A DNA stretch of 64,000 bases from Cystobacter fuscus. Lineage in GTDB: Bacteria > Myxococcota > Myxococcia > Myxococcales > Myxococcaceae. Below are positions 1 through 64,000 of the stretch, in pieces. The position numbers and the translations under genes were made by a program. Location of the stretch: positions 310,001-374,000 of the forward strand of contig NZ_CP022098.1 of the NCBI RefSeq assembly GCF_002305875.1. The letters run 5' to 3'. Position 1 is the stretch's first letter. Each line of letters opens with the position of its first letter. The notes under the pieces were generated by a model. The model had not been told where the DNA came from. It did not search any database and saw only the letters and a program-made list of their open reading frames with translations.

Positions 1-1
1 C

Positions 2-907
2 GTGTCCGTGGAGGAGATGGACCTGGACCGGGTGCTCGCGCGCAAGCCCCAGGTGGTGGTGGTGGACGAGCTGGCGCACTCCAACGTGCCCCTGTGCCGT
101 CATCGCAAGCGCTACCAGGACGTGGAGGAATTGCTCGCCGCGGGCATCAACGTCATTGGCGCCTTCAACGTGCAGCACCTGGAGAGCCTCAATGATCTGC
201 TCGAGCGCAACATCGGCGTGCGCGTGCGCGAGACGATCCCGGACAGCTTCCTCAAGAGCGCGGACCAGGTGGTGAACCTGGACCTGGCGGTGGAGGACCT
301 GCACGAGCGGCTCCGGGCGGGGAAGATCTACGCGGCGGACAAGGTATCGGGCGCGCTGGAGAGCTTCTTCCGCCAGGACAACCTGTCCACGCTGCGCGAG
401 CTGGCGCTGCGGGAGGTGGCCGAGAGTCTGGACCGGGCCACGGGCACGCGGGCGCGCACGGGGGAGGACTCGCCGAAGCCCGGGGGCTGGGGCCGGTTGA
501 TGGTGGCGCTCAGCAGCAATCCGCCGCACGCGGCCACGCTCCTGCGCCGGGGCTCGCGCATGGCGGGCCGGCTGAACACGGATTGGTTCGTCGTGTACGT
601 GGAGACGCCGCGCGAGGCCCCGCACCTCATCGACGCCGAGGCGCAGCGCCACCTGCTGACGAACATCGAGCTGGCGCGGGAGCTGGGCGCGGAGGTGGTG
701 CGGCTCAAGTCGGAAGACCCCGTGGGGGCGCTGCTGGACTTCGCGCGCTCGCACGGGGTGGGGCACATCATCGTGGGCCGCTCGCGGCAGCCGTGGTGGC
801 GGCGCATGTTGGGGCTCGCCTCGGACGTGCGGCTGTTGCGCGAGGGGGACGGCATCGACATCCACGTGGTGTCCTTCCACCCCCCGCGGGAGGAGCGGCG
901 GCCATGA
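2..907 (+). CDS. kdpD: KdpD N-terminal sensor module (5' truncated by window edge)
   Basis: C-terminal 300 residues of the cytoplasmic half of a KdpD-type K+/turgor sensor; the true start and the Walker A loop lie left of the window. The KdpD domain is recognisable from VVVVDELAH (about residues 18-26, Walker B-like) and NVQHLESLND, and continues to about residue 135. A UspA-like domain follows at about 165-295, with GHIIVGRS near its end. The reading stops before any transmembrane four-helix bundle or kinase core, so this is the split form in which sensing and kinase modules are separate proteins. Its TGA overlaps the ATG of the next gene (ATGA at 904-907), so the two are translationally coupled. 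In the family this module modulates kdpFABC expression through a partner kinase; that the next gene is the partner is inferred from the coupling. Confidence 0.88.
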   Translation: MSVEEMDLDRVLARKPQVVVVDELAHSNVPLCRHRKRYQDVEELLAAGINVIGAFNVQHLESLNDLLERNIGVRVRETIPDSFLKSADQVVNLDLAVEDLHERLRAGKIYAADKVSGALESFFRQDNLSTLRELALREVAESLDRATGTRARTGEDSPKPGGWGRLMVALSSNPPHAATLLRRGSRMAGRLNTDWFVVYVETPREAPHLIDAEAQRHLLTNIELARELGAEVVRLKSEDPVGALLDFARSHGVGHIIVGRSRQPWWRRMLGLASDVRLLREGDGIDIHVVSFHPPREERRP

Positions 908-2748
908 TCTTGCGTCATAAGCTGCTGCTGGCCCAGGTGCCCCTGGCGCTCGCCCTGCTGCTGGTGGGCGTGGTGGCCGTGAACACGCTGCGCGAGCTGG
1001 GGCGCGCCGGCCAGGGCATCCTCGCGGACAACTATCGCAGCGTGCTGGCCATGCAGGACATCATCGAGCACCTGGAGCGGCTGGACAGCGCGGCGCTCTT
1101 CATGGTGGCGGGCGAGCGGCAACGGGGCCTGGAGCAGGCGGAGACCCACCGGGCGCGGCTCGAGACGACGCTGCGCATCCAGGAGGGCAACATCACCGAG
1201 CCCGGTGAGGCCGAGGCCACGCGCCGGCTGCGGGAGGCCTGGTCTCGCTACCAGACCCGATACGAGCGCTTCCTCGGATTGGAGGAAGGCGCGGTGCGCG
1301 GGGTGTATTTCGAGACGCTCGCGCCGGACTTCCAGATGGCGAGGGCGGCGGCGCGGAGCATCCTCGTGCTCAACCAGGACGCCATGGTGCGCAAGAGCGA
1401 GGCCCAGCAGCGGCAGAGCCAGCGGGTGAACGTGCTCATGGGGCTGGCGGTGGTGGGCGCGCTCGCGGGGGGACTGTTGGCCTCGGCCTCGCTCACCCAG
1501 CGGGCGCTGCGACCGGTGGGAGTGTTGTCGGGAGCGGTGCGGAGGCTGGGCGAGGGGGACCTGGGCACGCGCGCGGTGGTGGAGGGCGGGGATGAGATCG
1601 CCGGGCTGGCGCGGGACTTCAACGCCATGGCCGAGGCGCTCCAGCGCTACCAGCGCAGCTCCCTGGGGGAGTTGCTCCAGGCGCAGGCGTCGGCCCAGGC
1701 GGCGATCGACAGCCTTCCGGACCTGGTGGTGGTGTTTGGCGTGGAGGGGGGCGTGCTCAACGTCAACCGCGCGGCGGAGGAGGCGTTGCGTCTGTCGTTG
1801 GAGGGGGGCGGGACGTTGGGGCAGGTGGAGCCCGAGGTGCGCGCGGTACTCGAACGGGTGCGCGCGCACGTGCTGGGCGGCAAGGGGGTGTACCTGCCCA
1901 CCGGCTACGAGGAGGCGGTGCGGCTGGAGGCACCCGAGGGCGCGCGCTGGTTCCTGCCGCGGGGCAGCCCGGTGTATGGGGAGGGGGGCGGCGTGGTGGG
2001 CGCGACGGTCATCCTCCAGGACGTGACGCGGCTGCGGCGCTTCGACGAGCTGAAGAACGACCTGGTGGCCACGGTGGCGCACGAGTTCCGCACGCCGCTC
2101 ACGTCGCTGCGCATGGCCATCCACCTGTGCGTGGAGGAGGCGGCGGGTCCCATCACGGAGAAGCAGGCGGATCTGCTCCACGCGGCGCGCGAGGACTGCG
2201 AGCGATTGCAGGGCATCGTGGATGACCTGTTGGATTTGTCCAAGCTGCAATCGGGCCGGGAAGTCTTGGAGTTGCGGCCCGTGTCCACGCGTGAGGTGTT
2301 GGAGGCGGCGCTCGCCCCGCATCGCATGACGGCGGAGGAGAAGGGCGTGCGCCTGCGGGAAGCGCTGGAGCTGGAGGTGGAGGACACGCGGGTGGAGGCG
2401 GATCCCGAGCGGCTGCAACTGGTGCTCTCCAACCTGGTGGCCAACGCGGTGAGGCACACGCCGCGCGAGGGCGAGGTGGTGGTGCGGGCGCGGCGGGACG
2501 GCGAGGCGCGGATCCGCTTCGAGGTGGCGGACACGGGCGAGGGCATCGCCCCGGAGCACCATGCGCGGGTCTTCGAGAAGTTCTACCGGGTACCGGGCGC
2601 CGGCACGGGCAGCGCGGGACTGGGCCTCTCCATTGCCCAGGAGATCGTCCAGGCACATGGAGGTGAGCTGGGATTGACGAGCGAAGTGGGCCGGGGGAGC
2701 ACCTTCGGGTTCTCGCTTCCCCGCTCACGGCGGGACGAACAGGGCTGA
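904..2748 (+). CDS. KinB-like membrane sensor histidine kinase
   Basis: 614-residue sensor kinase. TM1 lies at about 8-28, a helical periplasmic segment at 30-175, TM2 at about 178-198, HAMP at 200-250, a PAS domain at about 262-375, and HisKA with phospho-acceptor H393 in VAHEFRTPLT. A HATPase domain follows, with NLVANAVRHTP, DTGEGIAP and GLGLSIAQEIV. The ATG at 904 was chosen because it overlaps the upstream stop; the frame stays open to 583 but that extension is antisense-like Arg/Ala filler. TM-HAMP-PAS-HisKA is the layout of KinB-type kinases. Coupling to the KdpD fragment suggests both act in one pathway. No response regulator follows directly; the AlgB-like regulator at 7718-9109 is a plausible partner (inference). 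Confidence 0.9.
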   Translation: MILRHKLLLAQVPLALALLLVGVVAVNTLRELGRAGQGILADNYRSVLAMQDIIEHLERLDSAALFMVAGERQRGLEQAETHRARLETTLRIQEGNITEPGEAEATRRLREAWSRYQTRYERFLGLEEGAVRGVYFETLAPDFQMARAAARSILVLNQDAMVRKSEAQQRQSQRVNVLMGLAVVGALAGGLLASASLTQRALRPVGVLSGAVRRLGEGDLGTRAVVEGGDEIAGLARDFNAMAEALQRYQRSSLGELLQAQASAQAAIDSLPDLVVVFGVEGGVLNVNRAAEEALRLSLEGGGTLGQVEPEVRAVLERVRAHVLGGKGVYLPTGYEEAVRLEAPEGARWFLPRGSPVYGEGGGVVGATVILQDVTRLRRFDELKNDLVATVAHEFRTPLTSLRMAIHLCVEEAAGPITEKQADLLHAAREDCERLQGIVDDLLDLSKLQSGREVLELRPVSTREVLEAALAPHRMTAEEKGVRLREALELEVEDTRVEADPERLQLVLSNLVANAVRHTPREGEVVVRARRDGEARIRFEVADTGEGIAPEHHARVFEKFYRVPGAGTGSAGLGLSIAQEIVQAHGGELGLTSEVGRGSTFGFSLPRSRRDEQG

Positions 2749-2770
2749 GAGGGACGCCTTGGTCCCTCTC
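2747..2770 (+). terminator. Hairpin at the end of the kdpD/kinase operon
   Basis: A perfect 9-bp inverted repeat (GAGAGGGAC at 2747-2755, GTCCCTCTC at 2762-2770) with a 6-nt loop begins on the kinase stop codon. No clear T-tract follows, so it may be a weak intrinsic terminator or an mRNA-end stabiliser. Confidence 0.5.
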
Positions 2771-3072
2771 TCCGCGCCCGAGGTGCTGGTGTGTTCGGTG
2801 CCGTGTCGCTGACAGATCCGAGCATCGGCTGCCGCTGGAATGTGCTCCACGAGACAGCCAAGAAGAGGGGGAACGATGTGGGCGGGCCCCTTCGTTATAC
2901 TCAGCGTGAAGCCGAGTCTGCAGGCCAAATGAACCGCCGGACTGGAGCAGCCACGCGAGACCGTAGGGGCAGAATCAGGAGGACAACAGATGAAGCTGGT
3001 TGCCTTTTCGCCCTGGCGGTGAATCCTCTGGGTTGGTTGGTCCTGGTTCCTATCGCCGCTGCTGCCTCCTGA
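2771..3072. other. Gene-poor stretch after the sensor kinase
   Basis: About 300 bases. An open frame at 2791-3072 gives a 93-residue Arg/Gly-rich product with no family features and no ribosome binding site. I see no promoter I would defend, RNA gene or repeat here. Confidence 0.5.
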
Positions 3073-3489
3073 TTGAATATGCCGATGAAATATAATTCAA
3101 ACTTTGACGTTGACTCCATATTGAACACGCTGCGCACCATCAACGAGAAATACACAGAGGGCTCACCAGAAGACGAGGCAATCCGCGTCGCTGCCGTGGC
3201 GCTGTTTTACGTCCGTGAAAACAAGAAACTGGAAGATTACCGCGAGTTCTTTCGCAAGTTCTACACCCCCGCCGCCGAGTACGTGACCGTTTCCCAGACG
3301 TTCGCAACGAGAGAAGAAGCGGATGCATGGCTCGCCAGTGCCACGCCCCGGGATGGCGAGCTTGTCAGAATCGCTGGCCAGGGATTCCAAGTCATTCCCC
3401 AGCGAGGCGGGCAGGGATTTAGATTCCTTCAAACCCCACTGCCCGACGAGCTGGCGAAGAAGAGACCCAACGACCCGGAGAAAAAGTAG
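3073..3489 (+). CDS. Small conserved-looking protein of unknown function
   Basis: 138-residue soluble protein. The frame can begin at TTG 3073, ATG 3079 or ATG 3085; none has a convincing Shine-Dalgarno site, so the start is uncertain. The N-terminal half looks helical (about 10-70), with a charged segment ENKKLEDYREFFRKFY. The C-terminal half looks like a small alpha/beta unit with FATREEADAWLAS and GQGFRFLQTPLPDEL, the kind of compact fold seen in immunity or adaptor proteins. No signal peptide, membrane segment or catalytic motif is visible. The first 100 bases are AT-richer than the surroundings. Function unknown. Confidence 0.6.
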   Translation: MNMPMKYNSNFDVDSILNTLRTINEKYTEGSPEDEAIRVAAVALFYVRENKKLEDYREFFRKFYTPAAEYVTVSQTFATREEADAWLASATPRDGELVRIAGQGFQVIPQRGGQGFRFLQTPLPDELAKKRPNDPEKK

Positions 3490-3625
3490 GCGGCCTCTAC
3501 CCAGACCAAAGCATGCGTTGAGCAGCCAGGAAGTGTTCTGGCGCTCCGGCATGATGGATCTTCCTGAACGCCGAACAGCGCCATGATGTCCAGGAGCCCC
3601 GAGCGAGGTCCATGAGGAGCCGGAC

Positions 3626-6175
3626 ATGAAACATCGCAGTCCCAGGACGCACCCGGAGGAACCACCCGCCTGGTGCGGCACGCAGGACGCCCTGCTGTCT
3701 CGGCTGGCGTGCTCGTCCGGCGGCCTGCCCGAGGCCGAGGCCCGGGAACGGCTCGTGCGCTACGGGCCCAACACGCCGGAGCAGCACACCCGGCGCCCGG
3801 CGTGGGTGGACTTTCTCACGCGCTTCGCCAATCCGCTCGTGCTGGTGCTGCTGGTGGCCAGCGGGGTGTCGGTTCTCACGCATGAGCTGACGAGTTCCGC
3901 CATCATCGTCGGTATCGTCCTGATGAGCGTGACGCTGGATTTCGTCCAGGAGCGGCGCGCGGACGACGCGGCGGCGCGGTTGCGAAGCTCCGTGGCCCAG
4001 AAGACCACCGTGGTGCGGGACGGCGCCGAGCGGGAAGTACCGGCCCGGGAGATCGTACCTGGCGACGTGGTTCTGCTGGCGGCGGGCAGCCTGGTGCCGG
4101 CGGATGCCCGGCTGCTGGAGGCGCGCGACCTGTTCGTCAACCAGACCCTGCTCACCGGTGAGCCCTACCCGGTGGAGAAGCAACCGGGAGATGCTCCCGC
4201 GGGAACGGAGCCTTCCGAGGCACGCAATGCCGTCTTCATGGGCACCTCCGTCATCAGCGGCACGGGGCGGGCGCTCGTCTTCGCCACGGGGGCGCGCACC
4301 ACGTTGGGGGACATCGCCCATGCCCTGGCCGGGCCCACGCCCTCCACCACCTTCGAGCGGGACACGCGCCACTTCGGCATGATGCTGATGCGGTTGACGG
4401 TGCTGTTGGTGCTCTTCGTCCTGATGGTGTCCGTGTACGCGCACCGGCCGCTGTTGGAGTCCTTTCTCTTCGCGGTGGCCCTGGCGGTGGGGTTGACGCC
4501 CGAGTTGCTGCCCATGGTCCTCTCGGTGACGCTCTCGCGCGGGGCGATGCGGATGGCGGCCCGGCAGGTCATCGTCAAGCGGCTGAGCGCGGTGCACGAC
4601 CTGGGCAGCATGGACGTGCTGTGCACGGACAAGACGGGCACCCTCACCGAGGCCCGCATCCATCTCGAGCGCTACGAGGACGCCTCGGGGCGTGAGAGCG
4701 AGCAGGTGCTGCGGTGGGCCTGGCTCAACAGCCACTTCGAGTCCGGGCTGCGCAGCCCCATGGACGAGGCCATCCTCGCGCACGAGGAGGTGGACGGCCG
4801 AGGCTGGCACAAGGTGGACGAGGTGCCCTTCGACTTCGAGCGTCGGCGGGTGTCCGTGCTCCTGGAGCACGAGGGCCGACGGGTGTTGGTGGTGAAGGGG
4901 GCGCCCGAGGACGTGCTGGCCTGCTGCAGCCAGTACGAGCGCGAGGGGGTACCGCACGCGCTGGACGCGGAGGCCCGGGCGGGAGTGCGGGCGCGCTTCG
5001 AGGCCCTGGGAGCGGAGGGCTTCCGGGTGCTGGCGGTGGCCTGGCGCGAGGAGTCCCCGGACATGCAGGTGGCCCACCTGGGAGATGAGGCGGAGCTGGT
5101 GTTCGCGGGCTTCACCTCCTTCCTGGATCCTCCGAGGCAAAGCGCGCGGCCCGCGCTGCAGGCACTCATCCGCGCCGGGGTGAAGGTGAAGGTGGTGACG
5201 GGTGACAACGAGCGGGTGGCGCTCCATGTCTGCCGTCAGCTCGGGCTGGAAGTGGAGGGGGTGCTCACCGGCGCGGAGGTGGGAGCGCTGGATGACCCCG
5301 CGTTGCAGATGCGCGCCGCGCGCACCACGCTCTTCGCCCGCGTGGCCCCGGGGCAGAAGAGCCGCGTCATCCGCGCGCTGCGCCTGCGCGGGCACGTGGT
5401 GGGCTACCTGGGCGATGGCATCAATGACGCGCCCTCGCTGCACGCGGCGGACGTGGGCATCTCGGTGGACAGCGCGGTGGACGTGGCGCGCGAGGCGGCG
5501 GACCTCCTGCTGCTGCGCCACGACCTGGCCGTGCTGTATGACGGCGTGCTCGAGGGCCGGCGCGCCTTCGGCAACGTGATGAAGTACATCCGCATGGGGA
5601 CCAGCTCCAACTTCGGCAACATGCTGAGCATGGCCGGAGCGTCGATGCTGCTGCCCTTCCTTCCCCTGCGGCCCATTCAAATCCTGCTCAACAACCTCCT
5701 CTACGACGTGTCGGAGCTGGCCATCCCCCTGGACGAGGTGGATGCGGAGCAACTGGAGCGGCCCACCCGGTGGGACCTGCGCTTCGTGCGGCAGTTCATG
5801 GCGGCGTTCGGCACGCTCAGCTCGCTGTTCGACGCGGCCACCTTCGGCGTGCTCCTGCTCCTCTTCCACGCGAACGCGGCGCTCTTCCAGACCGGCTGGT
5901 TCATGGAGTCGCTCACCACGCAGGTGCTCGTCATCTTCGTCATCCGCACCCGCCGCGATTCCCTGCGCAGCCGTCCCTCGCGGTGGCTGCTGGCCAGCTC
6001 GCTCGGCGTGGTGGTGGTGGCCAACGTGCTGCCCTTCACCCCGCCAGGCGCCTGGTTTGGCTTCGAGCCCCCTCCCCCCGCGCTGCTGGGCGCGCTGGCG
6101 ATGCTGGTCATGGGCTATCTGCTGTCGGCCGAGCTCCTCAAGCGCTGGTTCTTCCGCCGCTACGCCGCGGGTTGA
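3626..6175 (+). CDS. mgtA: Mg2+-importing P-type ATPase (P3B, MgtA/MgtB type)
   Basis: 849-residue inner-membrane P-type ATPase expected to move Mg2+ into the cytoplasm. In order: a cytoplasmic N-terminus with the CorA-independent P-ATPase start (LARLACSSGGLPEAEAR-like helix), TM1-2 at about 68-110, an actuator domain with LLTGEPYPVEK, TM3-4 with the MgtA-typical LTPELLPM, and the phosphorylation loop CTDKTGTLTE. The nucleotide domain has KGAPED, the hinge has VTGDN and GDGINDAPSLHAADVGIS, and about six C-terminal TM helices follow. Length fits MgtA (about 860-900). ATG 3626 has AGGAG 8 bases upstream. The 3490-3625 leader shows no clear Mg2+-sensing structure by eye. Confidence 0.93.
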   Translation: MKHRSPRTHPEEPPAWCGTQDALLSRLACSSGGLPEAEARERLVRYGPNTPEQHTRRPAWVDFLTRFANPLVLVLLVASGVSVLTHELTSSAIIVGIVLMSVTLDFVQERRADDAAARLRSSVAQKTTVVRDGAEREVPAREIVPGDVVLLAAGSLVPADARLLEARDLFVNQTLLTGEPYPVEKQPGDAPAGTEPSEARNAVFMGTSVISGTGRALVFATGARTTLGDIAHALAGPTPSTTFERDTRHFGMMLMRLTVLLVLFVLMVSVYAHRPLLESFLFAVALAVGLTPELLPMVLSVTLSRGAMRMAARQVIVKRLSAVHDLGSMDVLCTDKTGTLTEARIHLERYEDASGRESEQVLRWAWLNSHFESGLRSPMDEAILAHEEVDGRGWHKVDEVPFDFERRRVSVLLEHEGRRVLVVKGAPEDVLACCSQYEREGVPHALDAEARAGVRARFEALGAEGFRVLAVAWREESPDMQVAHLGDEAELVFAGFTSFLDPPRQSARPALQALIRAGVKVKVVTGDNERVALHVCRQLGLEVEGVLTGAEVGALDDPALQMRAARTTLFARVAPGQKSRVIRALRLRGHVVGYLGDGINDAPSLHAADVGISVDSAVDVAREAADLLLLRHDLAVLYDGVLEGRRAFGNVMKYIRMGTSSNFGNMLSMAGASMLLPFLPLRPIQILLNNLLYDVSELAIPLDEVDAEQLERPTRWDLRFVRQFMAAFGTLSSLFDAATFGVLLLLFHANAALFQTGWFMESLTTQVLVIFVIRTRRDSLRSRPSRWLLASSLGVVVVANVLPFTPPGAWFGFEPPPPALLGALAMLVMGYLLSAELLKRWFFRRYAAG

Positions 6176-6294
6176 GGCCCTGGCGTGTTCCATACACATC
6201 CACCCTCGGCGGGGTGACCTTCTGTCCAGGAGCGCGCGGGCGCCCGAGGTCATCCCTTGAGTCGTGAGGCGCATTCCCGGAACAGTGCCAGGAC

Positions 6295-7623
6295 ATGCGC
6301 GCTCCGCTTCTCGCTCTCTGTCTGCTCCTGTCTCCGTTCGCCCGAGCCCAGGAGCCGGTGTCCGGGCACCAGCACGCCCACGAGTCCTCCATGAGGAACA
6401 TGGGCATGGGCTCCGACGACTCCGAGGTCCGCTCCCTCCGGGACATTCCCCTGATGCGCCGGGGCTCGGGCACGTCGTGGCAGCCGGACCGCTTCCCTCC
6501 GTCCATGATTCACGCGCAGGTGGCGGGGTGGGGTCTCATGTTCCAGGGCCTGCTCTTCGGCGGCTACGACGTGCAGGGCGGACCCCGGGGCGCGAGCGCT
6601 CCGGAGGCGCTCGGCTGGTTGATGCTCATGGCCAACCGGGAACTGTCCTCGGGGCAGCTCGTCCTCAGCGTGATGCTCAGCCCCGATCCCCTCACCGCTG
6701 GTGCCAACGGCGGCTACCCGCTCCTGCTCCAGTCCGGCGAGTCCTACCGGGGTGAGCCGCTGCATGACCGTCAGCACCCGCATGACCTCTTCATGGAGCT
6801 GGCCGCGTCCTACACCCACTACTTCTCGGACACCTGGGGCCTGATGCTCTACGTGGCCCCCGCGGGCGAGCCGGCGCTGGGGCCCGTGGCCTTCCCGCAC
6901 CGCGCCTCCGCCCGCTTCGATCCGCTCGCCGTCCTGGGCCACCACTGGCAGGACTCGACCCACATTTCCTTTGGCGTGGTCACGGCGGGCCTCGTCACCC
7001 CCCTGGCCAGATTGGAGGTCTCCGCGTTCAACGGCCGCGAGCCCGACGAGTTCCGCTACGACCTGGACCTGCGGCTGCCCGACTCCTTCTCCGCGCGCCT
7101 GTCCGTCAACCCCACGTCGCGCGTGAGCACCCAGGTGTCCTACGGCTACCTGCCGAGCCCCGAGGCGCTCCATCCAGGCGTACCGGTGCACCGCTTCACC
7201 GCGTCGGCCATGTACCACGCGCCGGTGGGCGCGCACGGCTTCTGGGCCACCACGGCCGTCTTCGGGCGGAACGTGGAGGGCGACGAGCCCCCCACGAACT
7301 CCGCGCTCCTGGAGAGCAACGTGGACCTGGACGGCCACCACGCCGTCTTTGGCCGGGTGGAGTACGTGCGCAAGACGGGGCATGACCTGGCGTTGTCCGG
7401 CATCCTGGAGCACGAGACCTTCGACGTGGGCGTCCTGGCGCTCGGCTATCTCTACCAATTCAATCCCTGGGGCCCCGTGAAGGCGGGCGTGGGCGCGCGC
7501 GGCGCGCTGAACCTCGTCCCCGAGGACCTCGCCGCCCTCTACGGGAGCCGTACGCCCCTGGGCGGCATGGTGTACGTGCGGCTGGCGCCCGTGATGAGGG
7601 GCGCACCCGGGCATGGCCGCTGA
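6295..7623 (+). CDS. Secreted His/Met-rich barrel-like protein
   Basis: 442-residue exported protein of no family I can name. A classical signal peptide (about residues 1-19, cut after ARA) leads to a metal-ligand-rich start, GHQHAHESSMRNMGMGSDD. The rest alternates amphipathic strands rich in aromatic and small residues (for example QVSYGYLPSP, LALGYLYQFNP, LGGMVYVRLAP), which looks like an outer-membrane beta-barrel. AGGAC sits just upstream of the ATG. It follows mgtA by 119 bases on the same strand. With its His/Met ligands, a role in divalent metal (Cu/Mg) handling is a fair guess, but it is only a guess. Confidence 0.75.
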   Translation: MRAPLLALCLLLSPFARAQEPVSGHQHAHESSMRNMGMGSDDSEVRSLRDIPLMRRGSGTSWQPDRFPPSMIHAQVAGWGLMFQGLLFGGYDVQGGPRGASAPEALGWLMLMANRELSSGQLVLSVMLSPDPLTAGANGGYPLLLQSGESYRGEPLHDRQHPHDLFMELAASYTHYFSDTWGLMLYVAPAGEPALGPVAFPHRASARFDPLAVLGHHWQDSTHISFGVVTAGLVTPLARLEVSAFNGREPDEFRYDLDLRLPDSFSARLSVNPTSRVSTQVSYGYLPSPEALHPGVPVHRFTASAMYHAPVGAHGFWATTAVFGRNVEGDEPPTNSALLESNVDLDGHHAVFGRVEYVRKTGHDLALSGILEHETFDVGVLALGYLYQFNPWGPVKAGVGARGALNLVPEDLAALYGSRTPLGGMVYVRLAPVMRGAPGHGR

Positions 7624-7717
7624 TGCCGCGGGTACACGACCCACAACCCGCAGCTCAGACTCGTCGCCTCAGGAGGGCTGGAGCGTGGAGCCGCGCCTGT
7701 CGGTCGGGCTGGGCGTT

Positions 7718-9109
7718 CTAGTCCGGCGGGGCCTCGTACCGCTTGCGCTTGCGCCACAGCGTGGACGCGTCGATGCCCAGCACCCGCGCGGCCTCGTCCA
7801 GCGTGGGCACGCTCGCCAACACCCGGAGGATGTGCTCGCGCTCCACTTCCTCCAGCGTATGCGGCCCGCCCAATGTGACATGTGAGCCCATGGCCGCCGC
7901 GATGCGCTCGGGGAAGGCCTGGGGCTCGAGCACCCCGGCGGGCCAGACGATGAGCGCGCGCTCCACGGCGTTCCTCAGCTCGCGCACGTTGCCCGGCCAC
8001 GCATAGGCGCGCAGCATCGCCTCCGTCGCCGGGGACAGCTCGGGCACGGCGCGCTGGGCCGCTCGCGCGAAGAACGTCACGAAGCGTCGGGCCAGGGGCA
8101 GGATGTCCTCGGGCCGTTCGCGCAGGCCCGGCAGCTTCACCTCGATGACATTGAGCCGGTAGAGCAGATCCTCGCGGAAGTGCCCCTCGGCCACGTCCTT
8201 CTCGAGGTCGCGGTTGGTCGCCGCCACCACGCGCACGTCCGCCCGGCGTGTGCGCCCCTCGCCCAGGCGCTCGAACTGCTTCTCCTGGAGGAAGCGCAGC
8301 AATTGGGCCTGGAGCGCGGGGCTCATCTCCGCCACCTCGTCGAGGAAGAGCGTGCCGCCCTCGGCCTGTTCCACCCGGCCCGGCTGATCCCTCACCGCGC
8401 CGGTGAAGGCGCCGCGCACGTGACCGAACAGCTCGCTGGCGAGCAGTTGCTCGGACAGGGTGGGGCAGTTGACGGTGACGAAGGGGCGGCGGCGCCGCGC
8501 GCTCAGCGAGTGCAGGGTGCGCGCGAGCACGCCCTTGCCAGTGCCACTCTCGCCGCGCAGGAGCACCGCCGCGTCCGAGGCCGCCGCCCGGGTGACGAGC
8601 GCGAGCGCGGCGTGCATGAGGGGCGAGGCCGTCTCCAGGGTGGCCTCGGGCACGGACTGCGCGAGCTGCTCGGCCAGGGCGTCCAGTTGGAAGCCCCGCT
8701 CGCGGTGGGCGCGCGTCTTGTCCACCAGGTGGCGGATCTGCGCCGGGGTGAAGGGCTTGGGCAGATAGTCACGCGCCCCGCGCCGTACGGCCTCCACGGC
8801 GGTGTCGAAGGTGGCGTAGGCGGTGATGAGGACGATGTCCAGGGTGGGGGACTCGGCGAGCAGGCGTGGCAGCAAGTCCAGGCCACTCGCGGTGCCCAGG
8901 CGCAGGTCCACGAAGGCCAGGTCCGCGGGGGCCTGGGCGAGCGCGGCGAGCGCGGCGTCGGCGGTGGCGGCCTCGCGCACCTCGCACCCGAGCCCCTCCA
9001 GGCACATGCGCAGGGTGGTGCGGATGTTGCGCTCGTCATCCACCACCAGCACCCGCATCGGGCGGGGCTCCACCACGGGCGTGACAGGTCCGGTCTCCAT
9101 GCGGCCCAT
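7718..9109 (-). CDS. AlgB-like sigma-54-dependent response regulator
   Basis: Up to 463 residues (ATG also at 9100 and 9058; the last starts directly at MRVLVVDDE). The receiver domain has phospho-acceptor D68 (numbering from 9109) and K118. The AAA+ activator domain has Walker A GESGTGKG at 186-193, the sigma-54 contact loop GAFTGA at 233-238, Walker B LFLDEVAE and R-finger [12 protein letters not shown] Fis-type HTH ends the protein, [20 protein letters not shown]. That tail closely follows the AlgB pattern, as I recall it. AlgB pairs with KinB, and a KinB-like kinase lies at 904-2748, so the two may form a system separated by the Mg2+ genes. Convergent with the preceding gene; its upstream region carries the CRP-like sites. 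Confidence 0.92.
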
Positions 9110-9209
9110 CCTATGCCCGCGCCGGGGTCTCGGGGGGGCGGAAGGCTTCCGGGCGGTGAAGCCAGACGAGTGTTCAATTCGTCACGAATGCGTTTCGGGC
9201 CAGTGTCTG

Positions 9210-9248
9210 TGTGAAATGCTTCACGAGGAGTGTGTGAGTCGGATCACA
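9210..9248. promoter_or_regulatory. Two tandem CRP-type operator sites
   Basis: TGTGA-N6-TCACG at 9210-9225 and TGTGA-N6-TCACA at 9233-9248. The second matches the E. coli CRP half-sites perfectly, the first at 9 of 10 positions. Centres are 23 bp apart, about two helical turns, and the nearer site ends 64 bases before the oxidase ATG at 9313. A third dyad, ATTCG-TCA-CGAAT, lies at 9177-9189. The region is shared by the divergent response regulator and oxidase genes. Confidence 0.7.
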
Positions 9249-9312
9249 GCATGGGCTAATGACATCCCCTAGTCTTCCTTCTCGCGAGGCGTTCAACCGG
9301 AGGGGAAAAGAC

Positions 9313-11211
9313 ATGGTAGCCATCAGCCTGGGGGAAGAGTCCGGAGCGACGAGGAGCACCCGAGTCACCCGCGCGATCGTCACCATCGAGAGGGATGCGG
9401 ACGGCTTCTACCGGCCCGCCAGCGAGGAGGCGTTGATCGCCCTGGTGAAGAAGGCCCATGCCGAGGGCAAGCAACTGCGGGTCCGGGGCTCGGCGCACTC
9501 GGTCGCCGCCGCCATCTACGCGGATCCGCTCGTCACCGGGGACGGCGCGATCGATCCGGCGAGCGCGCCTGCCTCCGACGCCATCCATGTCCTGCTCAAC
9601 AACTACCGGGGCATGCGGGTGGTGGATGCCGGGCAGCGGCTCGTGGAGGTGGAGGCGGGCGTGAACCTGGGGGTGGATCCGGAGGACCCCAGCGGCACGT
9701 CCACCCAGGAGAACAGCCTGCTCTTCAATCTCTGGCGGCTGGGCTGGACGCTGTCGGACCTGGGCGGCATCACCCACCAGACCGTGAGCGGTTTCTTCTC
9801 CACGGGCTCGAGTGGCGGCTCGCTGAGCTGGTCCGTCTATGACGACATCCAGAGCTTGCGGATGATCGACGGACGGGGCGAGGTGTACGAGGTGGATCGG
9901 GACCGGACGCCCGAGGACTTCCAGGCCACCGTCACGTCCATGGGTCTCTTGGGAATCATCTCCAAGGTGGTCCTGCGCTGCGTGCCGACGTTCAACATCA
10001 CTGGCCAGGAGGCCATCACCCGCGTGGCGGACGCGTCGGTGGACTTGTTCGGAGAGGGGAGCCCCGAGCGTCCCTCGCTGGCGCGATTCCTGGAGCGCAC
10101 GGAGTACGCGCGCCTGGAGTGGTTCCCGCAGCGCAAGGGGGAGCGGCTCGTCGTCTGGCAGGTCCAGCGCATCGAGCCGGAGCCGGGTTTCCGGCCCGTC
10201 CGTTATCAGGAGTTCAGCGGCGACCCCGAGCTGTCCCAGGTCTTCGTCTGCTTGTTCTTCACCCTGCTGGGCAATCTGGATGACCTCCGGGCGGCCCGCT
10301 CCAAGCTGGAGCCCATCTTCGAGCAGGTGGACGAGGAGCTCATCCAACGCCTCGCGTGCCTGGGCCGGGTGGGCCAGCCCCTGGTCGAGGCCCTCACCCT
10401 GGCGTCGGAGGGGGCCCTGGACGCGGCCATCGAGGTGCTCGCGCTCGCGGCCCCACTGCTGCGCAAGGAATTGCCGAACCTCATGGGAATGGCGCTCGAC
10501 ACGTTCCTGCCGCTGGACTCGCGCAAGAAGGGTCGGGACAAGGGCGAGCCCCAGTGCTTTCGCGATTGGAGCTGGCGGGGCCTGCCCATGGACAACCAGG
10601 TCATCGGCTCGCTGATGCCCACCACGTTCACGGAGCTGTGGATTCCCCTCTCGTACACCCAGCGGGCCATGAAGCTGTTGAAGGACTACTTCGACGAGCC
10701 GGCCTCGGCCCGGGAGGCCCTGCGGCGCACGGGCACGTATGCCATCGAACTCTACGGCGCTCCTCCCAATCCGGCGTGGATGAGCATGTCCTACAGTGAT
10801 GGAAAGGACGTGTGGCGCGACGGCGTGCTGCGCATCGACTTCTATTGGTTCCAGGGGAACGCGGGCGATCCGGCCGAGGTCTTCTATCCCCAGTTCTGGA
10901 AGCTGTTCCGGGACAATGGCATCCCCTTCCGTCTGCACTGGGGCAAGGGCCAGCCCGTGGGGAGTCAGGAGGAACTGGCGGACTGGGCCGCCTTCTTCCG
11001 CGGCCAGTACGCCCGGTGGGATGACTTCCTCGAGCGCCGGCGGAAGCTGGATCCGAACAACATCTTCCTCACCCGTTACTGGCGCCAGCGCTTCGATCTG
11101 TCGCACCTGCCCGCGCCCCAGCCGCGCGAGGACGTCGGGACGCCGCTCATCATGATCATCCGTGGGTGCTCACCGCGAGCCGCTTCCAATCGCTGCTGCG
11201 CTTCGCGGTGA
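9313..11211 (+). CDS. FAD-linked oxidase (FAD_binding_4 / aldonolactone oxidase type), 3' end probably frameshifted
   Basis: Flavoenzyme of the VAO/ALO superfamily; substrate unknown. ATG 9313 was chosen over 9259 because GGAGGGG sits 7 bases upstream. The FAD domain starts at about residue 25, with the flavin-binding stretch VRGSAHSVAAA, followed by GGITHQTVSGFFSTGSSGG. An ALO-like C-terminal domain ends at DPNNIFLTRYWRQRF, the usual end pattern. After VGTPLIMI the read frame gives a short Arg/Cys tail typical of an out-of-frame reading. One frame over, codons from 11148 to a TGA at 11271-11273 encode a hydrophobic tail containing RFAVNVNLVFFAFETALLL, a good membrane anchor. Likely a one-base indel near CATCATGATCAT (11148-11159), real or a sequencing error. 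Confidence 0.82.
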   Translation: MVAISLGEESGATRSTRVTRAIVTIERDADGFYRPASEEALIALVKKAHAEGKQLRVRGSAHSVAAAIYADPLVTGDGAIDPASAPASDAIHVLLNNYRGMRVVDAGQRLVEVEAGVNLGVDPEDPSGTSTQENSLLFNLWRLGWTLSDLGGITHQTVSGFFSTGSSGGSLSWSVYDDIQSLRMIDGRGEVYEVDRDRTPEDFQATVTSMGLLGIISKVVLRCVPTFNITGQEAITRVADASVDLFGEGSPERPSLARFLERTEYARLEWFPQRKGERLVVWQVQRIEPEPGFRPVRYQEFSGDPELSQVFVCLFFTLLGNLDDLRAARSKLEPIFEQVDEELIQRLACLGRVGQPLVEALTLASEGALDAAIEVLALAAPLLRKELPNLMGMALDTFLPLDSRKKGRDKGEPQCFRDWSWRGLPMDNQVIGSLMPTTFTELWIPLSYTQRAMKLLKDYFDEPASAREALRRTGTYAIELYGAPPNPAWMSMSYSDGKDVWRDGVLRIDFYWFQGNAGDPAEVFYPQFWKLFRDNGIPFRLHWGKGQPVGSQEELADWAAFFRGQYARWDDFLERRRKLDPNNIFLTRYWRQRFDLSHLPAPQPREDVGTPLIMIIRGCSPRAASNRCCASR

Positions 11212-11344
11212 ACGTCAACCTCGTCTTCTTCGCGTTCGAGACCGCCCTGCTGCTGCGGTCCCGCGCGAGCTGAGGGCGGGGCCTACGCCACCCACCCCTT
11301 GCCGCGTTGCGTAGAGGACACTCGGCGGGGCCAAGGCACGCCGG

Positions 11345-12082
11345 CTAGTCGTCCGCTGGCTTGGGTGCTCCCTTGGCGGCCGTCTTTTTCCGGCTTCCCC
11401 CGGAAACCGCGCGCACCAGGCGTGCCTTGCGGCCAGAGGTGAGGGTGGGGGCGTCGCCCTCCTGGGGGAGGGGGCCGGCGTTGGGCGTGCCCTCGACGGG
11501 CTTGGTGGGACGGGGCTTGATGCGGCGCGGGGGCAGCAGGTCCGGCTCGCCGGGTACCTTCTGGGCGAGGAAGATGGCGGCATCCAGCTTGGTGAAGTTG
11601 CGCGTGCGGTACCAGGTGAGCGCGGACTCGTTGTTCTCCGCGACTTCCAGCACCAGGTGGGTGCACCCCCGGGTGCGCGCCAGGTGCTGGAGCTGCTCGA
11701 GGATGAAGCTGCCCACGCCCCGGCCCTGGTAGTCCGGGTGCACGGCGAGCTCCTCGACGAAGAGCGGCCGCATGCCCCGCTTCTCGAACCAGCGCGGGTT
11801 GACCCAGTTGTCGTCCCCCGAGGCCTCGAAGGCGCACTCGGAGTAACCCACGATCTCCCCCTGCACCTCGTAGACGAGCTGTTCGATCCACTCGGAGGAG
11901 TACACCTCGAGGAAGCGGCGCTTGGAGCGGGGCCGTTGGTATTCCACTGTCTCCCGGTTGACGTCCCGGAAGACGAGCTTGAGGAACTCCCAGGCCCGGT
12001 TGAGGTCGCGGCGGTGGATGCGGCGCACGCGGACTTCCAGGGGCCCCTTGTGGGAGGGAGCGGGCGATTTCGTCTCGGCCAT
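11345..12082 (-). CDS. GNAT-family N-acetyltransferase with basic C-terminal tail
   Basis: 245 residues from ATG 12082, chosen for AGGA 8 bases upstream and because the longer frame adds only low-quality sequence. The GNAT core spans about 18-175: VEELAVHPDYQGRGVGSFIL is acetyl-CoA motif A, and VLEVAENNESALTWYRTRNF is motif B with the conserved Tyr. The last 65 residues are Pro/Lys/Arg-rich and probably disordered. It probably acetylates a small molecule or protein N-terminus; the substrate cannot be read. Divergent from the chemoreceptor gene across 229 bases. Confidence 0.88.
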   Translation of the reverse strand: MAETKSPAPSHKGPLEVRVRRIHRRDLNRAWEFLKLVFRDVNRETVEYQRPRSKRRFLEVYSSEWIEQLVYEVQGEIVGYSECAFEASGDDNWVNPRWFEKRGMRPLFVEELAVHPDYQGRGVGSFILEQLQHLARTRGCTHLVLEVAENNESALTWYRTRNFTKLDAAIFLAQKVPGEPDLLPPRRIKPRPTKPVEGTPNAGPLPQEGDAPTLTSGRKARLVRAVSGGSRKKTAAKGAPKPADD

Positions 12083-12311
12083 GATCCACGTCCTAGCCGA
12101 CTCGTCGTGGCGATGCGCGAACAACCGTATGAGAGGGCAGGCGAGGGGCGTACGGCCGTTCGGGGAGGGGGCTTTTCCGGGCGTGGGCATCCGCTATCCT
12201 TGAGGACGCGGCCACCCTGGCCCGCCAAGAAAGGGGTCTCATGCCCAGGCGTCGTACGCCCCCGGTTCGGAGCGTCCGTCCGGACTCCATGTCGAGCACG
12301 AGGGTGAACGG

Positions 12312-13871
12312 ATGACGTTCAAGCAGAAGGCTTCCATCCTGCCCATGGTGGCCACGCTCTTCCTCCTGCTCATCCTGGCGATCGTCTTGTTGGTGGGACG
12401 GGACGTGTACCGGCTGAACGCGCGCATCATCCATGGCTACTCGCCCGCGATCGCCTCGATGCGGCAGTTCGACTCGCTGGCGTCGCTGTTGCGCTGGCAC
12501 CTGCGCGACCAGTCCCCCGAGGGAGACGCGGCGCGCCGGGCGGCGATGCTGCAACTGGCGGGGGAGTTCGAGCGGGAGCTGACGCGCGTGCAGGACAATC
12601 CGGTGATGGAGCCGGGGCGGTTGCGGATGATGCGCGAGGCCTTCGAGGCGTTCTGGATGGTGTCCCAGCGCGCCGGGCCCGGGGACATGGAGCTGGTGAT
12701 GGAGCGCCACGCGGCGCTGCTCCAGGTGCTGCGCGGCGCGGGGGATTGGGCCCAGGCGGGGCTGGAGCGCTCGCTGGAGGAGGTGGCCCTGCTGCACCGC
12801 TGGCGTCAGGGCTGGGTGCTCAGTCTGGGGCTGCTGTGCGTGCTGGTGTTGGGGGGGCTGTCGGTCTGGCTGGCGCGCGGGGTGGTGGGGCCGCTCACGC
12901 GCCTGACGGCGGTGACCACGCGCATCGCGACCGAGGGAGACCTGTCCCAGCGCATCGACGTGGACTCGCGGGACGAGCTCGGCGAGCTGGCGCGGGGCAT
13001 CGAGGCGCTGGTGATGCGGCTGCGCACGGTGCCGGTGACGCTGCGGGGCACGGTGGACGAGCTGACGTGGGCGGCCGGGCGGCTCACCGAGGCGAGCCAG
13101 CGACAGGTGACGTTCCTGGGCCACCTGTCCAACTCCCTGGCCGAGGTGGAGGGGATGACGCAGCAGATCGCCCAGACGGCGAGCCAGGCGGCGGGGCGGG
13201 CCGAGGTGGTGCTGAAGGTGGCGGGGCAGGCGGATCAGTTCAGCGCCCTGGGGCGGGGCTCCATCGAGACCAGCGCGCGGGGGTTGCAGCAGTTGAGCAC
13301 GCGCGTGGAGGAGATGATGCGCAGCGTGGCGAACCTGTCGGAGCAGGCGGCGCGCGCGGGGGAGATCATCGGCAGTGTGCGCGACCTGGCGGACCAGTCG
13401 AACGTGCTGGCGCTCAACGCCTCCATCGAGGCGGCGCGCGCGGGCGAGGAGGGGCGGGGCTTCGCGGTGGTGGCGCGCGAGATGCGAGCGTTGAGTGGCC
13501 AGTCGCTGCAGAGCACCCAGCGCATCGGGAAGATCCTGCTGGAGATCAACCAGGCCATCCGCAACGCGGTGTCGATCGCGGAGCAGGACAGCCAGCAGGT
13601 GGAGGCGGGCATCTCCCAGGTGATGACGTCGGCGGACCGGCTGAAGGAAATCACCACGGTGGTGAACGAGAGCGGCAAGGCGGCCCGGCAGATCGTCGCA
13701 TCGGTGAAGCAGCAGAACGTGGGCATCGAGCAGCTCCACCAGGTGATCGCCACGTTGACGGACCGGATGAGCGCGGTGTCCGAGTCGACGCGGGACGCGG
13801 AAGCGGCGGTGGGCCAGGTGAACCAGTCCCTGGACAAGCTCAAGCAGGTGGCGGCCCGCTTCCACGACTGA
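12312..13871 (+). CDS. Methyl-accepting chemotaxis protein
   Basis: 519-residue class I chemoreceptor. TM1 is at about 9-29, a small helical periplasmic sensor at 35-170, TM2 at about 176-198, HAMP at 200-250 (GDLSQRI, DELGELARGIEAL), then a long coiled-coil signalling domain. The kinase-contact hairpin is canonical: DQSNVLALNASIEAARAGE followed by GRGFAVVAREMR. No CheA, CheW, CheR or CheB is in view, so it must work with a pathway encoded elsewhere. The periplasmic domain is too short for a dCache domain and resembles a four-helix-bundle sensor. Stop codon is 9 bases from the convergent neighbour. Confidence 0.93.
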   Translation: MTFKQKASILPMVATLFLLLILAIVLLVGRDVYRLNARIIHGYSPAIASMRQFDSLASLLRWHLRDQSPEGDAARRAAMLQLAGEFERELTRVQDNPVMEPGRLRMMREAFEAFWMVSQRAGPGDMELVMERHAALLQVLRGAGDWAQAGLERSLEEVALLHRWRQGWVLSLGLLCVLVLGGLSVWLARGVVGPLTRLTAVTTRIATEGDLSQRIDVDSRDELGELARGIEALVMRLRTVPVTLRGTVDELTWAAGRLTEASQRQVTFLGHLSNSLAEVEGMTQQIAQTASQAAGRAEVVLKVAGQADQFSALGRGSIETSARGLQQLSTRVEEMMRSVANLSEQAARAGEIIGSVRDLADQSNVLALNASIEAARAGEEGRGFAVVAREMRALSGQSLQSTQRIGKILLEINQAIRNAVSIAEQDSQQVEAGISQVMTSADRLKEITTVVNESGKAARQIVASVKQQNVGIEQLHQVIATLTDRMSAVSESTRDAEAAVGQVNQSLDKLKQVAARFHD

Positions 13872-13879
13872 GCGGGCCT

Positions 13880-14554
13880 TCAGATCGAGGCGAGATCCTC
13901 CACGATGTCACGAAGGTAGCGGTTGGACTCGAAGACGACGCTCCGGAGCGATTCTTCCTGGGCGATGTGTTGGAGATATTTTGGACCGTCGATGGCCTTG
14001 GCGTAGCCACGGGTCCTGGTCCGGGTCCGACTGAAACGTTCCTTGACGATTTCGGCCGCGTCCCGTCTGGCGCAGACATCGGGGATGGACTCCCCGAGCC
14101 CGAGCCGATCGGTGACGGGGAGGATGAGGGTCTCTTGCTCCCACACGAGGACATGGGGATGGAAGCCATCACGAATGGTGGCCCATTGCTCCTCGGGTTT
14201 GCCTCCCCGCGCGAGGGTTCTCATGCTCGCCTGGATGGTGGTGATGAACGGAGGGAGGGAGTGGTCGTACGGCTCGCGAGGTGCTTGAACGCCGAGCTGG
14301 GGCAGGTTCCAGGCATTGCGCGCGTCAATCACATAGAACACGTGGTCGATTCGCGGTTTGTAATGGAACCGGAACATCTCGTACTTGCGGCGCTGGTCGA
14401 GCAACTGGGTGTTGCCGTTGACGGTGGAGCGCTGGAGCGGGAAATGCAGGGGTGGCTTTCCCTGGGACCGACGTCGATGTTGCGCTTCGGCTCGGAGGAC
14501 GGCTTCCAAGCCACCACCGGTTTTATCCTCGGTGATGATGTGGACGCTCGTCAT
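13880..14554 (-). CDS. TOPRIM-like (DUF4276/RloB-type) partner of the ATPase
   Basis: 224 residues from ATG 14554, whose ATGA overlaps the stop of the upstream ATPase, so the two are coupled. The beginning SVHIITEDKTGG resembles the acidic first motif of TOPRIM-type nucleases (VEGxTE), with E9. FYVIDARNAW (D77) takes the position of the DxD-type motif, and VWEQETLILP resembles the Glu-containing third motif of DUF4276/RloB proteins. Second-half features include AIDGPKYLQHI. In AbiL, PARIS and OLD-type systems such a protein is the toxic nuclease controlled by an ABC-type ATPase. Motif assignment is by eye and the sequence is divergent. Lower GC than the flanking genes. Confidence 0.6.
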   Translation of the reverse strand: MTSVHIITEDKTGGGLEAVLRAEAQHRRRSQGKPPLHFPLQRSTVNGNTQLLDQRRKYEMFRFHYKPRIDHVFYVIDARNAWNLPQLGVQAPREPYDHSLPPFITTIQASMRTLARGGKPEEQWATIRDGFHPHVLVWEQETLILPVTDRLGLGESIPDVCARRDAAEIVKERFSRTRTRTRGYAKAIDGPKYLQHIAQEESLRSVVFESNRYLRDIVEDLASI

Positions 14555-16614
14555 GGGGTGGAGTCCCACCCTTCGAGTTCGCGACGCATCTCCCGGAGAC
14601 TGAAGCTCTTGAGCCACTCGCGGAGTTGATCCGCCTCGGGACGAACGAGGCGTGCTTCCTGCTCCTCTCGTCTGGCCACCACGACGCACTCCGGTGCATC
14701 GTCCAGGAGCCCGATGAGCGCATCGGATTGGGTGGTGAGCAGGATGGGGTGTCGCTCGGACAGGGAGCGCGCCGCGCCCATCAGGCGCATGAGCGCGTCG
14801 GGGTGCAGATGGGCCTCGGGTTCATCCAGGGCGATGAGCGCGCTGCCCGGCTGGAAGAGCGCACACAGACTGGCCAGGAAGTGGAGCGTTCCATCGGACA
14901 ATTCCGAGGCATCGAATTGCCCGCCATTCACCTCGTCCCAGAAGAGCTGGACGGTTCCCCGGCCCACGGCGGGAAGACGCAGATCCTTCAGCGAGGGAAA
15001 GGCGAGGCGGACGATGTTCACGAAGTCCTGCCAGTCCTCGGGTCGTTCCTCACGCAGGGCGAAGAGGGCCGCGGGGAGGTTGTTGCCCGTGCGTTCCAGA
15101 CGTGCGCCGGGCTCGAGCCTCACGGGCCGGCGCATGGGGACCGATTCCGGATCCGCCCAGGATGCGCCCGTGCGGAAATAGGGGTACACGGCGATGGCCG
15201 CGAGTGCGGCCCGCGCCTGCTGCACCAGCGGATTGCGGATGCCTCCCAACTGGGAGATCAGCGCCTCACGCTCGTTGGACACGGGTACTGCCGTCCCCGA
15301 GAGCTTCGCCTGGGTGGCCACCCGGGAGAGAACGGGCACCCACGCGCCCTGGACGTACTCGGCGAGTTCTTCCTGCTCCACGGCGAAGTCATAGGAGCCC
15401 ACCGCACCGAGCTGGAGCCGGAATCGCAACGCATGGCCTGTTGCGGTTCGCAGCTCCGCTTCCAGGAGGAGGGGCGCCATGGCTCCTCGTGATTGGAGGG
15501 CGCGGATGCCACTTCGGCGCTGGACCAGCCCGGTGGCGAGCTCCCCGCGCGCGGCCTCCGAGAGCAATTGGAGCGCATCGAGCAGGGAACTCTTGCCACT
15601 CTGGTTGGGTCCGACAATGACCGAGAGGGGCGGGTCGAAGCGGAGTTCCGCCGAACGCAGCAGGCGAAAGGACTGGACCCGGAACGCGGTGAGCCGGGTG
15701 TCCTCGGCAATCTCCGGACCGATGTCCGGGGCTGGAGTTCCGAGGATACTGACGATCTGGGCGCCGTGTTGGTGTTGGACTTCCGCTCGCAGGGATATCG
15801 CGGGTGCGCCCGAGAGGTAGAGATTGATGAAGAGGGGTCTCTTGTCTTTGAACTCGAAGACGGATGTGTAGGTGCATGTCCCCGAAGTGGATTCGGGACC
15901 AGACAGCCACCGGAGTGTCTTGGAGTCGAGCCGCTGATCCTGCTGCGTTCCCTCGATGTTGAGAATGAAGCGAGACGTATCCAGGCCAGGGAGTCCCTCG
16001 ACCTCGACGCGCAGTCGTGATGCTTCGCTTTGGGCTGTCATCGAGAGCACCGGCCATGGTGCACAGAGCGCGAGCACCGCATGTTCGCTCTTCTCGCTGT
16101 TGAGCCCCGTGAACGCTCGAATCAGTCGGTGGAGAGAGGCATAGGCATATTCCGACTCGACGGCGATCTCCCTGTCCACATTCTTGGTGGCGGGACCCAG
16201 CAATTGTTTGATCGCTGCTCCGCGTCCCTCGGTGTATGTGCCCAGGCCAAACTCCCTCCGCGAGGAATCCGTGTCCCACCAGGCGACGGACTGGCTCGAG
16301 ACCGTCAAGTGGATGGGTGTGGAGAGGCGGGGTTGTTCGCTGAAAGGTTGTTCGATTGTCCCGGAGTCAATGCTCGCGAGGAGGGTTCCGAGGTCCTTCA
16401 TGGAGCCGAGCCATTGGCGCGCGGAGACGAGACTCGTGTCCAGTGGATCCAATACAGGCGGTGTTGCCGCCTTGCGGACGAGGACCGCGCTGAGCGCGAT
16501 GACCATCATGGGCGCCGCCTGGCTCCAGACCACCCCCAGGCGGATACCGTCGTATCCCGAGGCTTGCGCCAGTTGCTCGGCGTCATCGCGGAATTGCTGA
16601 AGGTTCGCGTTCAC
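14551..16614 (-). CDS. AAA_21/OLD-like ATPase with a 310-residue unknown N-terminal domain
   Basis: 687 residues, GTG start. The ABC-type ATPase half spans about 305-687: Walker A GPNQSGKS at 335-342, signature LSDGT at 572-576, Walker B ALIALDEPEAHLHP at 592-605, switch TTQSD at 627-631. This is the SMC/RecF-like group of predicted ATPases (about 370-400 residues) found in RloA-, AbiLi- and AriA-type defence proteins. Residues 1-305 are an extra domain of mixed helix then beta-rich strands (for example FILNIEGTQQ, LFINLYLSGAP) that I do not recognise. The operon is this gene followed by the TOPRIM-like protein. A defence role is inferred from architecture and coupling; housekeeping DNA repair is less likely given the dedicated partner. 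Confidence 0.85.
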   Translation of the reverse strand: MNANLQQFRDDAEQLAQASGYDGIRLGVVWSQAAPMMVIALSAVLVRKAATPPVLDPLDTSLVSARQWLGSMKDLGTLLASIDSGTIEQPFSEQPRLSTPIHLTVSSQSVAWWDTDSSRREFGLGTYTEGRGAAIKQLLGPATKNVDREIAVESEYAYASLHRLIRAFTGLNSEKSEHAVLALCAPWPVLSMTAQSEASRLRVEVEGLPGLDTSRFILNIEGTQQDQRLDSKTLRWLSGPESTSGTCTYTSVFEFKDKRPLFINLYLSGAPAISLRAEVQHQHGAQIVSILGTPAPDIGPEIAEDTRLTAFRVQSFRLLRSAELRFDPPLSVIVGPNQSGKSSLLDALQLLSEAARGELATGLVQRRSGIRALQSRGAMAPLLLEAELRTATGHALRFRLQLGAVGSYDFAVEQEELAEYVQGAWVPVLSRVATQAKLSGTAVPVSNEREALISQLGGIRNPLVQQARAALAAIAVYPYFRTGASWADPESVPMRRPVRLEPGARLERTGNNLPAALFALREERPEDWQDFVNIVRLAFPSLKDLRLPAVGRGTVQLFWDEVNGGQFDASELSDGTLHFLASLCALFQPGSALIALDEPEAHLHPDALMRLMGAARSLSERHPILLTTQSDALIGLLDDAPECVVVARREEQEARLVRPEADQLREWLKSFSLREMRRELEGWDSTP

Positions 16615-16761
16615 GGGGAGCGCACCCTAACATGGCACCTCACGCGCTCGTCCCCGTTTTGCCCCGCCTGCGCGTCCCCCATGACCGCGACCGGTGGGGG
16701 GCCTCGACGGCTGGCACCCCTCCCGGTCATCGCTTCCGGCCGCTCCTGAGACCCGAGCGGC

Positions 16762-19458
16762 TCAGCGCTTGAAGATGCCCTTGAGCTTGTCCTTCGCCGC
16801 CTGCTCGGCCTTCTTGCGCGCGGCCTCCGCTTCCTGGCGGGCCTTCTCCTCCAGCTCCTGCTTGCGCTTCTCCGCCTCGGCGCGCGCGGCCTCCTTCGCC
16901 GCGTCCGTACCGCCGGTGATGATCTGGCCCACCTGCTTGCCCTTGTCTCCGAGCAGGCCCGTGGCCGCGCCCGCCGCCGCCAGCTTCGCCAGGGTCGTGA
17001 CGGCCGGCATCACGTCCAGCCCCGTCACCTCGGGGCTCCACGCCTTGCCCGTGAGCTTCATCGCCACCGGCAGGGCCTCGGGGGGGGTCACCTTGCCGAG
17101 CGTCAGCTTCTGCACCAGCGGTGGCTGGAGGTTCACCGAGCCCGCCAGGTCCAGCGTGCCATCCAGCCGGATGCCGCCATCGAAGCTCATCGCCGCCTCC
17201 GGCCTGGTCCAGGTGATGGGCTTGGACAGCTGCGCCACGCCGTTGGCGATCTTCACGCCGAAGGGCAGTTGCTCGGCCAATTGGGTCACGCCCTCGCTGC
17301 TCAGCGCCTTGCCCGCGAAGGGCAGCGCCTTGACGAGCGGGCCGGATACCACCGCGGGCAGGTCCGCGCCGAAGAACACGCCGCCCGCGAGGTTGCCCTC
17401 GATGGCGCCCGCGAGCCGCTCCTTGAGGCTCTCGGACTCGTAGCCCACGCCCTGCAGGTTCATCTGGCCGTTGAACCTGCCGCCCAGCACCTTCTTGGGC
17501 ACGCGCGAGGAGAGTGCCTCCGCCATGTCCATGTCCTTCACTTCCGCCTTCAGATCGAAGGGCCGCTGCGCCGCCGCGGGCCCCAGCCGCACCGAGCTGC
17601 CGCTCGCCGAGACCGTGCCGCCGTACACCCCCGTGGTGAAGCGCTCCACGGTGATGAGGTCATCCACCATCTTCACGTCCACGAACATGTTGGAGAAGTC
17701 CATGTCGCTCATCCGCAGCGCGCCAATCTCCAGGTGCACGTCGCCGCGCATGCCCTTGAAGCGCTGGGGATCCGACGGGGGCTCCTCGGTTGGCTTCTTG
17801 TCCTCGCCCTCGGCGGCCGGCTCGTCCTCCACCATCAGCTCGTCCGCGTTGAGGCGCGGGCTCTTCATGGACAGGGCGAATGTCGTCGTCTGCTTCGCGC
17901 CCTCCCCCGCCAGCGCCACCGACGCCGTGCCCGACATGGTGGCGTCGAGTAGCGCCACGTGCAGCCGGCTCAGGTCCACCTTGAGGGGCGACTTGCCGCT
18001 CTCGGGCTGGTAGGTGCCCGCGGTGTCCACGGTGAAGGTCTGCCCCGGGCGCTTGTTGAGCAGGCCGCCCGGACGCATGTCCACGCCCCCGAGGTCCGTC
18101 TTCGCCTCGAAGCGCAGCGCGCCCCCGCTGGCCGCGGCGCCCGTCACCCGGGCCGTCAGCCGCATGGGGCCGCCCTTCTCCTTGGAGAGCTGCTCGGGGA
18201 TGCGCAGCCGCACCGGCGTCAGGTCCACGTCCACGTTCAGCGCCTGCTCCTGCTGCGTCCCTTCCGCCTTCACCACCAGGCCCACGGGGCCCGCCACCTG
18301 GTTGGCCAGTGACTTGCGCAGCGGCGGGTAGTACTCGGCGAGCAGCTCGGGATCGAGGTTCTCTCCCACCAGCTCGAAGTCCTTCATGGACGGCGTCTCC
18401 GAGAGCAGTCCCTTCACCTCGCCCTTGCCGGTGAGGCGCGCCGGGCCGAGCTCCAGGAGCAGCTTCTTGAGCGACAGATCTCCCGCCTTCATGTCGCCCG
18501 ACACGTCGGTGTCCACCACCACGTCGAGCGCCTTGCCGCCCTCGGCGCCCGCGAAGCGCAGGCCCCGGGCCTGGAGTCCGCCCTGGAGCGACGTGGGGCC
18601 GTTGCCCCCGGGCACCGCCGCGCCCAGCTCCGCCTTCCAGTCCGCGCGCAACGAGCCCGCCTGGAGTCCTACCTCGGGGCCGAGGAAGGGCCCCAGCGGC
18701 GTGAGATCGATGGGCTCGGACTGGATGATCAGCCGCTCGGGCACGGGGATGAGCGAAGCGGGCAGCGGCGCCGCGTTCAGGGTGACGTGGAAGTTCTGCT
18801 TGTCGGCGAGCACCGCGGCGTGGAGCACCACCTCCAGGGGCTGGCCCGCGCGCAGGTCCTTCACCTCCACGTCGAGGTCGTTGATGGCCAGCTCGCGCGG
18901 CTGCTCGCCCGTGCGGTCGATGAGGCGCAGGGTGGCGTCGGTGATCGCCGCCCGGTCCACCCGCACGCCGGACAGGTCCGTTGGCGTGTCGTCGGTGGGG
19001 GCGGGCTCCTCGGCCGGGGGCTGCTCGGCGAGCTTGTCCTGCACGCGCGAGACGTTGGTGGTGCCGTCCGGCAGGCGCACGTAATTGAGGGTGAGACCGG
19101 ACACCTCGGCGTTCTTCACCTGGATGTCCTTGCCCCCCGAGGTGATGGCGGGCCAGAGCGCCACCGCCACCTCCAGGCGCTTCATCTCCACGAGCGGCAC
19201 CGGCTCGCCCTCGGCGGCGCCCACCACGACGTTCTCCACCTCGGCGCCCACGGAGGGCAGCAGGCGGGTGGACACGTCCCCAATCTCGATGGGCCGGCCG
19301 AGCTGCTTCGCGTAGGTGGCGGCCTCGGCGCGGGCGCGCTCGAGCAGGAAGGCGTCGAGCCGCCACAGGGCGATGGCTCCGGCCACGACGAACAACAGGA
19401 CGACGCCGCCCAGGATGTAGGGCCAGCGCTTCTTCTTCGGCGGTTGTTGCGACATCAC
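16762..19458 (-). CDS. AsmA-family inner-membrane-anchored protein
   Basis: 898 residues. A short basic cytoplasmic start (PPKKKRW) and one TM helix at about 13-31 lead to a long periplasmic beta-rich region typical of AsmA/TamB-like lipid-transport proteins. The N-terminal AsmA domain begins at about 35 with the characteristic GRPIEIGDVSTRLLPSVGAEVENV. The AsmA_2-type C-terminal region is at about 600-800. The final 70 residues form a charged coiled coil rich in EAEKRKQE-type repeats ending KLKGIFKR. Family members affect outer-membrane phospholipid and porin homeostasis. Probably monocistronic; the next same-strand gene (ATPase) starts 147 bases beyond its stop. Confidence 0.9.
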   Translation of the reverse strand: MMSQQPPKKKRWPYILGGVVLLFVVAGAIALWRLDAFLLERARAEAATYAKQLGRPIEIGDVSTRLLPSVGAEVENVVVGAAEGEPVPLVEMKRLEVAVALWPAITSGGKDIQVKNAEVSGLTLNYVRLPDGTTNVSRVQDKLAEQPPAEEPAPTDDTPTDLSGVRVDRAAITDATLRLIDRTGEQPRELAINDLDVEVKDLRAGQPLEVVLHAAVLADKQNFHVTLNAAPLPASLIPVPERLIIQSEPIDLTPLGPFLGPEVGLQAGSLRADWKAELGAAVPGGNGPTSLQGGLQARGLRFAGAEGGKALDVVVDTDVSGDMKAGDLSLKKLLLELGPARLTGKGEVKGLLSETPSMKDFELVGENLDPELLAEYYPPLRKSLANQVAGPVGLVVKAEGTQQEQALNVDVDLTPVRLRIPEQLSKEKGGPMRLTARVTGAAASGGALRFEAKTDLGGVDMRPGGLLNKRPGQTFTVDTAGTYQPESGKSPLKVDLSRLHVALLDATMSGTASVALAGEGAKQTTTFALSMKSPRLNADELMVEDEPAAEGEDKKPTEEPPSDPQRFKGMRGDVHLEIGALRMSDMDFSNMFVDVKMVDDLITVERFTTGVYGGTVSASGSSVRLGPAAAQRPFDLKAEVKDMDMAEALSSRVPKKVLGGRFNGQMNLQGVGYESESLKERLAGAIEGNLAGGVFFGADLPAVVSGPLVKALPFAGKALSSEGVTQLAEQLPFGVKIANGVAQLSKPITWTRPEAAMSFDGGIRLDGTLDLAGSVNLQPPLVQKLTLGKVTPPEALPVAMKLTGKAWSPEVTGLDVMPAVTTLAKLAAAGAATGLLGDKGKQVGQIITGGTDAAKEAARAEAEKRKQELEEKARQEAEAARKKAEQAAKDKLKGIFKR

Positions 19459-19762
19459 TCGGTTCCTCCTCCCGCGAGCGGGAATCGGGGGGATGCTCGA
19501 AGCTCCAGCGGGCGAGCAGGGGACGCCTTAGCCCAGGAGGGCCGCGCCCGCACGTGTCGCATGCACGGAGACGGGGCCGGGAACGGGGAAGATGACATAC
19601 ACCCCAGGACGCGCCCGGCCCGGAAACATGCATGAACACGGCCGGGGGCCCCGCCCGCCCGGCTGTCCAGTGGACGGGACAGTCGGAGCGAGGGGACTTC
19701 CCCTCGGGAACCATTCACCCCACCTTGAAGGCGGGTGGATGTGTGCAGCCCGCGAGGCGGAC
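19459..19762. other. Intergenic region upstream of asmA-like gene
   Basis: About 300 bases of divergent upstream sequence. The only structure I can point to is a small dyad (CTGTCC at 19663-19668, GGACAG at 19677-19682). No RNA gene or convincing promoter. Confidence 0.4.
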
Positions 19763-20095
19763 ATGGCCAACAAGCGCAAGGAAGCAAAGGCAGAGTCGGC
19801 GCCCCAGCGCCCGGCGGTCAAGCGTCGGCGTCAGGCACCCGCGGGGCGCATCGCCCGGCGTCGAGACCCGGTGGACACCCCGGCGCCCCCCCTGGCCCTG
19901 GACGAGCACTCGGTGCAGGTGCGCGAGCAGATCGAAGCGGCGCTCTTCGAGGCCCTGCGCATGCGCGAGGACATCGAGCAGCGCATCGAGCTGGGACTGC
20001 ACGAGGACCAGCCCCGCCGTGTCCTTCCGGCCCGGACGGGTGTCGTGTCCTCGACGAGAGCGGGGAGCCCGGGACGCGCCCGGGCCCAGAAGTAG
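19763..20095 (+). CDS. Small basic protein of unknown function
   Basis: 110 residues from ATG 19763 (GAGGCGG just upstream); ATG 19739 is an alternative. The first 40 residues are Lys/Arg/Ala-rich (NKRKEAKAESAPQRPAVKRR), like nucleic-acid-binding tails. The middle (about 52-85) is a predicted amphipathic helix with VREQIEAALFEALRMREDIE. The tail is Arg/Pro-rich and disordered. No signal peptide or known domain. The tail-to-tail neighbour ends 5 bases beyond. Could be a nucleoid-type small protein, but nothing proves it. Confidence 0.55.
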   Translation: MANKRKEAKAESAPQRPAVKRRRQAPAGRIARRRDPVDTPAPPLALDEHSVQVREQIEAALFEALRMREDIEQRIELGLHEDQPRRVLPARTGVVSSTRAGSPGRARAQK

Positions 20096-20099
20096 ACAC

Positions 20100-20999
20100 T
20101 CAGGGAGCGCCCAGGCCCAGGCGGATCTGCTGGAGCGCGGCCTCGAGCTGAGCGGTGTAGTCCTCGCCCGAGTCGTCGTCGATGAAGCGATGGCCGGGCA
20201 CCCGGAAGTACGAGGAGCGGGTGTAGGCGTCCTGGAGGAAGCGGAGCTGCTGCTCGGGGTCCAGCTCCCGCCAGCTCCGGCCCTGCCGGAGGGCCTGGCG
20301 CCAGTGGGCCTTCTTCGCGAACCAGCGCCCGCCCAACGTCTGGCAGGTGTAGTCGGTTCCTCCATGCTGGTACTGCCAGACCCGGGTGAGTTCGCGCACC
20401 AGCAGGTGGAGGGGCCGCTGCACCCCGCCCGTGGACGGGAGGGGCTCCCCCGAGGGCACATACAGGGTGTAGCCGAGGACGAAGGGGCGGCGCGGGAGCG
20501 CGAGCAGGCCCAGGCGCCCGGTCTTGATGCACACCCGCTCGTAGTCGATGCTGCCGCCGAACACCTTGCGCAGCTCCATGAGTTGCCGCGCGCCGAGGGG
20601 ACAGCCCGGCGTCTCGAGGCCGAGCTTCGTCTGCACGCCGCTCACCAGCCGTCCGCCCACGCTCAGCGGGGCATCGAGCGCGAGTCGTATCAGGCTCGCG
20701 ATGCCCTGCCTCAACCGCGCGCCGCCCAGGAGGAGGTGGCCCCGGGCGAGGGCACCCAGTCCGAGCCCGAAGCAGCGCAGGGCCTCGCCGGAGTTCTTCA
20801 GGGCGCCGATGCCCGCGCTCACCAATCCCTGTCGTAGCAGGGCGCCGAGCCCCTCGCCGGGCAAGGTGGGGCGGCGCGTGGCGCGGTGAGGTGGGGCGAG
20901 GTGTTGCCGGGAGGAATCACCCCGGGCGGCTACCGGGGAATCGGTGGGGGTTTCGGGGCGGGGGACGAGGGAGAGACGGGGAGCGGGGCGGGCACGCAT
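20100..20999 (-). CDS. Vgr-related / DUF4157-like protein with degenerate zinc motif
   Basis: 299 residues. The first 45 are disordered and Pro/Arg-rich, a Gly/Leu-rich segment follows (50-130), then the recognisable core: FGGSIDYERVCIKTG (about 147-161), RPFVLGYTLYVPSG and LLVRELTRVWQYQHGGTDY. In eCIS- and Rhs-associated DUF4157/vgr-related proteins that last stretch normally reads HExxH (HELTH or HEMTH). Here both histidines are Arg (R202 and R206), so zinc binding and peptidase activity should be lost. The C-terminal helix DYTAQLEAALQQIR is kept. Likely a structural or pseudoenzyme relative; no secretion cluster is nearby. Confidence 0.65.
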   Translation of the reverse strand: MRARPAPRLSLVPRPETPTDSPVAARGDSSRQHLAPPHRATRRPTLPGEGLGALLRQGLVSAGIGALKNSGEALRCFGLGLGALARGHLLLGGARLRQGIASLIRLALDAPLSVGGRLVSGVQTKLGLETPGCPLGARQLMELRKVFGGSIDYERVCIKTGRLGLLALPRRPFVLGYTLYVPSGEPLPSTGGVQRPLHLLVRELTRVWQYQHGGTDYTCQTLGGRWFAKKAHWRQALRQGRSWRELDPEQQLRFLQDAYTRSSYFRVPGHRFIDDDSGEDYTAQLEAALQQIRLGLGAP

Positions 21000-21132
21000 G
21001 GCACCTCCAGGGAAGCGAGCAACCCAGGCCCCGTACGATTGCCCTCCCGGTCACGGGTGGACACCCGCCCCGGGGTTCGGGATGCGTGCCCACCCGTCAA
21101 CAGCCGCCCTCTCAGGGTTGCGCTATGGGGCG

Positions 21133-21513
21133 CTAATCCTCTGGGTCATCCACGTAATCAAGTGCGATTTCGGCCTGTTCCCGGTAGAGGGGTACGACCT
21201 CAACAGCCAACACTGCTTCCAGCATCTCTTTCGCTCCGGCCACATCTCCTGCTTTCTTGCGGCGGGCGGAATCAACGAGCGCCCGGGATAGCCGCCGACT
21301 TCCCTCGAAAATCCGGCGACGCATCTCTCGTATGAGTGTTTCCGCTCCGGAGGAGGTGCGCAATGCGCGTTCCGCGTCGTCATGGCTGATAGCGACATCC
21401 CGCGCCACTCGCCGACAGAGATCGTGCACTTCGGCGTTTGGTTCTATCCCCTCGTTCCGCTCGAGCCTGGCATACAACCCAAGAACCTTGTCCCAATCGT
21501 GGGGCTCATCCAT
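21133..21513 (-). CDS. DUSAM-domain protein, probable partner of the upstream lipoprotein
   Basis: 126 residues from ATG 21513, preceded by AGGCAGGA. The whole protein is one DUSAM domain, a helical family that I know only from myxobacteria: DWDKVLGLYARLERNEGIEP at the start, RRVARDVAISHDDAERALR, EMRRRIFEGSRRL, and the hallmark end VLAVEVVPLYREQAEIALD. Soluble and cytoplasmic, with no catalytic residues. It starts 7 bases after the stop of the lipoprotein gene, so they form an operon. That arrangement, with toxin-like lipoprotein first and small soluble protein second, suggests an immunity or regulatory role. The domain call is firm, the role inferred. Confidence 0.78.
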   Translation of the reverse strand: MDEPHDWDKVLGLYARLERNEGIEPNAEVHDLCRRVARDVAISHDDAERALRTSSGAETLIREMRRRIFEGSRRLSRALVDSARRKKAGDVAGAKEMLEAVLAVEVVPLYREQAEIALDYVDDPED

Positions 21514-21520
21514 TCCTGCC

Positions 21521-22012
21521 TCACCTCGTTTTCTGCCAGCACATCTGAAAGGGCCATTGGTGCTGTCCCTCGCACCACCGGAAGCAGTCATAGCAGTTAC
21601 CGACCCAGCGCGGTTTCTTCTGATCTCTGCACTGAACGAAGAGGTCTCGGCAGTGCTCCCGCCATCCCTCGTCTGGGTCATCCGCCTCTTCTCCCGCTCC
21701 CTCCTCTGCCCCTCGTCGTAGAGCGTTCTCGACCACTACCCCGACCCCTATCACCACCCCGGCCCCTATCGCTTCCTCTATGTCCGCGGCAGTGGCACCG
21801 CACGCTCCTGCCGGATCGTATGGATGCTTTTGAATGCAGCAGGTCATGGTGTTGTTTCCACAGTCGCTCAGGCCCACAGCGGCAGTACCAGTTGAGCAAC
21901 CCAATACGAGCACGCTCCACATCACAGCCATTCCGAGAACGATGGCCTCTTGTTGGCGCGCACCGTAAATGACGCGAGCGGTGGACTCGCTGGAAGTGGT
22001 CGTGTCGAACAT
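21521..22012 (-). CDS. Cys-rich lipoprotein, SitA-like toxin candidate
   Basis: 163 residues from ATG 22012; the start is uncertain because the lipobox VLGC (C39) needs only about 20 residues before it. After the lipid Cys comes GLSDCGNNTMTCCIQKHP and ACGATAADIEEAIG, a linker helix, then a compact Cys/Trp-rich C-terminal module with WREHCRDLFVQC, GNCYDCFRWCEGQ and WPFQMC. A lipoprotein leader joined to a small variable C-terminal domain, followed directly by a small soluble gene, is the layout of SitA toxins that myxobacteria pass between siblings by TraA/B outer-membrane exchange. The C-terminal module is not a toxin fold I can name. Lower GC than neighbours. Confidence 0.55.
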   Translation of the reverse strand: MFDTTTSSESTARVIYGARQQEAIVLGMAVMWSVLVLGCSTGTAAVGLSDCGNNTMTCCIQKHPYDPAGACGATAADIEEAIGAGVVIGVGVVVENALRRGAEEGAGEEADDPDEGWREHCRDLFVQCRDQKKPRWVGNCYDCFRWCEGQHQWPFQMCWQKTR

Positions 22013-22129
22013 AAAAAATCCGTGCCGCGTCAATCGCCGATGCGGATTGGTGTGATGCAGAGGTGGTGCTGTGTCAACGTGCCATGTTCTTGATTTGGCC
22101 GTGACAGGGTCGGCCATCACAAAGGGAAG

Positions 22130-22165
22130 CCCGGATTGATGCTTTTCGCCATGCATCAATCCGGG
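22130..22165. repeat. 13-bp perfect inverted repeat (hairpin)
   Basis: CCCGGATTGATGC (22130-22142) and its exact complement (22153-22165) flank a 10-nt loop, TTTTCGCCAT. It lies between the lipoprotein gene and the end of the nuclease-like gene, both on the minus strand. It could be a terminator, a small repeat element or the edge of an inserted cassette. Confidence 0.6.
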
Positions 22166-22199
22166 ACAGGTCCCCTAAACGACTGGGGATGTACTTTCT

Positions 22200-22226
22200 C
22201 TCCCCCTTCCATGGAGAAAGGGGGAG
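22200..22226 (-). terminator. Hairpin after the lamin-tail lipoprotein gene
   Basis: A 9-bp stem (CTCCCCCTT at 22200-22208, AAGGGGGAG at 22218-22226) with a 9-nt loop lies 15 bases past the minus-strand stop at 22242. No long T-run follows, so termination is plausible but unproven. Confidence 0.45.
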
Positions 22227-22241
22227 GCGGGGTGACGCGGT

Positions 22242-23951
22242 TCAGAAGGCGGTGCCGTTGGCGCGCTTGCCCGGGGAGGAGGAGGTGCTGGCCACGCTCG
22301 TGTGCAGCGAGTACGAGGTGCCGGTGACGTCCGGGTTGCGGTTGAAGGACACGCCATCCGTGCCGGAGAGCGAGGAGGCGTAGGTGACGGTGTCCGCGGT
22401 CGTGCCCGCCGAGTTCTTGAGCGTCACGGTGTCGCCGCTGTTGCTCAGGTTGAGCTGGGCGGTGGAGGCGCCCACGGCGTTGGTGACGCCCGAGGGGATG
22501 CCCGCGGCGGCGCCGAACACGACGATGGCCTTGCCCGCGGCGAGGCTCGTGCCGCTGGCGAAGGTGTGGCGCGTACCGGTGGCATCCGAGAGCGTCCAGC
22601 CGGAGAGGTCCGCGGCGGCGGTGCCGGTGTTGACCAGCTCGATGAACTCGCCGTTCACGTCCGAGCCGGCCTCGTTGGCGAGCACCTCGTTGATGATGAC
22701 CTTGGCGGAGCCGCCGCCACCGGACGAGGTGAGGGTGAAGGCCGCGTCGCTCGAGTCGGTGAGGGCGGAGTTGGAGGCATCGCTCACGCGCACGCGGGCG
22801 GTGGTGGTGGCGGTGGTGGGCACCGTCCAGGAGTAGCTGCCCGCGGAGGCCGGGGTGCTGGAAGTGAGGGTCGTCCAGGTGGAGCCGTTGAGCGTGTACT
22901 CCAGCTTCACGTTCGTCACGCCCGAGGCGGACCAGGAGATGGCGTACGTGCTGCCCGTCGTCCAGCTCTCACCGCCATTGGGCGAGAGCACGGTGATGCC
23001 CGCGGTGGTGGTGTCCGAGGGGACGAGGAAGTCCTTGATGATGGCCATGTGCTGCATGTTGGTGGCGCCGCTGTCCGTGCTCTGCGCTGGGGAGATGTCC
23101 GACAGGGGCGAGTACACGCGCGTGTCCACCACGAGGCCCGCGCTGAAGGAGCTGGAGCCGATGACGGTGGACGTCTGGTAGGTGCGCAGGGCGCTGTTCA
23201 CCAGCACATGGTCATACGGCTTGGCGCGGCTGGCGTTGGTGTTGACGTTGCCATTCTTGTCCGCCGGGTAGGGGCTCGCGGTGGAGACCACGGAGGAGAA
23301 GGTGGAGAAGAGCGCCTCGCTCCGGGAGTCGGAGTTGAAGTCGCCGCCGATGGCGAGGAAGTCCCCCGTGGGCACGTTGGCCTTGATGAAGTTGACGAGG
23401 TTGGTCGCCTCGGTGTTGCGCACGGTGCTGCTCGAGGTGAGCAGGTGCACGCTCACCACCCAGAGATCCTTGGGGCCGGGGATGTCGATGCGCGCCCAGG
23501 CGAAGTCGCGGTTGTCCACCTGGTTGTCGTCCCACTCGCCCGAGGCGATGATGGGGTAGCGGCTGATGACGCCGTTGGGGATCTGCGCGCCGGCTTCGCG
23601 GTAGTAATAGAAGCTCGAGCCGAAGGCGGAGTTGACGAAGGAGCGGATGGACGTGGCGGAGTTGTCGCCGTAGTTGAACTCCTGGATCATCACCACGTCG
23701 GGCCTGGTGCCCTGGAAGATGCGGATGCCTTCGCCCGGGTCATAGCTCTGGTTGTTGCCGCTGGAGATGTTGGCGGCCATCAACCGCACCCGGGTGGTGC
23801 CGGCCAGCTCCGCCTCCTGGATGCTCGTGGCGCCCTCCTGCGCTTCCTCCTGGGGTGTGGCTCCGCACGCCATCAGGGTGAAAGCCAGGGCGCTGGAGAG
23901 CCAACGGCGGTCGAGGGGCGTGTACCAGTGTGAGGTTTTCGTCATGCGCAC
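22242..23951 (-). CDS. Secreted endonuclease/exonuclease/phosphatase lipoprotein with lamin-tail domain
   Basis: 569 residues from GTG 23951 (AGGA 8 bases upstream; ATG 23945 also possible). A type II signal peptide ends at LMAC. An EEP-fold domain at about 53-315 shows LMAANISSG, VVMIQEFNY (metal Glu), GGDFNSDSRS (catalytic Asp/Asn) and YDHVLVNSAL (Asp/His). A Kre9/KNH-like linker domain follows (VLSPNGGESWTTGS, about 318-410), and a lamin-tail domain at about 418-545 begins IINEVLANEAGSDVNGEFIEL. Probably a cell-surface or extracellular nuclease or phosphodiesterase. Lamin-tail domains commonly go with secreted nucleases. The closing Ser/Thr-rich stretch is typical of exported myxobacterial proteins. 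Confidence 0.88.
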   Translation of the reverse strand: MRMTKTSHWYTPLDRRWLSSALAFTLMACGATPQEEAQEGATSIQEAELAGTTRVRLMAANISSGNNQSYDPGEGIRIFQGTRPDVVMIQEFNYGDNSATSIRSFVNSAFGSSFYYYREAGAQIPNGVISRYPIIASGEWDDNQVDNRDFAWARIDIPGPKDLWVVSVHLLTSSSTVRNTEATNLVNFIKANVPTGDFLAIGGDFNSDSRSEALFSTFSSVVSTASPYPADKNGNVNTNASRAKPYDHVLVNSALRTYQTSTVIGSSSFSAGLVVDTRVYSPLSDISPAQSTDSGATNMQHMAIIKDFLVPSDTTTAGITVLSPNGGESWTTGSTYAISWSASGVTNVKLEYTLNGSTWTTLTSSTPASAGSYSWTVPTTATTTARVRVSDASNSALTDSSDAAFTLTSSGGGGSAKVIINEVLANEAGSDVNGEFIELVNTGTAAADLSGWTLSDATGTRHTFASGTSLAAGKAIVVFGAAAGIPSGVTNAVGASTAQLNLSNSGDTVTLKNSAGTTADTVTYASSLSGTDGVSFNRNPDVTGTSYSLHTSVASTSSSPGKRANGTAF

Positions 23952-24173
23952 GAGGGGGATCCTGCTCCGGCGTCCGGATGCGGTGAGGGGAGAACGGAGC
24001 GCGAGTCGCTCCGCTCTCAGATTATCGCCGCCTGAGAAGGAACTGTTGCATTACGGTTTATTAACAAGGGGGCTGTAAGCGCCCGGACCCTGAGTGGGGC
24101 CACCGTGGTTGGAAGTGCACTGTCGGTGGCGAGGGGTTAGATGCGCGCCTTCCTTCCACGAGGTGTCGCATCC

Positions 24174-25367
24174 ATGCGCGTGCTCTTCTCTTCTCTTTCC
24201 GGAACGGGTCACTTCCATCCGCTGGTGCCCACGGCCCGGGCGCTCCAGAAAGCCGGCCACGAAGTGGCCTTCGCCGTCCCCGCGCCGTTCCAGCCGGTGG
24301 TGGAGGCCAATGGGTTTGGCTCCTTCGCGGCGGGTGTCGGCTTCGACGCGGTGGTGGGGACGGATCCCCAGGAGATCCAGAAGCGGCAGGAGATGATGAT
24401 GAGGGCGGATGCCTCCACGCGGCTGGAGATGATGACGCGCATGTTCGTCGACGGCTTCGCGCGCCGGAAGCTGCCGGACCTGATGGCGCTCTGTGAGCGC
24501 TGGCGGCCGGAGCTGATCGTCCGCGAGTCCATGGATCTCGCGGGGGCCCTGGTGGGCGAGAAGCTGGGGATTCCGCACGCCTCCATCCAGGTGGGAGGCG
24601 GTTTGATTGGCGGTGCCGATCAGCCGCTCTTCGTCCAACGCATGGAGGCGGTGCGCGTGGAGTTCGGCCTGAAGCCGGATCCGGAGCTGCGCGAGCCCTT
24701 CCGCCACCTGCACCTGTCGTTCATGCCCGGTTCCTACTTCGAGAACCGGCTGCCACCGACGACGCGCTACCTGAAGCTGGAGGTGTTCGACCAGTCGGGT
24801 TCCGAGGGGCTGCCCGAGTGGGTGTCCAGGCTGGGTGGGAAGCCGGTGGTGTACGCGACGCTGGGCACGGCGTTCAACAAGCTGGTCCACCTGCTGGGCA
24901 CCATCGCCGAGGGACTCCGGGAGGAAACGGTGGAGCTCATCATCACGGTGGGGAGGGATTTGGATCCGGCGGTGCTCGGGCCGCAGCCGGCGCACGTGCA
25001 CGTGGAGCGCTACATTCCCCAGTCGCTCCTGTTGCCGCGGTGTGACCTGGCCATCATGCACGGGGGCTACAACAGCGTGATGAGCGCGCTGTACGCGGGG
25101 CTGCCGGGCATCATCATGCCGATCGCGGCGGATCAACCGCTCAACGCCCAGGCGTGCGAACGGATCGGCATCGCGCGGGTGGTGATGCCGGACACGCTCA
25201 CGCCGCAGCTCATCCGCCAGCAGGTGCGGGAGATGCTCGCGGACGGCACGTACCGCGAGCGTGCGCGGCGCTTGCAGTCCGAGGCCCTGGCCTTGCCGGG
25301 GCTGGAGCATGGCGTGGCCTTGTTGGAGCGGCTGGCTCGGGAGAAGACCTTGCCCGCTGGCAGCTGA
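24174..25367 (+). CDS. GT1 (MGT/UGT-type) glycosyltransferase
   Basis: 397 residues from ATG 24174 (GAGGT 9 bases upstream). The N-terminal acceptor domain opens MRVLFSSLSGTGHFHPLVP, with the catalytic-His region GHFHP. The C-terminal nucleotide-sugar domain has VVYATLGTAF, VERYIPQSLLLPRCDLAIMHGG (split here as two adjacent elements) and the donor-binding end GIIMPIAADQPLNAQ. This is the macrolide/flavonoid-type fold that glucosylates small hydrophobic acceptors, often in antibiotic tailoring or self-resistance. It borders a cluster for oxidation of a small molecule, so a role in modifying the same compound is possible, but it lies on the far side of a convergent gene. Confidence 0.9.
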   Translation: MRVLFSSLSGTGHFHPLVPTARALQKAGHEVAFAVPAPFQPVVEANGFGSFAAGVGFDAVVGTDPQEIQKRQEMMMRADASTRLEMMTRMFVDGFARRKLPDLMALCERWRPELIVRESMDLAGALVGEKLGIPHASIQVGGGLIGGADQPLFVQRMEAVRVEFGLKPDPELREPFRHLHLSFMPGSYFENRLPPTTRYLKLEVFDQSGSEGLPEWVSRLGGKPVVYATLGTAFNKLVHLLGTIAEGLREETVELIITVGRDLDPAVLGPQPAHVHVERYIPQSLLLPRCDLAIMHGGYNSVMSALYAGLPGIIMPIAADQPLNAQACERIGIARVVMPDTLTPQLIRQQVREMLADGTYRERARRLQSEALALPGLEHGVALLERLAREKTLPAGS

Positions 25368-25374
25368 AGTCTGC

Positions 25375-26166
25375 TCAAGCCTGCGCGTTGAAGATGGCGA
25401 CGGCGCGCGTGAAGCCCGCCGAGCCATTCTTGATCTTGTAGGGGAAGCAGGCGACCGTGTAGCCGAAGGGTGGCAGTTGGTCGAGGTTCGTGAGCTTCTC
25501 CATCTGGCCGTAGCCGATGTCGCGGCCGGCCTTGTGGCCTTCCCAGATGATGGACGCGTCGCCCGTCTTCGCGAACCGCTCCCGCGTGTACTTGAACGGT
25601 GCGTCCCAGCTCCAGGCGTCCGTGCCCACCACGCGCACTCCTCGCTCCAGCAGGTAGAGGGTCGCCTCGCGGCCCATGCCGCATCCGGCCTCCAGATAGC
25701 CGGGCTTGCCGTAGAGCACCGCCGCGGAGGTGTTCACGAGCACGATGTCCAGGGGCCGGAGCGTGTGGCCGATGCGCTCGAGCTCCGCCTCGACCTCCGC
25801 GGCCGTGACCACATGCCCGTTGGGCTTGTCGCGGAAGTCCAGCTTCACGCCCGGACGGAAGCACCAGTCGAGTGGCAGCGCCTCGATGCCGTAGGCCGGC
25901 TTGCCACCATCCGTGGTCGAGGCGTAGTGCCAGGGCGCATCCATGTGCGTGCCATTGTGCGCGATGAGTTTCATCCGCTCGCCCGCCCAGCCCTCTCCCG
26001 CCGGCAGGTGCTCGGGGGTGAGGCCCGGGAACATCGTGGCCATCTCCTTCGCGCCCTCCGCATGATCCGAATACTCGATGTGCGGCAGGAGCGTGGGCGG
26101 GTCCGTGTACTCACTGTTCTCGAGCGTGACGGAGAGATCGACGAAGCGCAGCCCCTGCGTGTTCAT
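25375..26166 (-). CDS. Cyclase-family (kynurenine formamidase-like) metal hydrolase
   Basis: 263 residues from ATG 26166, chosen because AGGCCAGGAC precedes it; ATG 26181 is an alternative. The family's metal-binding signature is present as HNGTHMDAPWH (about 93-103). Other features are VDLSVTLENSEYTDPP at the start and VGTDAWSWDAP late in the protein. Members hydrolyse N-formyl amides, cyclic amides or lactones, using Zn or Mn. Divergent from the FAH-family gene across a region carrying a dyad also found upstream of the hydrolase at 28375, so it should belong to the same regulon. Substrate unknown. Confidence 0.88.
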   Translation of the reverse strand: MNTQGLRFVDLSVTLENSEYTDPPTLLPHIEYSDHAEGAKEMATMFPGLTPEHLPAGEGWAGERMKLIAHNGTHMDAPWHYASTTDGGKPAYGIEALPLDWCFRPGVKLDFRDKPNGHVVTAAEVEAELERIGHTLRPLDIVLVNTSAAVLYGKPGYLEAGCGMGREATLYLLERGVRVVGTDAWSWDAPFKYTRERFAKTGDASIIWEGHKAGRDIGYGQMEKLTNLDQLPPFGYTVACFPYKIKNGSAGFTRAVAIFNAQA

Positions 26167-26257
26167 GTCCTGGCCTTTCAAGCGGATGGCTCACGTCCGA
26201 GCCCTGTCCGGCCGGGAAGATCGCTCACTTCGAGTGCGAGAGGGAACGCGGTTGTCG

Positions 26258-26272
26258 CGATACGAAGCATCG
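26258..26272. promoter_or_regulatory. Candidate LysR operator, site 1
   Basis: CGATAC-GAA-GCATCG, a 15-bp dyad with one mismatch, lies between the divergent cyclase and FAH-family genes. The same arms and spacing occur as a perfect dyad at 28289-28303, next to the LysR gene. Confidence 0.55.
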
Positions 26273-26342
26273 GCGGCGCCGATGGGTGGAATCGGTACAT
26301 CCGACTTCCCGGGCTCCTGGCGGCGGTCTATGCCACTCCGTC

Positions 26343-27332
26343 ATGAAACTGGGAACGCTCAAGAACGGAACCCGGGACGGGATGCTGGTGGTCGTCTCGC
26401 GCGACCTGCGCCGGGCGGTGCACGCTCGTTCCATCGTGTCGACGATGCAGGACGCCATCGAGAACTGGGCCCAGGTCGAGCCCGCCCTGCGAGCGCTCTA
26501 TGACGCGCTGAACGCGGGGAGCGCGCCCAAGGCGTTCGACTTCGACCCGGCGGCCGCGGCGGCTCCCCTGCCTCGGGCCTACCAGTGGTGCGACGGCTCG
26601 GCCTTCCTGAACCATGGCCGGCTCATGGAGAAGGCTTTCGGCATTCCCCCTGTCCCCGACTTCGAGACCGTCCCCTTGATGTACCAGGGCGCCTCGGATG
26701 ACTTCCTCGGGCCCCGGGACGATGTCCCACTTCCGAGCGAGGCTCACGGCATCGACTTCGAGGGCGAGTTCGCCATCATGGTGGACGACGTGCCCATGGG
26801 CTGCACGGCCGAACAGGCTCCGGGTCACATCAAGCTGTTGCTCCAGGTGAATGACGTCAGCCTCCGCGTCTTCACCCCCATCGAGATGAAGAAGGGCTTC
26901 GGCTTCCTCCAGGCCAAGCCCTCGTCCAGCTTCGCGCCCGTCGCCGTGACTCCCGATGAACTCGGCGGTGCCTGGACGGATGGACGCGTGCACCTGCCGT
27001 TGCGCGTGCGCTGGAACGGCGCGTGGTTCGGGCACCCGAACGGTGGGGAGATGAACTTCAGCTTCCACCAGCTCATCGCGCATGCGGCGGCGACGCGCCG
27101 GTTGGGAGCGGGGACGGTGATTGGCTCGGGGACGGTTTCCAACGCCGATTCCAGCGTGGGCTCCGCCTGCATCGCCGAGCGCCGGGCCCTGGAGATGATC
27201 GCGCACGGCAAGCCGGTCTCCGGCTTCATGCGTTTCGGGGACACCGTGCACATGGAGGTCCTCGACGCCAATGGCCACAGTGTCTTTGGCGCGATCGACC
27301 AGAAGATGGTCTCCGCTACGCCTACGCCTTGA
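26343..27332 (+). CDS. Fumarylacetoacetate hydrolase (FAH) family protein
   Basis: 329 residues. ATG 26343 was chosen because the family starts MKLGTLKNGTRDG; no clear ribosome binding site is seen. The FAH fold spans about 95-325: YQGASDDFLGPRDDVPLP, the metal ligands in DFEGEFAIMVDD, LLQVNDVSLR, and GSGTVSN near the end. Members cleave C-C bonds of, or hydrate, ring-cleavage products (fumarylacetoacetate, 2-oxo-hepta-3-ene-1,7-dioate, 2-hydroxypentadienoate). Here it probably handles the product of the dioxygenase and hydrolase encoded at 28.4-30.5 kb. Its stop is 11 bases from the convergent LysR gene. Confidence 0.88.
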   Translation: MKLGTLKNGTRDGMLVVVSRDLRRAVHARSIVSTMQDAIENWAQVEPALRALYDALNAGSAPKAFDFDPAAAAAPLPRAYQWCDGSAFLNHGRLMEKAFGIPPVPDFETVPLMYQGASDDFLGPRDDVPLPSEAHGIDFEGEFAIMVDDVPMGCTAEQAPGHIKLLLQVNDVSLRVFTPIEMKKGFGFLQAKPSSSFAPVAVTPDELGGAWTDGRVHLPLRVRWNGAWFGHPNGGEMNFSFHQLIAHAAATRRLGAGTVIGSGTVSNADSSVGSACIAERRALEMIAHGKPVSGFMRFGDTVHMEVLDANGHSVFGAIDQKMVSATPTP

Positions 27333-27343
27333 GCCGGCGGGGC

Positions 27344-28279
27344 TCAGGTGCCCGGGTTGGGGCTCTGCCCGGCCACACATGTCTGGAATAGCTCGCGCAT
27401 CCAGCGCACCCCGGGGTCGTCCTCGAAGTAGCGGCTCCACTGGAGCATCTCGACCAGGGGTGGGAATTCGATGGGCAGTGGCAGGAGGCGCAGTGGCAGC
27501 AGCCGCGCATAGAGCCGGGCCAGGCGGGAATGCATCGTCGCGACCAGGTCCGTGCCGACGAGCAGGTGGGGCACGGTGCAGAAGCTGGGGACGGTCACCT
27601 CGATCCGGCGCTCGTGGCCGAACCGCTCCAGGAAGCCCTGTTCGGCGGACGGCGCCTGTTTGCTGAGCGTGACGCCGATATGCCCCAACTCCAGGTACTG
27701 CTCGAGTGACAGGGTGTCGCCGAGCCGCGTATTGCCCGTCCAGATGGCGCAGCAGTAGGTCTCCTCGAAGAGGGCTTCCTTGGGATGGAGATCCTGGGTG
27801 TGCGTGTCGGGCGTGATGATGAAGTCGAGCTCTCCCCGTTGGAGCGCCTCGCCCATGGCCGTCCCCGGGGCGGTGAGCTCCAGCGAGATTCCCGGCGCCA
27901 CGCGCTGGAGCCGGCGCACCACGTCCGCGAGCAACACCTCCGTGACGTAATCGGAGGTGACGATCCGGAACGTGCGCCGGGCCGACGCCGGGTCGAAGCT
28001 GGGCTTCGCCTCGACCGCTGACTGGATGCGCAACAGGATGTCCCGGACACTCTGCGCGAGGCTCTCCGCCCGGGGTGTCGGAACCATCTGGCGTCCGACC
28101 TGCACCAGGAGCTCGTCGCCGAAGAACTCTCGCAGCCTCCCGAGCGCGCCGCTCATGGCGGATTGGCTCATGTGCAACCGGGCCGCCGCCCGAGAGACAT
28201 TCCGCTCCTCGAGCAGGACGTCGAGCGCCACCAGCAGGTTCAAGTCCAGGTTCTGGAACCTCATGGCGTCATCATGCAT
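27344..28279 (-). CDS. LysR-type transcriptional regulator
   Basis: Up to 311 residues; ATG 28279 or 28264, neither with a strong ribosome binding site. The N-terminal winged HTH has NLDLNLLVALDVLLEERNVS and AAARLHMSQSAMSGALGRLR (recognition helix). The C-terminal type 2 periplasmic-binding effector domain starts at about 95 (RTFRIVTSDYVTEVLL). The NodD/NahR-like subgroup is suggested by NLDLNLLVAL plus MSQSAMSGAL. It sits inside the cluster and is divergent from the hydrolase operon; the perfect dyad at 28289-28303 lies 10 bases upstream of the longer start, so autoregulation is expected. It most likely senses the pathway substrate or an intermediate. Confidence 0.92.
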   Translation of the reverse strand: MHDDAMRFQNLDLNLLVALDVLLEERNVSRAAARLHMSQSAMSGALGRLREFFGDELLVQVGRQMVPTPRAESLAQSVRDILLRIQSAVEAKPSFDPASARRTFRIVTSDYVTEVLLADVVRRLQRVAPGISLELTAPGTAMGEALQRGELDFIITPDTHTQDLHPKEALFEETYCCAIWTGNTRLGDTLSLEQYLELGHIGVTLSKQAPSAEQGFLERFGHERRIEVTVPSFCTVPHLLVGTDLVATMHSRLARLYARLLPLRLLPLPIEFPPLVEMLQWSRYFEDDPGVRWMRELFQTCVAGQSPNPGT

Positions 28280-28288
28280 CGACGGGAT

Positions 28289-28303
28289 CGATACATCGTA
28301 TCG
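28289..28303. promoter_or_regulatory. Candidate LysR operator, site 2 (perfect dyad)
   Basis: CGATAC-ATC-GTATCG is a perfect 6+3+6 palindrome in the 95-base gap between the LysR gene and the divergent alpha/beta hydrolase operon. It matches the dyad at 26258-26272. Confidence 0.62.
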
Positions 28304-28374
28304 GAAAATACGCCTTCCCCGATATCTCGGACATCCCTAAGTAGAACCCAGAATCGCCGCGGAGCCGAGGATCC

Positions 28375-29532
28375 ATGTTTCGATACTTCCCCAAGAACTA
28401 TGTCTGGAATCTGTCGGTCGACCTCGCGATCGAGATGGGCGCGCGCATCGGGGAGATCGAGGAGATGTGCGCGCCGTTGCTCGCCGCTTCGGAGCAGCCG
28501 GATGCCGACGGCACGCGTGCCTTCATGCGGACCTGGGTCGCGATGGGGGACAAGCTGCGCGCGCTGGCGGAGGACGACGAGCGCGCCGGCCGGTTGATCT
28601 CCGCGGGCGACAAGTTGCAGCGCGCCTCGGTGTACTACCTCACCGCCGAGCGCATGCAGGGTCATGGCAATCCCGAGCGCGCACCGCTGTACGCCCGCGT
28701 GCTCGAGACCTTCGAGAAGGGCACGGCGCTGTCGCATGCCAACTGCGAGCGGGTGGAGATCCCATATGAAGGCAAGCACATCGCGGGCCTCTATGTCCGC
28801 GCCGAGGGCGTGAGGGGCCGCCAGCCCATCCTGGTGCAGGTGAACGGCTTGGACAGCACGAAGGAGATGAAATACTTCGTGGGCCTGCCGCGCTGGCTGG
28901 CGCAGCGGGGGGTGGCGTCGCTGGTGATCGATCAGCCCGGCACCGGCGAGGCGCTGCGCCTGCATGACATGAAGGCGGTGTACGACAGCGAGCGCTGGGC
29001 CAGCAAGGTGGTCGACTGGTTGGAGACCCGGGAAGACATCGATGCGCGGCGCATCGGTCTCGAGGGCGTATCGCTCGGTGGCTACTACTGCCCGCGGGCG
29101 GTGGCCTTCGAGCCGCGGTTCGCGATGGGCGTGGTCTGGGGCGCGAACCACGACTGGCGCGACGTGCAGAAGAAGCGGCTGCAGAAGGAAGGCAGCTTCC
29201 CGGTGCCTCACTACTGGGAACACGTGCGCTGGGTCTGGGGCGCGAAGGACATGGACGACTTCATGCGCATCGCCGAGAACGTGCACCTCGATGGCGTGCT
29301 CGAGCGCATCCGGGTGCCCTTCCTGGTGACTCACGGCGAGAAGGACTCGCAAATCCCTCTCAAGTGGGCCGAGCGCACCTACGAACAACTCATCAACAGC
29401 CCGAAGCGTGAACTCAAGGTGTTCACCGCGCGGGAAGGCGGTGTGCAGCACAGCAGTTTCGACAACAGCGCGAATGCTGGCGCCTTCATCGCCGACTGGG
29501 TCGCTGAAACCCTGGGCGGTCGCACGGCCTGA
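28375..29532 (+). CDS. Alpha/beta hydrolase, probable C-C bond hydrolase
   Basis: 385 residues. A helical N-terminal cap (about 1-125) precedes the hydrolase core. Seen: PILVQVNGLDSTKEMKYF (oxyanion region), nucleophile Ser in GVSLGGYY, acid Asp in THGEKDSQIP and a terminal His in VQHSSFDNS. The length and N-terminal helical domain match the group containing 2,6-dihydroxypseudooxynicotine hydrolase and related C-C hydrolases (FrsA-like). First gene of a plus-strand run (hydrolase, VOC dioxygenase, Rieske ferredoxin, FAD monooxygenase) with gaps of 11-26 bases, so one operon starting next to the LysR dyad. The substrate is inferred only by context. Confidence 0.87.
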   Translation: MFRYFPKNYVWNLSVDLAIEMGARIGEIEEMCAPLLAASEQPDADGTRAFMRTWVAMGDKLRALAEDDERAGRLISAGDKLQRASVYYLTAERMQGHGNPERAPLYARVLETFEKGTALSHANCERVEIPYEGKHIAGLYVRAEGVRGRQPILVQVNGLDSTKEMKYFVGLPRWLAQRGVASLVIDQPGTGEALRLHDMKAVYDSERWASKVVDWLETREDIDARRIGLEGVSLGGYYCPRAVAFEPRFAMGVVWGANHDWRDVQKKRLQKEGSFPVPHYWEHVRWVWGAKDMDDFMRIAENVHLDGVLERIRVPFLVTHGEKDSQIPLKWAERTYEQLINSPKRELKVFTAREGGVQHSSFDNSANAGAFIADWVAETLGGRTA

Positions 29533-29558
29533 CCTGTTTCCTCAGCAAGGACTCCCTC

Positions 29559-30512
29559 ATGAACATCATCGGACCCGATGCCCTGGTCTTTGGCGTGGAT
29601 GACGTGGCCGCCTGTAGCCAGTACCTGCTCGACTACGGCCTGCGCGGCGTGGACGTGAACGAGCAGGGCGGTCGCTTCGAGGCGCTCGATGGCACGTACA
29701 TCGTCATCAAGCACCACGCGGACTCCACCCTGCCGCCCTCGCTGGGCACCGCCAGCCAGCTGCGCGAGACCGTCTACGGCGTGGCCGATAACGCCACCCT
29801 GGACGCGATCGCCGCCGAGCTCGGGCGGGACCGCGAGGTGCGCCGCGATGCTCATGGCCGCCTGCACACGGTGGACGACCTGGGCTTCGCGCTGGCCTTC
29901 CAGGTGACGGTGCGGCGGCCGCTGACGCTGGTGGGCGAAACCGTCAATGCTCCGGGCAGTGCCGCGCAGCGCCCGGTGAACGCGCTCGGAGTGGATCCGG
30001 CCCGGGAGGTGCGGCCGCGGACCTTGTCTCACGTGGTGTATTTCGTGCCCGACGCCGCCAAGGCCGAGGCCTTCTACGTCAAGCGCCTCGGCTTCATCTG
30101 CACGGATCGCTTCACCGGCGTGGGCCCGTTCCTGCGCCCGGCCGGCACGGCCGACCACCACACGCTGTTCATGATCCAGACCCCGCCGCGGATGAAGGGC
30201 ATCGAGCACTTCACCTTCCACCTCGGTGGCCCGACCGAGGTGATGCTGGCCGGCACCCGCTTCGTGGAGAAGGGCTACCAGTCGTTCTGGGGTCCGGGCA
30301 GGCACCGCTTTGGCTCCAATTGGTTCTGGTACTTCAACAGCCCGCTCGGCTGCCATGTGGAGTACGACGCCGACATGGACCAGCACGACGAGCGTTGGAC
30401 CGCGCGTGAAGTGCCGATGAGCGCGGACGCCTCGCAATTGTTCCTGTTTCAGCACCGGGCCAGGTGGGCACCCGTCGGCCCGCCGCCGGCTGGCGCGCCC
30501 GGCAAACACTGA
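29559..30512 (+). CDS. VOC-superfamily extradiol dioxygenase-like protein
   Basis: 317 residues with two vicinal-oxygen-chelate domains. N-terminal domain about 5-130 (PDALVFGVDDVAACSQYLL); catalytic domain about 150-290. Three candidate metal ligands are kept in type I extradiol positions: His in LSHVVYFVPDAAKAEAFY, His in IEHFTFHLGG and Glu in GCHVEYDADMD. That supports a working Fe(II) ring-cleavage dioxygenase of the BphC/catechol 2,3-dioxygenase group rather than a glyoxalase. It would open the ring hydroxylated by the flavin monooxygenases downstream. Starts 26 bases after the hydrolase stop. The exact catechol is unknown. Confidence 0.83.
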   Translation: MNIIGPDALVFGVDDVAACSQYLLDYGLRGVDVNEQGGRFEALDGTYIVIKHHADSTLPPSLGTASQLRETVYGVADNATLDAIAAELGRDREVRRDAHGRLHTVDDLGFALAFQVTVRRPLTLVGETVNAPGSAAQRPVNALGVDPAREVRPRTLSHVVYFVPDAAKAEAFYVKRLGFICTDRFTGVGPFLRPAGTADHHTLFMIQTPPRMKGIEHFTFHLGGPTEVMLAGTRFVEKGYQSFWGPGRHRFGSNWFWYFNSPLGCHVEYDADMDQHDERWTAREVPMSADASQLFLFQHRARWAPVGPPPAGAPGKH

Positions 30513-30523
30513 CACCTCTGGCC

Positions 30524-30880
30524 ATGGAACGCGGGGTCTTCCTGTGCCGGCTCGACGAGCTGCCCGATGGGCAGTCGCGCGGCTTCGATCCGCTGCGGTC
30601 CGGCCAGGACTCCGTGCTGGTGGTGCGTCGGGGACGCGAGCTGTACGCCTGGCGCGATGACTGCCCGCACCAGCCCGGTACGGCCATGGCCTGGCGCAAG
30701 GACGCCTACCTCAACCGCGATGGCAGCCGCATCGTCTGCCACGCCCACGGCGCGCGGTTCGACATCGCCACCGGCGTCTGCACGCTGGGGCCCTGCCTGG
30801 GGCAGGCGCTGACCCGCGTGCCCGTGCTGCTGGATTCCGACGACCACGTCCATGTCGTGCTCCAGACGCAACAAGCCTGA
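30524..30880 (+). CDS. Rieske [2Fe-2S] ferredoxin-like protein
   Basis: 118 residues from ATG 30524. The cluster ligands are complete: C47-P-H49 (DDCPHQ) and C72-H-A-H75 (VCHAHGARFD), with the usual Gly/Pro-rich closing loop. The size fits a free Rieske ferredoxin rather than an oxygenase alpha subunit. It is coupled within the operon (11 bases after the dioxygenase, 21 before the monooxygenase). In related pathways such ferredoxins feed electrons to, or re-reduce the iron of, an extradiol dioxygenase or an oxygenase; which of the two here cannot be told. No ferredoxin reductase is visible nearby. Confidence 0.9.
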   Translation: MERGVFLCRLDELPDGQSRGFDPLRSGQDSVLVVRRGRELYAWRDDCPHQPGTAMAWRKDAYLNRDGSRIVCHAHGARFDIATGVCTLGPCLGQALTRVPVLLDSDDHVHVVLQTQQA

Positions 30881-30901
30881 AGAGCCAAGGAGATAGCCAA
30901 G

Positions 30902-32026
30902 ATGGCCCGAGTGAACAAGGTATTGATTGTCGGTGGTGGAGTTGGCGGTTTGTCGTTGGCCTCGGGTCTGCGCAACCGTGGCATCGAGGTCGAGCTCGTG
31001 GAGGTCAAGAAGGAGTGGACCGTCTACGGCGTGGGCATCATCCAGCAATGCAATGTCATCCGGGCCATGGCCCAGCTGGGGCTGGTCGACCGCTTCCTCG
31101 ACGCGGGGTTCGCCTACGAGAATGTGGGGCTCTACTCGGCGGCGGGTGAGCTTCAGCGGATGCTGCCTGGGGTGCGAGCGGCGGGGCCGGAGTACCCGGC
31201 CAACCTGGGCATCTCCCGGCTGGCCCTGCACAAGGTGCTCAGCTCCACGGCCGCGGAGCGGGGCACCATGATCCGCCTGGGCCTCACGGTCGAGCATCTC
31301 CAGCAGGATCCCGATGGCGTGGACGTCCTGTTCACCGACGGCTCGCGGGGCCGGTACGACCTCGTCGTGGGCGCCGATGGGCTCTTCTCCAAGGTGCGGA
31401 CCATGATCCTTGGAAAGGAGTTGAAGCCACGCTTCACGGGGCAGGCGGTCTTCCGTCACAACTTCCCGCGCGCGCCCGAGATCGACCATCTGGCGACCTT
31501 CTATGGGAGAAATCACAACGCCGGGCTCTGCCCGCTCTCCAGGGACCTGATGTACCTGTTCGTGACGTCCGCGGAGCCTGGCAACCCGTGGATGCCGGAG
31601 GACCGGCTCGCGGAGCTCATGAGGGATCGTCTGAAGGAGTTCGGAGGCATCATCGGCCGGCTGCGAGAGCAGATCACCGACCCGAAGCAGGTGGTCTACA
31701 AGCCCATGGAGGTCATCTTCGTCCCCGAGCCCTGGTTCCGGGGGAGGGTGGTGCTGATGGGCGATGCGGCCCATGCGACGACGCCACACCTCGGGCAGGG
31801 GGCGGGCATGGCCGTGGAGGACGCGGTGGTGCTCTCGGAACTGCTCGCGGAGGATGCATCCGTGGAGGCGCTCCTGTCGCGCTTCATGCAGCGGCGCTAC
31901 GAGCGCTGCAAGTTCATCGTGGAGAATTCAATCCAGATTGGCGACTGGGAGATGCAGGGCGCGTCCCACGCCGACCGGACCGGGGTGGTGAAGAAGATGA
32001 TGGAGGTCACGGCCCAGCCCCTCTGA
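30902..32026 (+). CDS. FAD-dependent aromatic monooxygenase, copy A
   Basis: 374-residue group A flavin hydroxylase (FAD_binding_3). Dinucleotide motif VLIVGGGVGGLSLASGLRN at the N-terminus, DG motif VVGADGLFSKVR at about 160, GD motif GRVVLMGDAAHATTP at about 288-302. Relatives hydroxylate salicylate, 6-hydroxynicotinate or tetracycline-like substrates using NAD(P)H and O2. Ribosome binding site AAGGAG is 13 bases upstream. A near-identical paralogue lies at 33619-34743 on the other side of the MFS gene. About 50 substitutions and no gaps separate the two over 374 residues by my count. Confidence 0.92.
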   Translation: MARVNKVLIVGGGVGGLSLASGLRNRGIEVELVEVKKEWTVYGVGIIQQCNVIRAMAQLGLVDRFLDAGFAYENVGLYSAAGELQRMLPGVRAAGPEYPANLGISRLALHKVLSSTAAERGTMIRLGLTVEHLQQDPDGVDVLFTDGSRGRYDLVVGADGLFSKVRTMILGKELKPRFTGQAVFRHNFPRAPEIDHLATFYGRNHNAGLCPLSRDLMYLFVTSAEPGNPWMPEDRLAELMRDRLKEFGGIIGRLREQITDPKQVVYKPMEVIFVPEPWFRGRVVLMGDAAHATTPHLGQGAGMAVEDAVVLSELLAEDASVEALLSRFMQRRYERCKFIVENSIQIGDWEMQGASHADRTGVVKKMMEVTAQPL

Positions 32027-32087
32027 ACGGAGCCGCTTCCCTGAGCGTACTGGCGCTTGTCGCCACCGCCGATGTATCTGTGACGGG

Positions 32088-32148
32088 GAGGTGGAGGGCG
32101 CGTCCCGCGCCGACCGGACCGGGATCGGCCCAGCCCCTCTGAACGGAG
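32088..32148 (+). repeat. Decayed third copy of the monooxygenase gene 3' end
   Basis: About 60 bases between copy A and the MFS gene repeat the last part of copy A: the GGGCGCGTCCC...GCCGACCGGACCGG segment, then a gap of about 20 bases, then a 22-base identical run covering the stop codon (32127-32148 matches 32011-32032). It reads as a remnant of unequal recombination between the tandem monooxygenase genes. Confidence 0.8.
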
Positions 32149-32154
32149 TCCTGT

Positions 32155-33543
32155 ATGGGTGGCAGCGAGAAGACTGAATTGGAGGCCTCCGACGGTCTTC
32201 CCACACCGCGCCGGTATTGGGCGATCGCCGCCATCCTTCTCGCGATCACGATGGCCGTTCTGGATGGGGCGATCGCCAACGTGGCGCTGCCCGCCATCGC
32301 GCGGGACCTGAACGCCTCGCCCGCCGCGTCGATCTGGATCGTCAACGCGTACCAGCTCGCCATCGTCGTCTCGCTGCTCCCGTTCTCCTCGCTGGGAGAC
32401 ATCGTGGGCTACCGCCGGGTCTTCCAGGCCGGCCTCCTGGTATTCACGTTGGCCTCGCTGGCCTGTGCGCTGTCGGGCTCCCTCGTGGGCTTGACGCTCG
32501 CACGAGTCCTCCAGGGCTTCGGCGCGGCCGCGCTCATGAGTGTCAATGCCGCCCTCATCCGCTTCACCTACCCGAATCGGCTGCTGGGCCGGGCCATTGG
32601 CATCAACGCCCTGGTGGTCGCGGTCTCCTCCGCGATGGGACCGACGCTCGCCTCGGTCATCCTGTCGGTCTCGGGGTGGCCCTGGCTCTTCGCCATCAAC
32701 CTGCCGACGGGTATCGTCGCGCTGCTCATCGCGTACCGGAGCCTGCCGCACACCCGTCGTTCGGGTCTCCCCTTCGATCTGACGAGCGCGCTGCTCAATG
32801 CCCTGACGTTCGGGCTGCTGCTCATTGGCTTCGAGACCCTGACGACCGGTGCGCTACCCGCCGCCCTCCTGCTCGCCGGAGGCCTCGCCGCGGGGAGCGT
32901 GATGGTGCGGCGGCAGCTCTCTCGGACCGCGCCACTCGTGCCGGTGGACCTGTTGCGCATCCCCGTCTTCGCCTTCTCGGTGGTGGCTTCCCTCTGCTCC
33001 TTCTCGGCGCAGATGCTCGCCTTCGTCTCCCTGCCCTTCTACTTCCAGAACGTCCTGGGACGCGGTCAGGTGGAGACCGGGCTGTTGATGACGCCCTGGC
33101 CGGTCGCGGTGGCCATCATGGCGCCCATCGCGGGGCGGTTGGCGGATCGCTTCTCGGCGGCCCTGCTGTGCGGCGTGGGGTCGGTCGTGATGGCGGCGGG
33201 ATTGACGCTGCTCGCGCTCCTGCCCGCGCATGTGGCGAGCGGGGCCATCGTCTGCGGCATGGTCCTCTGTGGCGTGGGCTTCGGGTTCTTCCAGTCGCCG
33301 AACAACCGCGCGATGCTCTCCTCGGCTCCGAAGGCGCGCAGTGGCGGCGCGGGCGGCATGCAGGCGACGGCCCGTCTCCTGGGGCAGACGTGCGGAGCCA
33401 CCCTGGTCGCCGTGTGCTTCAGGGCGTTCGAGAGCCGTGGGCCCACCATGGCCTTGGGGCTCGGTGCGTGTGTCGCGGCCGTGTCGGCCGTGGTCAGCAC
33501 CTTCCGGCATCATCGGCAGGTCGACGTCCAGGTGGTACCGTAG
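32155..33543 (+). CDS. MFS transporter, DHA2 (EmrB/QacA-like) family
   Basis: 462-residue inner-membrane carrier with about 14 hydrophobic helices. The DHA2 opening motif is present as LDGAIANVALPAIARDL in TM1, followed by SIWIVNAYQLAIVV in TM2 and the loop GDIVGYRRVFQAG. Later GRLADRFSAALLCG marks the second-half repeat. DHA2 proteins are proton-driven drug or compound exporters, so this may expel a toxic substrate or intermediate, although uptake cannot be excluded. It lies between the two monooxygenase copies on the same strand. ATG 32155 follows GGAG at 32145-32148, i.e. the tail of the decayed repeat supplies its ribosome binding site. Confidence 0.92.
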   Translation: MGGSEKTELEASDGLPTPRRYWAIAAILLAITMAVLDGAIANVALPAIARDLNASPAASIWIVNAYQLAIVVSLLPFSSLGDIVGYRRVFQAGLLVFTLASLACALSGSLVGLTLARVLQGFGAAALMSVNAALIRFTYPNRLLGRAIGINALVVAVSSAMGPTLASVILSVSGWPWLFAINLPTGIVALLIAYRSLPHTRRSGLPFDLTSALLNALTFGLLLIGFETLTTGALPAALLLAGGLAAGSVMVRRQLSRTAPLVPVDLLRIPVFAFSVVASLCSFSAQMLAFVSLPFYFQNVLGRGQVETGLLMTPWPVAVAIMAPIAGRLADRFSAALLCGVGSVVMAAGLTLLALLPAHVASGAIVCGMVLCGVGFGFFQSPNNRAMLSSAPKARSGGAGGMQATARLLGQTCGATLVAVCFRAFESRGPTMALGLGACVAAVSAVVSTFRHHRQVDVQVVP

Positions 33544-33618
33544 CGCTCGTCGTCCAGACGCTTCGTGTTTCAGCACCCATGGGGGGGCGCACGCCCTGAT
33601 ATCCAGGAGACAGCCAAG

Positions 33619-34743
33619 ATGGCTCGTGTGAACAAGGTGTTGATTGTCGGTGGTGGGATTGGTGGTTTGTCGTTGGCCTCGGGCCTGCGCAACCGTGGCA
33701 TCGAGGTCGATCTCGTGGAGGTCAAGGACGAGTGGACCGTCTACGGCGTGGGCATCATCCAGCAATGCAACGTCATCCGGGCCATGGCCCGGCTGGGGCT
33801 GATGGACCGTGTCCTCGATGCGGGATTCGCCTACGAGAACATGGGCATCTACACGGCGGCGGGCGAGCTCGTGCAGATGCTGCCCGGGGCACGCTCGGCG
33901 GGGCCGGAGTACCCGGCCAACCTGGGCATCTCCCGGCTGGCGCTCCACAAAGTGCTCAGCTCCACGGCGGAGGAGAAGGGGACGCGCATCCGCCTGGGTC
34001 TCACCATCGAGCACCTCGCGCAGGACGCCAACGGCGTGGACGTCGTGTTCACCGACGGCTCGCGGGGCCGCTACGACCTGGTCGTGGGCGCCGACGGGCT
34101 CTACTCCAGGGTCCGGAGCATGATCTTCGGCAAGGAGCTGAAGCCGCGCTTCACGGGACAGTCGGTGTTCCGTCACAACTTCCCGCGCCCACCCGAGATC
34201 GATCACCTGGTGGTCTTCTACGGGAAGAATCACAACGCCGGGCTCTGCCCGCTCTCCAAGGACCTGATGTACATGTTCGTGACGTCCGAGGAGCCCGGTA
34301 ACCCGAGAATGCCGGAGGACCAGCTCGCCGAGCTCATGAGGGATCGCCTGGCGGAGTTTGGCGGCATCCTCGGCCGGTTGCGCGAGCAGATCACCGACCC
34401 GAAGCAGGTGGTCTACAAGCCCATGGAGGTCATCTTCGTCCCCGATTCGTGGTACCGGGGGAGGGTGGTGCTGATGGGCGATGCGGCCCATGCGATGACG
34501 CCACACGTCTCGCAAGGGGCGGGCATGGCCGTGGAGGACGCGGTGGTGCTCTCGGAATTGCTCGCGGAGGATGCATCCGTGGAGGCGCTCCTGTCGCGCT
34601 TCATGCAGCGGCGCTACGAGCGCTGCAAGTTCATCGTGGAGAGTGCGATCCAGATTGGCGACTGGGAGATGCAGGGCGCGTCCCGAGCCGACCGGTCCGG
34701 GCTCGTGAAGAAGGTGATGGACGTCATCGCCCAACCCCTCTGA
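33619..34743 (+). CDS. FAD-dependent aromatic monooxygenase, copy B
   Basis: 374 residues from ATG 33619; AGGAGACAGCC lies just upstream, in the same setting as copy A. It shares every motif with copy A: VLIVGGGIGGLSLASGLRN, VVGADGLYSRVR, GRVVLMGDAAHAMTP. Differences cluster at about 80-140 and 170-215, where substrate-binding strands lie in this fold, while the C-terminal 60 residues are nearly identical even at DNA level. That pattern suggests duplication followed by substrate divergence plus some gene conversion. The two may act on successive or alternative substrates. Convergent with the virginiamycin lyase homologue (12-base gap). Confidence 0.92.
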   Translation: MARVNKVLIVGGGIGGLSLASGLRNRGIEVDLVEVKDEWTVYGVGIIQQCNVIRAMARLGLMDRVLDAGFAYENMGIYTAAGELVQMLPGARSAGPEYPANLGISRLALHKVLSSTAEEKGTRIRLGLTIEHLAQDANGVDVVFTDGSRGRYDLVVGADGLYSRVRSMIFGKELKPRFTGQSVFRHNFPRPPEIDHLVVFYGKNHNAGLCPLSKDLMYMFVTSEEPGNPRMPEDQLAELMRDRLAEFGGILGRLREQITDPKQVVYKPMEVIFVPDSWYRGRVVLMGDAAHAMTPHVSQGAGMAVEDAVVLSELLAEDASVEALLSRFMQRRYERCKFIVESAIQIGDWEMQGASRADRSGLVKKVMDVIAQPL

Positions 34744-34755
34744 AGCGTGAACGAC

Positions 34756-35655
34756 TCACCGCGGAGCGAGACGGCCGATTCTTCCCGCTTCCTCCGCGAA
34801 CCACAGCGCGCCGTCCGGACCCGAGGTGATGCCGTGGGGTTCCGCCTGTGGAGTGGGGATGGCGTACTCGGTGACGTGTCCCTCCGTGGTCATCCGGCCG
34901 ATGTGGTTGCTCCCCCACTGCGTGAACCACAGGGCGCTGTCGGCCCCGGTGACGATGGCGTGCGGCCGTGCGCCGGCTCTGGGGAGCGGGTACTCGGTGA
35001 CGTGTCCCTGCGTGGTCATCCGGCCGATGCGGTCCACGAGGATCTCCACGAACCAGAGCGCGCCATCCGGCCCCACCGTGATGCCCACGGGTCCGGCGTT
35101 GGGGGTGGGCAGTGCGTACTCGGTGACATGTCCCTGCGTGGTCATCCGGCCGATGCGGTTGGCCTTGTTCTCGGTGAACCAGAGCGCGCCATCCGGTCCC
35201 GTGGTGAGGGTGGACGGGAACACGTCAGGGGAGGGGAGCGGGAACTCGGTGATTGTCCCGTCCGGGGTGATGCGGCCGAGCTGATTCGCCGTCGACTCGG
35301 TGAACCAGAGCGCGCCATCGGGTCCCACCGTGAGGCCGAAGGGTCCCGCGTTCGCGGCGGGCAGCACGTACTCGGTCACCGCGCCTTCCGTCGTGATCCG
35401 CCCGATGCGGTTGGCCTTGTACTCGGTGAACCAGAGCGCACCGTCGGGCCCGGCCACGATGAGGGACGGCCCCGCGTCGGGCGTCGGGAGCGGGAAGGAG
35501 GCCAGCTCGCCGTCGACGCGGAGGCGGCCAATCCGGCCCGAGTGGATCTCCGTGAACCAGAGCGCTCCGTCCGGGCCGCCCACGATGCCATACGGACCCG
35601 CGGACGGGTTGTTCAGGGGATGCTCCGTCATGGTGTTGCTCGAGACTTCCTGCAT
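34756..35655 (-). CDS. vgb: Virginiamycin B lyase (streptogramin lyase) homologue
   Basis: 299 residues forming seven blades of about 42 residues, each with a GPDGALWFTE-type strand and a GRI/GRM turn: a seven-bladed propeller. The residues I recall as catalytic in staphylococcal Vgb (H228, E268, H270) have exact counterparts with a constant offset of 4: H232 (RPHAIV), E272 and H274 (AEPHGI). Vgb opens the thioester-like lactone of type B streptogramins by elimination. Ribosome binding site GGACGGA precedes ATG 35655. No signal peptide. Housekeeping function in soil bacteria is unknown; it may be genuine resistance or act on another cyclic depsipeptide. Confidence 0.88.
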   Translation of the reverse strand: MQEVSSNTMTEHPLNNPSAGPYGIVGGPDGALWFTEIHSGRIGRLRVDGELASFPLPTPDAGPSLIVAGPDGALWFTEYKANRIGRITTEGAVTEYVLPAANAGPFGLTVGPDGALWFTESTANQLGRITPDGTITEFPLPSPDVFPSTLTTGPDGALWFTENKANRIGRMTTQGHVTEYALPTPNAGPVGITVGPDGALWFVEILVDRIGRMTTQGHVTEYPLPRAGARPHAIVTGADSALWFTQWGSNHIGRMTTEGHVTEYAIPTPQAEPHGITSGPDGALWFAEEAGRIGRLAPR

Positions 35656-35878
35656 GTTTCTTCCGTCCTGAAACTGGCCTGTGCGAACAGCTCCCCTGTC
35701 GCGGAGAGTGCGATCCCTTCCAGGAATGCATCGAGGAGCGGCTGACCTACCGGTGTGTCGCCCGGGGCTCGGCGAACGGCGCCCTCATTGCCAATCCCAC
35801 CTCCGAGCAGACGCCCGCCGCGCCCCAGCCATGAGCCGCTGACTCATCGCGTCGGCAGGTTGCGTGAGCAGACTTTAT

Positions 35879-36961
35879 TCAGCTCACCACGCGGCTGGAG
35901 TCTGGTTGAGGCCTCGGCGTGCCCGCGTCTTCCTGGCCCAGCTCGGCCAGCCGCTGCGCGAGATGCGCCGCCTGAGCGCCCTTCGCGGCCGCGTCGCCTC
36001 CCCGCGCTCCGACGAGCGACACCCGCGCCCGCTCCACCAGCGCGACCTGCGCGTGCAACTGCGCGAGCAGCCGCTCGCGCTTGCGATCCAACACATCCAG
36101 GTGGTTCAACTCCTCGCCGAGTGACGAGGCGGCGAGCTCCAACTGCCGGCGCGCCACCGCGTCCGTCGCCGCGGCCGCCTTGGCCCGCAGCTCCTGGACC
36201 TGGGTGCTCACGTCCGCCGCCCGCGCCCCCTGCAGCCGCGCCAGCAGCTCCGCGTACTCCTCGGCGAGGGTGAAGACCCCGGTGGCCAGCTTGTCCAGCA
36301 CCCCCGTGAGCTCCTTCCTGCCGGGCCCCGCCTCCATCCGTCCCACCTCCCGCCGGCACTCCTTGTGGAGCTTCACCGTGCGCATGACCAGGCCCTGCGC
36401 CTCGCCCGTCAACTGGCCCTCCAGGGCGGCGCCCCGGGCCTCGATCTTGTTGCCGTGCACCCGCACATAGGACGCCAGCCGGCCCACGCCCCAGAAGAGC
36501 GCCACCACCGTCAGGCCCACGAGTGCGCTCACCATCCCCGGGCGCGGGGAGAACAGTCGCGCGTCCAGTACCGCCTTCACGTACATCCCCAGGGGCACGA
36601 GCGCCCCGGCGCCCACCATCCCCGCGAGCACCCCGTAGGGGCGCCGCGCCACCCGCCAGAGGTCCACCGCGCCGGCCGCGAGCAGGCCCATGCAGAACTG
36701 CGTCAGGGCCGCTGGAGCGCGGACCTGCCAGATGACGGTCAGCCCCACCATCAGTCCCACCCCCATGGCCAGCCGGGTCTTCCAGCCTCCCCGGGTGCTG
36801 GCGATTCCCGCGCCCAGCAGCGCCAGCCAGGCCGTGTTCACGGGCAGGTACAGGTGGGTGGTCAACGCCAACACCGGGGAGAGGGCGGCCGCCCCCGCCA
36901 GGGCGAGCAGCGTGCGCTTCTCGAAGTCCTCGCGCTCCTGGAGTTGTACCAACAGAGGCAT
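35879..36961 (-). CDS. Membrane protein with C-terminal coiled coil, unknown function
   Basis: 360 residues. A short cytoplasmic start is followed by about six TM helices between residues 18 and 170 (for example LLALAGAAALSPVLAL, MVGLTVIWQV, MVSALVGLTVVALFWGVG). The second half (about 175-345) is a long charged coiled coil rich in Ala/Arg/Glu (LAEEYAELLARLQ, LDVLDRKRERLLAQLHAQ). Looks like a FUSC/aromatic-exporter-like membrane half joined to a helical scaffold, but I cannot assign a family. It follows the VWA protein gene by 12 bases with AGGAAAG upstream of ATG, so the two form an operon. A weak stem (GTGAGC/GCTCAC around its stop) may end transcription. Confidence 0.75.
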   Translation of the reverse strand: MPLLVQLQEREDFEKRTLLALAGAAALSPVLALTTHLYLPVNTAWLALLGAGIASTRGGWKTRLAMGVGLMVGLTVIWQVRAPAALTQFCMGLLAAGAVDLWRVARRPYGVLAGMVGAGALVPLGMYVKAVLDARLFSPRPGMVSALVGLTVVALFWGVGRLASYVRVHGNKIEARGAALEGQLTGEAQGLVMRTVKLHKECRREVGRMEAGPGRKELTGVLDKLATGVFTLAEEYAELLARLQGARAADVSTQVQELRAKAAAATDAVARRQLELAASSLGEELNHLDVLDRKRERLLAQLHAQVALVERARVSLVGARGGDAAAKGAQAAHLAQRLAELGQEDAGTPRPQPDSSRVVS

Positions 36962-36973
36962 GGGCCGTCTTTC

Positions 36974-38359
36974 CTAGTAGGAGTTGTTCTGTCCGAAGGA
37001 CTGGAGCGACTTGCGATGGAGCTTCAACGCCTCACGCCGCACGGAAGTTTCATCCTGGGCGTCGCGGTAGGCGGCCTCGGTCTGCTCCACCTCGTGCATC
37101 TCCCCGGAGAGCGCCGAGGACGAGGCGCCGAAGAGCCTGCGCACGTTGCCGAGCATGTCCAGCGCGCGCGTGCGGTCGCCCTGCTTCATCGCCTCGGCGG
37201 CCGCCTGCATCTGGCTCGCCCCGAGCGCCCGCGTCACGGCCACCCCGACGTCCGGGTCCATTCGTGCGCGCACGAGTTCCTCGTCCTCGGTCACTGCCGC
37301 CCCCAGCTCGAGTTCCATCCGCACCGGCTTGTCCGCCACCAGATCATTGTAGTCCAACCGCGCACTCACCAGGGTTCGCGCGGGGGAGGGGACCTCCATG
37401 GCCAGGTTCAGCTTCACCACCACGCGCACCTCCTGGCCTCCGGACAGGTCGTACAGGGGGATGAGCAGCGCGCTGTCCTCTTGCACCGCCGCCACGCCCA
37501 GGGCCTCCGCGGACGTCACGCCCTGGGGCAGCTCCAGCCGCAGCCGCACCCCGCGCGCGAGCGTCCCCGTGGCCTGCTTCAGCTCGCGCCCGAGGATCTC
37601 CGCCAGACGCTCCGAGTCCTGGAGGTAGCCGTAGAAGCCGCCACCCTGCTCGGCCAGGCCGCGCATCAGCCGCTCGTTGAACTGCTCGCCGACGCCCAGC
37701 CCGCTCACCGCGATGCCCTCGTGTTGGTAGTCGGCCGCCAGGCGTCCGAGGCGGGCCTCGTCCACGATGCCCTCGGTGGGCTCGCCATCGCTCAGCAGGA
37801 TGATGCGGCTCACGCGGTAGTCCTTCACGTGGGGCCGCAGCGCCTCGGCGCCCGCCTCCAGGCCGCCGCTGAGGTTGGTGCCGCCCTCGTCGTCGATGGA
37901 ATTCACGAAGGAGATCATCCGGTCGCGAGACGCGGGCGTTATCTCCTCGCTGGGCTGCACGTGCACGTCCGAGCCGTAGTGCACGAGCGCCAGCCGGTCT
38001 CCGGTCTCCAGCCGCCCCACGAGCATGCGCGCCGCGCGCCGCGCGTCCGCGAGCTTCTGGCCCCGCATGGAGCCCGAGCGATCGATGACGAGCGCCAGGT
38101 TCACGGGCATGCGCCGCTGTGTGGGGAGCGAGTTGGCGCGCACCGTGAACAGGGCATGGGCCTCGCTCGGTCCGGTGCGCACGTAGGCGCCGGACAGCTT
38201 GCCCTCCAGGGTGAGTACGCCCTCGTGGGCCGTGACGGGCGGGCGCACCGTGCCGGAAGGTGTCTTCGCCGCGGGGGGCTGGAGAGACGGCAGCCCGATG
38301 ACGAGGGCGCCGAGGGCGAGCAGCGTGGTGAGGGCCAGCAGCAGGTGGGTGCGGTTCAT
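36974..38359 (-). CDS. Exported von Willebrand factor A (VWA) domain protein
   Basis: 461 residues from ATG 38359 (GAGG upstream; the longer frame to 38452 adds unlikely residues). A membrane anchor or signal at about 5-26 (HLLLALTTLLALGALVIG) precedes a VIT-like beta region and a VWA domain at about 83-265. The MIDAS metal site is intact: DRSGSMRG (DxSxS), T in GGTNLSGG and D in LSDGEPTEG. A beta-sandwich and helical tail follow. VWA proteins of this type bind partners in a metal-dependent way at the cell envelope. First gene of a two-gene operon with the coiled-coil membrane protein, which may be its partner. Confidence 0.9.
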   Translation of the reverse strand: MNRTHLLLALTTLLALGALVIGLPSLQPPAAKTPSGTVRPPVTAHEGVLTLEGKLSGAYVRTGPSEAHALFTVRANSLPTQRRMPVNLALVIDRSGSMRGQKLADARRAARMLVGRLETGDRLALVHYGSDVHVQPSEEITPASRDRMISFVNSIDDEGGTNLSGGLEAGAEALRPHVKDYRVSRIILLSDGEPTEGIVDEARLGRLAADYQHEGIAVSGLGVGEQFNERLMRGLAEQGGGFYGYLQDSERLAEILGRELKQATGTLARGVRLRLELPQGVTSAEALGVAAVQEDSALLIPLYDLSGGQEVRVVVKLNLAMEVPSPARTLVSARLDYNDLVADKPVRMELELGAAVTEDEELVRARMDPDVGVAVTRALGASQMQAAAEAMKQGDRTRALDMLGNVRRLFGASSSALSGEMHEVEQTEAAYRDAQDETSVRREALKLHRKSLQSFGQNNSY

Positions 38360-38465
38360 GCGGGGAGACCTCGTGGCGGTGGGCAACGGGTGCGCACAGC
38401 CTGACCGAGGTGTCCCGGGCGCCGCATCGGTCACCCGGAGGAGGTCCGTCAAACGGCGGATGCCG

Positions 38466-41300
38466 TCAGCGGCTCGAGGGCATGGCCTTGAGCACCAGCT
38501 CGCGCACCACGCGCTTGACGGCGGATTCGTCGAAGGGCTTTTCCAGGGTGGGGTTGGACACCCGCGACAGGAAGTCGCGCGCCCCGGGGGTGAAGGCGCC
38601 GCCGGAGACGAAGACGAACCGTTGCTCGACTCCCGCGCCCGCGTGCTGCATGGCCTCGTAGAGATCCTTGCCCCCGAGGTCCGGCATCATCACGTCGCAC
38701 AGGATGACGTGGAAGCTCGAGTCCCGCTGGAGCAGGTCCAGCGCCTGGCGTCCGCTGGTGGCCAGCTCCACGTCATGATCGCGCAGGATGCGCTTGAGGG
38801 CGCGGCCCACCGCGGGCTCGTCGTCCACGATGAGCACCCGGCCGCGTTGGGTCACGGGGGCCACGGGCGGCGCCGTCGGCTGGGTCTGCTGGGGCGTGCC
38901 TTCCGCGGCCGCGGGCAACACCACGCGCATGGTGGTGCCACGTCCGGGCTCGCTCTCCACGAGGATGTCGCCGCCCAGGCCCGTGATGATGCCATGGCAG
39001 ATGGACAGCCCCAGCCCGGTGCCCACGCCCACGGGCTTCGTGGTGAAGAAGGGATCGAAGATGCGCCCCAGCACCTCGCGGGGGATGCCGCCGCCGGTGT
39101 CCCGCACCTCGACGAGCACCCGGCCATCCGAGTCCGGGCACGTGTGCAGGACGATCTCGTTCTTGTCCACCGCGCCCTCGGCGATGGCCTGCGCCGCGTT
39201 CACCACCAGGTTGAGGAACACCTGGCACAGGCGGCCCTCGTTGCCCATGACACGGGGGATGGTCCCGTACTCGCGCCGGAGCCGCGCGCGGTGCTTGATT
39301 TCGTTGGCCGCCAGCATCACCGCCGAGTCCAGCACGGCGTGCAGATCCACCGCCTCCACCCGCTCCTCGTCCGGCCGGGAGAAGGACTTGAGCTGGCGGA
39401 CGATCTGCCGCACGCGCTCGGCGCCCTCGCGCGCCTCGCTCAGCACGCCTCGCCACTCGCTCACCTCGGGGCGCGACGCCACGCCCCCGGGCACGAAGGA
39501 GGGCATGCGGCGCAGCTCGTCCGACAGGAAGCCCAGGTTGGAGATGACGAAGGCGAGCGGGTTGTTGATTTCGTGGGCGATTCCCGCGGCCAGCGTGCCC
39601 ATGGAGGCCATGCGGTCGGCGAGGTTGAGGCGCGACTGCAACTGGCGCTGCTCGGTGACGTCCCTCGCGATGGACACCACGGCTGGCTTGCCGTCGAAGA
39701 GCAGCGGCAGCGAGGCGAACTCCGCCACGCGCACCTGGCCGTCACGCCGCAGCAGCCGCCGCTCCCCGGTGACCAGCGTGTCCGGGGCCGAGGGGGGATC
39801 GTCCTTGATGAACTCGCGCAGACATCGACCGAGCACCTCCTCGGGGCGCTCGAAGCCCAGCGAGGTGACGAGCGCCATGTTGGCGAAGATGATGTGCCCG
39901 TCGCGCTGGATGGCGGCCGGCTCCGGCACGCCCTCCAGGAGGATGCGGAAGCTCGCCTCGGAGTGCTTGAGGGCCTCCTCGAAGTGGCGGTGCTGGGTGA
40001 CGTCGCGCGCGATGCCCTCCACCGCCACGCACATGCCCGCGCCGTCCAGTACGGGCGTCACCGCGTGCTGCAGCCACACCGTGCTGCCATCCGGCTTGAG
40101 GAAGCGCACCACCACGGGGGCGTCCGCCATGCGCCGGGGCTCGGACAGCAGTTGCTCGAGCAGCTCCACGTCGTCGGGGTGCGCGCGGCGGTGCCACAGC
40201 AGGCTGTCGCGGTAGTGCTCCTCGGGGGTGAAGCCCAGGTTGCGCGTCACCACGCCGCTCACGAAGGCGAAGCTGCGCGTGCCGGCGAGCTGGTAGCGGT
40301 AGAGCACGTCCGAGGAGTTCTCCGCCATGGCGCGGAAGCGCTGCTCACGCTCGCGCAGGGCGCGCTCGGCGTGGCGGTGCTCCAGGGCGAGCGAGATGGC
40401 ACCGGTGGCCGCCATCAGCAGGTCCACTTCCAGCCGGTCCCACTCGCGCTCCTCCACGCAGTTGTCGAAGCCGATGAAGCCCGCGAGCGTGCCGTGCACC
40501 CACAAGGGCAGCGCCAGGAGCGAGCGGATGCCCTGGGGATCGAGCAGCGCCTGCTCCTCGGTGGGGAAGTCCTTCACCAGTCCGCTGATGGCCTGGCCGC
40601 GAGACATCAGCTCGTACCAGCGGGGGATGGCCTTCTCGAAGGGCACGTTCTGCAGGGTCGGGTTGTCGATCTCCTTCTTCACGCTGGGCTCACACCACTC
40701 GGCGCGCTGGCTGATGAGCAGCTCACCGTCGGGGCTGCGGTGCGTCTCGAAGGTGTAGACGCGGCTGGCGCCCGAGGCCTCGCCCAAGGGGGCCATCAGC
40801 CGGGTGAAGAGATCTTCCGAGGCGGACGTGCCCAGCAGCCGCTGTTGGATTTCCACGAGCGCGCTGAGGTAGCGCTCGCGCCGCGTCAGTGCCTCCTGGG
40901 CCCGGCGCCGCTCGGTGATGTCGTGGAGCGTGCCGCTCAGGCCCACCACGCTGCCGTCTTCGAGCACTGGCCGTACGAGCACCTCGCCCCAGCGGAAGCC
41001 GCCCTCGCGGGTGAGGTAGCGCAGCTCGCGCTTGCGCACCTCGTGCACCTCGCCCAACCGCGGACAGCCCTGCTCGTCGTAGAGCGAGCGATCGGCCGGG
41101 TGCACGTACTGTCGGCTGGGCTGCCCGAGGCACTCCTCCAGCGGGAAGCCCGTGAGCTCGGTCCACACCGGAGTGAGGTGCGTGAGCCGCCCCTGGGTGT
41201 CGAGCTGGAACACCACTTCTCCCGGCCGTTCGAGCGTCAGCCGGGGGCGCGCCGCGAGGGGCGCGGAGAGGGAAAGGGTCGGCTGGGGCTTCAAGGACAT
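38466..41300 (-). CDS. Soluble hybrid histidine kinase PAS-GAF-PAS-PAS-HisKA-HATPase-REC
   Basis: 944 residues without TM helices, so cytoplasmic. PAS at about 25-135, GAF at 145-305 (SEDLFTRLMAPLGEASGASR), PAS at 322-440, PAS at 450-552, HisKA with H576 in GIAHEINNP (the NtrB-like HEINNP type), HATPase at about 690-797 (DTGGGIP, GTGLGLSICHGII) and a C-terminal receiver at about 820-940 with D869 and K921. A C-terminal receiver suggests a phosphorelay or feedback role. No separate regulator lies next to it; it may pair with the neighbouring membrane kinase or act as an orphan, as many myxobacterial kinases do. Confidence 0.93.
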   Translation of the reverse strand: MSLKPQPTLSLSAPLAARPRLTLERPGEVVFQLDTQGRLTHLTPVWTELTGFPLEECLGQPSRQYVHPADRSLYDEQGCPRLGEVHEVRKRELRYLTREGGFRWGEVLVRPVLEDGSVVGLSGTLHDITERRRAQEALTRRERYLSALVEIQQRLLGTSASEDLFTRLMAPLGEASGASRVYTFETHRSPDGELLISQRAEWCEPSVKKEIDNPTLQNVPFEKAIPRWYELMSRGQAISGLVKDFPTEEQALLDPQGIRSLLALPLWVHGTLAGFIGFDNCVEEREWDRLEVDLLMAATGAISLALEHRHAERALREREQRFRAMAENSSDVLYRYQLAGTRSFAFVSGVVTRNLGFTPEEHYRDSLLWHRRAHPDDVELLEQLLSEPRRMADAPVVVRFLKPDGSTVWLQHAVTPVLDGAGMCVAVEGIARDVTQHRHFEEALKHSEASFRILLEGVPEPAAIQRDGHIIFANMALVTSLGFERPEEVLGRCLREFIKDDPPSAPDTLVTGERRLLRRDGQVRVAEFASLPLLFDGKPAVVSIARDVTEQRQLQSRLNLADRMASMGTLAAGIAHEINNPLAFVISNLGFLSDELRRMPSFVPGGVASRPEVSEWRGVLSEAREGAERVRQIVRQLKSFSRPDEERVEAVDLHAVLDSAVMLAANEIKHRARLRREYGTIPRVMGNEGRLCQVFLNLVVNAAQAIAEGAVDKNEIVLHTCPDSDGRVLVEVRDTGGGIPREVLGRIFDPFFTTKPVGVGTGLGLSICHGIITGLGGDILVESEPGRGTTMRVVLPAAAEGTPQQTQPTAPPVAPVTQRGRVLIVDDEPAVGRALKRILRDHDVELATSGRQALDLLQRDSSFHVILCDVMMPDLGGKDLYEAMQHAGAGVEQRFVFVSGGAFTPGARDFLSRVSNPTLEKPFDESAVKRVVRELVLKAMPSSR

Positions 41301-41402
41301 GGGAAAGAGGCGCCGTATCCACGGACAGGATCAGCCGTGAACCGCTTCGCTAAAGAATTACGATAGCCTGCCCACCAGACTTGTACATCCCACTCACACT
41401 AA

Positions 41403-41417
41403 ACGGGTTTTTCCCGT
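41403..41417 (-). terminator. Small hairpin after the membrane sensor kinase
   Basis: ACGGG-TTTTT-CCCGT at 41403-41417, extended imperfectly by CACAC/GTGTG on the flanks, lies 11 bases beyond the minus-strand stop at 41428. The loop holds the T-run rather than the flank, so it may also be part of the upstream region of the next kinase gene. Confidence 0.35.
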
Positions 41418-41427
41418 GTGCCACTTC

Positions 41428-43968
41428 CTAGCTGGCGGCGGCGGAGGGAATGGGGGCGGCGGCGGGAACCTGGCGGGGGAGGCGCACGTGGAAGCAGCTT
41501 CCCTGCTGGGCGCCGGGGCTCTCGGCCCAGATGGTGCCACCGTGACGTTGGACGATTTCACGGCAGATGAAGAGGCCGAGTCCGAGGCCGCCGTAGTGGC
41601 GCGCGGTGGCGTTGGAGGCGCGGGCGAAGGGCTGGAAGAGTTGGGCGAGGCTCTCGGGGGGGATGCCGATGCCCTCGTCGCGCACGCGCAGCTCCACCCA
41701 CTCGGGGGTGAAGTGGAAGCTGGCGCGCACGGTGCCGCCGTGGGGGGAGTAGCGCACGGCGTTGGACAGCAGGTTGGTCACCACCTGCTCCAGGCGTGGG
41801 CCATCCCATACGCCTTCCACGGGCTCTTCGGGTGAGTCGAAGAAGAAGCGCAGGCCCTCGGTGCCGCGCAGCTCGAAGCGCTCGATGACCTCGCGCACCA
41901 GCGGCACCAGGTCCACCGGGGCGCACTCCAGCTCGAAGCGGCCCGCCTGGATGCGCGAGGTGTCGAGCAGATCATCCACCAGGCGGGTGAGCCGGTCGGT
42001 CTGCCGGGCCATGGAGCGCAGGGCCTTGAGGGTGCGCTCGCGCTCGGGGAAGTCGCCGCCCTTCTCCACGCGGTTGAGCGTGAGGGCGGCGAAGCCCTTG
42101 AGGGGGGTGAGCGGGGTGCGCAGCTCGTGGCTGGCCACGGAGAGGAACTCCTCGCGCAGACGCACCGCCTCGCGCAGCTCGCCCTGGGCGAGCTCGGTGC
42201 GCAGCGCCATCTCGTTGAAGCCCCGGCACAGCTCGCCCAGCTCGTCGTCCTCGCCCATGGGCACGCGCTGGCTGAGCTCGCCGCGGGCGATGGCGGCGGT
42301 GGCCGCGTGCAGGGTGTCCAGGCGGCGGATGATGTCGCGCGCGACGAACTGGGACAGGCCGAGCATGAGCAGCACGCCGAGCGCGAGCATGAGGATGAAG
42401 GCCACGCTCGTGCGGGTGATGGCGCGGTAGGCGACGCCCATGTCCTGGGCCACCACGACGCTCCACTCGGTGCCGGGCACGGGGGCGTCGGCGGCCAGGA
42501 GGATGCGCTGGTTGTCCTGGCCGAACGTCTCCACCACGCCCTCGTCGCTGTTGGACAGGTGCAGGCGCAGGGCCTCGGGCAGCTGCGCCACGCTGAGCAG
42601 GGGTGCCCCCGGCTGGGTGTCGCGCAGGAGCAGGAAGCCTCTGCGGTCGAGCACCTGCACGCGGAAGCGCTGGGCGGCGGGGGTGACCGCGGCGCTCAGG
42701 CGCTCCAGGGAGAGCAGGCCCACGAGCAGACCCTCCACCTTGCCGTCCTGCTTGAAGGGCAGCGCCACGGCGACGTGGGGCAGGCCGAGCTGGCTGATGT
42801 AGGGGCGCGACACGTAGGGGGCGTTGGTGCTGAGCACCCCGGCGTGGAAGTCGCGGTGGGCGAAGGTGCCCAGGTCCTCCTTGCGGTAGGAGGCGGCCAT
42901 GCCCAGGCCGTCCTTGTCCACGGCGATGGCGGCGTCGAAGGCGCGCGCCTGGGCGGGGAGGTTGCGCAGGTACAGCTCGAGCAGCTGCCGGTCGCGCGCG
43001 GCGAAGGCGGAGCGGAAGCCGGGCGCCTCGAGCATGAGCTGGAGCGACTCGCGCGAGTCGTCGAGGTAGCGCACGAGGAAGTCCGCCTCGCCCGCGGCGG
43101 CGCGCAGGGTGTCGTCGCGCACCTGGCGCTCGATGGCGTTCTGGGCGAGCCAGGCCGCGAAGCCGCCCAGGGCGAGCAGGGGCACGAGGCCGGCGAAGGC
43201 CAGGCCGCGCAGGAGCTTGAAGCCCACGGTGCGGGGCGCGCGGGGACGGAAGCCGGTGGAGGCGGCGATGCAGGCCAGGGTGAGGATGACGTAGATGCTG
43301 GCGGCGGGCCCCGAGCCGATGCGGCCGAAGCCCCAGGCGAGCAGGCAGAAGTCCACCGCGAGCAGGGCGAAGAGCAGCCGGGGCAGGCGGGGGTAGCGCC
43401 GGGTGATGGGGGGCGCGAGCAGGCCCACGCCACACGCCAGGAAGACGAGCCCCATGGGCACGAGCAGGGGCGCGAGCGCGGCGTAGAAGACGGAGGGGAA
43501 GCGCTGGTGGGCCACCAGCATGATGAGGCCGAAGGCGAGCGCGATGAGGGCGACGATGCTGCGCAGCACCTCGCGCTTGCGCCAGCGGGGGCTCGCCTCC
43601 AGGGCCACGCCGGTGAGCAGCAGCGGGTAGAGCACGGCGCCGGTGAGCCCGCCGGTGCGCACGTTGAGCACCCACCAGTAGAGCGTGGTGACGGCGCCGA
43701 AGCCCACGCGCCCGAGCACGTCCAGCCAGCGCGGCGCGAGCGGGTAGAGCATGGTGGCCATCAGCACGATGCTGCTGATGAGGTAGGCCATGCCCAGGGG
43801 GCGTACGTAGGGGTAGAGCGGGCGGAACGAGGTCGCGTGGAACTCGTAGGGCGCGTACGTCATCGCCACGCCGAACATGAGCCCGAAGAGGGCGGCGGGC
43901 CAGGTGATGGGCAGGGAGGGCGTGCGCGCGGGCTCGGTCGCCAGGCCCGGCTCGGTGGACGAGCTCAT
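41428..43968 (-). CDS. Large membrane sensor histidine kinase with MASE-like and dCache regions
   Basis: 846 residues. An N-terminal block of about seven to eight TM helices (residues 22-240) resembles MASE-type integral membrane sensors. A TM helix at about 253-275 leads into a double-Cache-like extracytoplasmic domain (280-505), then a TM helix (520-543), HAMP (545-598), HisKA with H614 in VASHELRTPLTPLKG, and HATPase (715-830) with NLLSNAVRYSPHGG, DEGIGIPPE and GGLGLGLFICREIV. Two stacked input regions in one kinase are unusual and suggest it integrates a membrane-state cue with a soluble ligand. No receiver domain. Gene ends 127 bases before the next kinase gene starts. Confidence 0.9.
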   Translation of the reverse strand: MSSSTEPGLATEPARTPSLPITWPAALFGLMFGVAMTYAPYEFHATSFRPLYPYVRPLGMAYLISSIVLMATMLYPLAPRWLDVLGRVGFGAVTTLYWWVLNVRTGGLTGAVLYPLLLTGVALEASPRWRKREVLRSIVALIALAFGLIMLVAHQRFPSVFYAALAPLLVPMGLVFLACGVGLLAPPITRRYPRLPRLLFALLAVDFCLLAWGFGRIGSGPAASIYVILTLACIAASTGFRPRAPRTVGFKLLRGLAFAGLVPLLALGGFAAWLAQNAIERQVRDDTLRAAAGEADFLVRYLDDSRESLQLMLEAPGFRSAFAARDRQLLELYLRNLPAQARAFDAAIAVDKDGLGMAASYRKEDLGTFAHRDFHAGVLSTNAPYVSRPYISQLGLPHVAVALPFKQDGKVEGLLVGLLSLERLSAAVTPAAQRFRVQVLDRRGFLLLRDTQPGAPLLSVAQLPEALRLHLSNSDEGVVETFGQDNQRILLAADAPVPGTEWSVVVAQDMGVAYRAITRTSVAFILMLALGVLLMLGLSQFVARDIIRRLDTLHAATAAIARGELSQRVPMGEDDELGELCRGFNEMALRTELAQGELREAVRLREEFLSVASHELRTPLTPLKGFAALTLNRVEKGGDFPERERTLKALRSMARQTDRLTRLVDDLLDTSRIQAGRFELECAPVDLVPLVREVIERFELRGTEGLRFFFDSPEEPVEGVWDGPRLEQVVTNLLSNAVRYSPHGGTVRASFHFTPEWVELRVRDEGIGIPPESLAQLFQPFARASNATARHYGGLGLGLFICREIVQRHGGTIWAESPGAQQGSCFHVRLPRQVPAAAPIPSAAAS

Positions 43969-44098
43969 GATGACCCTTCCAAATCAGCTTGCCGCGATCA
44001 AATCCACCGCCCCGGGGAGGACCGTCCATCGTTGGACACGTGCGACGGCCCTCCTCCCAGCGTGGGAGCAGCCGAGGGGTGGGTGCAAGCGGGCGCGT

Positions 44099-44617
44099 TC
44101 AGGCGATCTCGAGGACCGTCCACTCACGGACCTCTCCGGCGAGGGTGACCTCGATGGTGTCTCCTGGCCGACGTCCCAGCAGGGCGCGGCCCACGGGGGA
44201 GGAGGGGGTGATGACGGAGAGGAAGCCATCGCCATCGGGCCCCGTCAGCTCGGTGCCGGCGCCCACGGGCAGCAGGAAGAAGGTGCGCTCGGCGAAGCCC
44301 TCTTCGTCCTCGGTGGACATGTCGACGATGGCGCCCAGGGCGACGGGGCCCTTGGGCGGCTGGCGCGGCAGTCCCGTCTTCTGCAGATCGGCGAGCGCCT
44401 GGAGCTCCTCGTGGACGCGGCGGGCGCGTTGGGCCTGGCCGGTGGCGAGGCTGCCGTATTCGATGGCGGCGCGGCCGTCTTCCTTCTTCTCGGACTCGGT
44501 GGCGAGCGAGCGGGCGGCCTCGCGCGCGTCGGCCTCTGCGCGGTGGGCGAGCCGGTCGCTCTGGTGGAGCCGGTCGACGAGTTGGGCGAGCAGGGCGTTC
44601 TTGTCCAGCAATGGCAT
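44099..44617 (-). CDS. GreA/GreB-family transcript-cleavage-type factor
   Basis: 172 residues. An N-terminal helical coiled coil (about 5-80) and a C-terminal FKBP-like GreA/GreB domain (about 92-170) with GAIVDMSTEDEEG and the hallmark end SPVGRALLGRRPGDTIEV. The coiled-coil tip, where Gre proteins carry the acidic residues that trigger RNA cleavage, is short and reads TESEKKEDGRAA. The overall length is near that of GreA (158). Could be a Rnk- or GreA-like paralogue that binds RNA polymerase without strong cleavage. Divergent from the rhodanese gene, 64 bases apart. Confidence 0.87.
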   Translation of the reverse strand: MPLLDKNALLAQLVDRLHQSDRLAHRAEADAREAARSLATESEKKEDGRAAIEYGSLATGQAQRARRVHEELQALADLQKTGLPRQPPKGPVALGAIVDMSTEDEEGFAERTFFLLPVGAGTELTGPDGDGFLSVITPSSPVGRALLGRRPGDTIEVTLAGEVREWTVLEIA

Positions 44618-44681
44618 GCGAGTGACAGGACTGTAGCGCCGCGCCGCGCGGGCTCCAGTTTCCGGCTACAGTCCGGGGCCC

Positions 44682-44963
44682 ATGACGCCGAAAGAGCTGT
44701 CCGAGAAGGCCCGGGAGCTGGTGGGCCAGGGGTGGGTGTTGTTGGACGTGCGCACGCCGGAGGAGTACCGCCAGGGGCACCCGGAACCCGCGCGCAACAT
44801 TCCGGTGCAGGAGCTGCCGCAGCGCCTCGCCGAGGTGGGGCCGCCGGGCACGCGGGTGGTGGTGTACTGCCAGGCGGGAGGCCGCAGCGCGCGCGCGGTG
44901 GAGATCCTGCGCGCGGCGGGCTACCCGGATCTGTTCGACCTGCGCTCGGTGAGCAACTGGTAG
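44682..44963 (+). CDS. Single-domain rhodanese (sulfurtransferase)
   Basis: 93 residues, one rhodanese domain. Active-site loop CQAGGRS with Cys in VVVYCQAGG; entry motif LLDVRTPEEYRQGHPEPARNIP (in two adjacent parts). No signal peptide, so cytoplasmic, of the GlpE/PspE-like type. The six-residue loop after Cys fits sulfur, not phosphate, substrates. It would accept persulfide sulfur and pass it to cyanide or thiols. ATG 44682 was chosen as the first Met in frame; no strong ribosome binding site. Ends 43 bases from the convergent lgt gene. Confidence 0.92.
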   Translation: MTPKELSEKARELVGQGWVLLDVRTPEEYRQGHPEPARNIPVQELPQRLAEVGPPGTRVVVYCQAGGRSARAVEILRAAGYPDLFDLRSVSNW

Positions 44964-45006
44964 GGGGCCCTCACGGCAGCAGGCGCCGCTGCTGGCGGGC
45001 CTGCTC

Positions 45007-45876
45007 CTAGCGGGTCTGGGGCTGGACGTTGCCGGGCGGTCCGGACGCGGCCCGGGGCCCGGGGGCGGAGGACTTCCACGTGGCCAGGCCCCACAGGCCG
45101 AAGAGGACGAGCGCGAAGCAGCCGTACTGGGCCGGGGTGAGGCCGAAGTAGCGCGCGTCCACATAGGACAGGTCGGTGGCGCGCAGGCTGTCGAAGAAGA
45201 AGCGGCCGAAGGCGTAGAGCAGGGAGAGCAGGGGCAGCAGCTTGCCCTTCATGGCGGGGGTGTTGCGCAGGGCCCACAAGAGCGCGGTGAGGGCGAAGAG
45301 GTAGGCGGCGTCGTAGAGGCCGAGGTCATGGCGGGGGCCGCCGTAGAAGCGCTCGGGGAAGTTCACCGCGAGGAAGAAGTCGGTGCGCGCGCCGGGGTGA
45401 TCATGCACGGCGAAGCAGCCGAGCCGAGCCACGGCCCAGCCGGGCGCCACGGCCAGGGCGAAGGCGTCCGCGTAGTCGCGGAAGCGCAGCTTGCGCACCC
45501 GGAAGAAGACGACGGCGGCGAGGATGCCGCCGATGAGCCCTCCGAAGGAGGACAGGCCGTCCCACACCTTGAAGATTTGAAAGGGGCTCTTGGAGAGCTC
45601 CTCGGGGTGGTAGGCGAAGAGGTGGAGCAGGTGGCCGGTGACGATGCCCACCCCCACCCCCCAGGGCGCGTAGTCGAGCAGCGGGGTGGGGTCGCGCCCT
45701 TCCCGCTCGGCCTGACTGGCCAGCAAGCGGGCGGCGAGGAAGATGCCCATCGCCACGAAGATGCCGAAGGGCTCGATGGTGAGGGGACCGAGCTTGAGGG
45801 GGGGAACGTACAGGTAGGGAATCACGAATCTCTCCGGCGGGCGGATGGCACGCCAGCCATAGTCCGCCTTGGCCAC
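45007..45876 (-). CDS. lgt: Prolipoprotein diacylglyceryl transferase (divergent Lgt)
   Basis: 289 residues, about seven TM helices. Lgt moves diacylglycerol from phosphatidylglycerol to the lipobox Cys of prolipoproteins. Seen: the periplasmic entry IPYLYVPPLKLGPLTIEPFGI, DGLSSFGGLIGGI (the conserved GG loop) and the C-terminal FGRFFFDSLR. The signature normally reads GRxGNFxNxE, but here it is ARLGCFAVHDHPG, so Asn, Asn and Glu become Cys, Val and Asp. The Arg is kept. Either a lineage-typical form or a specialised second Lgt. Many lipoproteins in this window would need this step. The ATG region is divergent from popC. Confidence 0.85.
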   Translation of the reverse strand: MAKADYGWRAIRPPERFVIPYLYVPPLKLGPLTIEPFGIFVAMGIFLAARLLASQAEREGRDPTPLLDYAPWGVGVGIVTGHLLHLFAYHPEELSKSPFQIFKVWDGLSSFGGLIGGILAAVVFFRVRKLRFRDYADAFALAVAPGWAVARLGCFAVHDHPGARTDFFLAVNFPERFYGGPRHDLGLYDAAYLFALTALLWALRNTPAMKGKLLPLLSLLYAFGRFFFDSLRATDLSYVDARYFGLTPAQYGCFALVLFGLWGLATWKSSAPGPRAASGPPGNVQPQTR

Positions 45877-46248
45877 GAGGTGGCGAACAATGATGGCCCC
45901 CCGGGCTTTCCCGAGGGTTTTCCGATTCGGGCCCTGGCGAGGGGGGGAGCTACCGCCGGACCGTTGTTTTCCGTGCTCTCCGGGTTCGTATTACACTCGC
46001 GGAAGAGAATGTTTTCCGGTTTCGAACGTTGAGAGCGTCATTCCGGGGAACGACGAGCGTATCCCCCGGCGTCCAGAGCATGGACGGCAGGGGGGATGTC
46101 AGGGGGAGGCGGTCTAGTCACACTATGGGGTCCGGGTGTGGGGACGACGTTGTCCCACTCTGGCTCCCACCGGGCGCGGCTGGCGCCCACCCGTGGTCTG
46201 GCGTGCCCAGCCGGTGCAGTCGGTATTCAGTCAAGGAGCAGACCCACC
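45877..46248. promoter_or_regulatory. popC/lgt divergent intergenic region with three GTTTTCCG repeats
   Basis: 372 bases without a gene. The octamer GTTTTCCG occurs three times in one orientation, at 45917-45924, 45966-45973 and 46011-46018, spaced 49 and 45 bases. A loose sigma-70-like pair (TTGTTT near 45964, TATTAC near 45989) overlaps the middle copy, but its 19-base spacer is long. AAGGAG at 46234-46239 serves popC. Confidence 0.45.
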
Positions 46249-47670
46249 ATGAAGTCCTATCTGCTGGTGCCGAAGGAGTCGATTGAAACCCACGCCAAGC
46301 CCGGCGTGCGGGGCACGGAGCAGGGAGAGCGCGTGTTGCAGCGCACCACCGCCCTTCAGTTCATGATGAGCGGGCGGGCGCCGGACATGCTGCGGGACCT
46401 CGGCCTGCACTCCGCCACGCTGCCCGGACGCCTGCCCCAGGTGAGCGTGCCCGTTGTCGCGAAGAAGAAGAAGACGGCGGCGGGCAGGCGGGGCCGCAAG
46501 TCCAACGAGGTGAGCGTCGCGGCCAGTGATGGTCCGGTGATGGAGCTGGCGTCCGCCTCGGAGGTGGGCACCTACCGCCACATGCCGCTCATCGGTGCCA
46601 CCATGGCCCACTTCGTCTCGGAGAAGGCCGAGCGCATCGCGCGCGAGGAACTCGGGGGCGACTTCGAGTTCATCCCCGACACCGTGCACCTGACCTTCCC
46701 GGGGCCGGTGGCCGCGGGCCAGATTGGTCCGCGCAACCGGGGCCTGTCCTCGCTCGTCAACCGCGAGTGGCCCGAGGAGAGCGGCATCGCCGCCGCCCAT
46801 GCCCAGGGCATCAAGGGCGCGGGCGTGATGCTCGGCATCCTCGACACCGGCGTGGACGCGGACCATCCCGAGCACCAGGACCGCCTCATCCAGTTCCGCT
46901 ACGTCTCGCTCTTTCCCAACTCGCCGCAGAACCCCGCGCGCGACGTGCGCGGCTTCGATCCGGACGGCCACGGCACCCACGTGGCCGGCATCGCCGCGGG
47001 CTCCTTCCATGGCGTCGCCCCGGAGGTGGACCTCTACGTCGCCTCGGTCATCGAATCGGAAACCATCCGCACGAGCCTCGGGCGGGTGGCCGCCGGCATG
47101 GAGTGGCTGCTGCACCAGTTCTCCCGTCCGGAGAACGCCATGCGCCCCGCCGTGGTGAACATGTCCCTGGGCTTCCCGGTGCAGCCGCCGCCGGGCGTCA
47201 GCGACATGGAGTACCGCTTGAACATCCGCGCCCTGCAGACCCTGGTGCGCCGCCTGGTGGACTCCAACGTCCTGCCCGTGGTGGCCGCCGGCAATGGTGG
47301 CGCCGGCACGGCTGGCTACCCAGCGGCCTTCCCAGAGGCCCTGGCCGTGGGGGCAGTGGACTTCGCACGCCGCGTGGCCAGTTTCTCCGCCAGTGGTGTG
47401 GTGAATCAGCGCTCCATTCCGGACGTGATGGGCTATGGGGTGAATGTCTACTCGAGCACAGAACGAAGGTGTAACAACCAGGCGTTCTATGAACGAATGA
47501 GCGGAACCAGCATGGCAGCCCCTTACGTCGCGGGTCTGGCGGCGCTATATCGCTGCCGGTCCCCCGACTTGACGGCGCTCGAGGTCAGGGATTTGATTCT
47601 CGCCAATGTGCTGAAACTGCCCAAGACCGCTGAAGGACGTGCGGGTAGGGGTCTGGCGGTTTACAAGTAG
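46249..47670 (+). CDS. popC: PopC-like subtilisin (S8) protease without signal peptide
   Basis: 473 residues from ATG 46249, chosen for the AAGGAG ten bases upstream and the MKSYLLVPKES start. The catalytic triad is complete: D199 (GILDTGVDADHPEH), H241 (DGHGTHVAGIAAG), S421 (SGTSMAAPYVAG), with the oxyanion Asn in AAGNGGAG. There is no signal peptide or classical prodomain but a 185-residue N-terminal region. Length, lack of signal and the small downstream gene match Myxococcus PopC, which is secreted during starvation and cuts the p25 form of CsgA to give the p17 C-signal for development. Orthology is from remembered family knowledge. Confidence 0.86.
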   Translation: MKSYLLVPKESIETHAKPGVRGTEQGERVLQRTTALQFMMSGRAPDMLRDLGLHSATLPGRLPQVSVPVVAKKKKTAAGRRGRKSNEVSVAASDGPVMELASASEVGTYRHMPLIGATMAHFVSEKAERIAREELGGDFEFIPDTVHLTFPGPVAAGQIGPRNRGLSSLVNREWPEESGIAAAHAQGIKGAGVMLGILDTGVDADHPEHQDRLIQFRYVSLFPNSPQNPARDVRGFDPDGHGTHVAGIAAGSFHGVAPEVDLYVASVIESETIRTSLGRVAAGMEWLLHQFSRPENAMRPAVVNMSLGFPVQPPPGVSDMEYRLNIRALQTLVRRLVDSNVLPVVAAGNGGAGTAGYPAAFPEALAVGAVDFARRVASFSASGVVNQRSIPDVMGYGVNVYSSTERRCNNQAFYERMSGTSMAAPYVAGLAALYRCRSPDLTALEVRDLILANVLKLPKTAEGRAGRGLAVYK

Positions 47671-47729
47671 GGATGGCGGCTACCAGGGTCGGCGCCGTGC
47701 GAGCGCCGGGCCTGGGAGGAGGAAGTCGG

Positions 47730-48131
47730 ATGAGCAGGAAGATAGCGACATCGCCGCGCCCGGCCTCCGGCCGATTTCCGAAGATCCATTCGGTCACTCC
47801 CTTGCCGGGCTCTCGCAACGAGGGCTCAGAGGGCGGGTGGATGGAAGTATTGGTCATGGCCCGCGAGGAGATGGAGGCTGCCTGGCAGCCCTCCATTCAG
47901 CGGGACCGGTCCGTCGTGCATCGCACGGCCTGCGAGCAGGGCAAGCAGTTCCGGGATTCGGTCTTGAGTTTCCTCCAGGCCAACCAGTTGTTGGGTGGCG
48001 TGCGATGGATGAGCGATCCGGGCTCCACGCCCATGGTGACGCTCTTGTGTACGCAGCGTGTGCTGGAGCAGCTCCAGGGCTCGTCCCTGTTCGAAGCTGG
48101 TCGCACCGCGAGCTGCGAGATGTATACCTGA
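47730..48131 (+). CDS. popD: PopD-like small protein, probable PopC inhibitor
   Basis: 133 residues from ATG 47730, preceded by the strong site GGAGGAGGAAG. It begins 59 bases after the popC stop on the same strand, so one operon. The N-terminal 45 residues are basic and disordered; the rest reads as an alpha/beta domain (MEVLVMAREEMEAAWQP, ACEQGKQFRDSVLSFLQANQ, TLLCTQRVLEQLQGSSL). No signal or membrane segment. In Myxococcus, PopD binds PopC in the cytoplasm and holds it back until PopD is degraded by FtsH-type proteolysis in a RelA-dependent response. The function here rests on position and size more than on recognised sequence. Confidence 0.65.
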   Translation: MSRKIATSPRPASGRFPKIHSVTPLPGSRNEGSEGGWMEVLVMAREEMEAAWQPSIQRDRSVVHRTACEQGKQFRDSVLSFLQANQLLGGVRWMSDPGSTPMVTLLCTQRVLEQLQGSSLFEAGRTASCEMYT

Positions 48132-48592
48132 GCTGAGCGCTTCTTCTTATTTGGACATCCGAGCGGGAATCTGGGTTCCCTCGTTCCCCGGTCTGTCCTG
48201 TCCTCCGGCCCCCCCGCCGGTGTGCTGCGTACCGCGAAACGGGTGTGCGGCGTGAATCCCCGTTTCTCCTACCAGACCCGAACTTCCGAGCCTCCCATCT
48301 ATTCTCGACTGGAAATGATTTACTCACTTGACGGCCATGCGGCAACCCCCTGAACGCCCGTTCAGCTTGCGATTGTGCGCGGACGTCCCAACTTGGACCC
48401 CTTTTGTCCGCACTCTCGCGCCGTGGAACAACCGCCTGCTCCCTCTCCCTGGGGAGAGGCGAGCCGGGGCTCTCCCGCTCGCTCGCTGAGGGGCCCCTCG
48501 AGGCCCCGGGCCCCGAGGGCCCACTGCTCTCTTCAACGAACGAGTGGGCCAGAAGGGTCTGACAGTCCGGAAAGTCGGACCGGGGGGCGAGC
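48132..48592. other. Convergent intergenic region with a perfect dyad and GC-rich stems
   Basis: About 460 bases between popD and the SDR gene, which face each other. It contains the perfect palindrome CTGAACG-CC-CGTTCAG (48350-48365), a hairpin CCTCTCC/GGAGAGG near 48443-48461, and nested GC-rich palindromes such as GAGGGGCCCCTC near 48488-48499. These could act as bidirectional terminators. No coding frame looks real. Confidence 0.45.
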
Positions 48593-49339
<747 letters not shown>

Positions 49340-49414
49340 GTGTCTGGCGCTCCAGGCCGGCGCCTCGTGTTCGCTTCCGCCGGGCGCCAGCGCATGAGTG
49401 TGGATTGGGGGTTT

Positions 49415-49443
49415 TTGACAATATCGTGAGGGGGATGTTACGC
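49415..49443 (+). promoter_or_regulatory. Possible sigma-70-type promoter in the SDR/TetR gap
   Basis: A consensus -35 hexamer TTGACA (49415-49420) stands 17 bases from TTACGC (49438-49443), a poor -10 match. The -10 lies only 10 bases before the TetR ATG at 49454, so either the true start is the in-frame GTG near 49490 or transcription begins elsewhere. Confidence 0.3.
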
Positions 49444-49453
49444 AAGGTGAAGG

Positions 49454-50133
<680 letters not shown>

Positions 50134-50137
<4 letters not shown>

Positions 50138-51129
50138 GATACGCCCACATCCTCTCCACGGGCCGTTACGTGCCCGAGCGGGTGCTCACCAACGCCGACG
50201 TGGAGCGCGTGCTCGGTGAGCCCGTGGACGAGTGGCTGCGGCAGAACGTGGGCATCGAGCAGCGCCATGTGATGGCGGACCACGAGGTGACGTCCGACCT
50301 GTGCGTGCATGCGGCCGAGCAGGCGATGCGGCGCGCGGGCGTGACGCCGGAGCAGGTGGATCTCCTCGTCATCGCCACCGACACGCCGGACTACCTCAGC
50401 CCGGCCACGGCCTCGGTGGTGCAGGCGAAGCTGGGCGCGCGCAACGCGGGCACCTACGATCTCAACAGCGCGTGCGCGGGCTGGGTGACGGCGCTCGACG
50501 TGGCGAGCAAGACGATCGCCGCGGACGACAGCTACCAGCGCGTGCTCGTGGTGGGCGCGTACGGGATGAGCCGGTTCGTCAACTGGAAGGACAAGCGGAC
50601 CTGCACGCTCTTCGCGGACGGCGCGGGCGCGGTGGTGCTCGGCGCGGGCGACACGCCGGGCTTCCTCGGTGCCAGGCTGCTCGCGGCGGGCGAGTACCAT
50701 GACGCCCTGGGCATCTACACCGGCGGCACGTACCGGCCCGCCACCTCGGAGACGCTGGCGCTCACCCAGGGCCGGCCCGCGGTGCAGTTCCTGCGCAAGT
50801 TCCCCGCCACCTTCAACACCGAGCGCTGGCCCGTCCTCCTCCAGCAACTGCTCGGGCGTGCCCGGCTGACGCTCGACGACGTGGATGTGTTCGTCTTCAC
50901 CCAGCTCAACCTGCGCGCCATCGAGGCCACCATGCAGGTGCTCGGGCAGCCCATGTCCAAGACGCACTGGACGATGGACAAGTGGGGCTACACCGGCTCG
51001 GCCTGCATCCCGATGACGCTGGATGACGCGGTGGAGCAGGGCAAGGTGAAGAAGGGCGACCTCGTGGCCCTGTGCGCCAGTGGGGGCGGTCTCGCCATGG
51101 CCTCGGCGCTCTACCGCTGGACGGCCTGA
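50134..51129 (+). CDS. KAS III-like (FabH-fold) enzyme lacking the catalytic His and Asn
   Basis: 331 residues from ATG 50134, overlapping the TetR stop. The thiolase fold is clear: NSACAGW holds the acyl-accepting C114, FADGAGAVVLG follows, and the C-terminus ends ASGGGLAMASALY. FabH uses His in PHQAN and Asn in GNTS for decarboxylative condensation. Here the aligned residues are FTQLN (T256) and GYTGSA (Y286), so both are lost while Cys stays. That argues for acyl transfer or ester/amide formation, or a non-malonyl condensation, rather than standard fatty-acid initiation. Next to an AMP ligase and an SDR, it may take an activated acyl group to build a lipid or secondary metabolite. Confidence 0.9.
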
Positions 51130-51160
51130 GCCCCCTCGCTCCTGGAGGAACGCGCGCGCC

Positions 51161-52708
51161 ATGTTCATCGGTGACTGGATGGGCCGGGGGGCCATGTACT
51201 GGCCCGAGCACACGGCGGTGGTGGACGTGGCCCGGGGAGACGCCGGCCGCTTCACCTATCGGGAGATGAACGCGCGCGCCGAGGCGCTCGCGGGCTGGCT
51301 GCGCGACGTGGCCGGCGTGTCCCGAGGGGACCGAGTGGGGGTGGTGGCCCTCAATGGCGTGGAGTTCCTCGATGCCTTCTTCGCCTGCGGCAAGCTGGGC
51401 GCCATCTTCGTGCCCTTCAACTGGCGCCTGCACACCCAGGAGCTGGCGGAGCTGGTGCGCGACACCGGGCCGCGCGTGCTCTTCTTCAGCGGCGAGTTCG
51501 CTCCGACCCTCGTGGAGGTGAGGCGGCGGGTCGGTGGCTCCCTGACGCTCGTCCATCTGGATGGGCCGGGCGTGGAAGACAGCCACGCGTATGCCGGGGC
51601 GCTCGCGCATGTCCCGGCCACGAAGGTGACGAACGAGGCGGTGAGCGAGGAGGACATCCTCTGTCTGCTCTTCACCGGGGGCACCACGGGTCGCTCCAAG
51701 GGCGCGCGCATCAGCCACCGCATGGTGGCGTGGAATACGCTCAACACGCTCCTCCACGAGCTGCGCCCCGGCGACATCACCGTGACGCACACGCCCATGT
51801 TCCACACGGGCGGCCTGCTCGTGTACACGCTGCCCCTGCTCACCTGTGGTGGCACCGTGGTGCTCCTGCGCCGCTGGGACGCGGACGAGATGCTGCGGCT
51901 GGTGGAGCAGGAGAAGGTGACCTTCTTCTTCGCCGTGCCCACGCAATACCAGCAGATGCACGACGCGCCGCGCTTCCGCTCGGCGGACCTGTCCCACGTG
52001 CGCTTCATGACGAGCGGCGGCGCGCCCCTGCCGGTGCCGCTGCTCCAGGCGTGGCAGGACGTGCACCGGGTGCCCTTCAAACAGGGCTTCGGAATGACGG
52101 AGTTCGGCCCCGGCATCTTCAGCATGGGCCCCGAGTTCGCCGTGTCCAAGGCGGGCTCCATCGGCCGGCCCAACTACTTCGTCGACGCGCGGCTGGTGGA
52201 CGACGCGGGCCGGGACGTGCCCGAGGGCGCCACGGGCGAGCTGCTCCTCAAGTCGCCCGCCATGTGCTCGGGCTACTTCGAGGACGCACGCGCCACGGCC
52301 GAGGCGATCGACGCGGACGGCTGGTTCCACACGGGGGACCTCGCGCGCCGCGACGCGGACGGCTTCTACTTCATCGCCGGACGCAAGAAGGACATGTTCA
52401 TCTCCGGCGGGGAGAACGTGTACCCGCTCGAGCTGGAGACGGTGCTCCACGAGCACCCCGCGGTGCGATCGTGCGCGGTGGTCGGCCTGCCCGACGAGAG
52501 ATGGGGCGAGGTGGGGTGGGCCTTCGTGGTGCTCGAGCCGGGCGCGCACGCCACTGCCGAGGAGCTGCTGGAATACCTGCGCGGACGGGTGGCCCGCTAC
52601 AAGGTGCCCAAGCAGGTGGAGTGCGTGGCGTCCCTGCCCATGTCGGCGGCGGGGAAGATCCTCAAGCGCGAGCTGCGCGAGCGGGCCCTCGCGGCACGGG
52701 ACCGCTGA
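51161..52708 (+). CDS. AMP-dependent acyl-CoA/acyl-ACP synthetase
   Basis: 515 residues from ATG 51161 with GGAGGAA upstream. Adenylating motifs: A3 P-loop LLFTGGTTGRSKGARISH, A5 GFGMTEFGP, A7 GWFHTGDLARRDADG, A8 core FYFIAGRKKDMFISGGENVY and C-terminal Lys in AAGKILKREL. This is the long- or medium-chain fatty acyl-CoA ligase group: it converts a carboxylic acid plus ATP to acyl-AMP and then a thioester. 31 bases after the KAS III-like gene in the same operon, it probably supplies that enzyme's acyl donor. Chain specificity cannot be read. Confidence 0.94.
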   Translation: MFIGDWMGRGAMYWPEHTAVVDVARGDAGRFTYREMNARAEALAGWLRDVAGVSRGDRVGVVALNGVEFLDAFFACGKLGAIFVPFNWRLHTQELAELVRDTGPRVLFFSGEFAPTLVEVRRRVGGSLTLVHLDGPGVEDSHAYAGALAHVPATKVTNEAVSEEDILCLLFTGGTTGRSKGARISHRMVAWNTLNTLLHELRPGDITVTHTPMFHTGGLLVYTLPLLTCGGTVVLLRRWDADEMLRLVEQEKVTFFFAVPTQYQQMHDAPRFRSADLSHVRFMTSGGAPLPVPLLQAWQDVHRVPFKQGFGMTEFGPGIFSMGPEFAVSKAGSIGRPNYFVDARLVDDAGRDVPEGATGELLLKSPAMCSGYFEDARATAEAIDADGWFHTGDLARRDADGFYFIAGRKKDMFISGGENVYPLELETVLHEHPAVRSCAVVGLPDERWGEVGWAFVVLEPGAHATAEELLEYLRGRVARYKVPKQVECVASLPMSAAGKILKRELRERALAARDR

Positions 52709-52730
52709 GCACCGTCGGCGAGGCCCCATG

Positions 52731-52765
52731 AAAAAGCCCCGGTCACCCGAGAGGGCAACCGGGGC
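52731..52765 (-). terminator. Rho-independent terminator of the lipase-like gene
   Basis: GCCCCGGT (52736-52743) pairs with ACCGGGGC (52758-52765), with an inner CCC-GAGA-GGG stem. On the minus strand the hairpin is followed by five T residues (AAAAA at 52731-52735 on the plus strand), the classical layout, 25 bases past the stop at 52790. It may also stop transcription from the AMP ligase side. Confidence 0.82.
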
Positions 52766-52789
52766 CGTCGCGCTTGCCCGTGCTCCGCG

Positions 52790-54733
52790 TCAGTCGAGCG
52801 AGCCGAAGTGCGCGGACATCTTGTTCCACACCGCCGGGGTCACGCCCATCTCCAGGTGGCCGTAGGCCATGCCCTCCTGCTTCGCCGAGGCGCTCTTCTT
52901 GGTCGTGGTCCAGCCCTGGGTGAGCTGATCCACCGCGGCGATGCTCGCCTCGAACAGCACGCCATCACCCCGCACCGAGCAGGTGGTGCACGTCATGCCA
53001 TCCGTCTCGTAGCGCGCGTCGGTGCTCGCCCCGTACGAGTTGCCATACAGCACGTAGAGCGAGGGCAGACGCGAGTCCAGGCCGCGCTCGGACAGCCGGG
53101 TGATGAACTTGCCTCCCATCTCCTTGGCCGCCGCCATGCCCAGGCCGTTGATGATGCGGTACTTGCCGTAGTTCAGCGAGTCGTACCCCTCGCGGTTCTG
53201 GTTCGTGTTGTACGCGTGGTACGCGAAGCAGGGGCTGCCTGCCGGGTCATACGCCGTCGTCTTGCACTGGGGATGGGTGCTGTCCAGGTAGCCCGCCGCG
53301 ACGTAGATGTTGTACGGGTTGTAGACGAGCTTCTGGGAGACCCACGAGAAGTAGCGCGACTCGTCCGGGTCCACGCTCGACCACGTGGAGGAGGAGCGGT
53401 CCGGGATCGGGTAGGTGCCGCGCAGGTCATCCGCCGTCTGCAGCTGGCCCACGTAGGCGCTCACGTACTTGCCGCTGTCGTTCACGCTGCCGAACAGGCT
53501 CAGGTTGTACTCGTCGAAGCTGAACGCGCTCGAGGACAGGCCCTGGTTCACGTTCAGCGCCTGGAGCGTGCTGCTCGACACGGGCTTGCCCGTGGAGTCC
53601 AGGCCCGTGAGGTTGGACACGTAGATGCGGCGGAAGTAATCCAGCCAGGTGCCGCCCGCGCCCTCGCACACGCTCTCCGCGTAGGGGTTGTTGTACCAGG
53701 GCACGTCCGTGCCCCAGGTGACGCACTGGAAGGCGGAGAAGTACGTCCACGGCATGGGGCCGCGGCCCACCGGCGCGTTGTACGAGGTGCTCGCGATGGT
53801 GAGCGTGTGGATGGGGTGGCGGAAGTTCAGGTCGATGCCCTTGTGCGGCCCCGACAGCGCCACGTAGCTGCGCACCGAATCGTCATACGCCGGCACCGCC
53901 TTGGCCTGCTCCGCCGCGAGCCGCTCGAAGAAGCGCGTGGTGCTGAAGCCCGTCCACGTGGGCGCGTTGGTCAGCCACGCGTCCACCGACAGCACGCCCT
54001 TGCTCCACGCCACCACGTCCACCCGCGCCACCCCCGCGTGCAGCGCCTTGATGCGCTTGACGGCGTTGGACACGTGGATGGCCTGGTTGAAGTTGTCTCC
54101 GTGGAAGTTGCCGAAGGTGAGCGCGTACACGCAGCGGTTCTTGGCCTCCAGGTCCTGCACGAAGCCCGTCACCTGCGCCGCGCCCCCATAGGCGCTCCCC
54201 GTCCCATCGTTGCCGTTGGGGAAGAGCCACACGTTGGCGTCCTGGATGGCGCCGTGCACCAGCAGCGTGGGCGTCAGGTTCACGTTGCACGTGCGCGCCG
54301 CCGTCTTGCGGCCCTTGTGCAACAGCGCGAAGCGCGCCTCGGGCCGCGTGGGCCCCGGCACCGGGCAGGTGCTCCCCGCCGCCGTGGCACAGCTGTTCTG
54401 GTAGTACAGGTTGAAGGCGTCCACGAGCTGCTGGTTGAGCGAGCCGTAGTACGTGCGCAGCGGATAGTCGGACGACTGGAAGGTGTCCTGCGAGCGCAGC
54501 TTCTCCGTCCGGCGGTTGTAGTACTCCCCGCGGAAGAGCTGCTGGCCCTCGAGCAGCTCGATCTGCCCCCAGGACCAGCTCGGCGGCGTGAGCGTGCCCA
54601 CCACCCGGTAGGTGTTGGCCGGGGCCGCGTTGGTGTCGAAGTAGGGGGCCAGGTCCGCGGGCGGCGCGGCGGTGGCCAGGGGGGCGTACAGCAACGCCAG
54701 GGTCGGGAGCGACAGCTTCCACGTCGGGGTCAT
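52790..54733 (-). CDS. Secreted lipase/esterase-like alpha/beta hydrolase
   Basis: 647 residues from ATG 54733 (AAGGAG seven bases upstream). Signal peptide about 1-22 (KLSLPTLALLYAPLATAAP). The hydrolase core starts near 158 with TLLVHGAIQDANVWLFPNG (oxyanion HG) and the nucleophile Ser in VVAWSKGVLSVDAW, an AxSxG-type elbow. Many Cys pairs and aromatic-rich surface loops suggest extracellular life. A late His candidate is in MAYGHLEMG. Longer than usual lipases (300-400), with inserts between 330 and 600. Likely secreted for prey or macromolecule digestion. Substrate unknown. Followed by a good terminator; 63 bases after the hydrolase gene on the same strand. Confidence 0.78.
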   Translation of the reverse strand: MTPTWKLSLPTLALLYAPLATAAPPADLAPYFDTNAAPANTYRVVGTLTPPSWSWGQIELLEGQQLFRGEYYNRRTEKLRSQDTFQSSDYPLRTYYGSLNQQLVDAFNLYYQNSCATAAGSTCPVPGPTRPEARFALLHKGRKTAARTCNVNLTPTLLVHGAIQDANVWLFPNGNDGTGSAYGGAAQVTGFVQDLEAKNRCVYALTFGNFHGDNFNQAIHVSNAVKRIKALHAGVARVDVVAWSKGVLSVDAWLTNAPTWTGFSTTRFFERLAAEQAKAVPAYDDSVRSYVALSGPHKGIDLNFRHPIHTLTIASTSYNAPVGRGPMPWTYFSAFQCVTWGTDVPWYNNPYAESVCEGAGGTWLDYFRRIYVSNLTGLDSTGKPVSSSTLQALNVNQGLSSSAFSFDEYNLSLFGSVNDSGKYVSAYVGQLQTADDLRGTYPIPDRSSSTWSSVDPDESRYFSWVSQKLVYNPYNIYVAAGYLDSTHPQCKTTAYDPAGSPCFAYHAYNTNQNREGYDSLNYGKYRIINGLGMAAAKEMGGKFITRLSERGLDSRLPSLYVLYGNSYGASTDARYETDGMTCTTCSVRGDGVLFEASIAAVDQLTQGWTTTKKSASAKQEGMAYGHLEMGVTPAVWNKMSAHFGSLD

Positions 54734-54796
54734 CCAACACTCCTTGGGGTTACGGCTGGGGGGCAAGGACCGGGGTAGGGGGGCTTCAGGGGCTCG

Positions 54797-55849
54797 TCAG
54801 CGGGCGTGCTCCTGGAGGAAGGGGAAGACGAGGCGCTCGAACTCGCGCGGCTTCTCCACGTGCGGGCTGTGGCCGGTCTCCGCGAACACCTCCTCGTGGA
54901 AGCGTCCGCCCTGGGCCGCGTAGCGCTCGAGCAGCCGGCGCGTCTGGCTCACCATGGGCTGCGGCGGGTACTGCGCCTCGCCGGGCCAGCCGGGAATGAA
55001 GCCCAGCTTGCCGAGGTAGCCGAAGTCGAACAGCGATGTGTCCGAGACGATGACGTCGTCCGTGCCGCGGATCCACAGCACGTCCGGCTTGGGGGAGATG
55101 CCCGCGAAGGCGGAGAGGTTGAAGTACTTGGGCGAGAACGAGTTGTTGATGCCCGTGTCGCCCGGGGCCACGCCGGGCCAGTGCGCGCTCTGGGAGAACG
55201 TGCCCGGGTAGTGCACGTCCGACACGCGCGTGGAGAGCACCGAGTCGAGCATCGCCTCCTCGTCCTCCATCTTGAACGGAGGCTTCACGTAGCTGCCCTT
55301 CAGCACCGCGCGCGGCGCCGTGTTGCCCTCGGCCGAGCGGTCCTTGTTCTTCAGTCGCTGTGTGAAGTCCGGGTTGGCCGTGCCGCCCCCCGAGCCCGCG
55401 AAGTCATCCCAGCAGGGCGTGCCGTCCACGTCGCGCGTGCCCCCGAAGCCGAAGGGCGAGATGGGCGCCTCCAGCACCAGGCCCGCCACGCGCTCCGGAT
55501 GGTCGATGGCCAGCTGCATCACCACGCCCGCCCCCGCCGAGTGCGCCACGAAGAGCGCCCGCGTCAGCCCGAGCGCGTCCATCAGCGACGCCACGTCGTC
55601 GCTCGAGTCGCGCATGCCGCGCGTGGCATCGATGGGCTTGGGCTCGGTGTCGCCGTAGCCGCGCAGGTCCATCGCGATGCCGCGCAGCCCCCGTGGCAGG
55701 CGCGTGAGCAGGCCCTGGAAGAAGGCCGAGGACGAGCAATTGCCATGCACGAACAGGACGGGGAAGCCCTCGCCCGCCATGCGCGTGTGCATGCTCAGCC
55801 GCTTCGTCTGGATGCTACGGGCCTCCACGGCCCGGGCCTGGTCACTCAT
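54797..55849 (-). CDS. Alpha/beta hydrolase
   Basis: 350 residues without a signal peptide. Oxyanion motif FVHGNCSSS, nucleophile Ser in VAHSAGAGV (GxSxG variant AHSAG), acid Asp in WIRGTDDVIVSD and His in ETGHSPHVEKP: a complete triad in the usual order. The cap region (about 150-240) is long. This subgroup includes haloalkane dehalogenase- and epoxide hydrolase-like enzymes as well as esterases, and no residue pins down which. The downstream secreted lipase-like gene lies 63 bases away and may share its transcript. Confidence 0.88.
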   Translation of the reverse strand: MSDQARAVEARSIQTKRLSMHTRMAGEGFPVLFVHGNCSSSAFFQGLLTRLPRGLRGIAMDLRGYGDTEPKPIDATRGMRDSSDDVASLMDALGLTRALFVAHSAGAGVVMQLAIDHPERVAGLVLEAPISPFGFGGTRDVDGTPCWDDFAGSGGGTANPDFTQRLKNKDRSAEGNTAPRAVLKGSYVKPPFKMEDEEAMLDSVLSTRVSDVHYPGTFSQSAHWPGVAPGDTGINNSFSPKYFNLSAFAGISPKPDVLWIRGTDDVIVSDTSLFDFGYLGKLGFIPGWPGEAQYPPQPMVSQTRRLLERYAAQGGRFHEEVFAETGHSPHVEKPREFERLVFPFLQEHAR

Positions 55850-56026
55850 CTGCGCCGCTCCTCTGGGCTATCTCGTCCCCCCCGAAAGCACCGCCCGCTT
55901 CCTCGTCGAGGTGACGACTGATTCAACTGTCAGATTTGATAGCCCAGAACTTTTGCACGGGTCAAACGAAGGCCCTCCTCGGAGGTCGTTCCCCGGACGT
56001 GACGCGACGCGTGATGGCGCGGGGCT

Positions 56027-57232
56027 TCAGGGCACGACGACGCGCCGCAGGTGCGCGCCGAGCCGCGTCACCAACTCGTAGTGAATCGTCTGCGCCCAGG
56101 AGGCGAGCGTCTCCGCGTGCAGGTGCTCGTCGCCGTCCACTCCGAGCAACGTCGCCGTCAGCGGCCGCTCGGAGTGGGTGGCTCGTGTCACGTCCACGAT
56201 GATGTGGTTCATCATCACCCGGCCGAGCACCGCGCACCGGTGCCCGTTCACCAGCACGTGCGCCTTGCCCGAGAGCAGCCGCGGGTAGCCATCGAAATAG
56301 CCCACCGGCAGCACCGCCACGCGCGTGGCCTCGGAGCAGCGGTGCGTGCATCCGTAGCCGATGTAGCTGCCCGCCGGCAGCCACTTCACCACCTGGCTCG
56401 GACTGCGCCAGGCGAGCACCGGCTTCAAGTCCGGCACCCGTCCCAGCACCAGCCGCGCCGACAGCCTCGTCTCCGTGGAGGGCCAGAACCCATACAGGGA
56501 GATGCCCACGCGCTGCGCGTCATAGCGCGCCTGGGGCAGCACCAGCGTCGCCGCGCTCGCCGCCATGTGCCGCTGCAGGGGCTCGTGCACCGGGACGGCC
56601 GTGCGCAGCGCCTTCAGCCCACTCTCGAACGCGTCCAACTGGGCCTGGGCGTACATCTGCTCCGTCACGTCCTCCGTGTTGGCGAAGTGGCTCAGCACCC
56701 CCACCACCTGGAGCACGTCCCCCGCGTCGCGCAGGAAGTCCAGCTCGCCCGAGGTGAGCTGCCCTGGCGTGAAGCCCTCGCGGCCCAACCCCGTGTCCAC
56801 GTGCACGTGCACCCGGAGCGGGCGCTCGAGCTTCGCCTGGCGCAGCGGGGCCACCATGTCCCGCCAGGAGCTGTCGGCCAGCACCGCGTCCACGCCCTCT
56901 CGCGCGAGGGCCACGGCCTCCTCGGCGTCCAGCGCGCCGATGACCAGGATCTGCTTGGGCGCGAGGCCCTGGCCGCGCTCGTGGGCCCGCGCCGCCAGCG
57001 CGTCCGCCGCGGTGATGAAGTAGAGCAGGTCCACCAGCGGGTGGACGAGTGGCAGCATCTGCGCGAGGCCGTGGCCATAGGCATTGCCCTTGAGCACCGC
57101 GCCCAGGGCTCGAGGCCCTCCCGTCTCCGCGGCCACCGCGCGCAGCGTGGCCACGTTCGCGGCGAGCGCTCCCGCCGACAGCTCCAACCACGACGCCACC
57201 TTGCCCGTGCCTCCCGCGATGTTCTCGTGCAT
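56027..57232 (-). CDS. alr: Alanine racemase
   Basis: 401 residues from ATG 57232 (AGGAGGAAC upstream). The PLP-dependent fold-III barrel starts WLELSAGALAANVATLR, with the cofactor Lys in VLKGNAYGHG (usually VVKANAYGHG) and ends in a beta domain holding the catalytic Tyr in GSYIGYGCTHR. Also HVDTGLGREG, RVGISLYGFWP and VMMNHIIVDVT. It makes D-Ala for peptidoglycan. The G for A next to the PLP Lys and Cys next to the catalytic Tyr are small departures; the enzyme may belong to the broad-specificity racemase branch. The frame stays open far upstream, but the start fits the family. Confidence 0.9.
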   Translation of the reverse strand: MHENIAGGTGKVASWLELSAGALAANVATLRAVAAETGGPRALGAVLKGNAYGHGLAQMLPLVHPLVDLLYFITAADALAARAHERGQGLAPKQILVIGALDAEEAVALAREGVDAVLADSSWRDMVAPLRQAKLERPLRVHVHVDTGLGREGFTPGQLTSGELDFLRDAGDVLQVVGVLSHFANTEDVTEQMYAQAQLDAFESGLKALRTAVPVHEPLQRHMAASAATLVLPQARYDAQRVGISLYGFWPSTETRLSARLVLGRVPDLKPVLAWRSPSQVVKWLPAGSYIGYGCTHRCSEATRVAVLPVGYFDGYPRLLSGKAHVLVNGHRCAVLGRVMMNHIIVDVTRATHSERPLTATLLGVDGDEHLHAETLASWAQTIHYELVTRLGAHLRRVVVP

Positions 57233-57415
57233 CTGCCGCTCGTTCCTCCTGCGCGCCCGTCCGGCGCTCCCGGGTTGTGCGTCAGAAACCCCCGCATTGC
57301 ACGCGCCATTCGACCAGGCGAGCGGGGAAGGGCATGCCTCGTTCCGGAGCCCGCCGCTTTCTGCGACAATCCGCGTCCGCAGCCTCCTCCCCCGTGTGTC
57401 CAGCGAGCCCCGGCC

Positions 57416-58513
57416 ATGTCCATCCGAAGGATCGGTCCCAACCCCTTCGTCAACACCGCGAGCCTCATCCAGTCCCAGCGGCGCATCGAGCGGGTGGAGA
57501 AGCACATCGGGGCCGAGGACACCGAGCTCAAGACCGAGGAAGAGGCGCTGGACGCCCTCAACCAACTGCACCACTCCGAGATGGAGGCCCTCCAGGCCGA
57601 GCGGGAGCAGAAGGCGAAGCAGACCGAGTCCCTGCGCGCTCAGTTGGTGCTCCGGGACGGGTATGAGGCCCGCTCCGAGGAACTGGTGGATCTGACGGGA
57701 GGGGCGCGCGAGGCCTACGAGAGGGATCTCCTGGAGCTCCAGGCCCGGGAGAAGGCGAACAAGCCCGGGGTCTCCCTCGCGCACCTGGCACGGGCCAATG
57801 TGTATGAGCGCGTGTCCCGCGAGGAGCGCGCCGCGGCGCAGCGGGCCGAGCTCGAGCGGGCCGAGGCGGAGCGGATCGCGGCGGAACTCGCCGCGGCCGA
57901 GGAGGCCGAAGCGGCCGCTCGGGAGAGCGTTCCCATGCTGGACGAGGAGGCGCTCCCAGAGGAGGCGGAGGAGGAGGGAGAGGTGGACTGGATGGCCGAG
58001 GAACTCGCGATGCTCCAGGACGAGGACGGCGAGTCCGACGCCTCCGAGGAGGAGGAGTACGTCGATCCCGAGGCGGATTCGTTCCTCGCGAGTCTCGAGG
58101 ACGTCGAGAACCTGGAACAGGCACCGGCCGAGGATCCTCACGCGGGAGGCTTCCTCGCGAGCCTCGATGACATCGCCCAGCTCGTCCCCGGGTCCGATGC
58201 GGAGGCGGACGCTGAACTCGCGGATGAGGGGTCCGAGGAGTGGGCATCCGAGGAGGAGAGGGAGGCCGCCGCGGAAGAAGAGGGCTCCTATGAGGTGTCC
58301 GCTCGGGAGGCGGACTTCGTCGTCGAGGTGGAGGAGGGGCCCGTCCCGCACGAGGACGTGGTCGAGGCCGACGTCGCCCCTGCGCCGGAGTCCCCAGCCG
58401 TGATGCTTCCGTTCGAGGACGAGGGCGCCGAGGCGACTGTCTCGCCGGAGCCACTACCGGAGGCCGAGGCCGCCGTGGTGCTTCCATTCGATGACGAAGA
58501 CACTTCGCGCTGA
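57416..58513 (+). CDS. Highly acidic coiled-coil protein with internal repeats
   Basis: 365 residues from ATG 57416. Residues 18-170 are a charged coiled coil (RRIERVEKHIGAEDTELK, EREQKAKQTESLRAQL, ERAEAERIAAELAAAEEAE). The second half is extremely Glu/Asp-rich and probably disordered. It contains two copies of FLASLxDhxxL (SFLASLEDVENL at about 222-233, GFLASLDDIAQL at about 244-255) and two of LPFxDE (MLPFEDEG, VLPFDDED at the end). Short repeated hydrophobic motifs on an acidic tail suggest linear binding sites for a partner. No known family. Ends 17 bases before the oxidoreductase gene. Confidence 0.7.
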   Translation: MSIRRIGPNPFVNTASLIQSQRRIERVEKHIGAEDTELKTEEEALDALNQLHHSEMEALQAEREQKAKQTESLRAQLVLRDGYEARSEELVDLTGGAREAYERDLLELQAREKANKPGVSLAHLARANVYERVSREERAAAQRAELERAEAERIAAELAAAEEAEAAARESVPMLDEEALPEEAEEEGEVDWMAEELAMLQDEDGESDASEEEEYVDPEADSFLASLEDVENLEQAPAEDPHAGGFLASLDDIAQLVPGSDAEADAELADEGSEEWASEEEREAAAEEEGSYEVSAREADFVVEVEEGPVPHEDVVEADVAPAPESPAVMLPFEDEGAEATVSPEPLPEAEAAVVLPFDDEDTSR

Positions 58514-58530
58514 CGCGAGGTCCTGGTTCC

Positions 58531-59562
58531 ATGCGCCAGGTGGTCATCCCCCGGGCCGGTGGTTACGATCGGCTCACGTTCGAGACGCGGCCCGAGCCCA
58601 CCCCCGCTGCTGAAGAGGTGGTCGTCGCCTCGGAGGCCATCGGCGTCAACTACGCCGACTGTGTCGTCCGCATGGGGCTGTACGCGTCCGCCAGGAAGTA
58701 CGTGGGCTGGCCCATCACCCCGGGCTTCGAGTTCGCCGGGACGGTGCACGCGGTGGGCGCCTCCGTCACGGACTTGAAGCCGGGAGATCGGGTGTTCGGC
58801 GTCACGCGCTTCGGAGGCTACTCCACCCACGTCACCGTGCCCCGGCACCAGGTGTTCTCCCTGCCCGCGCGCCTGGACATGGCGCAGGCCTCCGGGTTTC
58901 CCACCGTCTTCCTCACCGCGTACTTCGCTCTCTTCGAGCTGGCCCATCCCCGCCCGGGCAATACGTTGCTCGTGCACTCGGCCGCAGGTGGGGTGGGCGG
59001 TGCCCTGCTGCAATTGGGGCGCATCGCGGGCTGCCGCACCGTGGGCGTGGTGGGGGCCTCGCACAAGGTGGAGACCGCGCGAGCGCTGGGCGCCGACGTC
59101 GTCATCGACAAGAGCCGCGAGGACTTGTGGCGCGCTGCCGAGCGGGCGGCTCCCCACGGCTATGACGTGGTGCTCGATGCGAATGGCGTCTCCACGCTGC
59201 GCGAGAGCTATCGGCACCTCGCCCAACCCGGCAAGCTCGTCCTCTATGGCTTCCATTCCATGTTGCCGCGCCAGGGGGGCCGGCCGAACTGGGTGAAGCT
59301 CGCGGCGGACTTCCTGCGCACGCCCCGCTTCAATCCCTTGCAGCTCACGGGCGACAACGCGAGCGTGCTGGCCTTCAACCTGTCCTATCTCTTCGAGCGG
59401 CGGGACGTGCTCGCGGAGTCCATGGACCGGCTGCTCACCTGGTTGGACGAGGGCCGCATCACGCCGCCTCCCGTCACCCGCTTCGCGTTCGACCGCGTCG
59501 CCGATGCGCACCGGGCGCTGGAGTCCGGTGCCACCGTGGGCAAGCTCGTGCTGGTGCCGTGA
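58531..59562 (+). CDS. Quinone oxidoreductase-like MDR enzyme (VAT1 type)
   Basis: 343 residues of the zinc-independent medium-chain dehydrogenase/reductase family. N-terminal GroES-like domain with VGVNYAD-like IGVNYADCVVRMGLY and GFEFAGTVHAVG; Rossmann domain with VHSAAGGVGGALLQLGRIAG (AAGGVG in place of GxGxxG). Catalytic Zn ligands are absent. Members reduce quinones or activated enones with NADPH. Starts 17 bases after the acidic protein gene; no ribosome binding site stands out. The late segment FRTPRFNPLQLTGDN-like (FLRTPRFNPLQLT) is shared with VAT-1/TEDC-type relatives in my memory. Confidence 0.9.
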   Translation: MRQVVIPRAGGYDRLTFETRPEPTPAAEEVVVASEAIGVNYADCVVRMGLYASARKYVGWPITPGFEFAGTVHAVGASVTDLKPGDRVFGVTRFGGYSTHVTVPRHQVFSLPARLDMAQASGFPTVFLTAYFALFELAHPRPGNTLLVHSAAGGVGGALLQLGRIAGCRTVGVVGASHKVETARALGADVVIDKSREDLWRAAERAAPHGYDVVLDANGVSTLRESYRHLAQPGKLVLYGFHSMLPRQGGRPNWVKLAADFLRTPRFNPLQLTGDNASVLAFNLSYLFERRDVLAESMDRLLTWLDEGRITPPPVTRFAFDRVADAHRALESGATVGKLVLVP

Positions 59563-59599
59563 GGGGTACGGCCTCGGGACCGTCGCGGTCCGTGACGGC

Positions 59600-59734
59600 C
59601 CGCCTTCCTCGAACCTCAAGCGTACACAAAGCTACCCGGTCGATGGCGCCACGCCGGGCGTCATTCGCTACCGAAAGAGTGGGCTCTACATCGACATCGC
59701 GCCCGATGGCAGGATTATCTCGTTCGGACGCTAG
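59600..59734 (+). pseudogene. Orphan C-terminal tail of a secreted polymorphic-toxin-like protein
   Basis: 44 codons ending at TAG 59732-59734. The product reads PVDGATPGVIRYRKSG and LYIDIAPDGRIISFGR near its end, which resembles the basic, beta-rich C-terminus of Rhs/CDI-type or colicin-like nuclease toxins. No start codon with a ribosome binding site lies in the fragment; upstream the frame only crosses the oxidoreductase gene out of phase. Directly followed (8 bases after its stop) by a small gene with a good ribosome binding site, the usual immunity position. Family resemblance is a visual judgement. Confidence 0.45.
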
Positions 59735-59742
59735 GAGCAGGC

Positions 59743-60057
59743 ATGAATTGGAGAGAGATAGCATTGCATGGTGCCGTGAACATCGCGCGAGTCGTGAACA
59801 TTTATGAGGTTCAAGATCTCCGTGTTCCGGGGGGCAAGTACCGCGTCAAGGTCCTCGAACGAGGTCAAGGTAGTTTCTTCGCCATCCCTAATGTTTGCGT
59901 AAAGACCAGTGCTGGTACTCCGGATTGGACTGGTGGTTACGGAAGCACGGATGTAGAAGCGCGTCAGGATGCCGTCGTCCAGGTAGGCGCGATGCTTGGC
60001 TCCGGTGAGCGATTCAAGCCAGATGACTTTGAATGGAGTGACCCGCACGACTTCTGA
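59743..60057 (+). CDS. Small immunity-like protein
   Basis: 104 residues, ATG 59743, preceded by AGGAGCAGGC. Soluble alpha/beta sequence: NWREIALHGAVNIARVVNIY (helix), GGKYRVKVLERGQGSFFAIP (strands), DVEARQDAVVQVGAMLGSGE (helix), ending DDFEWSDPHDF. Acidic C-terminus, no signal, no catalytic motif. Its position right after a toxin-tail fragment and its visibly lower GC support an orphan immunity gene kept after loss of the toxin body. No family named. Confidence 0.6.
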   Translation: MNWREIALHGAVNIARVVNIYEVQDLRVPGGKYRVKVLERGQGSFFAIPNVCVKTSAGTPDWTGGYGSTDVEARQDAVVQVGAMLGSGERFKPDDFEWSDPHDF

Positions 60058-60233
60058 CGAGACATGAGTCGCCGGAGAGCGCTTCTGTCACACTAAGAGC
60101 ACGGATGTGTGCAGGTCGCTCTTGGTGTACCGAGCCTGTCCCATCTGGGGGCAGAACCCTTCAGCAGCCTGCTAGAGTCGATTGATCCCATCACGGGTGA
60201 TGCACTCGATAATGACCACATTCCGGTGAGCCC

Positions 60234-60503
60234 ATGAAGCTCGTTGCTCGGATTCCAGGCAGAGAGAAACAACTCCCACCCAAGACCTCTGCTCCGGAAG
60301 ATTCCTCGCTCAGTCGAGACTTGCAGACAGTGGCGCTCGAGATTTCAGAAGAGGAGGGGGCCTTCTTCCTGTTCAGCTACGATGCTGCTGGAAACATGAT
60401 GGGCGACACGTGGCACCAGACTCTTGAGGGAGCAATGCATCAAGCTCAGTCCCAATTCGCGGTATCGGCTGGGGCCTGGACTCGTGAGGACGAGCAGGGT
60501 TGA
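60234..60503 (+). CDS. Small protein of unknown function in the lower-GC islet
   Basis: 89 residues. KLVARIPGREKQLPPKTSAP then LQTVALEISEEEGAFFLFSY (strand-rich) and GDTWHQTLEGAMHQAQSQF (helix). Acidic overall, cytoplasmic. GGTGAGC lies before ATG 60234 and GATAAT at 60209-60214 may serve as a -10. The beta-hairpin plus helix over some 80 residues resembles small Imm-type proteins. 176 bases separate it from the preceding immunity-like gene. Confidence 0.55.
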   Translation: MKLVARIPGREKQLPPKTSAPEDSSLSRDLQTVALEISEEEGAFFLFSYDAAGNMMGDTWHQTLEGAMHQAQSQFAVSAGAWTREDEQG

Positions 60504-60670
60504 CAGTGGCCAAGCGGTCCGGTTCCGTTCCGACCCGGCGCTGTAGACATGGGGTGATAGAACTGCCGACGGTTACATGAAAGCAGTCTGCGAACCGCGC
60601 GAGTGGACCCTTCGGACCATCCACGAAGAATGGGTTTGCGAGACAACTGCACGGGCCATGGCGAGGTGCC

Positions 60671-61438
60671 TCAAGGCTGGATGGAGCGGGGCTCAGGCGG
60701 TGGGTCCTTCACGGGCATGTAGCATTTGCCCTGGTACTCGGCGTAACCCCGCCCGCAGGGGGCACGTCGTTCGAGTGTGACCCAACAGCCCCCGTTGATC
60801 TCCACCTCGGTTTCCTCGGTGCACGGCGGCTTGTGCTGGCCCTTGAGCGGCGCGGGTGGCAGGGGATAGCCGATGGTGGTGGAGCCGGTGGACGCGGTCA
60901 GGGTGGCCCAGTTCACGGCTTCACCGGACACGGTGATCCCCTCTTGCTCCCCCAGCGTCGCCTCCATCGGCGCGGAAGTCCGCAGCCAGAGCAGCATCAT
61001 CCCCATGCCGAGGGCCAGTCCTCCGAGGGTGACGAGGCCCACCGTGAGCGCGCGTCGGCGCGGCGACGGCCGAGGCGTGGAGCGGGGCGCGCGGGAGAGG
61101 AAGGCGGCCGTGTCCTCGCGGTCCTCGACGCTGGCCATCGCGCCCGACAGCCCGATGTACAGCAACGTCAGTTCATGGAGCGCCCGGGTACTCGCTCCAG
61201 GCGAGCTTTCCACCTCCACCGCGAAGTAGGGCGGAGAGACCTCGCTCCGCGAGCGCACGGTCCATGCGGTGCGGGGCGCGCGGGTCGAGGCGTTGGGTAC
61301 CAGCACGAGCGCGGGGGCTCCCGTCTCGACATGGTGTGCCTCGTAGATATGGCCCAGGGCCGGGTCCGAGTCCGGATGGCGCCTATCAAGGAGGTACGGT
61401 CCCAACCTGCTGCCTTCCCGTGGGGAAGTGTTGCTCAT
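60671..61438 (-). CDS. Membrane protein related to the ends of a Ser/Thr kinase, no kinase core
   Basis: 255 residues from ATG 61438. The start SRLGPYLLDRRHPDSDPALG and HIYEAHHVETGAPALVLV mimics the first strands of a Hanks-type kinase (LGxY...GxxYxAxH...A.V) but lacks the Lys, catalytic loop and DFG. One TM helix lies at about 130-152 (TVGLVTLGGLALGMGMMLLWL split around it). The C-terminus carries paired Cys: HKPPCTEETEVEINGGCW, APCGRGYAEYQGKCY, PVKDPPPEP, as in the extracytoplasmic tails of many myxobacterial Ser/Thr kinases. Probably a kinase-derived receptor or decoy. Divergent from the GT51-like gene. Confidence 0.7.
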   Translation of the reverse strand: MSNTSPREGSRLGPYLLDRRHPDSDPALGHIYEAHHVETGAPALVLVPNASTRAPRTAWTVRSRSEVSPPYFAVEVESSPGASTRALHELTLLYIGLSGAMASVEDREDTAAFLSRAPRSTPRPSPRRRALTVGLVTLGGLALGMGMMLLWLRTSAPMEATLGEQEGITVSGEAVNWATLTASTGSTTIGYPLPPAPLKGQHKPPCTEETEVEINGGCWVTLERRAPCGRGYAEYQGKCYMPVKDPPPEPRSIQP

Positions 61439-61547
61439 GCCTGCCTCTCCTTCAGAGGTGAGTCCGGAGAGCTTACCTCGGAAGTCAGGCGTGCTGGAAT
61501 GGGAGAGCGTCAAACGTCCTGGCGTTCTCCTGGTGGCTCCTGTGCTG

Positions 61548-62273
61548 ATGCGCCCGGCTCCCGAGCCCGCCACCGGCCTCGCTCCCCGCAGCCACGGTCG
61601 TCTCGTCCGGTGGGCCCTCGCCGTCCTGCTCCTTCCTCCCGTGCTGTTGCTCGGGAGCATGGAGGCCGTGTATCGCTACGGACTCGCCCGTGTGGGCAAG
61701 CTGCCTCGGCCACCTCCACCCCGGACGGGTCTCGTCTACCAGGTGCTCTGGCTCGCCGAGGAGGGCGGGCCCCCGCGACTCGAGCCCCTCTGGCCCTGGT
61801 GGTTCGCGGGCTATGTCCCCGGCGTCCGATGGGCACGACGCCCCGCCGGAGAGTTCCTCGCCTCGTGGACGGCGCGCGAGTGGTTGGCGTCCCGGCCCTT
61901 GCGTGAGGGCGAGCGGCCTCTGCACCGGACCTTCCAGGCGCTCGCGCTCACCGTCTGGATTTCGCGCCACTGGTCGGCCGAGGAACTGCTGACGGCCTAC
62001 GCGCAGCGCGCCCCGTTCGGACGGGGCCTCATCGGTCTCGAGGCCGCCGCGCGAAGTTACTTCGGGGTGGAGCCCGAGCGGCTCGCGCTCCACGAAGCCG
62101 CGCTCCTCGCGGGCCTGCCCCAATCGCCGAGCCGCTATTCGCCCCTGGTTCACCCCGAGGCCGCGCTCCGGAGAAGGGACTTCGTCCTCTCGCGCCTCCA
62201 GTCCGCGGGACTCATCTCCGAGGCCCAGCGTGAGGATGCACGGAAGCAGCCACTTCCCGTGCGTGCGCAGTGA
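61548..62273 (+). CDS. Degenerate GT51 (peptidoglycan transglycosylase) homologue
   Basis: 241 residues from ATG 61548; the frame is open to 61428 with GTG 61491 as another option and no strong ribosome binding site. TM helix at about 19-40, then a truncated transglycosylase domain. Motifs 4-5 are good: HWSAEELLTAYAQRAPFGRG, GLEAAARSYFGVEPERL, EAALLAGLPQSPSRYSPL. But the catalytic-Glu motif EDxxFxxHxG and the GGSTITQQ motif are missing, and the RKxxE motif reads HRTFQ. It should not polymerise glycan. Possibly a regulatory or structural relative of class A PBP/MtgA. Confidence 0.75.
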   Translation: MRPAPEPATGLAPRSHGRLVRWALAVLLLPPVLLLGSMEAVYRYGLARVGKLPRPPPPRTGLVYQVLWLAEEGGPPRLEPLWPWWFAGYVPGVRWARRPAGEFLASWTAREWLASRPLREGERPLHRTFQALALTVWISRHWSAEELLTAYAQRAPFGRGLIGLEAAARSYFGVEPERLALHEAALLAGLPQSPSRYSPLVHPEAALRRRDFVLSRLQSAGLISEAQREDARKQPLPVRAQ

Positions 62274-62372
62274 CCGTCTGGCCCCGCGGGCCCGAATCGG
62301 GGACAGTTCCAACGGGGGGGAGTGGGGAGAGGCCGGTAACACCCACGCGCCTTCCATTCGGAGGACTGTCTG

Positions 62373-63563
62373 ATGAGTGGACGCATCAACCTGCTGGCGC
62401 CCGAGGTCCGGGCCAATCCCTATGCCGTCTACGCCGAGCTGCGGCGCCACGCGCCGGTGTGCCAGGTGGACCCCGGTGGCTACTGGGTCATCACCCGCCA
62501 CGATGACGTGGTGGCGGCCTTCAAGAATCCCCAGCTCTTCTCCAGCACGGGGGTGCGCATGGCCACCAAGCCAGAATGGCTGGGGCACAACCCCTTCGCG
62601 GACTCGATGATCGGACAGGATCCGCCGCGGCACACCCGGCTGCGCAACCTGGTCAACCGGGCTTTCGGGCCCCCGGCGCTCGCCCGGCTGGAGGGGCGCG
62701 TGCGCCACTACGCCGAGGCCATCGTCGCGCGCATCCCCGAGGGACGGGAGGTGGACTTCGTGGATGCCTTCACCCTCCCGCTGCCCGCCAGCGTCATCGG
62801 CGAGCTCATCGGGCTGGAGCCCTCCCTGCACTCGCACTGCAAGCGCTGGGCGGACGACCTCACCAGCATCAGCGCCAACCCCCAGGACGAGAAGCGCCGG
62901 GAGGAGATTCGCGCGGCGGTGCGCGAGACCGAGGCGGAGATGGCCAGGGTGCTGGCCCTGCGCCGCTCGGAGCCTCGCGAGGACCTGGTCTCGGAGCTGC
63001 TCCAGGCGCGGGTGGACGGCCAGTCCTTGAGCGACGCGGAGCTGATGAGCTTCATGTTCCTGCTGTTGGTGGCGGGTCTGGAGACCACCATCCACCTGCT
63101 CGGCCACTGCGTGCGTGTCCTCATGGAGCGTCCGGACGTGCTCGCGCGCTTGAGGGCGGACCGCTCGTTGCTTCCGCGCTTCATCGAGGAGGTGCTTCGC
63201 TACGAGCCGCCCGTGCAGGCCTTCGGTCGCCTCACCACCGCCGAGGCGGAGCTGAGCGGCGTGCGCATTCCGGCGGGCGCGAAGGTGATGCTGCTCATCG
63301 GCTCGGCCAACCACGATGACGCGCGCTTTCCGGATGGGGACCGCTTCGACATGGATCGCGAGGGGGTGAACAACCTGCCCTTCGGTCACGGCATCCACTT
63401 CTGCCTGGGCGCGCCGCTCGCGAGGCTGGAGGCCCGTATCGGCCTGGAGGTGCTGTTGTCTCGCTTCGAGCGCTTCACGCCCGCGGGTCCCCTGGAGTGG
63501 AACCACTCCTTCACCGTGCGCGGCCCCCGCGTCCTGCCGGTGATCGCGCACGGGTCCGCGTAG
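62373..63563 (+). CDS. Cytochrome P450
   Basis: 396-residue bacterial class I P450. Heme loop FGHGIHFCLGAPLARLE with the axial Cys, I-helix oxygen-activation motif LLVAGLETTIHL (AGxET), ExxR in EEVLRYEPP, and an N-terminal meander NLLAPEVRANPYAVYAELR. Soluble. CYP107/CYP109-like features suggest hydroxylation of a macrolide, fatty acid or terpenoid. No ferredoxin or reductase is adjacent, so electrons must come from elsewhere. GGAGG at 62359-62363 precedes ATG 62373 by 9 bases. Stands alone between unrelated genes. Confidence 0.94.
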   Translation: MSGRINLLAPEVRANPYAVYAELRRHAPVCQVDPGGYWVITRHDDVVAAFKNPQLFSSTGVRMATKPEWLGHNPFADSMIGQDPPRHTRLRNLVNRAFGPPALARLEGRVRHYAEAIVARIPEGREVDFVDAFTLPLPASVIGELIGLEPSLHSHCKRWADDLTSISANPQDEKRREEIRAAVRETEAEMARVLALRRSEPREDLVSELLQARVDGQSLSDAELMSFMFLLLVAGLETTIHLLGHCVRVLMERPDVLARLRADRSLLPRFIEEVLRYEPPVQAFGRLTTAEAELSGVRIPAGAKVMLLIGSANHDDARFPDGDRFDMDREGVNNLPFGHGIHFCLGAPLARLEARIGLEVLLSRFERFTPAGPLEWNHSFTVRGPRVLPVIAHGSA

Positions 63564-63601
63564 GACTCGCCCCCCGCTTCATGCCGTGGGACGGCTTCCA
63601 C

Positions 63602-63877
63602 TCAGCAGCGGGGAAGCGTGGCGTCGGCGGGGCAATTCCAATCGGCCTGACAACAGACGCTCCCCTCCCCGCAGGGAAACTGACATGTCTCCACCCAGTC
63701 ACAGGGGTGCTGTTCGGCACGGGCCGCGCGGGGGGCGGAGGGCTCGTCGAGGGGCTCGGGGGGCGCGCACTCCCGCGCGTCAGGAGGGCACGGCGGTTCG
63801 TTCCGCCACGCCATGCCCACGGGTGCCCCGATGAGGAGGCCCACCACGGCCAGCAGACCGAGTCGCAGCGCCATCAT
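63602..63877 (-). CDS. Small secreted Cys-rich protein
   Basis: 91 residues from ATG 63877 (GGAGGTG 8 bases upstream; GTG 63886 also in frame). Signal peptide about 1-23 (LRLGLLAVVGLLIGAPVGMA), then a Pro/Glu linker and nine Cys, with a compact tail CDWVETCQFPCGEGSVCC and WNCPADATLPRC. Probably disulfide-bonded outside the cytoplasm. No family recognised. A role as toxin, inhibitor or matrix protein cannot be told apart. Confidence 0.68.
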   Translation of the reverse strand: MMALRLGLLAVVGLLIGAPVGMAWRNEPPCPPDARECAPPEPLDEPSAPRAARAEQHPCDWVETCQFPCGEGSVCCQADWNCPADATLPRC

Positions 63878-64000
63878 GACCCACACCTCCGTGAATGCCG
63901 TTCGTCACCCACAACCCGGCGTCGGACTCTCCATTCCGAAGTTGGATTCCGTGGATTCTATGTGATCACGACTTCCCGGACCGCGAAGGGATTTGGAGGG

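Follow-up and report, generated by a model that had tools for sequence, protein, structure and literature searches.

Does a pair of overlapping genes in Cystobacter fuscus encode an antiviral defence module, and if so, how might its two products divide the work? Pairs of ABC ATPases and TOPRIM proteins are known from several defence systems, and a section of one review regards the understanding of their cooperation as far from complete (PMC10568477). The pair lies in a stretch of 64,000 nucleotides, here called the window. The original prediction described a 687-residue ABC/AAA_21 ATPase with intact Walker A, signature and Walker B motifs, whose stop codon overlaps the start of a 224-residue protein with acidic motifs. 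The open reading frames and the motif alignment bear this out, with ATGA shared between the two genes (Table 1). We propose that the pair is probably a horizontally gained two-gene sensor-effector module resembling PARIS and HEC-01, with a dedicated N-terminal sensor and a predicted nuclease, and that it is most likely a putative alarm-and-suicide device against viruses.

Table 1. Positions in the window of the two genes, their motifs and the adjoining junction.
Feature	Position	Strand	Remarks
ATPase gene	14551..16614	-	GTG start, 687 aa; OLD/AAA_21-type ABC ATPase (candidate sensor-switch)
N-terminal domain of ATPase, residues 1-303	15706..16614	-	Fast-evolving, without convincing library match
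ABC ATPase core, residues 306-687	14554..15699	-	HEC-01A-like profile match
Walker A GPNQSGKS, residues 335-342	15589..15612	-	Sequence and orthologue alignment
ABC signature LSDGT, residues 572-576	14887..14901	-	Sequence and orthologue alignment
Walker B region ALIALDEPEAHLHP, residues 592-605	14800..14841	-	Sequence and orthologue alignment
Stop-start overlap ATGA, 4 bases	14551..14554	-	ORF positions
Small-protein gene	13880..14554	-	ATG start, 224 aa; DUF4276/TOPRIM-like probable nuclease effector
E9 codon, TOPRIM-like Glu	14528..14530	-	Invariant in 35/35 sequences
D77 codon, first Asp of DxD-like position	14324..14326	-	Invariant in 35/35 sequences
E139-Q140-E141 codons	14132..14140	-	E141 conserved in at least 90% of 35 sequences
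K186 codon, Y-x-K motif	13997..13999	-	Motif present in many DUF4276 rows
Right-hand junction, ~110 bases	16637..16750	.	Matches 3' end of transferase-like gene in G073, G074

Organization of the Gene Pair

The gene order and the 4-base overlap are identical at the four complete loci (the window, L008, L007 and L009), and both recur at a fifth, broken locus, with the overlap as GTGA. The overlap suggests that translation of the ATPase and the small protein is coupled. Starting from an upstream GTG, the frame of the small gene would yield 269 residues; we prefer the 224-residue product because its N-terminus, starting from the ATG, aligns with those of relatives. Between the window and genome G073, dN/dS is 0.07 for the ATPase core and 0.18 for the small protein, so both look maintained.

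The ATPase Core

The ATPase matches Pfam AAA_21 with an E-value of 1.1e-24, which is not expected by chance. Its Walker A, signature and Walker B region (residues 591–605, SALIALDEPEAHLHP) are invariant across the four complete orthologues, save for L596 and A601. Among 130 PADLOC families, HEC-01A stands at the top (E 1.2e-48, 164 bits, residues 306–676), with a profile for which no curated cut-off is shown. The HEC-01 A and B labels are not clean, as one HEC-01B model also matches the ATPase (4.1e-19). In the same library the AriA profile matches far more weakly (3.1e-23), and that of AbiLi reaches 2.7e-14. The original prediction looks right as to the kind of system, its function staying putative; the ATPase is closer to the HEC-01 candidate than to AbiL or PARIS.

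The likeness to HEC-01, a PADLOC candidate system, lies in the ATPase core and in the small downstream partner. The pair differs from it in having a small protein that lacks a HEC-01B match and an ATPase with an extra N-terminal domain of 300 residues. The available portion of PMC12988326 reports several Hma-embedded candidates, HEC-06 being named, as antivirally active, without saying if HEC-01 was among those tested; that of PMC12724379 merely lists HEC-01 among predicted systems, and PADLOC's 2021 paper does not mention HEC. PARIS (AriA/AriB, a proposed class 4 OLD system) likewise has adjacent genes for an ABC ATPase and a TOPRIM effector; besides the weaker AriA match, the small protein here has no match to AriB, and the N-terminal domain is additional. 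The AbiLi and MAD3 profiles link the ATPase to AbiL/MADS3. In contrast, the MAD3 match, at 101 bits, misses the NCBIfam curated cut-off of 420 bits, and the small protein matches no family, RloB included. A literature search on MADS returned nothing but unrelated papers.

Relatives of the Small Protein

We aligned 35 sequences, with rows of our own choosing, that comprise the orthologues, DUF4276 proteins and a set of unlabelled proteins referred to here as YED. The conserved Glu of the TOPRIM motif (E9) and its first Asp (D77), both singled out in the original prediction, are present, and their invariance in this alignment supports the predicted coupling of an ABC ATPase to a TOPRIM-like protein. 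The second Asp of the TOPRIM DxD is absent, its place being taken by R79 in all four complete orthologues; E9, D77, E141 and K186 are kept in the same four.

The small protein of the window has no match in Pfam, PADLOC, NCBIfam or PHROGs. In PADLOC this holds at E-values up to 1, and so for HEC-01B as well. DUF4276 (PF14103) is not matched by the small proteins of the window, G073 or G044, and the G120 orthologue reaches E 6.6e-4 and 20.4 bits, under the curated cut-off of 30.2. A small-protein profile compared by hhalign with 29 DUF4276 sequences gives a probability of 61% (E 8e-5), with weaker values against two DUF4276 subgroups taken singly (13.8%, E 0.002, and 0.3%, E 0.18) and 0.2–0.3% for the reversed control. 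The earlier suggestion of DUF4276 pointed to the right neighbourhood, even though the window protein itself does not match the family.

The RloB and DUF4435 profiles, also suggested as a check, gave no family match in Pfam or PADLOC. For an AriB-type partner, the TOPRIM partner of PARIS that we take to be DUF4435, neither library offers a family for the window protein, and DUF4276 is reached by one of the four members. An RloB-type partner fares the same in both libraries; one weak Foldseek row in BFVD (E 0.067) carries an RloB-like name. A four-row profile of the small protein had no match among PDB sequences. With the 35-row profile, nucleolar GTP-binding protein 2 appeared at E 0.07, a match that we do not believe.

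Among the 40 best relatives of the ATPase, counted after six orthologue rows and with a distance limit of 700 bases, 37 are followed on the same strand by a DUF4276 protein (29) or a YED protein (8), with match ends 36 to 327 bases apart. When four of the DUF4276-type partners were scanned against PADLOC, three matched HEC-01B. Among sequences of solved structures, a search with one DUF4276 member found no relative, and a literature search found no paper on the family. The YED proteins (e.g., L094, L095 and L049) likewise lie behind ABC ATPases, overlap them by 4 bases in all six pairs looked at, and share E9, D10, D77 and R204 with the small protein here and its orthologues (15/15 sequences). 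They are 176–224 residues long and 12–22% identical, and most of them keep an Asp two residues past D77. Of six of their ATPases (L049, L050, L052, L056, L058 and L060), three allowed the N-terminal extension to be read, with 24, 1 and 2 residues preceding the match in L050, L056 and L058, respectively. DUF4276 and the YED proteins are here linked to a probable TOPRIM-like fold, which gives a testable catalytic hypothesis for both.

Predicted Fold and Active Site

From four rows, the AlphaFold model of the small protein was useless (pLDDT 42.9); from 35 rows it reached a pLDDT of 88.9 and a pTM of 0.87, although this model may reflect a fold dictated by the 31 additional rows. With VIA-align, OLD nucleases take the first five places for the latter model, matched in their TOPRIM regions, with Z scores of 6.6–7.7 that lie under the trust line of about 8; lumazine synthases reach 6.5. 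AriB is absent among the matches listed, which is uninformative about AriB. In PDB and BFVD, Foldseek found nothing that reached E 0.001, its best match being an unrelated chain at E 0.025. The original prediction was staked on a TOPRIM fold, and the model search leans to TOPRIM without deciding the matter.

The two best VIA-align rows are class 2 OLD nucleases (PDB 6nk8, Z 7.7, and 6njv, Z 7.2), which carry ATPase and TOPRIM in one chain, unlike the two proteins here. By order and motif, their E400, D455, E508 and K562 (active-site residues as given in part of PMC6755086) would correspond to E9, D77, E141 and K186. The counterparts of OLD E404 and D457 are not kept: in our alignment G13 and R79 stand at these positions, so the predicted activity may be weak or altered. 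Could the small protein then be catalytically dead and serve the ATPase as a subunit for regulation or for nucleic-acid binding? The two substitutions speak for such a loss. We consider it improbable, given that the counterparts of the metal ligands and the lysine persist in all four complete orthologues and that the dN/dS of 0.18 indicates constraint.

The N-terminal Domain of the ATPase

The original prediction made no mention of the N-terminal domain. Its best match among PDB sequences has an E-value of 0.17, and none was found in viral contigs. A glycosidase-domain match (E 0.08) is not believed, and a weak match in G010 (E 1.7e-4) was dropped as spurious because, judged by eye, it falls in a 130-residue frame facing longer frames that look like genes. 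The domain has a dN/dS of 0.38 in the comparison of the window with G073, about five-fold that of the core, with 59 nonsynonymous and 46 synonymous codon changes versus 12 and 53 in the core (Fisher p 1e-6). The flanking genes, MCP (0.33) and AsmA (0.36), have similar values, all below 1; it follows that the core is the unusually conserved part. In amino-acid identity the domain nevertheless diverges more (80.5%) than the flanking genes (93–94%).

The same core (59% identical over 300–526) is joined in G046 to an AAA_16-type P-loop domain in place of the N-terminal domain, an arrangement seen in a single draft genome. It is tempting to propose, and we do so tentatively, a PARIS-like core with a plug-in phage sensor: one conserved ABC-ATPase/TOPRIM engine, fitted in four myxobacteria with a novel, variable domain and in a fifth genome with a P-loop NTPase (AAA_16/STAND-like). 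Since the conserved engine bears visibly different front ends, sensor and effector would be separable from sequence. If this proposal is true, the N-terminal 300 residues would represent a new type of receptor for phage triggers, and exchanging the domain should exchange the trigger. The domain is new here, and the literature on ABC-ATPase classification may already describe such fusions (reference 52 as cited in the available part of PMC12839542).

Proposed Mechanism

The mechanism that we suggest for the sensor-effector module takes as its model that of PARIS, as set out in parts of PMC12409363 and PMC10568477. The OLD-like ABC ATPase would oligomerise and, in a complex, keep the TOPRIM-like protein inactive. 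The N-terminal domain would act as a dedicated sensor, and its trigger would most likely be a protein or an activity encoded by a phage. Triggering would cause an ATP-dependent rearrangement by which the small protein is released or activated. As a putative two-metal nuclease using E9, D77 and E141 with K186, it would then cut host RNA or DNA, and the infected cell would be stopped.

Distribution and Genomic Setting

The pair is present in 5 of 195 genomes of the phylum, at four different sites, a distribution that does not refute the original prediction. In the sister genome G074, the flanking genes are present without it and the locus is otherwise collinear. The GC content of the pair is 64.0%, versus 68.8% for the window, and its third-position GC is 0.73–0.80 versus 0.96–0.97 in two neighbouring genes. 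Foreign composition, patchiness and the sister genome without the pair fit an apparent acquisition by horizontal transfer, as had been predicted from its lower GC and stand-alone position. At the right-hand junction, apart from the bases that match its 3' end, the transferase-like gene that G073 and G074 have at this place is missing from the window.

These observations bear on a further explanation, in which the two proteins, as a pair of the RecF/OLD type, would serve DNA repair or nucleoprotein maintenance as a housekeeping function specific to the lineage. The P-loop region does match RecF, Rad50 and SMC models, all under curated cut-offs, a non-defence role is reported in part of PMC12796447 for an archaeal OLD-family ATPase, and the context is no defence island. 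The rarity of the pair, its absence from the sister species' locus, its foreign composition and the replacement of the N-terminal domain in one relative all argue against such a role, to which we give little credence.

We are less dismissive of an anti-plasmid or general toxin-antitoxin-like module, with the ATPase as antitoxin or regulator and the small nuclease as toxin, selected for self-stabilisation or plasmid exclusion rather than against phages; we still regard it as unlikely. The two coupled genes are present or absent together, and catalytic-type residues are conserved in the small protein, as such a module would have it. Yet the ATPase is large and has an extra domain that varies far beyond the core, unlike a plain antitoxin, and no copies occur in the plasmid collection searched. 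The small protein was also not found in phages or viral contigs, which counts against our own reading. Nor was one YED protein found in viral contigs and plasmids, or one DUF4276 protein in phages. A scan of genome contigs for the small protein gave a match in A. lansinium alone.

A survey for defence islands, as suggested at the outset for the defence module that we favour, did not place the pair in one. No defence genes were recognised by Pfam beside the scanned loci, whose neighbours are ordinary or unidentified genes. Around ten YED pairs, PADLOC gave no clear excess of defence genes (109 neighbours versus a 71-protein control that includes 39 other window genes; length and third-position GC guided the choice of ORFs in either set, and some of them may not be genes). 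The most-matched models near YED pairs (MkoA, C3a189 kinase, PD-T4-6 and mad6, three members each) also match one control member each, and RtcR-type regulators score in the control set too (3). PDC-M20B (two members) and mad3 (one) appear in the test set only, among the best 25 of 38 families there and the best 25 of 27 in the control.

Organization and Distribution of the Pair

The ATPase gene and the small-protein gene overlap in the window through the sequence ATGA. By Pfam, the C-terminal part of the ATPase is an AAA_21/AAA_15 ABC ATPase, and its three motifs (see table) show no variation among the four complete orthologues except at L596 and A601.

Positions of the genes, the ATPase motifs and the G046 fusion
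Feature	Position	Strand	Remarks
ATPase gene	14551-16614	minus	GTG start, 687 residues
Small-protein gene	13880-14554	minus	ATG start, 224 residues
GPNQSGKS	ATPase residues 335-342
LSDGT	ATPase residues 572-576
SALIALDEPEAHLHP	ATPase residues 591-605
AAA_16-type P-loop and ABC core fusion	L079:7931-10000 (G046, contig C41)		single open frame

The small protein was found in 5 of 147 genomes of the class, and a profile search recovered the same five among 195 of the phylum. The carriers, namely the window's own genome (G000), G073, G044, G120 and G046, are one family in the grouping used. Identity to the window's small protein is 92% in G073, 67% in G044 and 52% in G120; the G046 copy is broken. 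Gene order and the 4-base overlap are common to the four complete loci, and the broken locus has the same order with GTGA as the overlap. In the small gene of G046 (L010:489-1158, contig C45), the frame shifts close to a C run, reflecting either a pseudogene or a sequencing error.

The pair occupies four sites, one common to G000 and G073, while the pairs of G044, G120 and G046 each have different immediate neighbours. In G044, a gene weakly matching a transposase lies at a distance of about 2.5 kb from the pair; the G120 pair is flanked by a GH114 gene on one side and a DUF1800 gene on the other. In the sister genome G074, MCP and AsmA share 97% and 95% identity with the genes flanking the pair in the window, and between them lie a transferase-like gene, glutathione-S-transferase-like as read by eye, and no pair. 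The order is MCP, pair, transferase gene, AsmA in G073 and MCP, pair, AsmA in the window. In G075, G043 and G046, the transferase gene lies within 6 kb of AsmA with no pair between them. Since the transferase gene is near AsmA with no intervening pair in these three genomes and in G074, the simplest reading is that the pair is an insertion, the left border of which is the stop codon of the small gene. At about 16637-16750 of the window, some 110 remnant-like bases match the 3′ end of the transferase-like gene, of which G073 and G074 have intact copies; this gene seems to have been lost later in the window lineage. Third-position GC is 0.76 in the small gene, 0.80 in the ATPase core and 0.73 in the N-domain, against 0.97 in MCP and 0.96 in AsmA.

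Contig C1 of G000 has, by coordinates, three more ATPase and DUF4276 pairs (4462262-4464075, 5025690-5027416 and 10070069-10071735), the third with a DUF4276 match below the cut-off. The window pair would be one of about four related pairs in this genome.

The Small Protein

The window's small protein has no match in Pfam, and of four orthologues one has a sub-threshold DUF4276 match (E 6.6e-4). Profile comparison with 29 DUF4276 sequences gave a probability of 61% (E 8e-5) over residues 129-198, dropping to 13.8% and 0.3% when two DUF4276 subgroups were taken separately; reversed-profile controls gave 0.2-0.3%. In a hand-chosen alignment of 35 sequences (4 orthologues, 12 YED proteins, described below, and 19 DUF4276 proteins), E9 and D77 never vary, and E141 is conserved in at least 90% of the rows. 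E9, D10, D77 and R204 are invariant in all 15 rows formed by the orthologues and 11 YED proteins.

Structure provides the most stringent test. AlphaFold modelled the protein with pLDDT 42.9 and pTM 0.46 from 4 rows and with 88.9 and 0.87 from 35 rows; the model may, however, have taken its fold from the extra rows. The top five VIA-align matches of the model are OLD nucleases, as follows: 6nk8 (Z 7.7, rmsd 4.7, 160 residues aligned), 6njv (7.2), 6njx (6.8), 6p74 (6.7) and 6njw (6.6), with lumazine synthases close behind at 6.5, and the tool warns that Z below 8 may reflect a common arrangement. Foldseek gave no significant match for the model. In Burkholderia OLD, according to PMC6755086, E400 and D455 are direct ligands of metal A and E508 is one of metal B; D457, E404 and T506 act via waters, and efficient activity needs K562. 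By order and motif, E9, D77, E141 and K186 would be the equivalents of E400, D455, E508 and K562, whereas the positions of E404 and D457 appear to be occupied by G13 and R79.

ATPase Relatives and Classification

The best PADLOC match of the ATPase is HEC-01A (1.2e-48), top among the 25 of 130 families listed, followed by PDC-M07A (1.2e-26), AriA (3.1e-23), AbiLi (2.7e-14) and GajA (2.1e-12). Partners were surveyed for the best 40 ATPase relatives after six ortholog rows, on the same strand and downstream, with match ends at most 700 bases apart. The partner is of DUF4276 type in 29 and YED type in 8, at observed spacings of 36 to 327 bases; for the 3 relatives without a recognised partner, partners could be undercounted, the lists holding 43 DUF4276 rows and 10 of 23 YED rows. 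We assembled the YED family from loci behind ABC ATPases (L094, L095, L088, L049, L050, L052, L056, L058, L060, L089, L090 and L091) and named it for the usual LYED start. Its members, from Myxococcota, have 176-224 residues and mostly begin with an LYED/LWED motif. None of six scanned matched PADLOC at E 0.01 or reached the Pfam cut-off: in Pfam, one gave a sub-threshold DUF4276 match (E 0.006), another a pair of weak matches to unrelated families, and the other four none. HEC-01B strongly matched three of four DUF4276-type partners scanned in PADLOC and did not match the fourth, that of L065.

The window pair shares the ATPase feature of HEC-01, itself a candidate system, but lacks the partner feature, and by the tests run it is not a member of PARIS. 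A passage of PMC12988326 describes several Hma-embedded candidates, naming HEC-06, as antiviral and does not say whether HEC-01 is one of them. The literature search found no paper on DUF4276. The pair's architecture was absent from the portions retrieved on HEC-01, Hma-embedded candidates, AriA/AriB and RloB/AbiL/TOPRIM, as well as from those on myxobacterial defence and recent ABC-ATPase/TOPRIM work, a search outside which the main ATPase classification paper lay. Pfam recognised no defence genes among the immediate neighbours scanned (five in the window, four at L007, two each at L009 and L010), to several of which it gave no name. Ten YED-pair neighbourhoods showed no clear excess of defence matches. 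A defence role is predicted for the pair from sequence and analogy.

A Variable Front End

Residues 1-303 of the ATPase, the N-domain, gave nothing convincing against PHROGs, PDB sequences (E 0.17 at best) or Pfam, where the lowest E value, 0.08, came from one of four members. The domain is present in 4 of 142 genomes; a fifth, weak match in G010 (E 1.7e-4) was dropped as a 130-residue frame opposite longer gene-like frames, judged by eye. Between the window and G073, the N-domain is 80.5% identical with dN/dS 0.38, whereas the core is 96.9% identical with dN/dS 0.07. Of the codons that changed, 59 are nonsynonymous and 46 synonymous within residues 1-303, compared with 12 and 53 over the remainder of the protein (Fisher p 1e-6). 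N-domain and core identities to the window are 54% versus 85% in G044 and 36% versus 66% in G120. The flanking MCP and AsmA genes have dN/dS of 0.33-0.36 and identities of 93-94%; by this comparison, the core is unusually conserved by ratio, and the N-domain unusually fast by amino-acid change. Divergence centres on residues ~41-140 and 241-300, with 161-220 unchanged, and no 60-codon stretch has dN/dS above 1. Since dS is elevated at residues 81-140, recombination may contribute to the divergence.

In G046, the window-type N-domain is absent ahead of the ABC core on contig C41. Instead, a core that is 59% identical over 300-526 follows, in one open frame, a region of about 450 residues that matches the AAA_16 P-loop family at 6.5e-8 (33.7 bits; cut-off 32.6). 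C41 stops within the ATPase gene, and C45 starts at the same point with the remaining core (76%) and the frameshifted small gene. The fusion comes from a single draft genome of 430 contigs and may be a misassembly, which would have to coincide with the domain border.

A plan as in PARIS would join a conserved ATPase engine, an adjoining TOPRIM-like effector and a variable front end acting as sensor. In PARIS, according to PMC12409363, AriA hexamers keep AriB inactive until a phage protein frees it to cut host tRNA. By analogy, the pair most likely works like PARIS, and its steps from trigger to cleavage would be those suggested by this likeness.

In two DUF4276 pairs, L065 and L073, the open frame of the ATPase extends N-terminally by up to 210 and 177 residues that are unlike those of the window, which also hints at exchangeable front ends. 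Of 142 genomes, 7 (G046 among them) have relatives of the G046 P-loop domain, mostly in open frames of 465-477 residues. A gene for such a relative was found in four of five loci examined, each followed by a related repeat protein, and the L123 gene was missed by the gene-caller. At L122:7349-10763, and in the matching L124, L125 and L126 genes, a stand-alone P-loop relative precedes the repeat protein, which at L122, the only locus scanned for it, Pfam assigns to TPR; the two possibly form a two-gene system.
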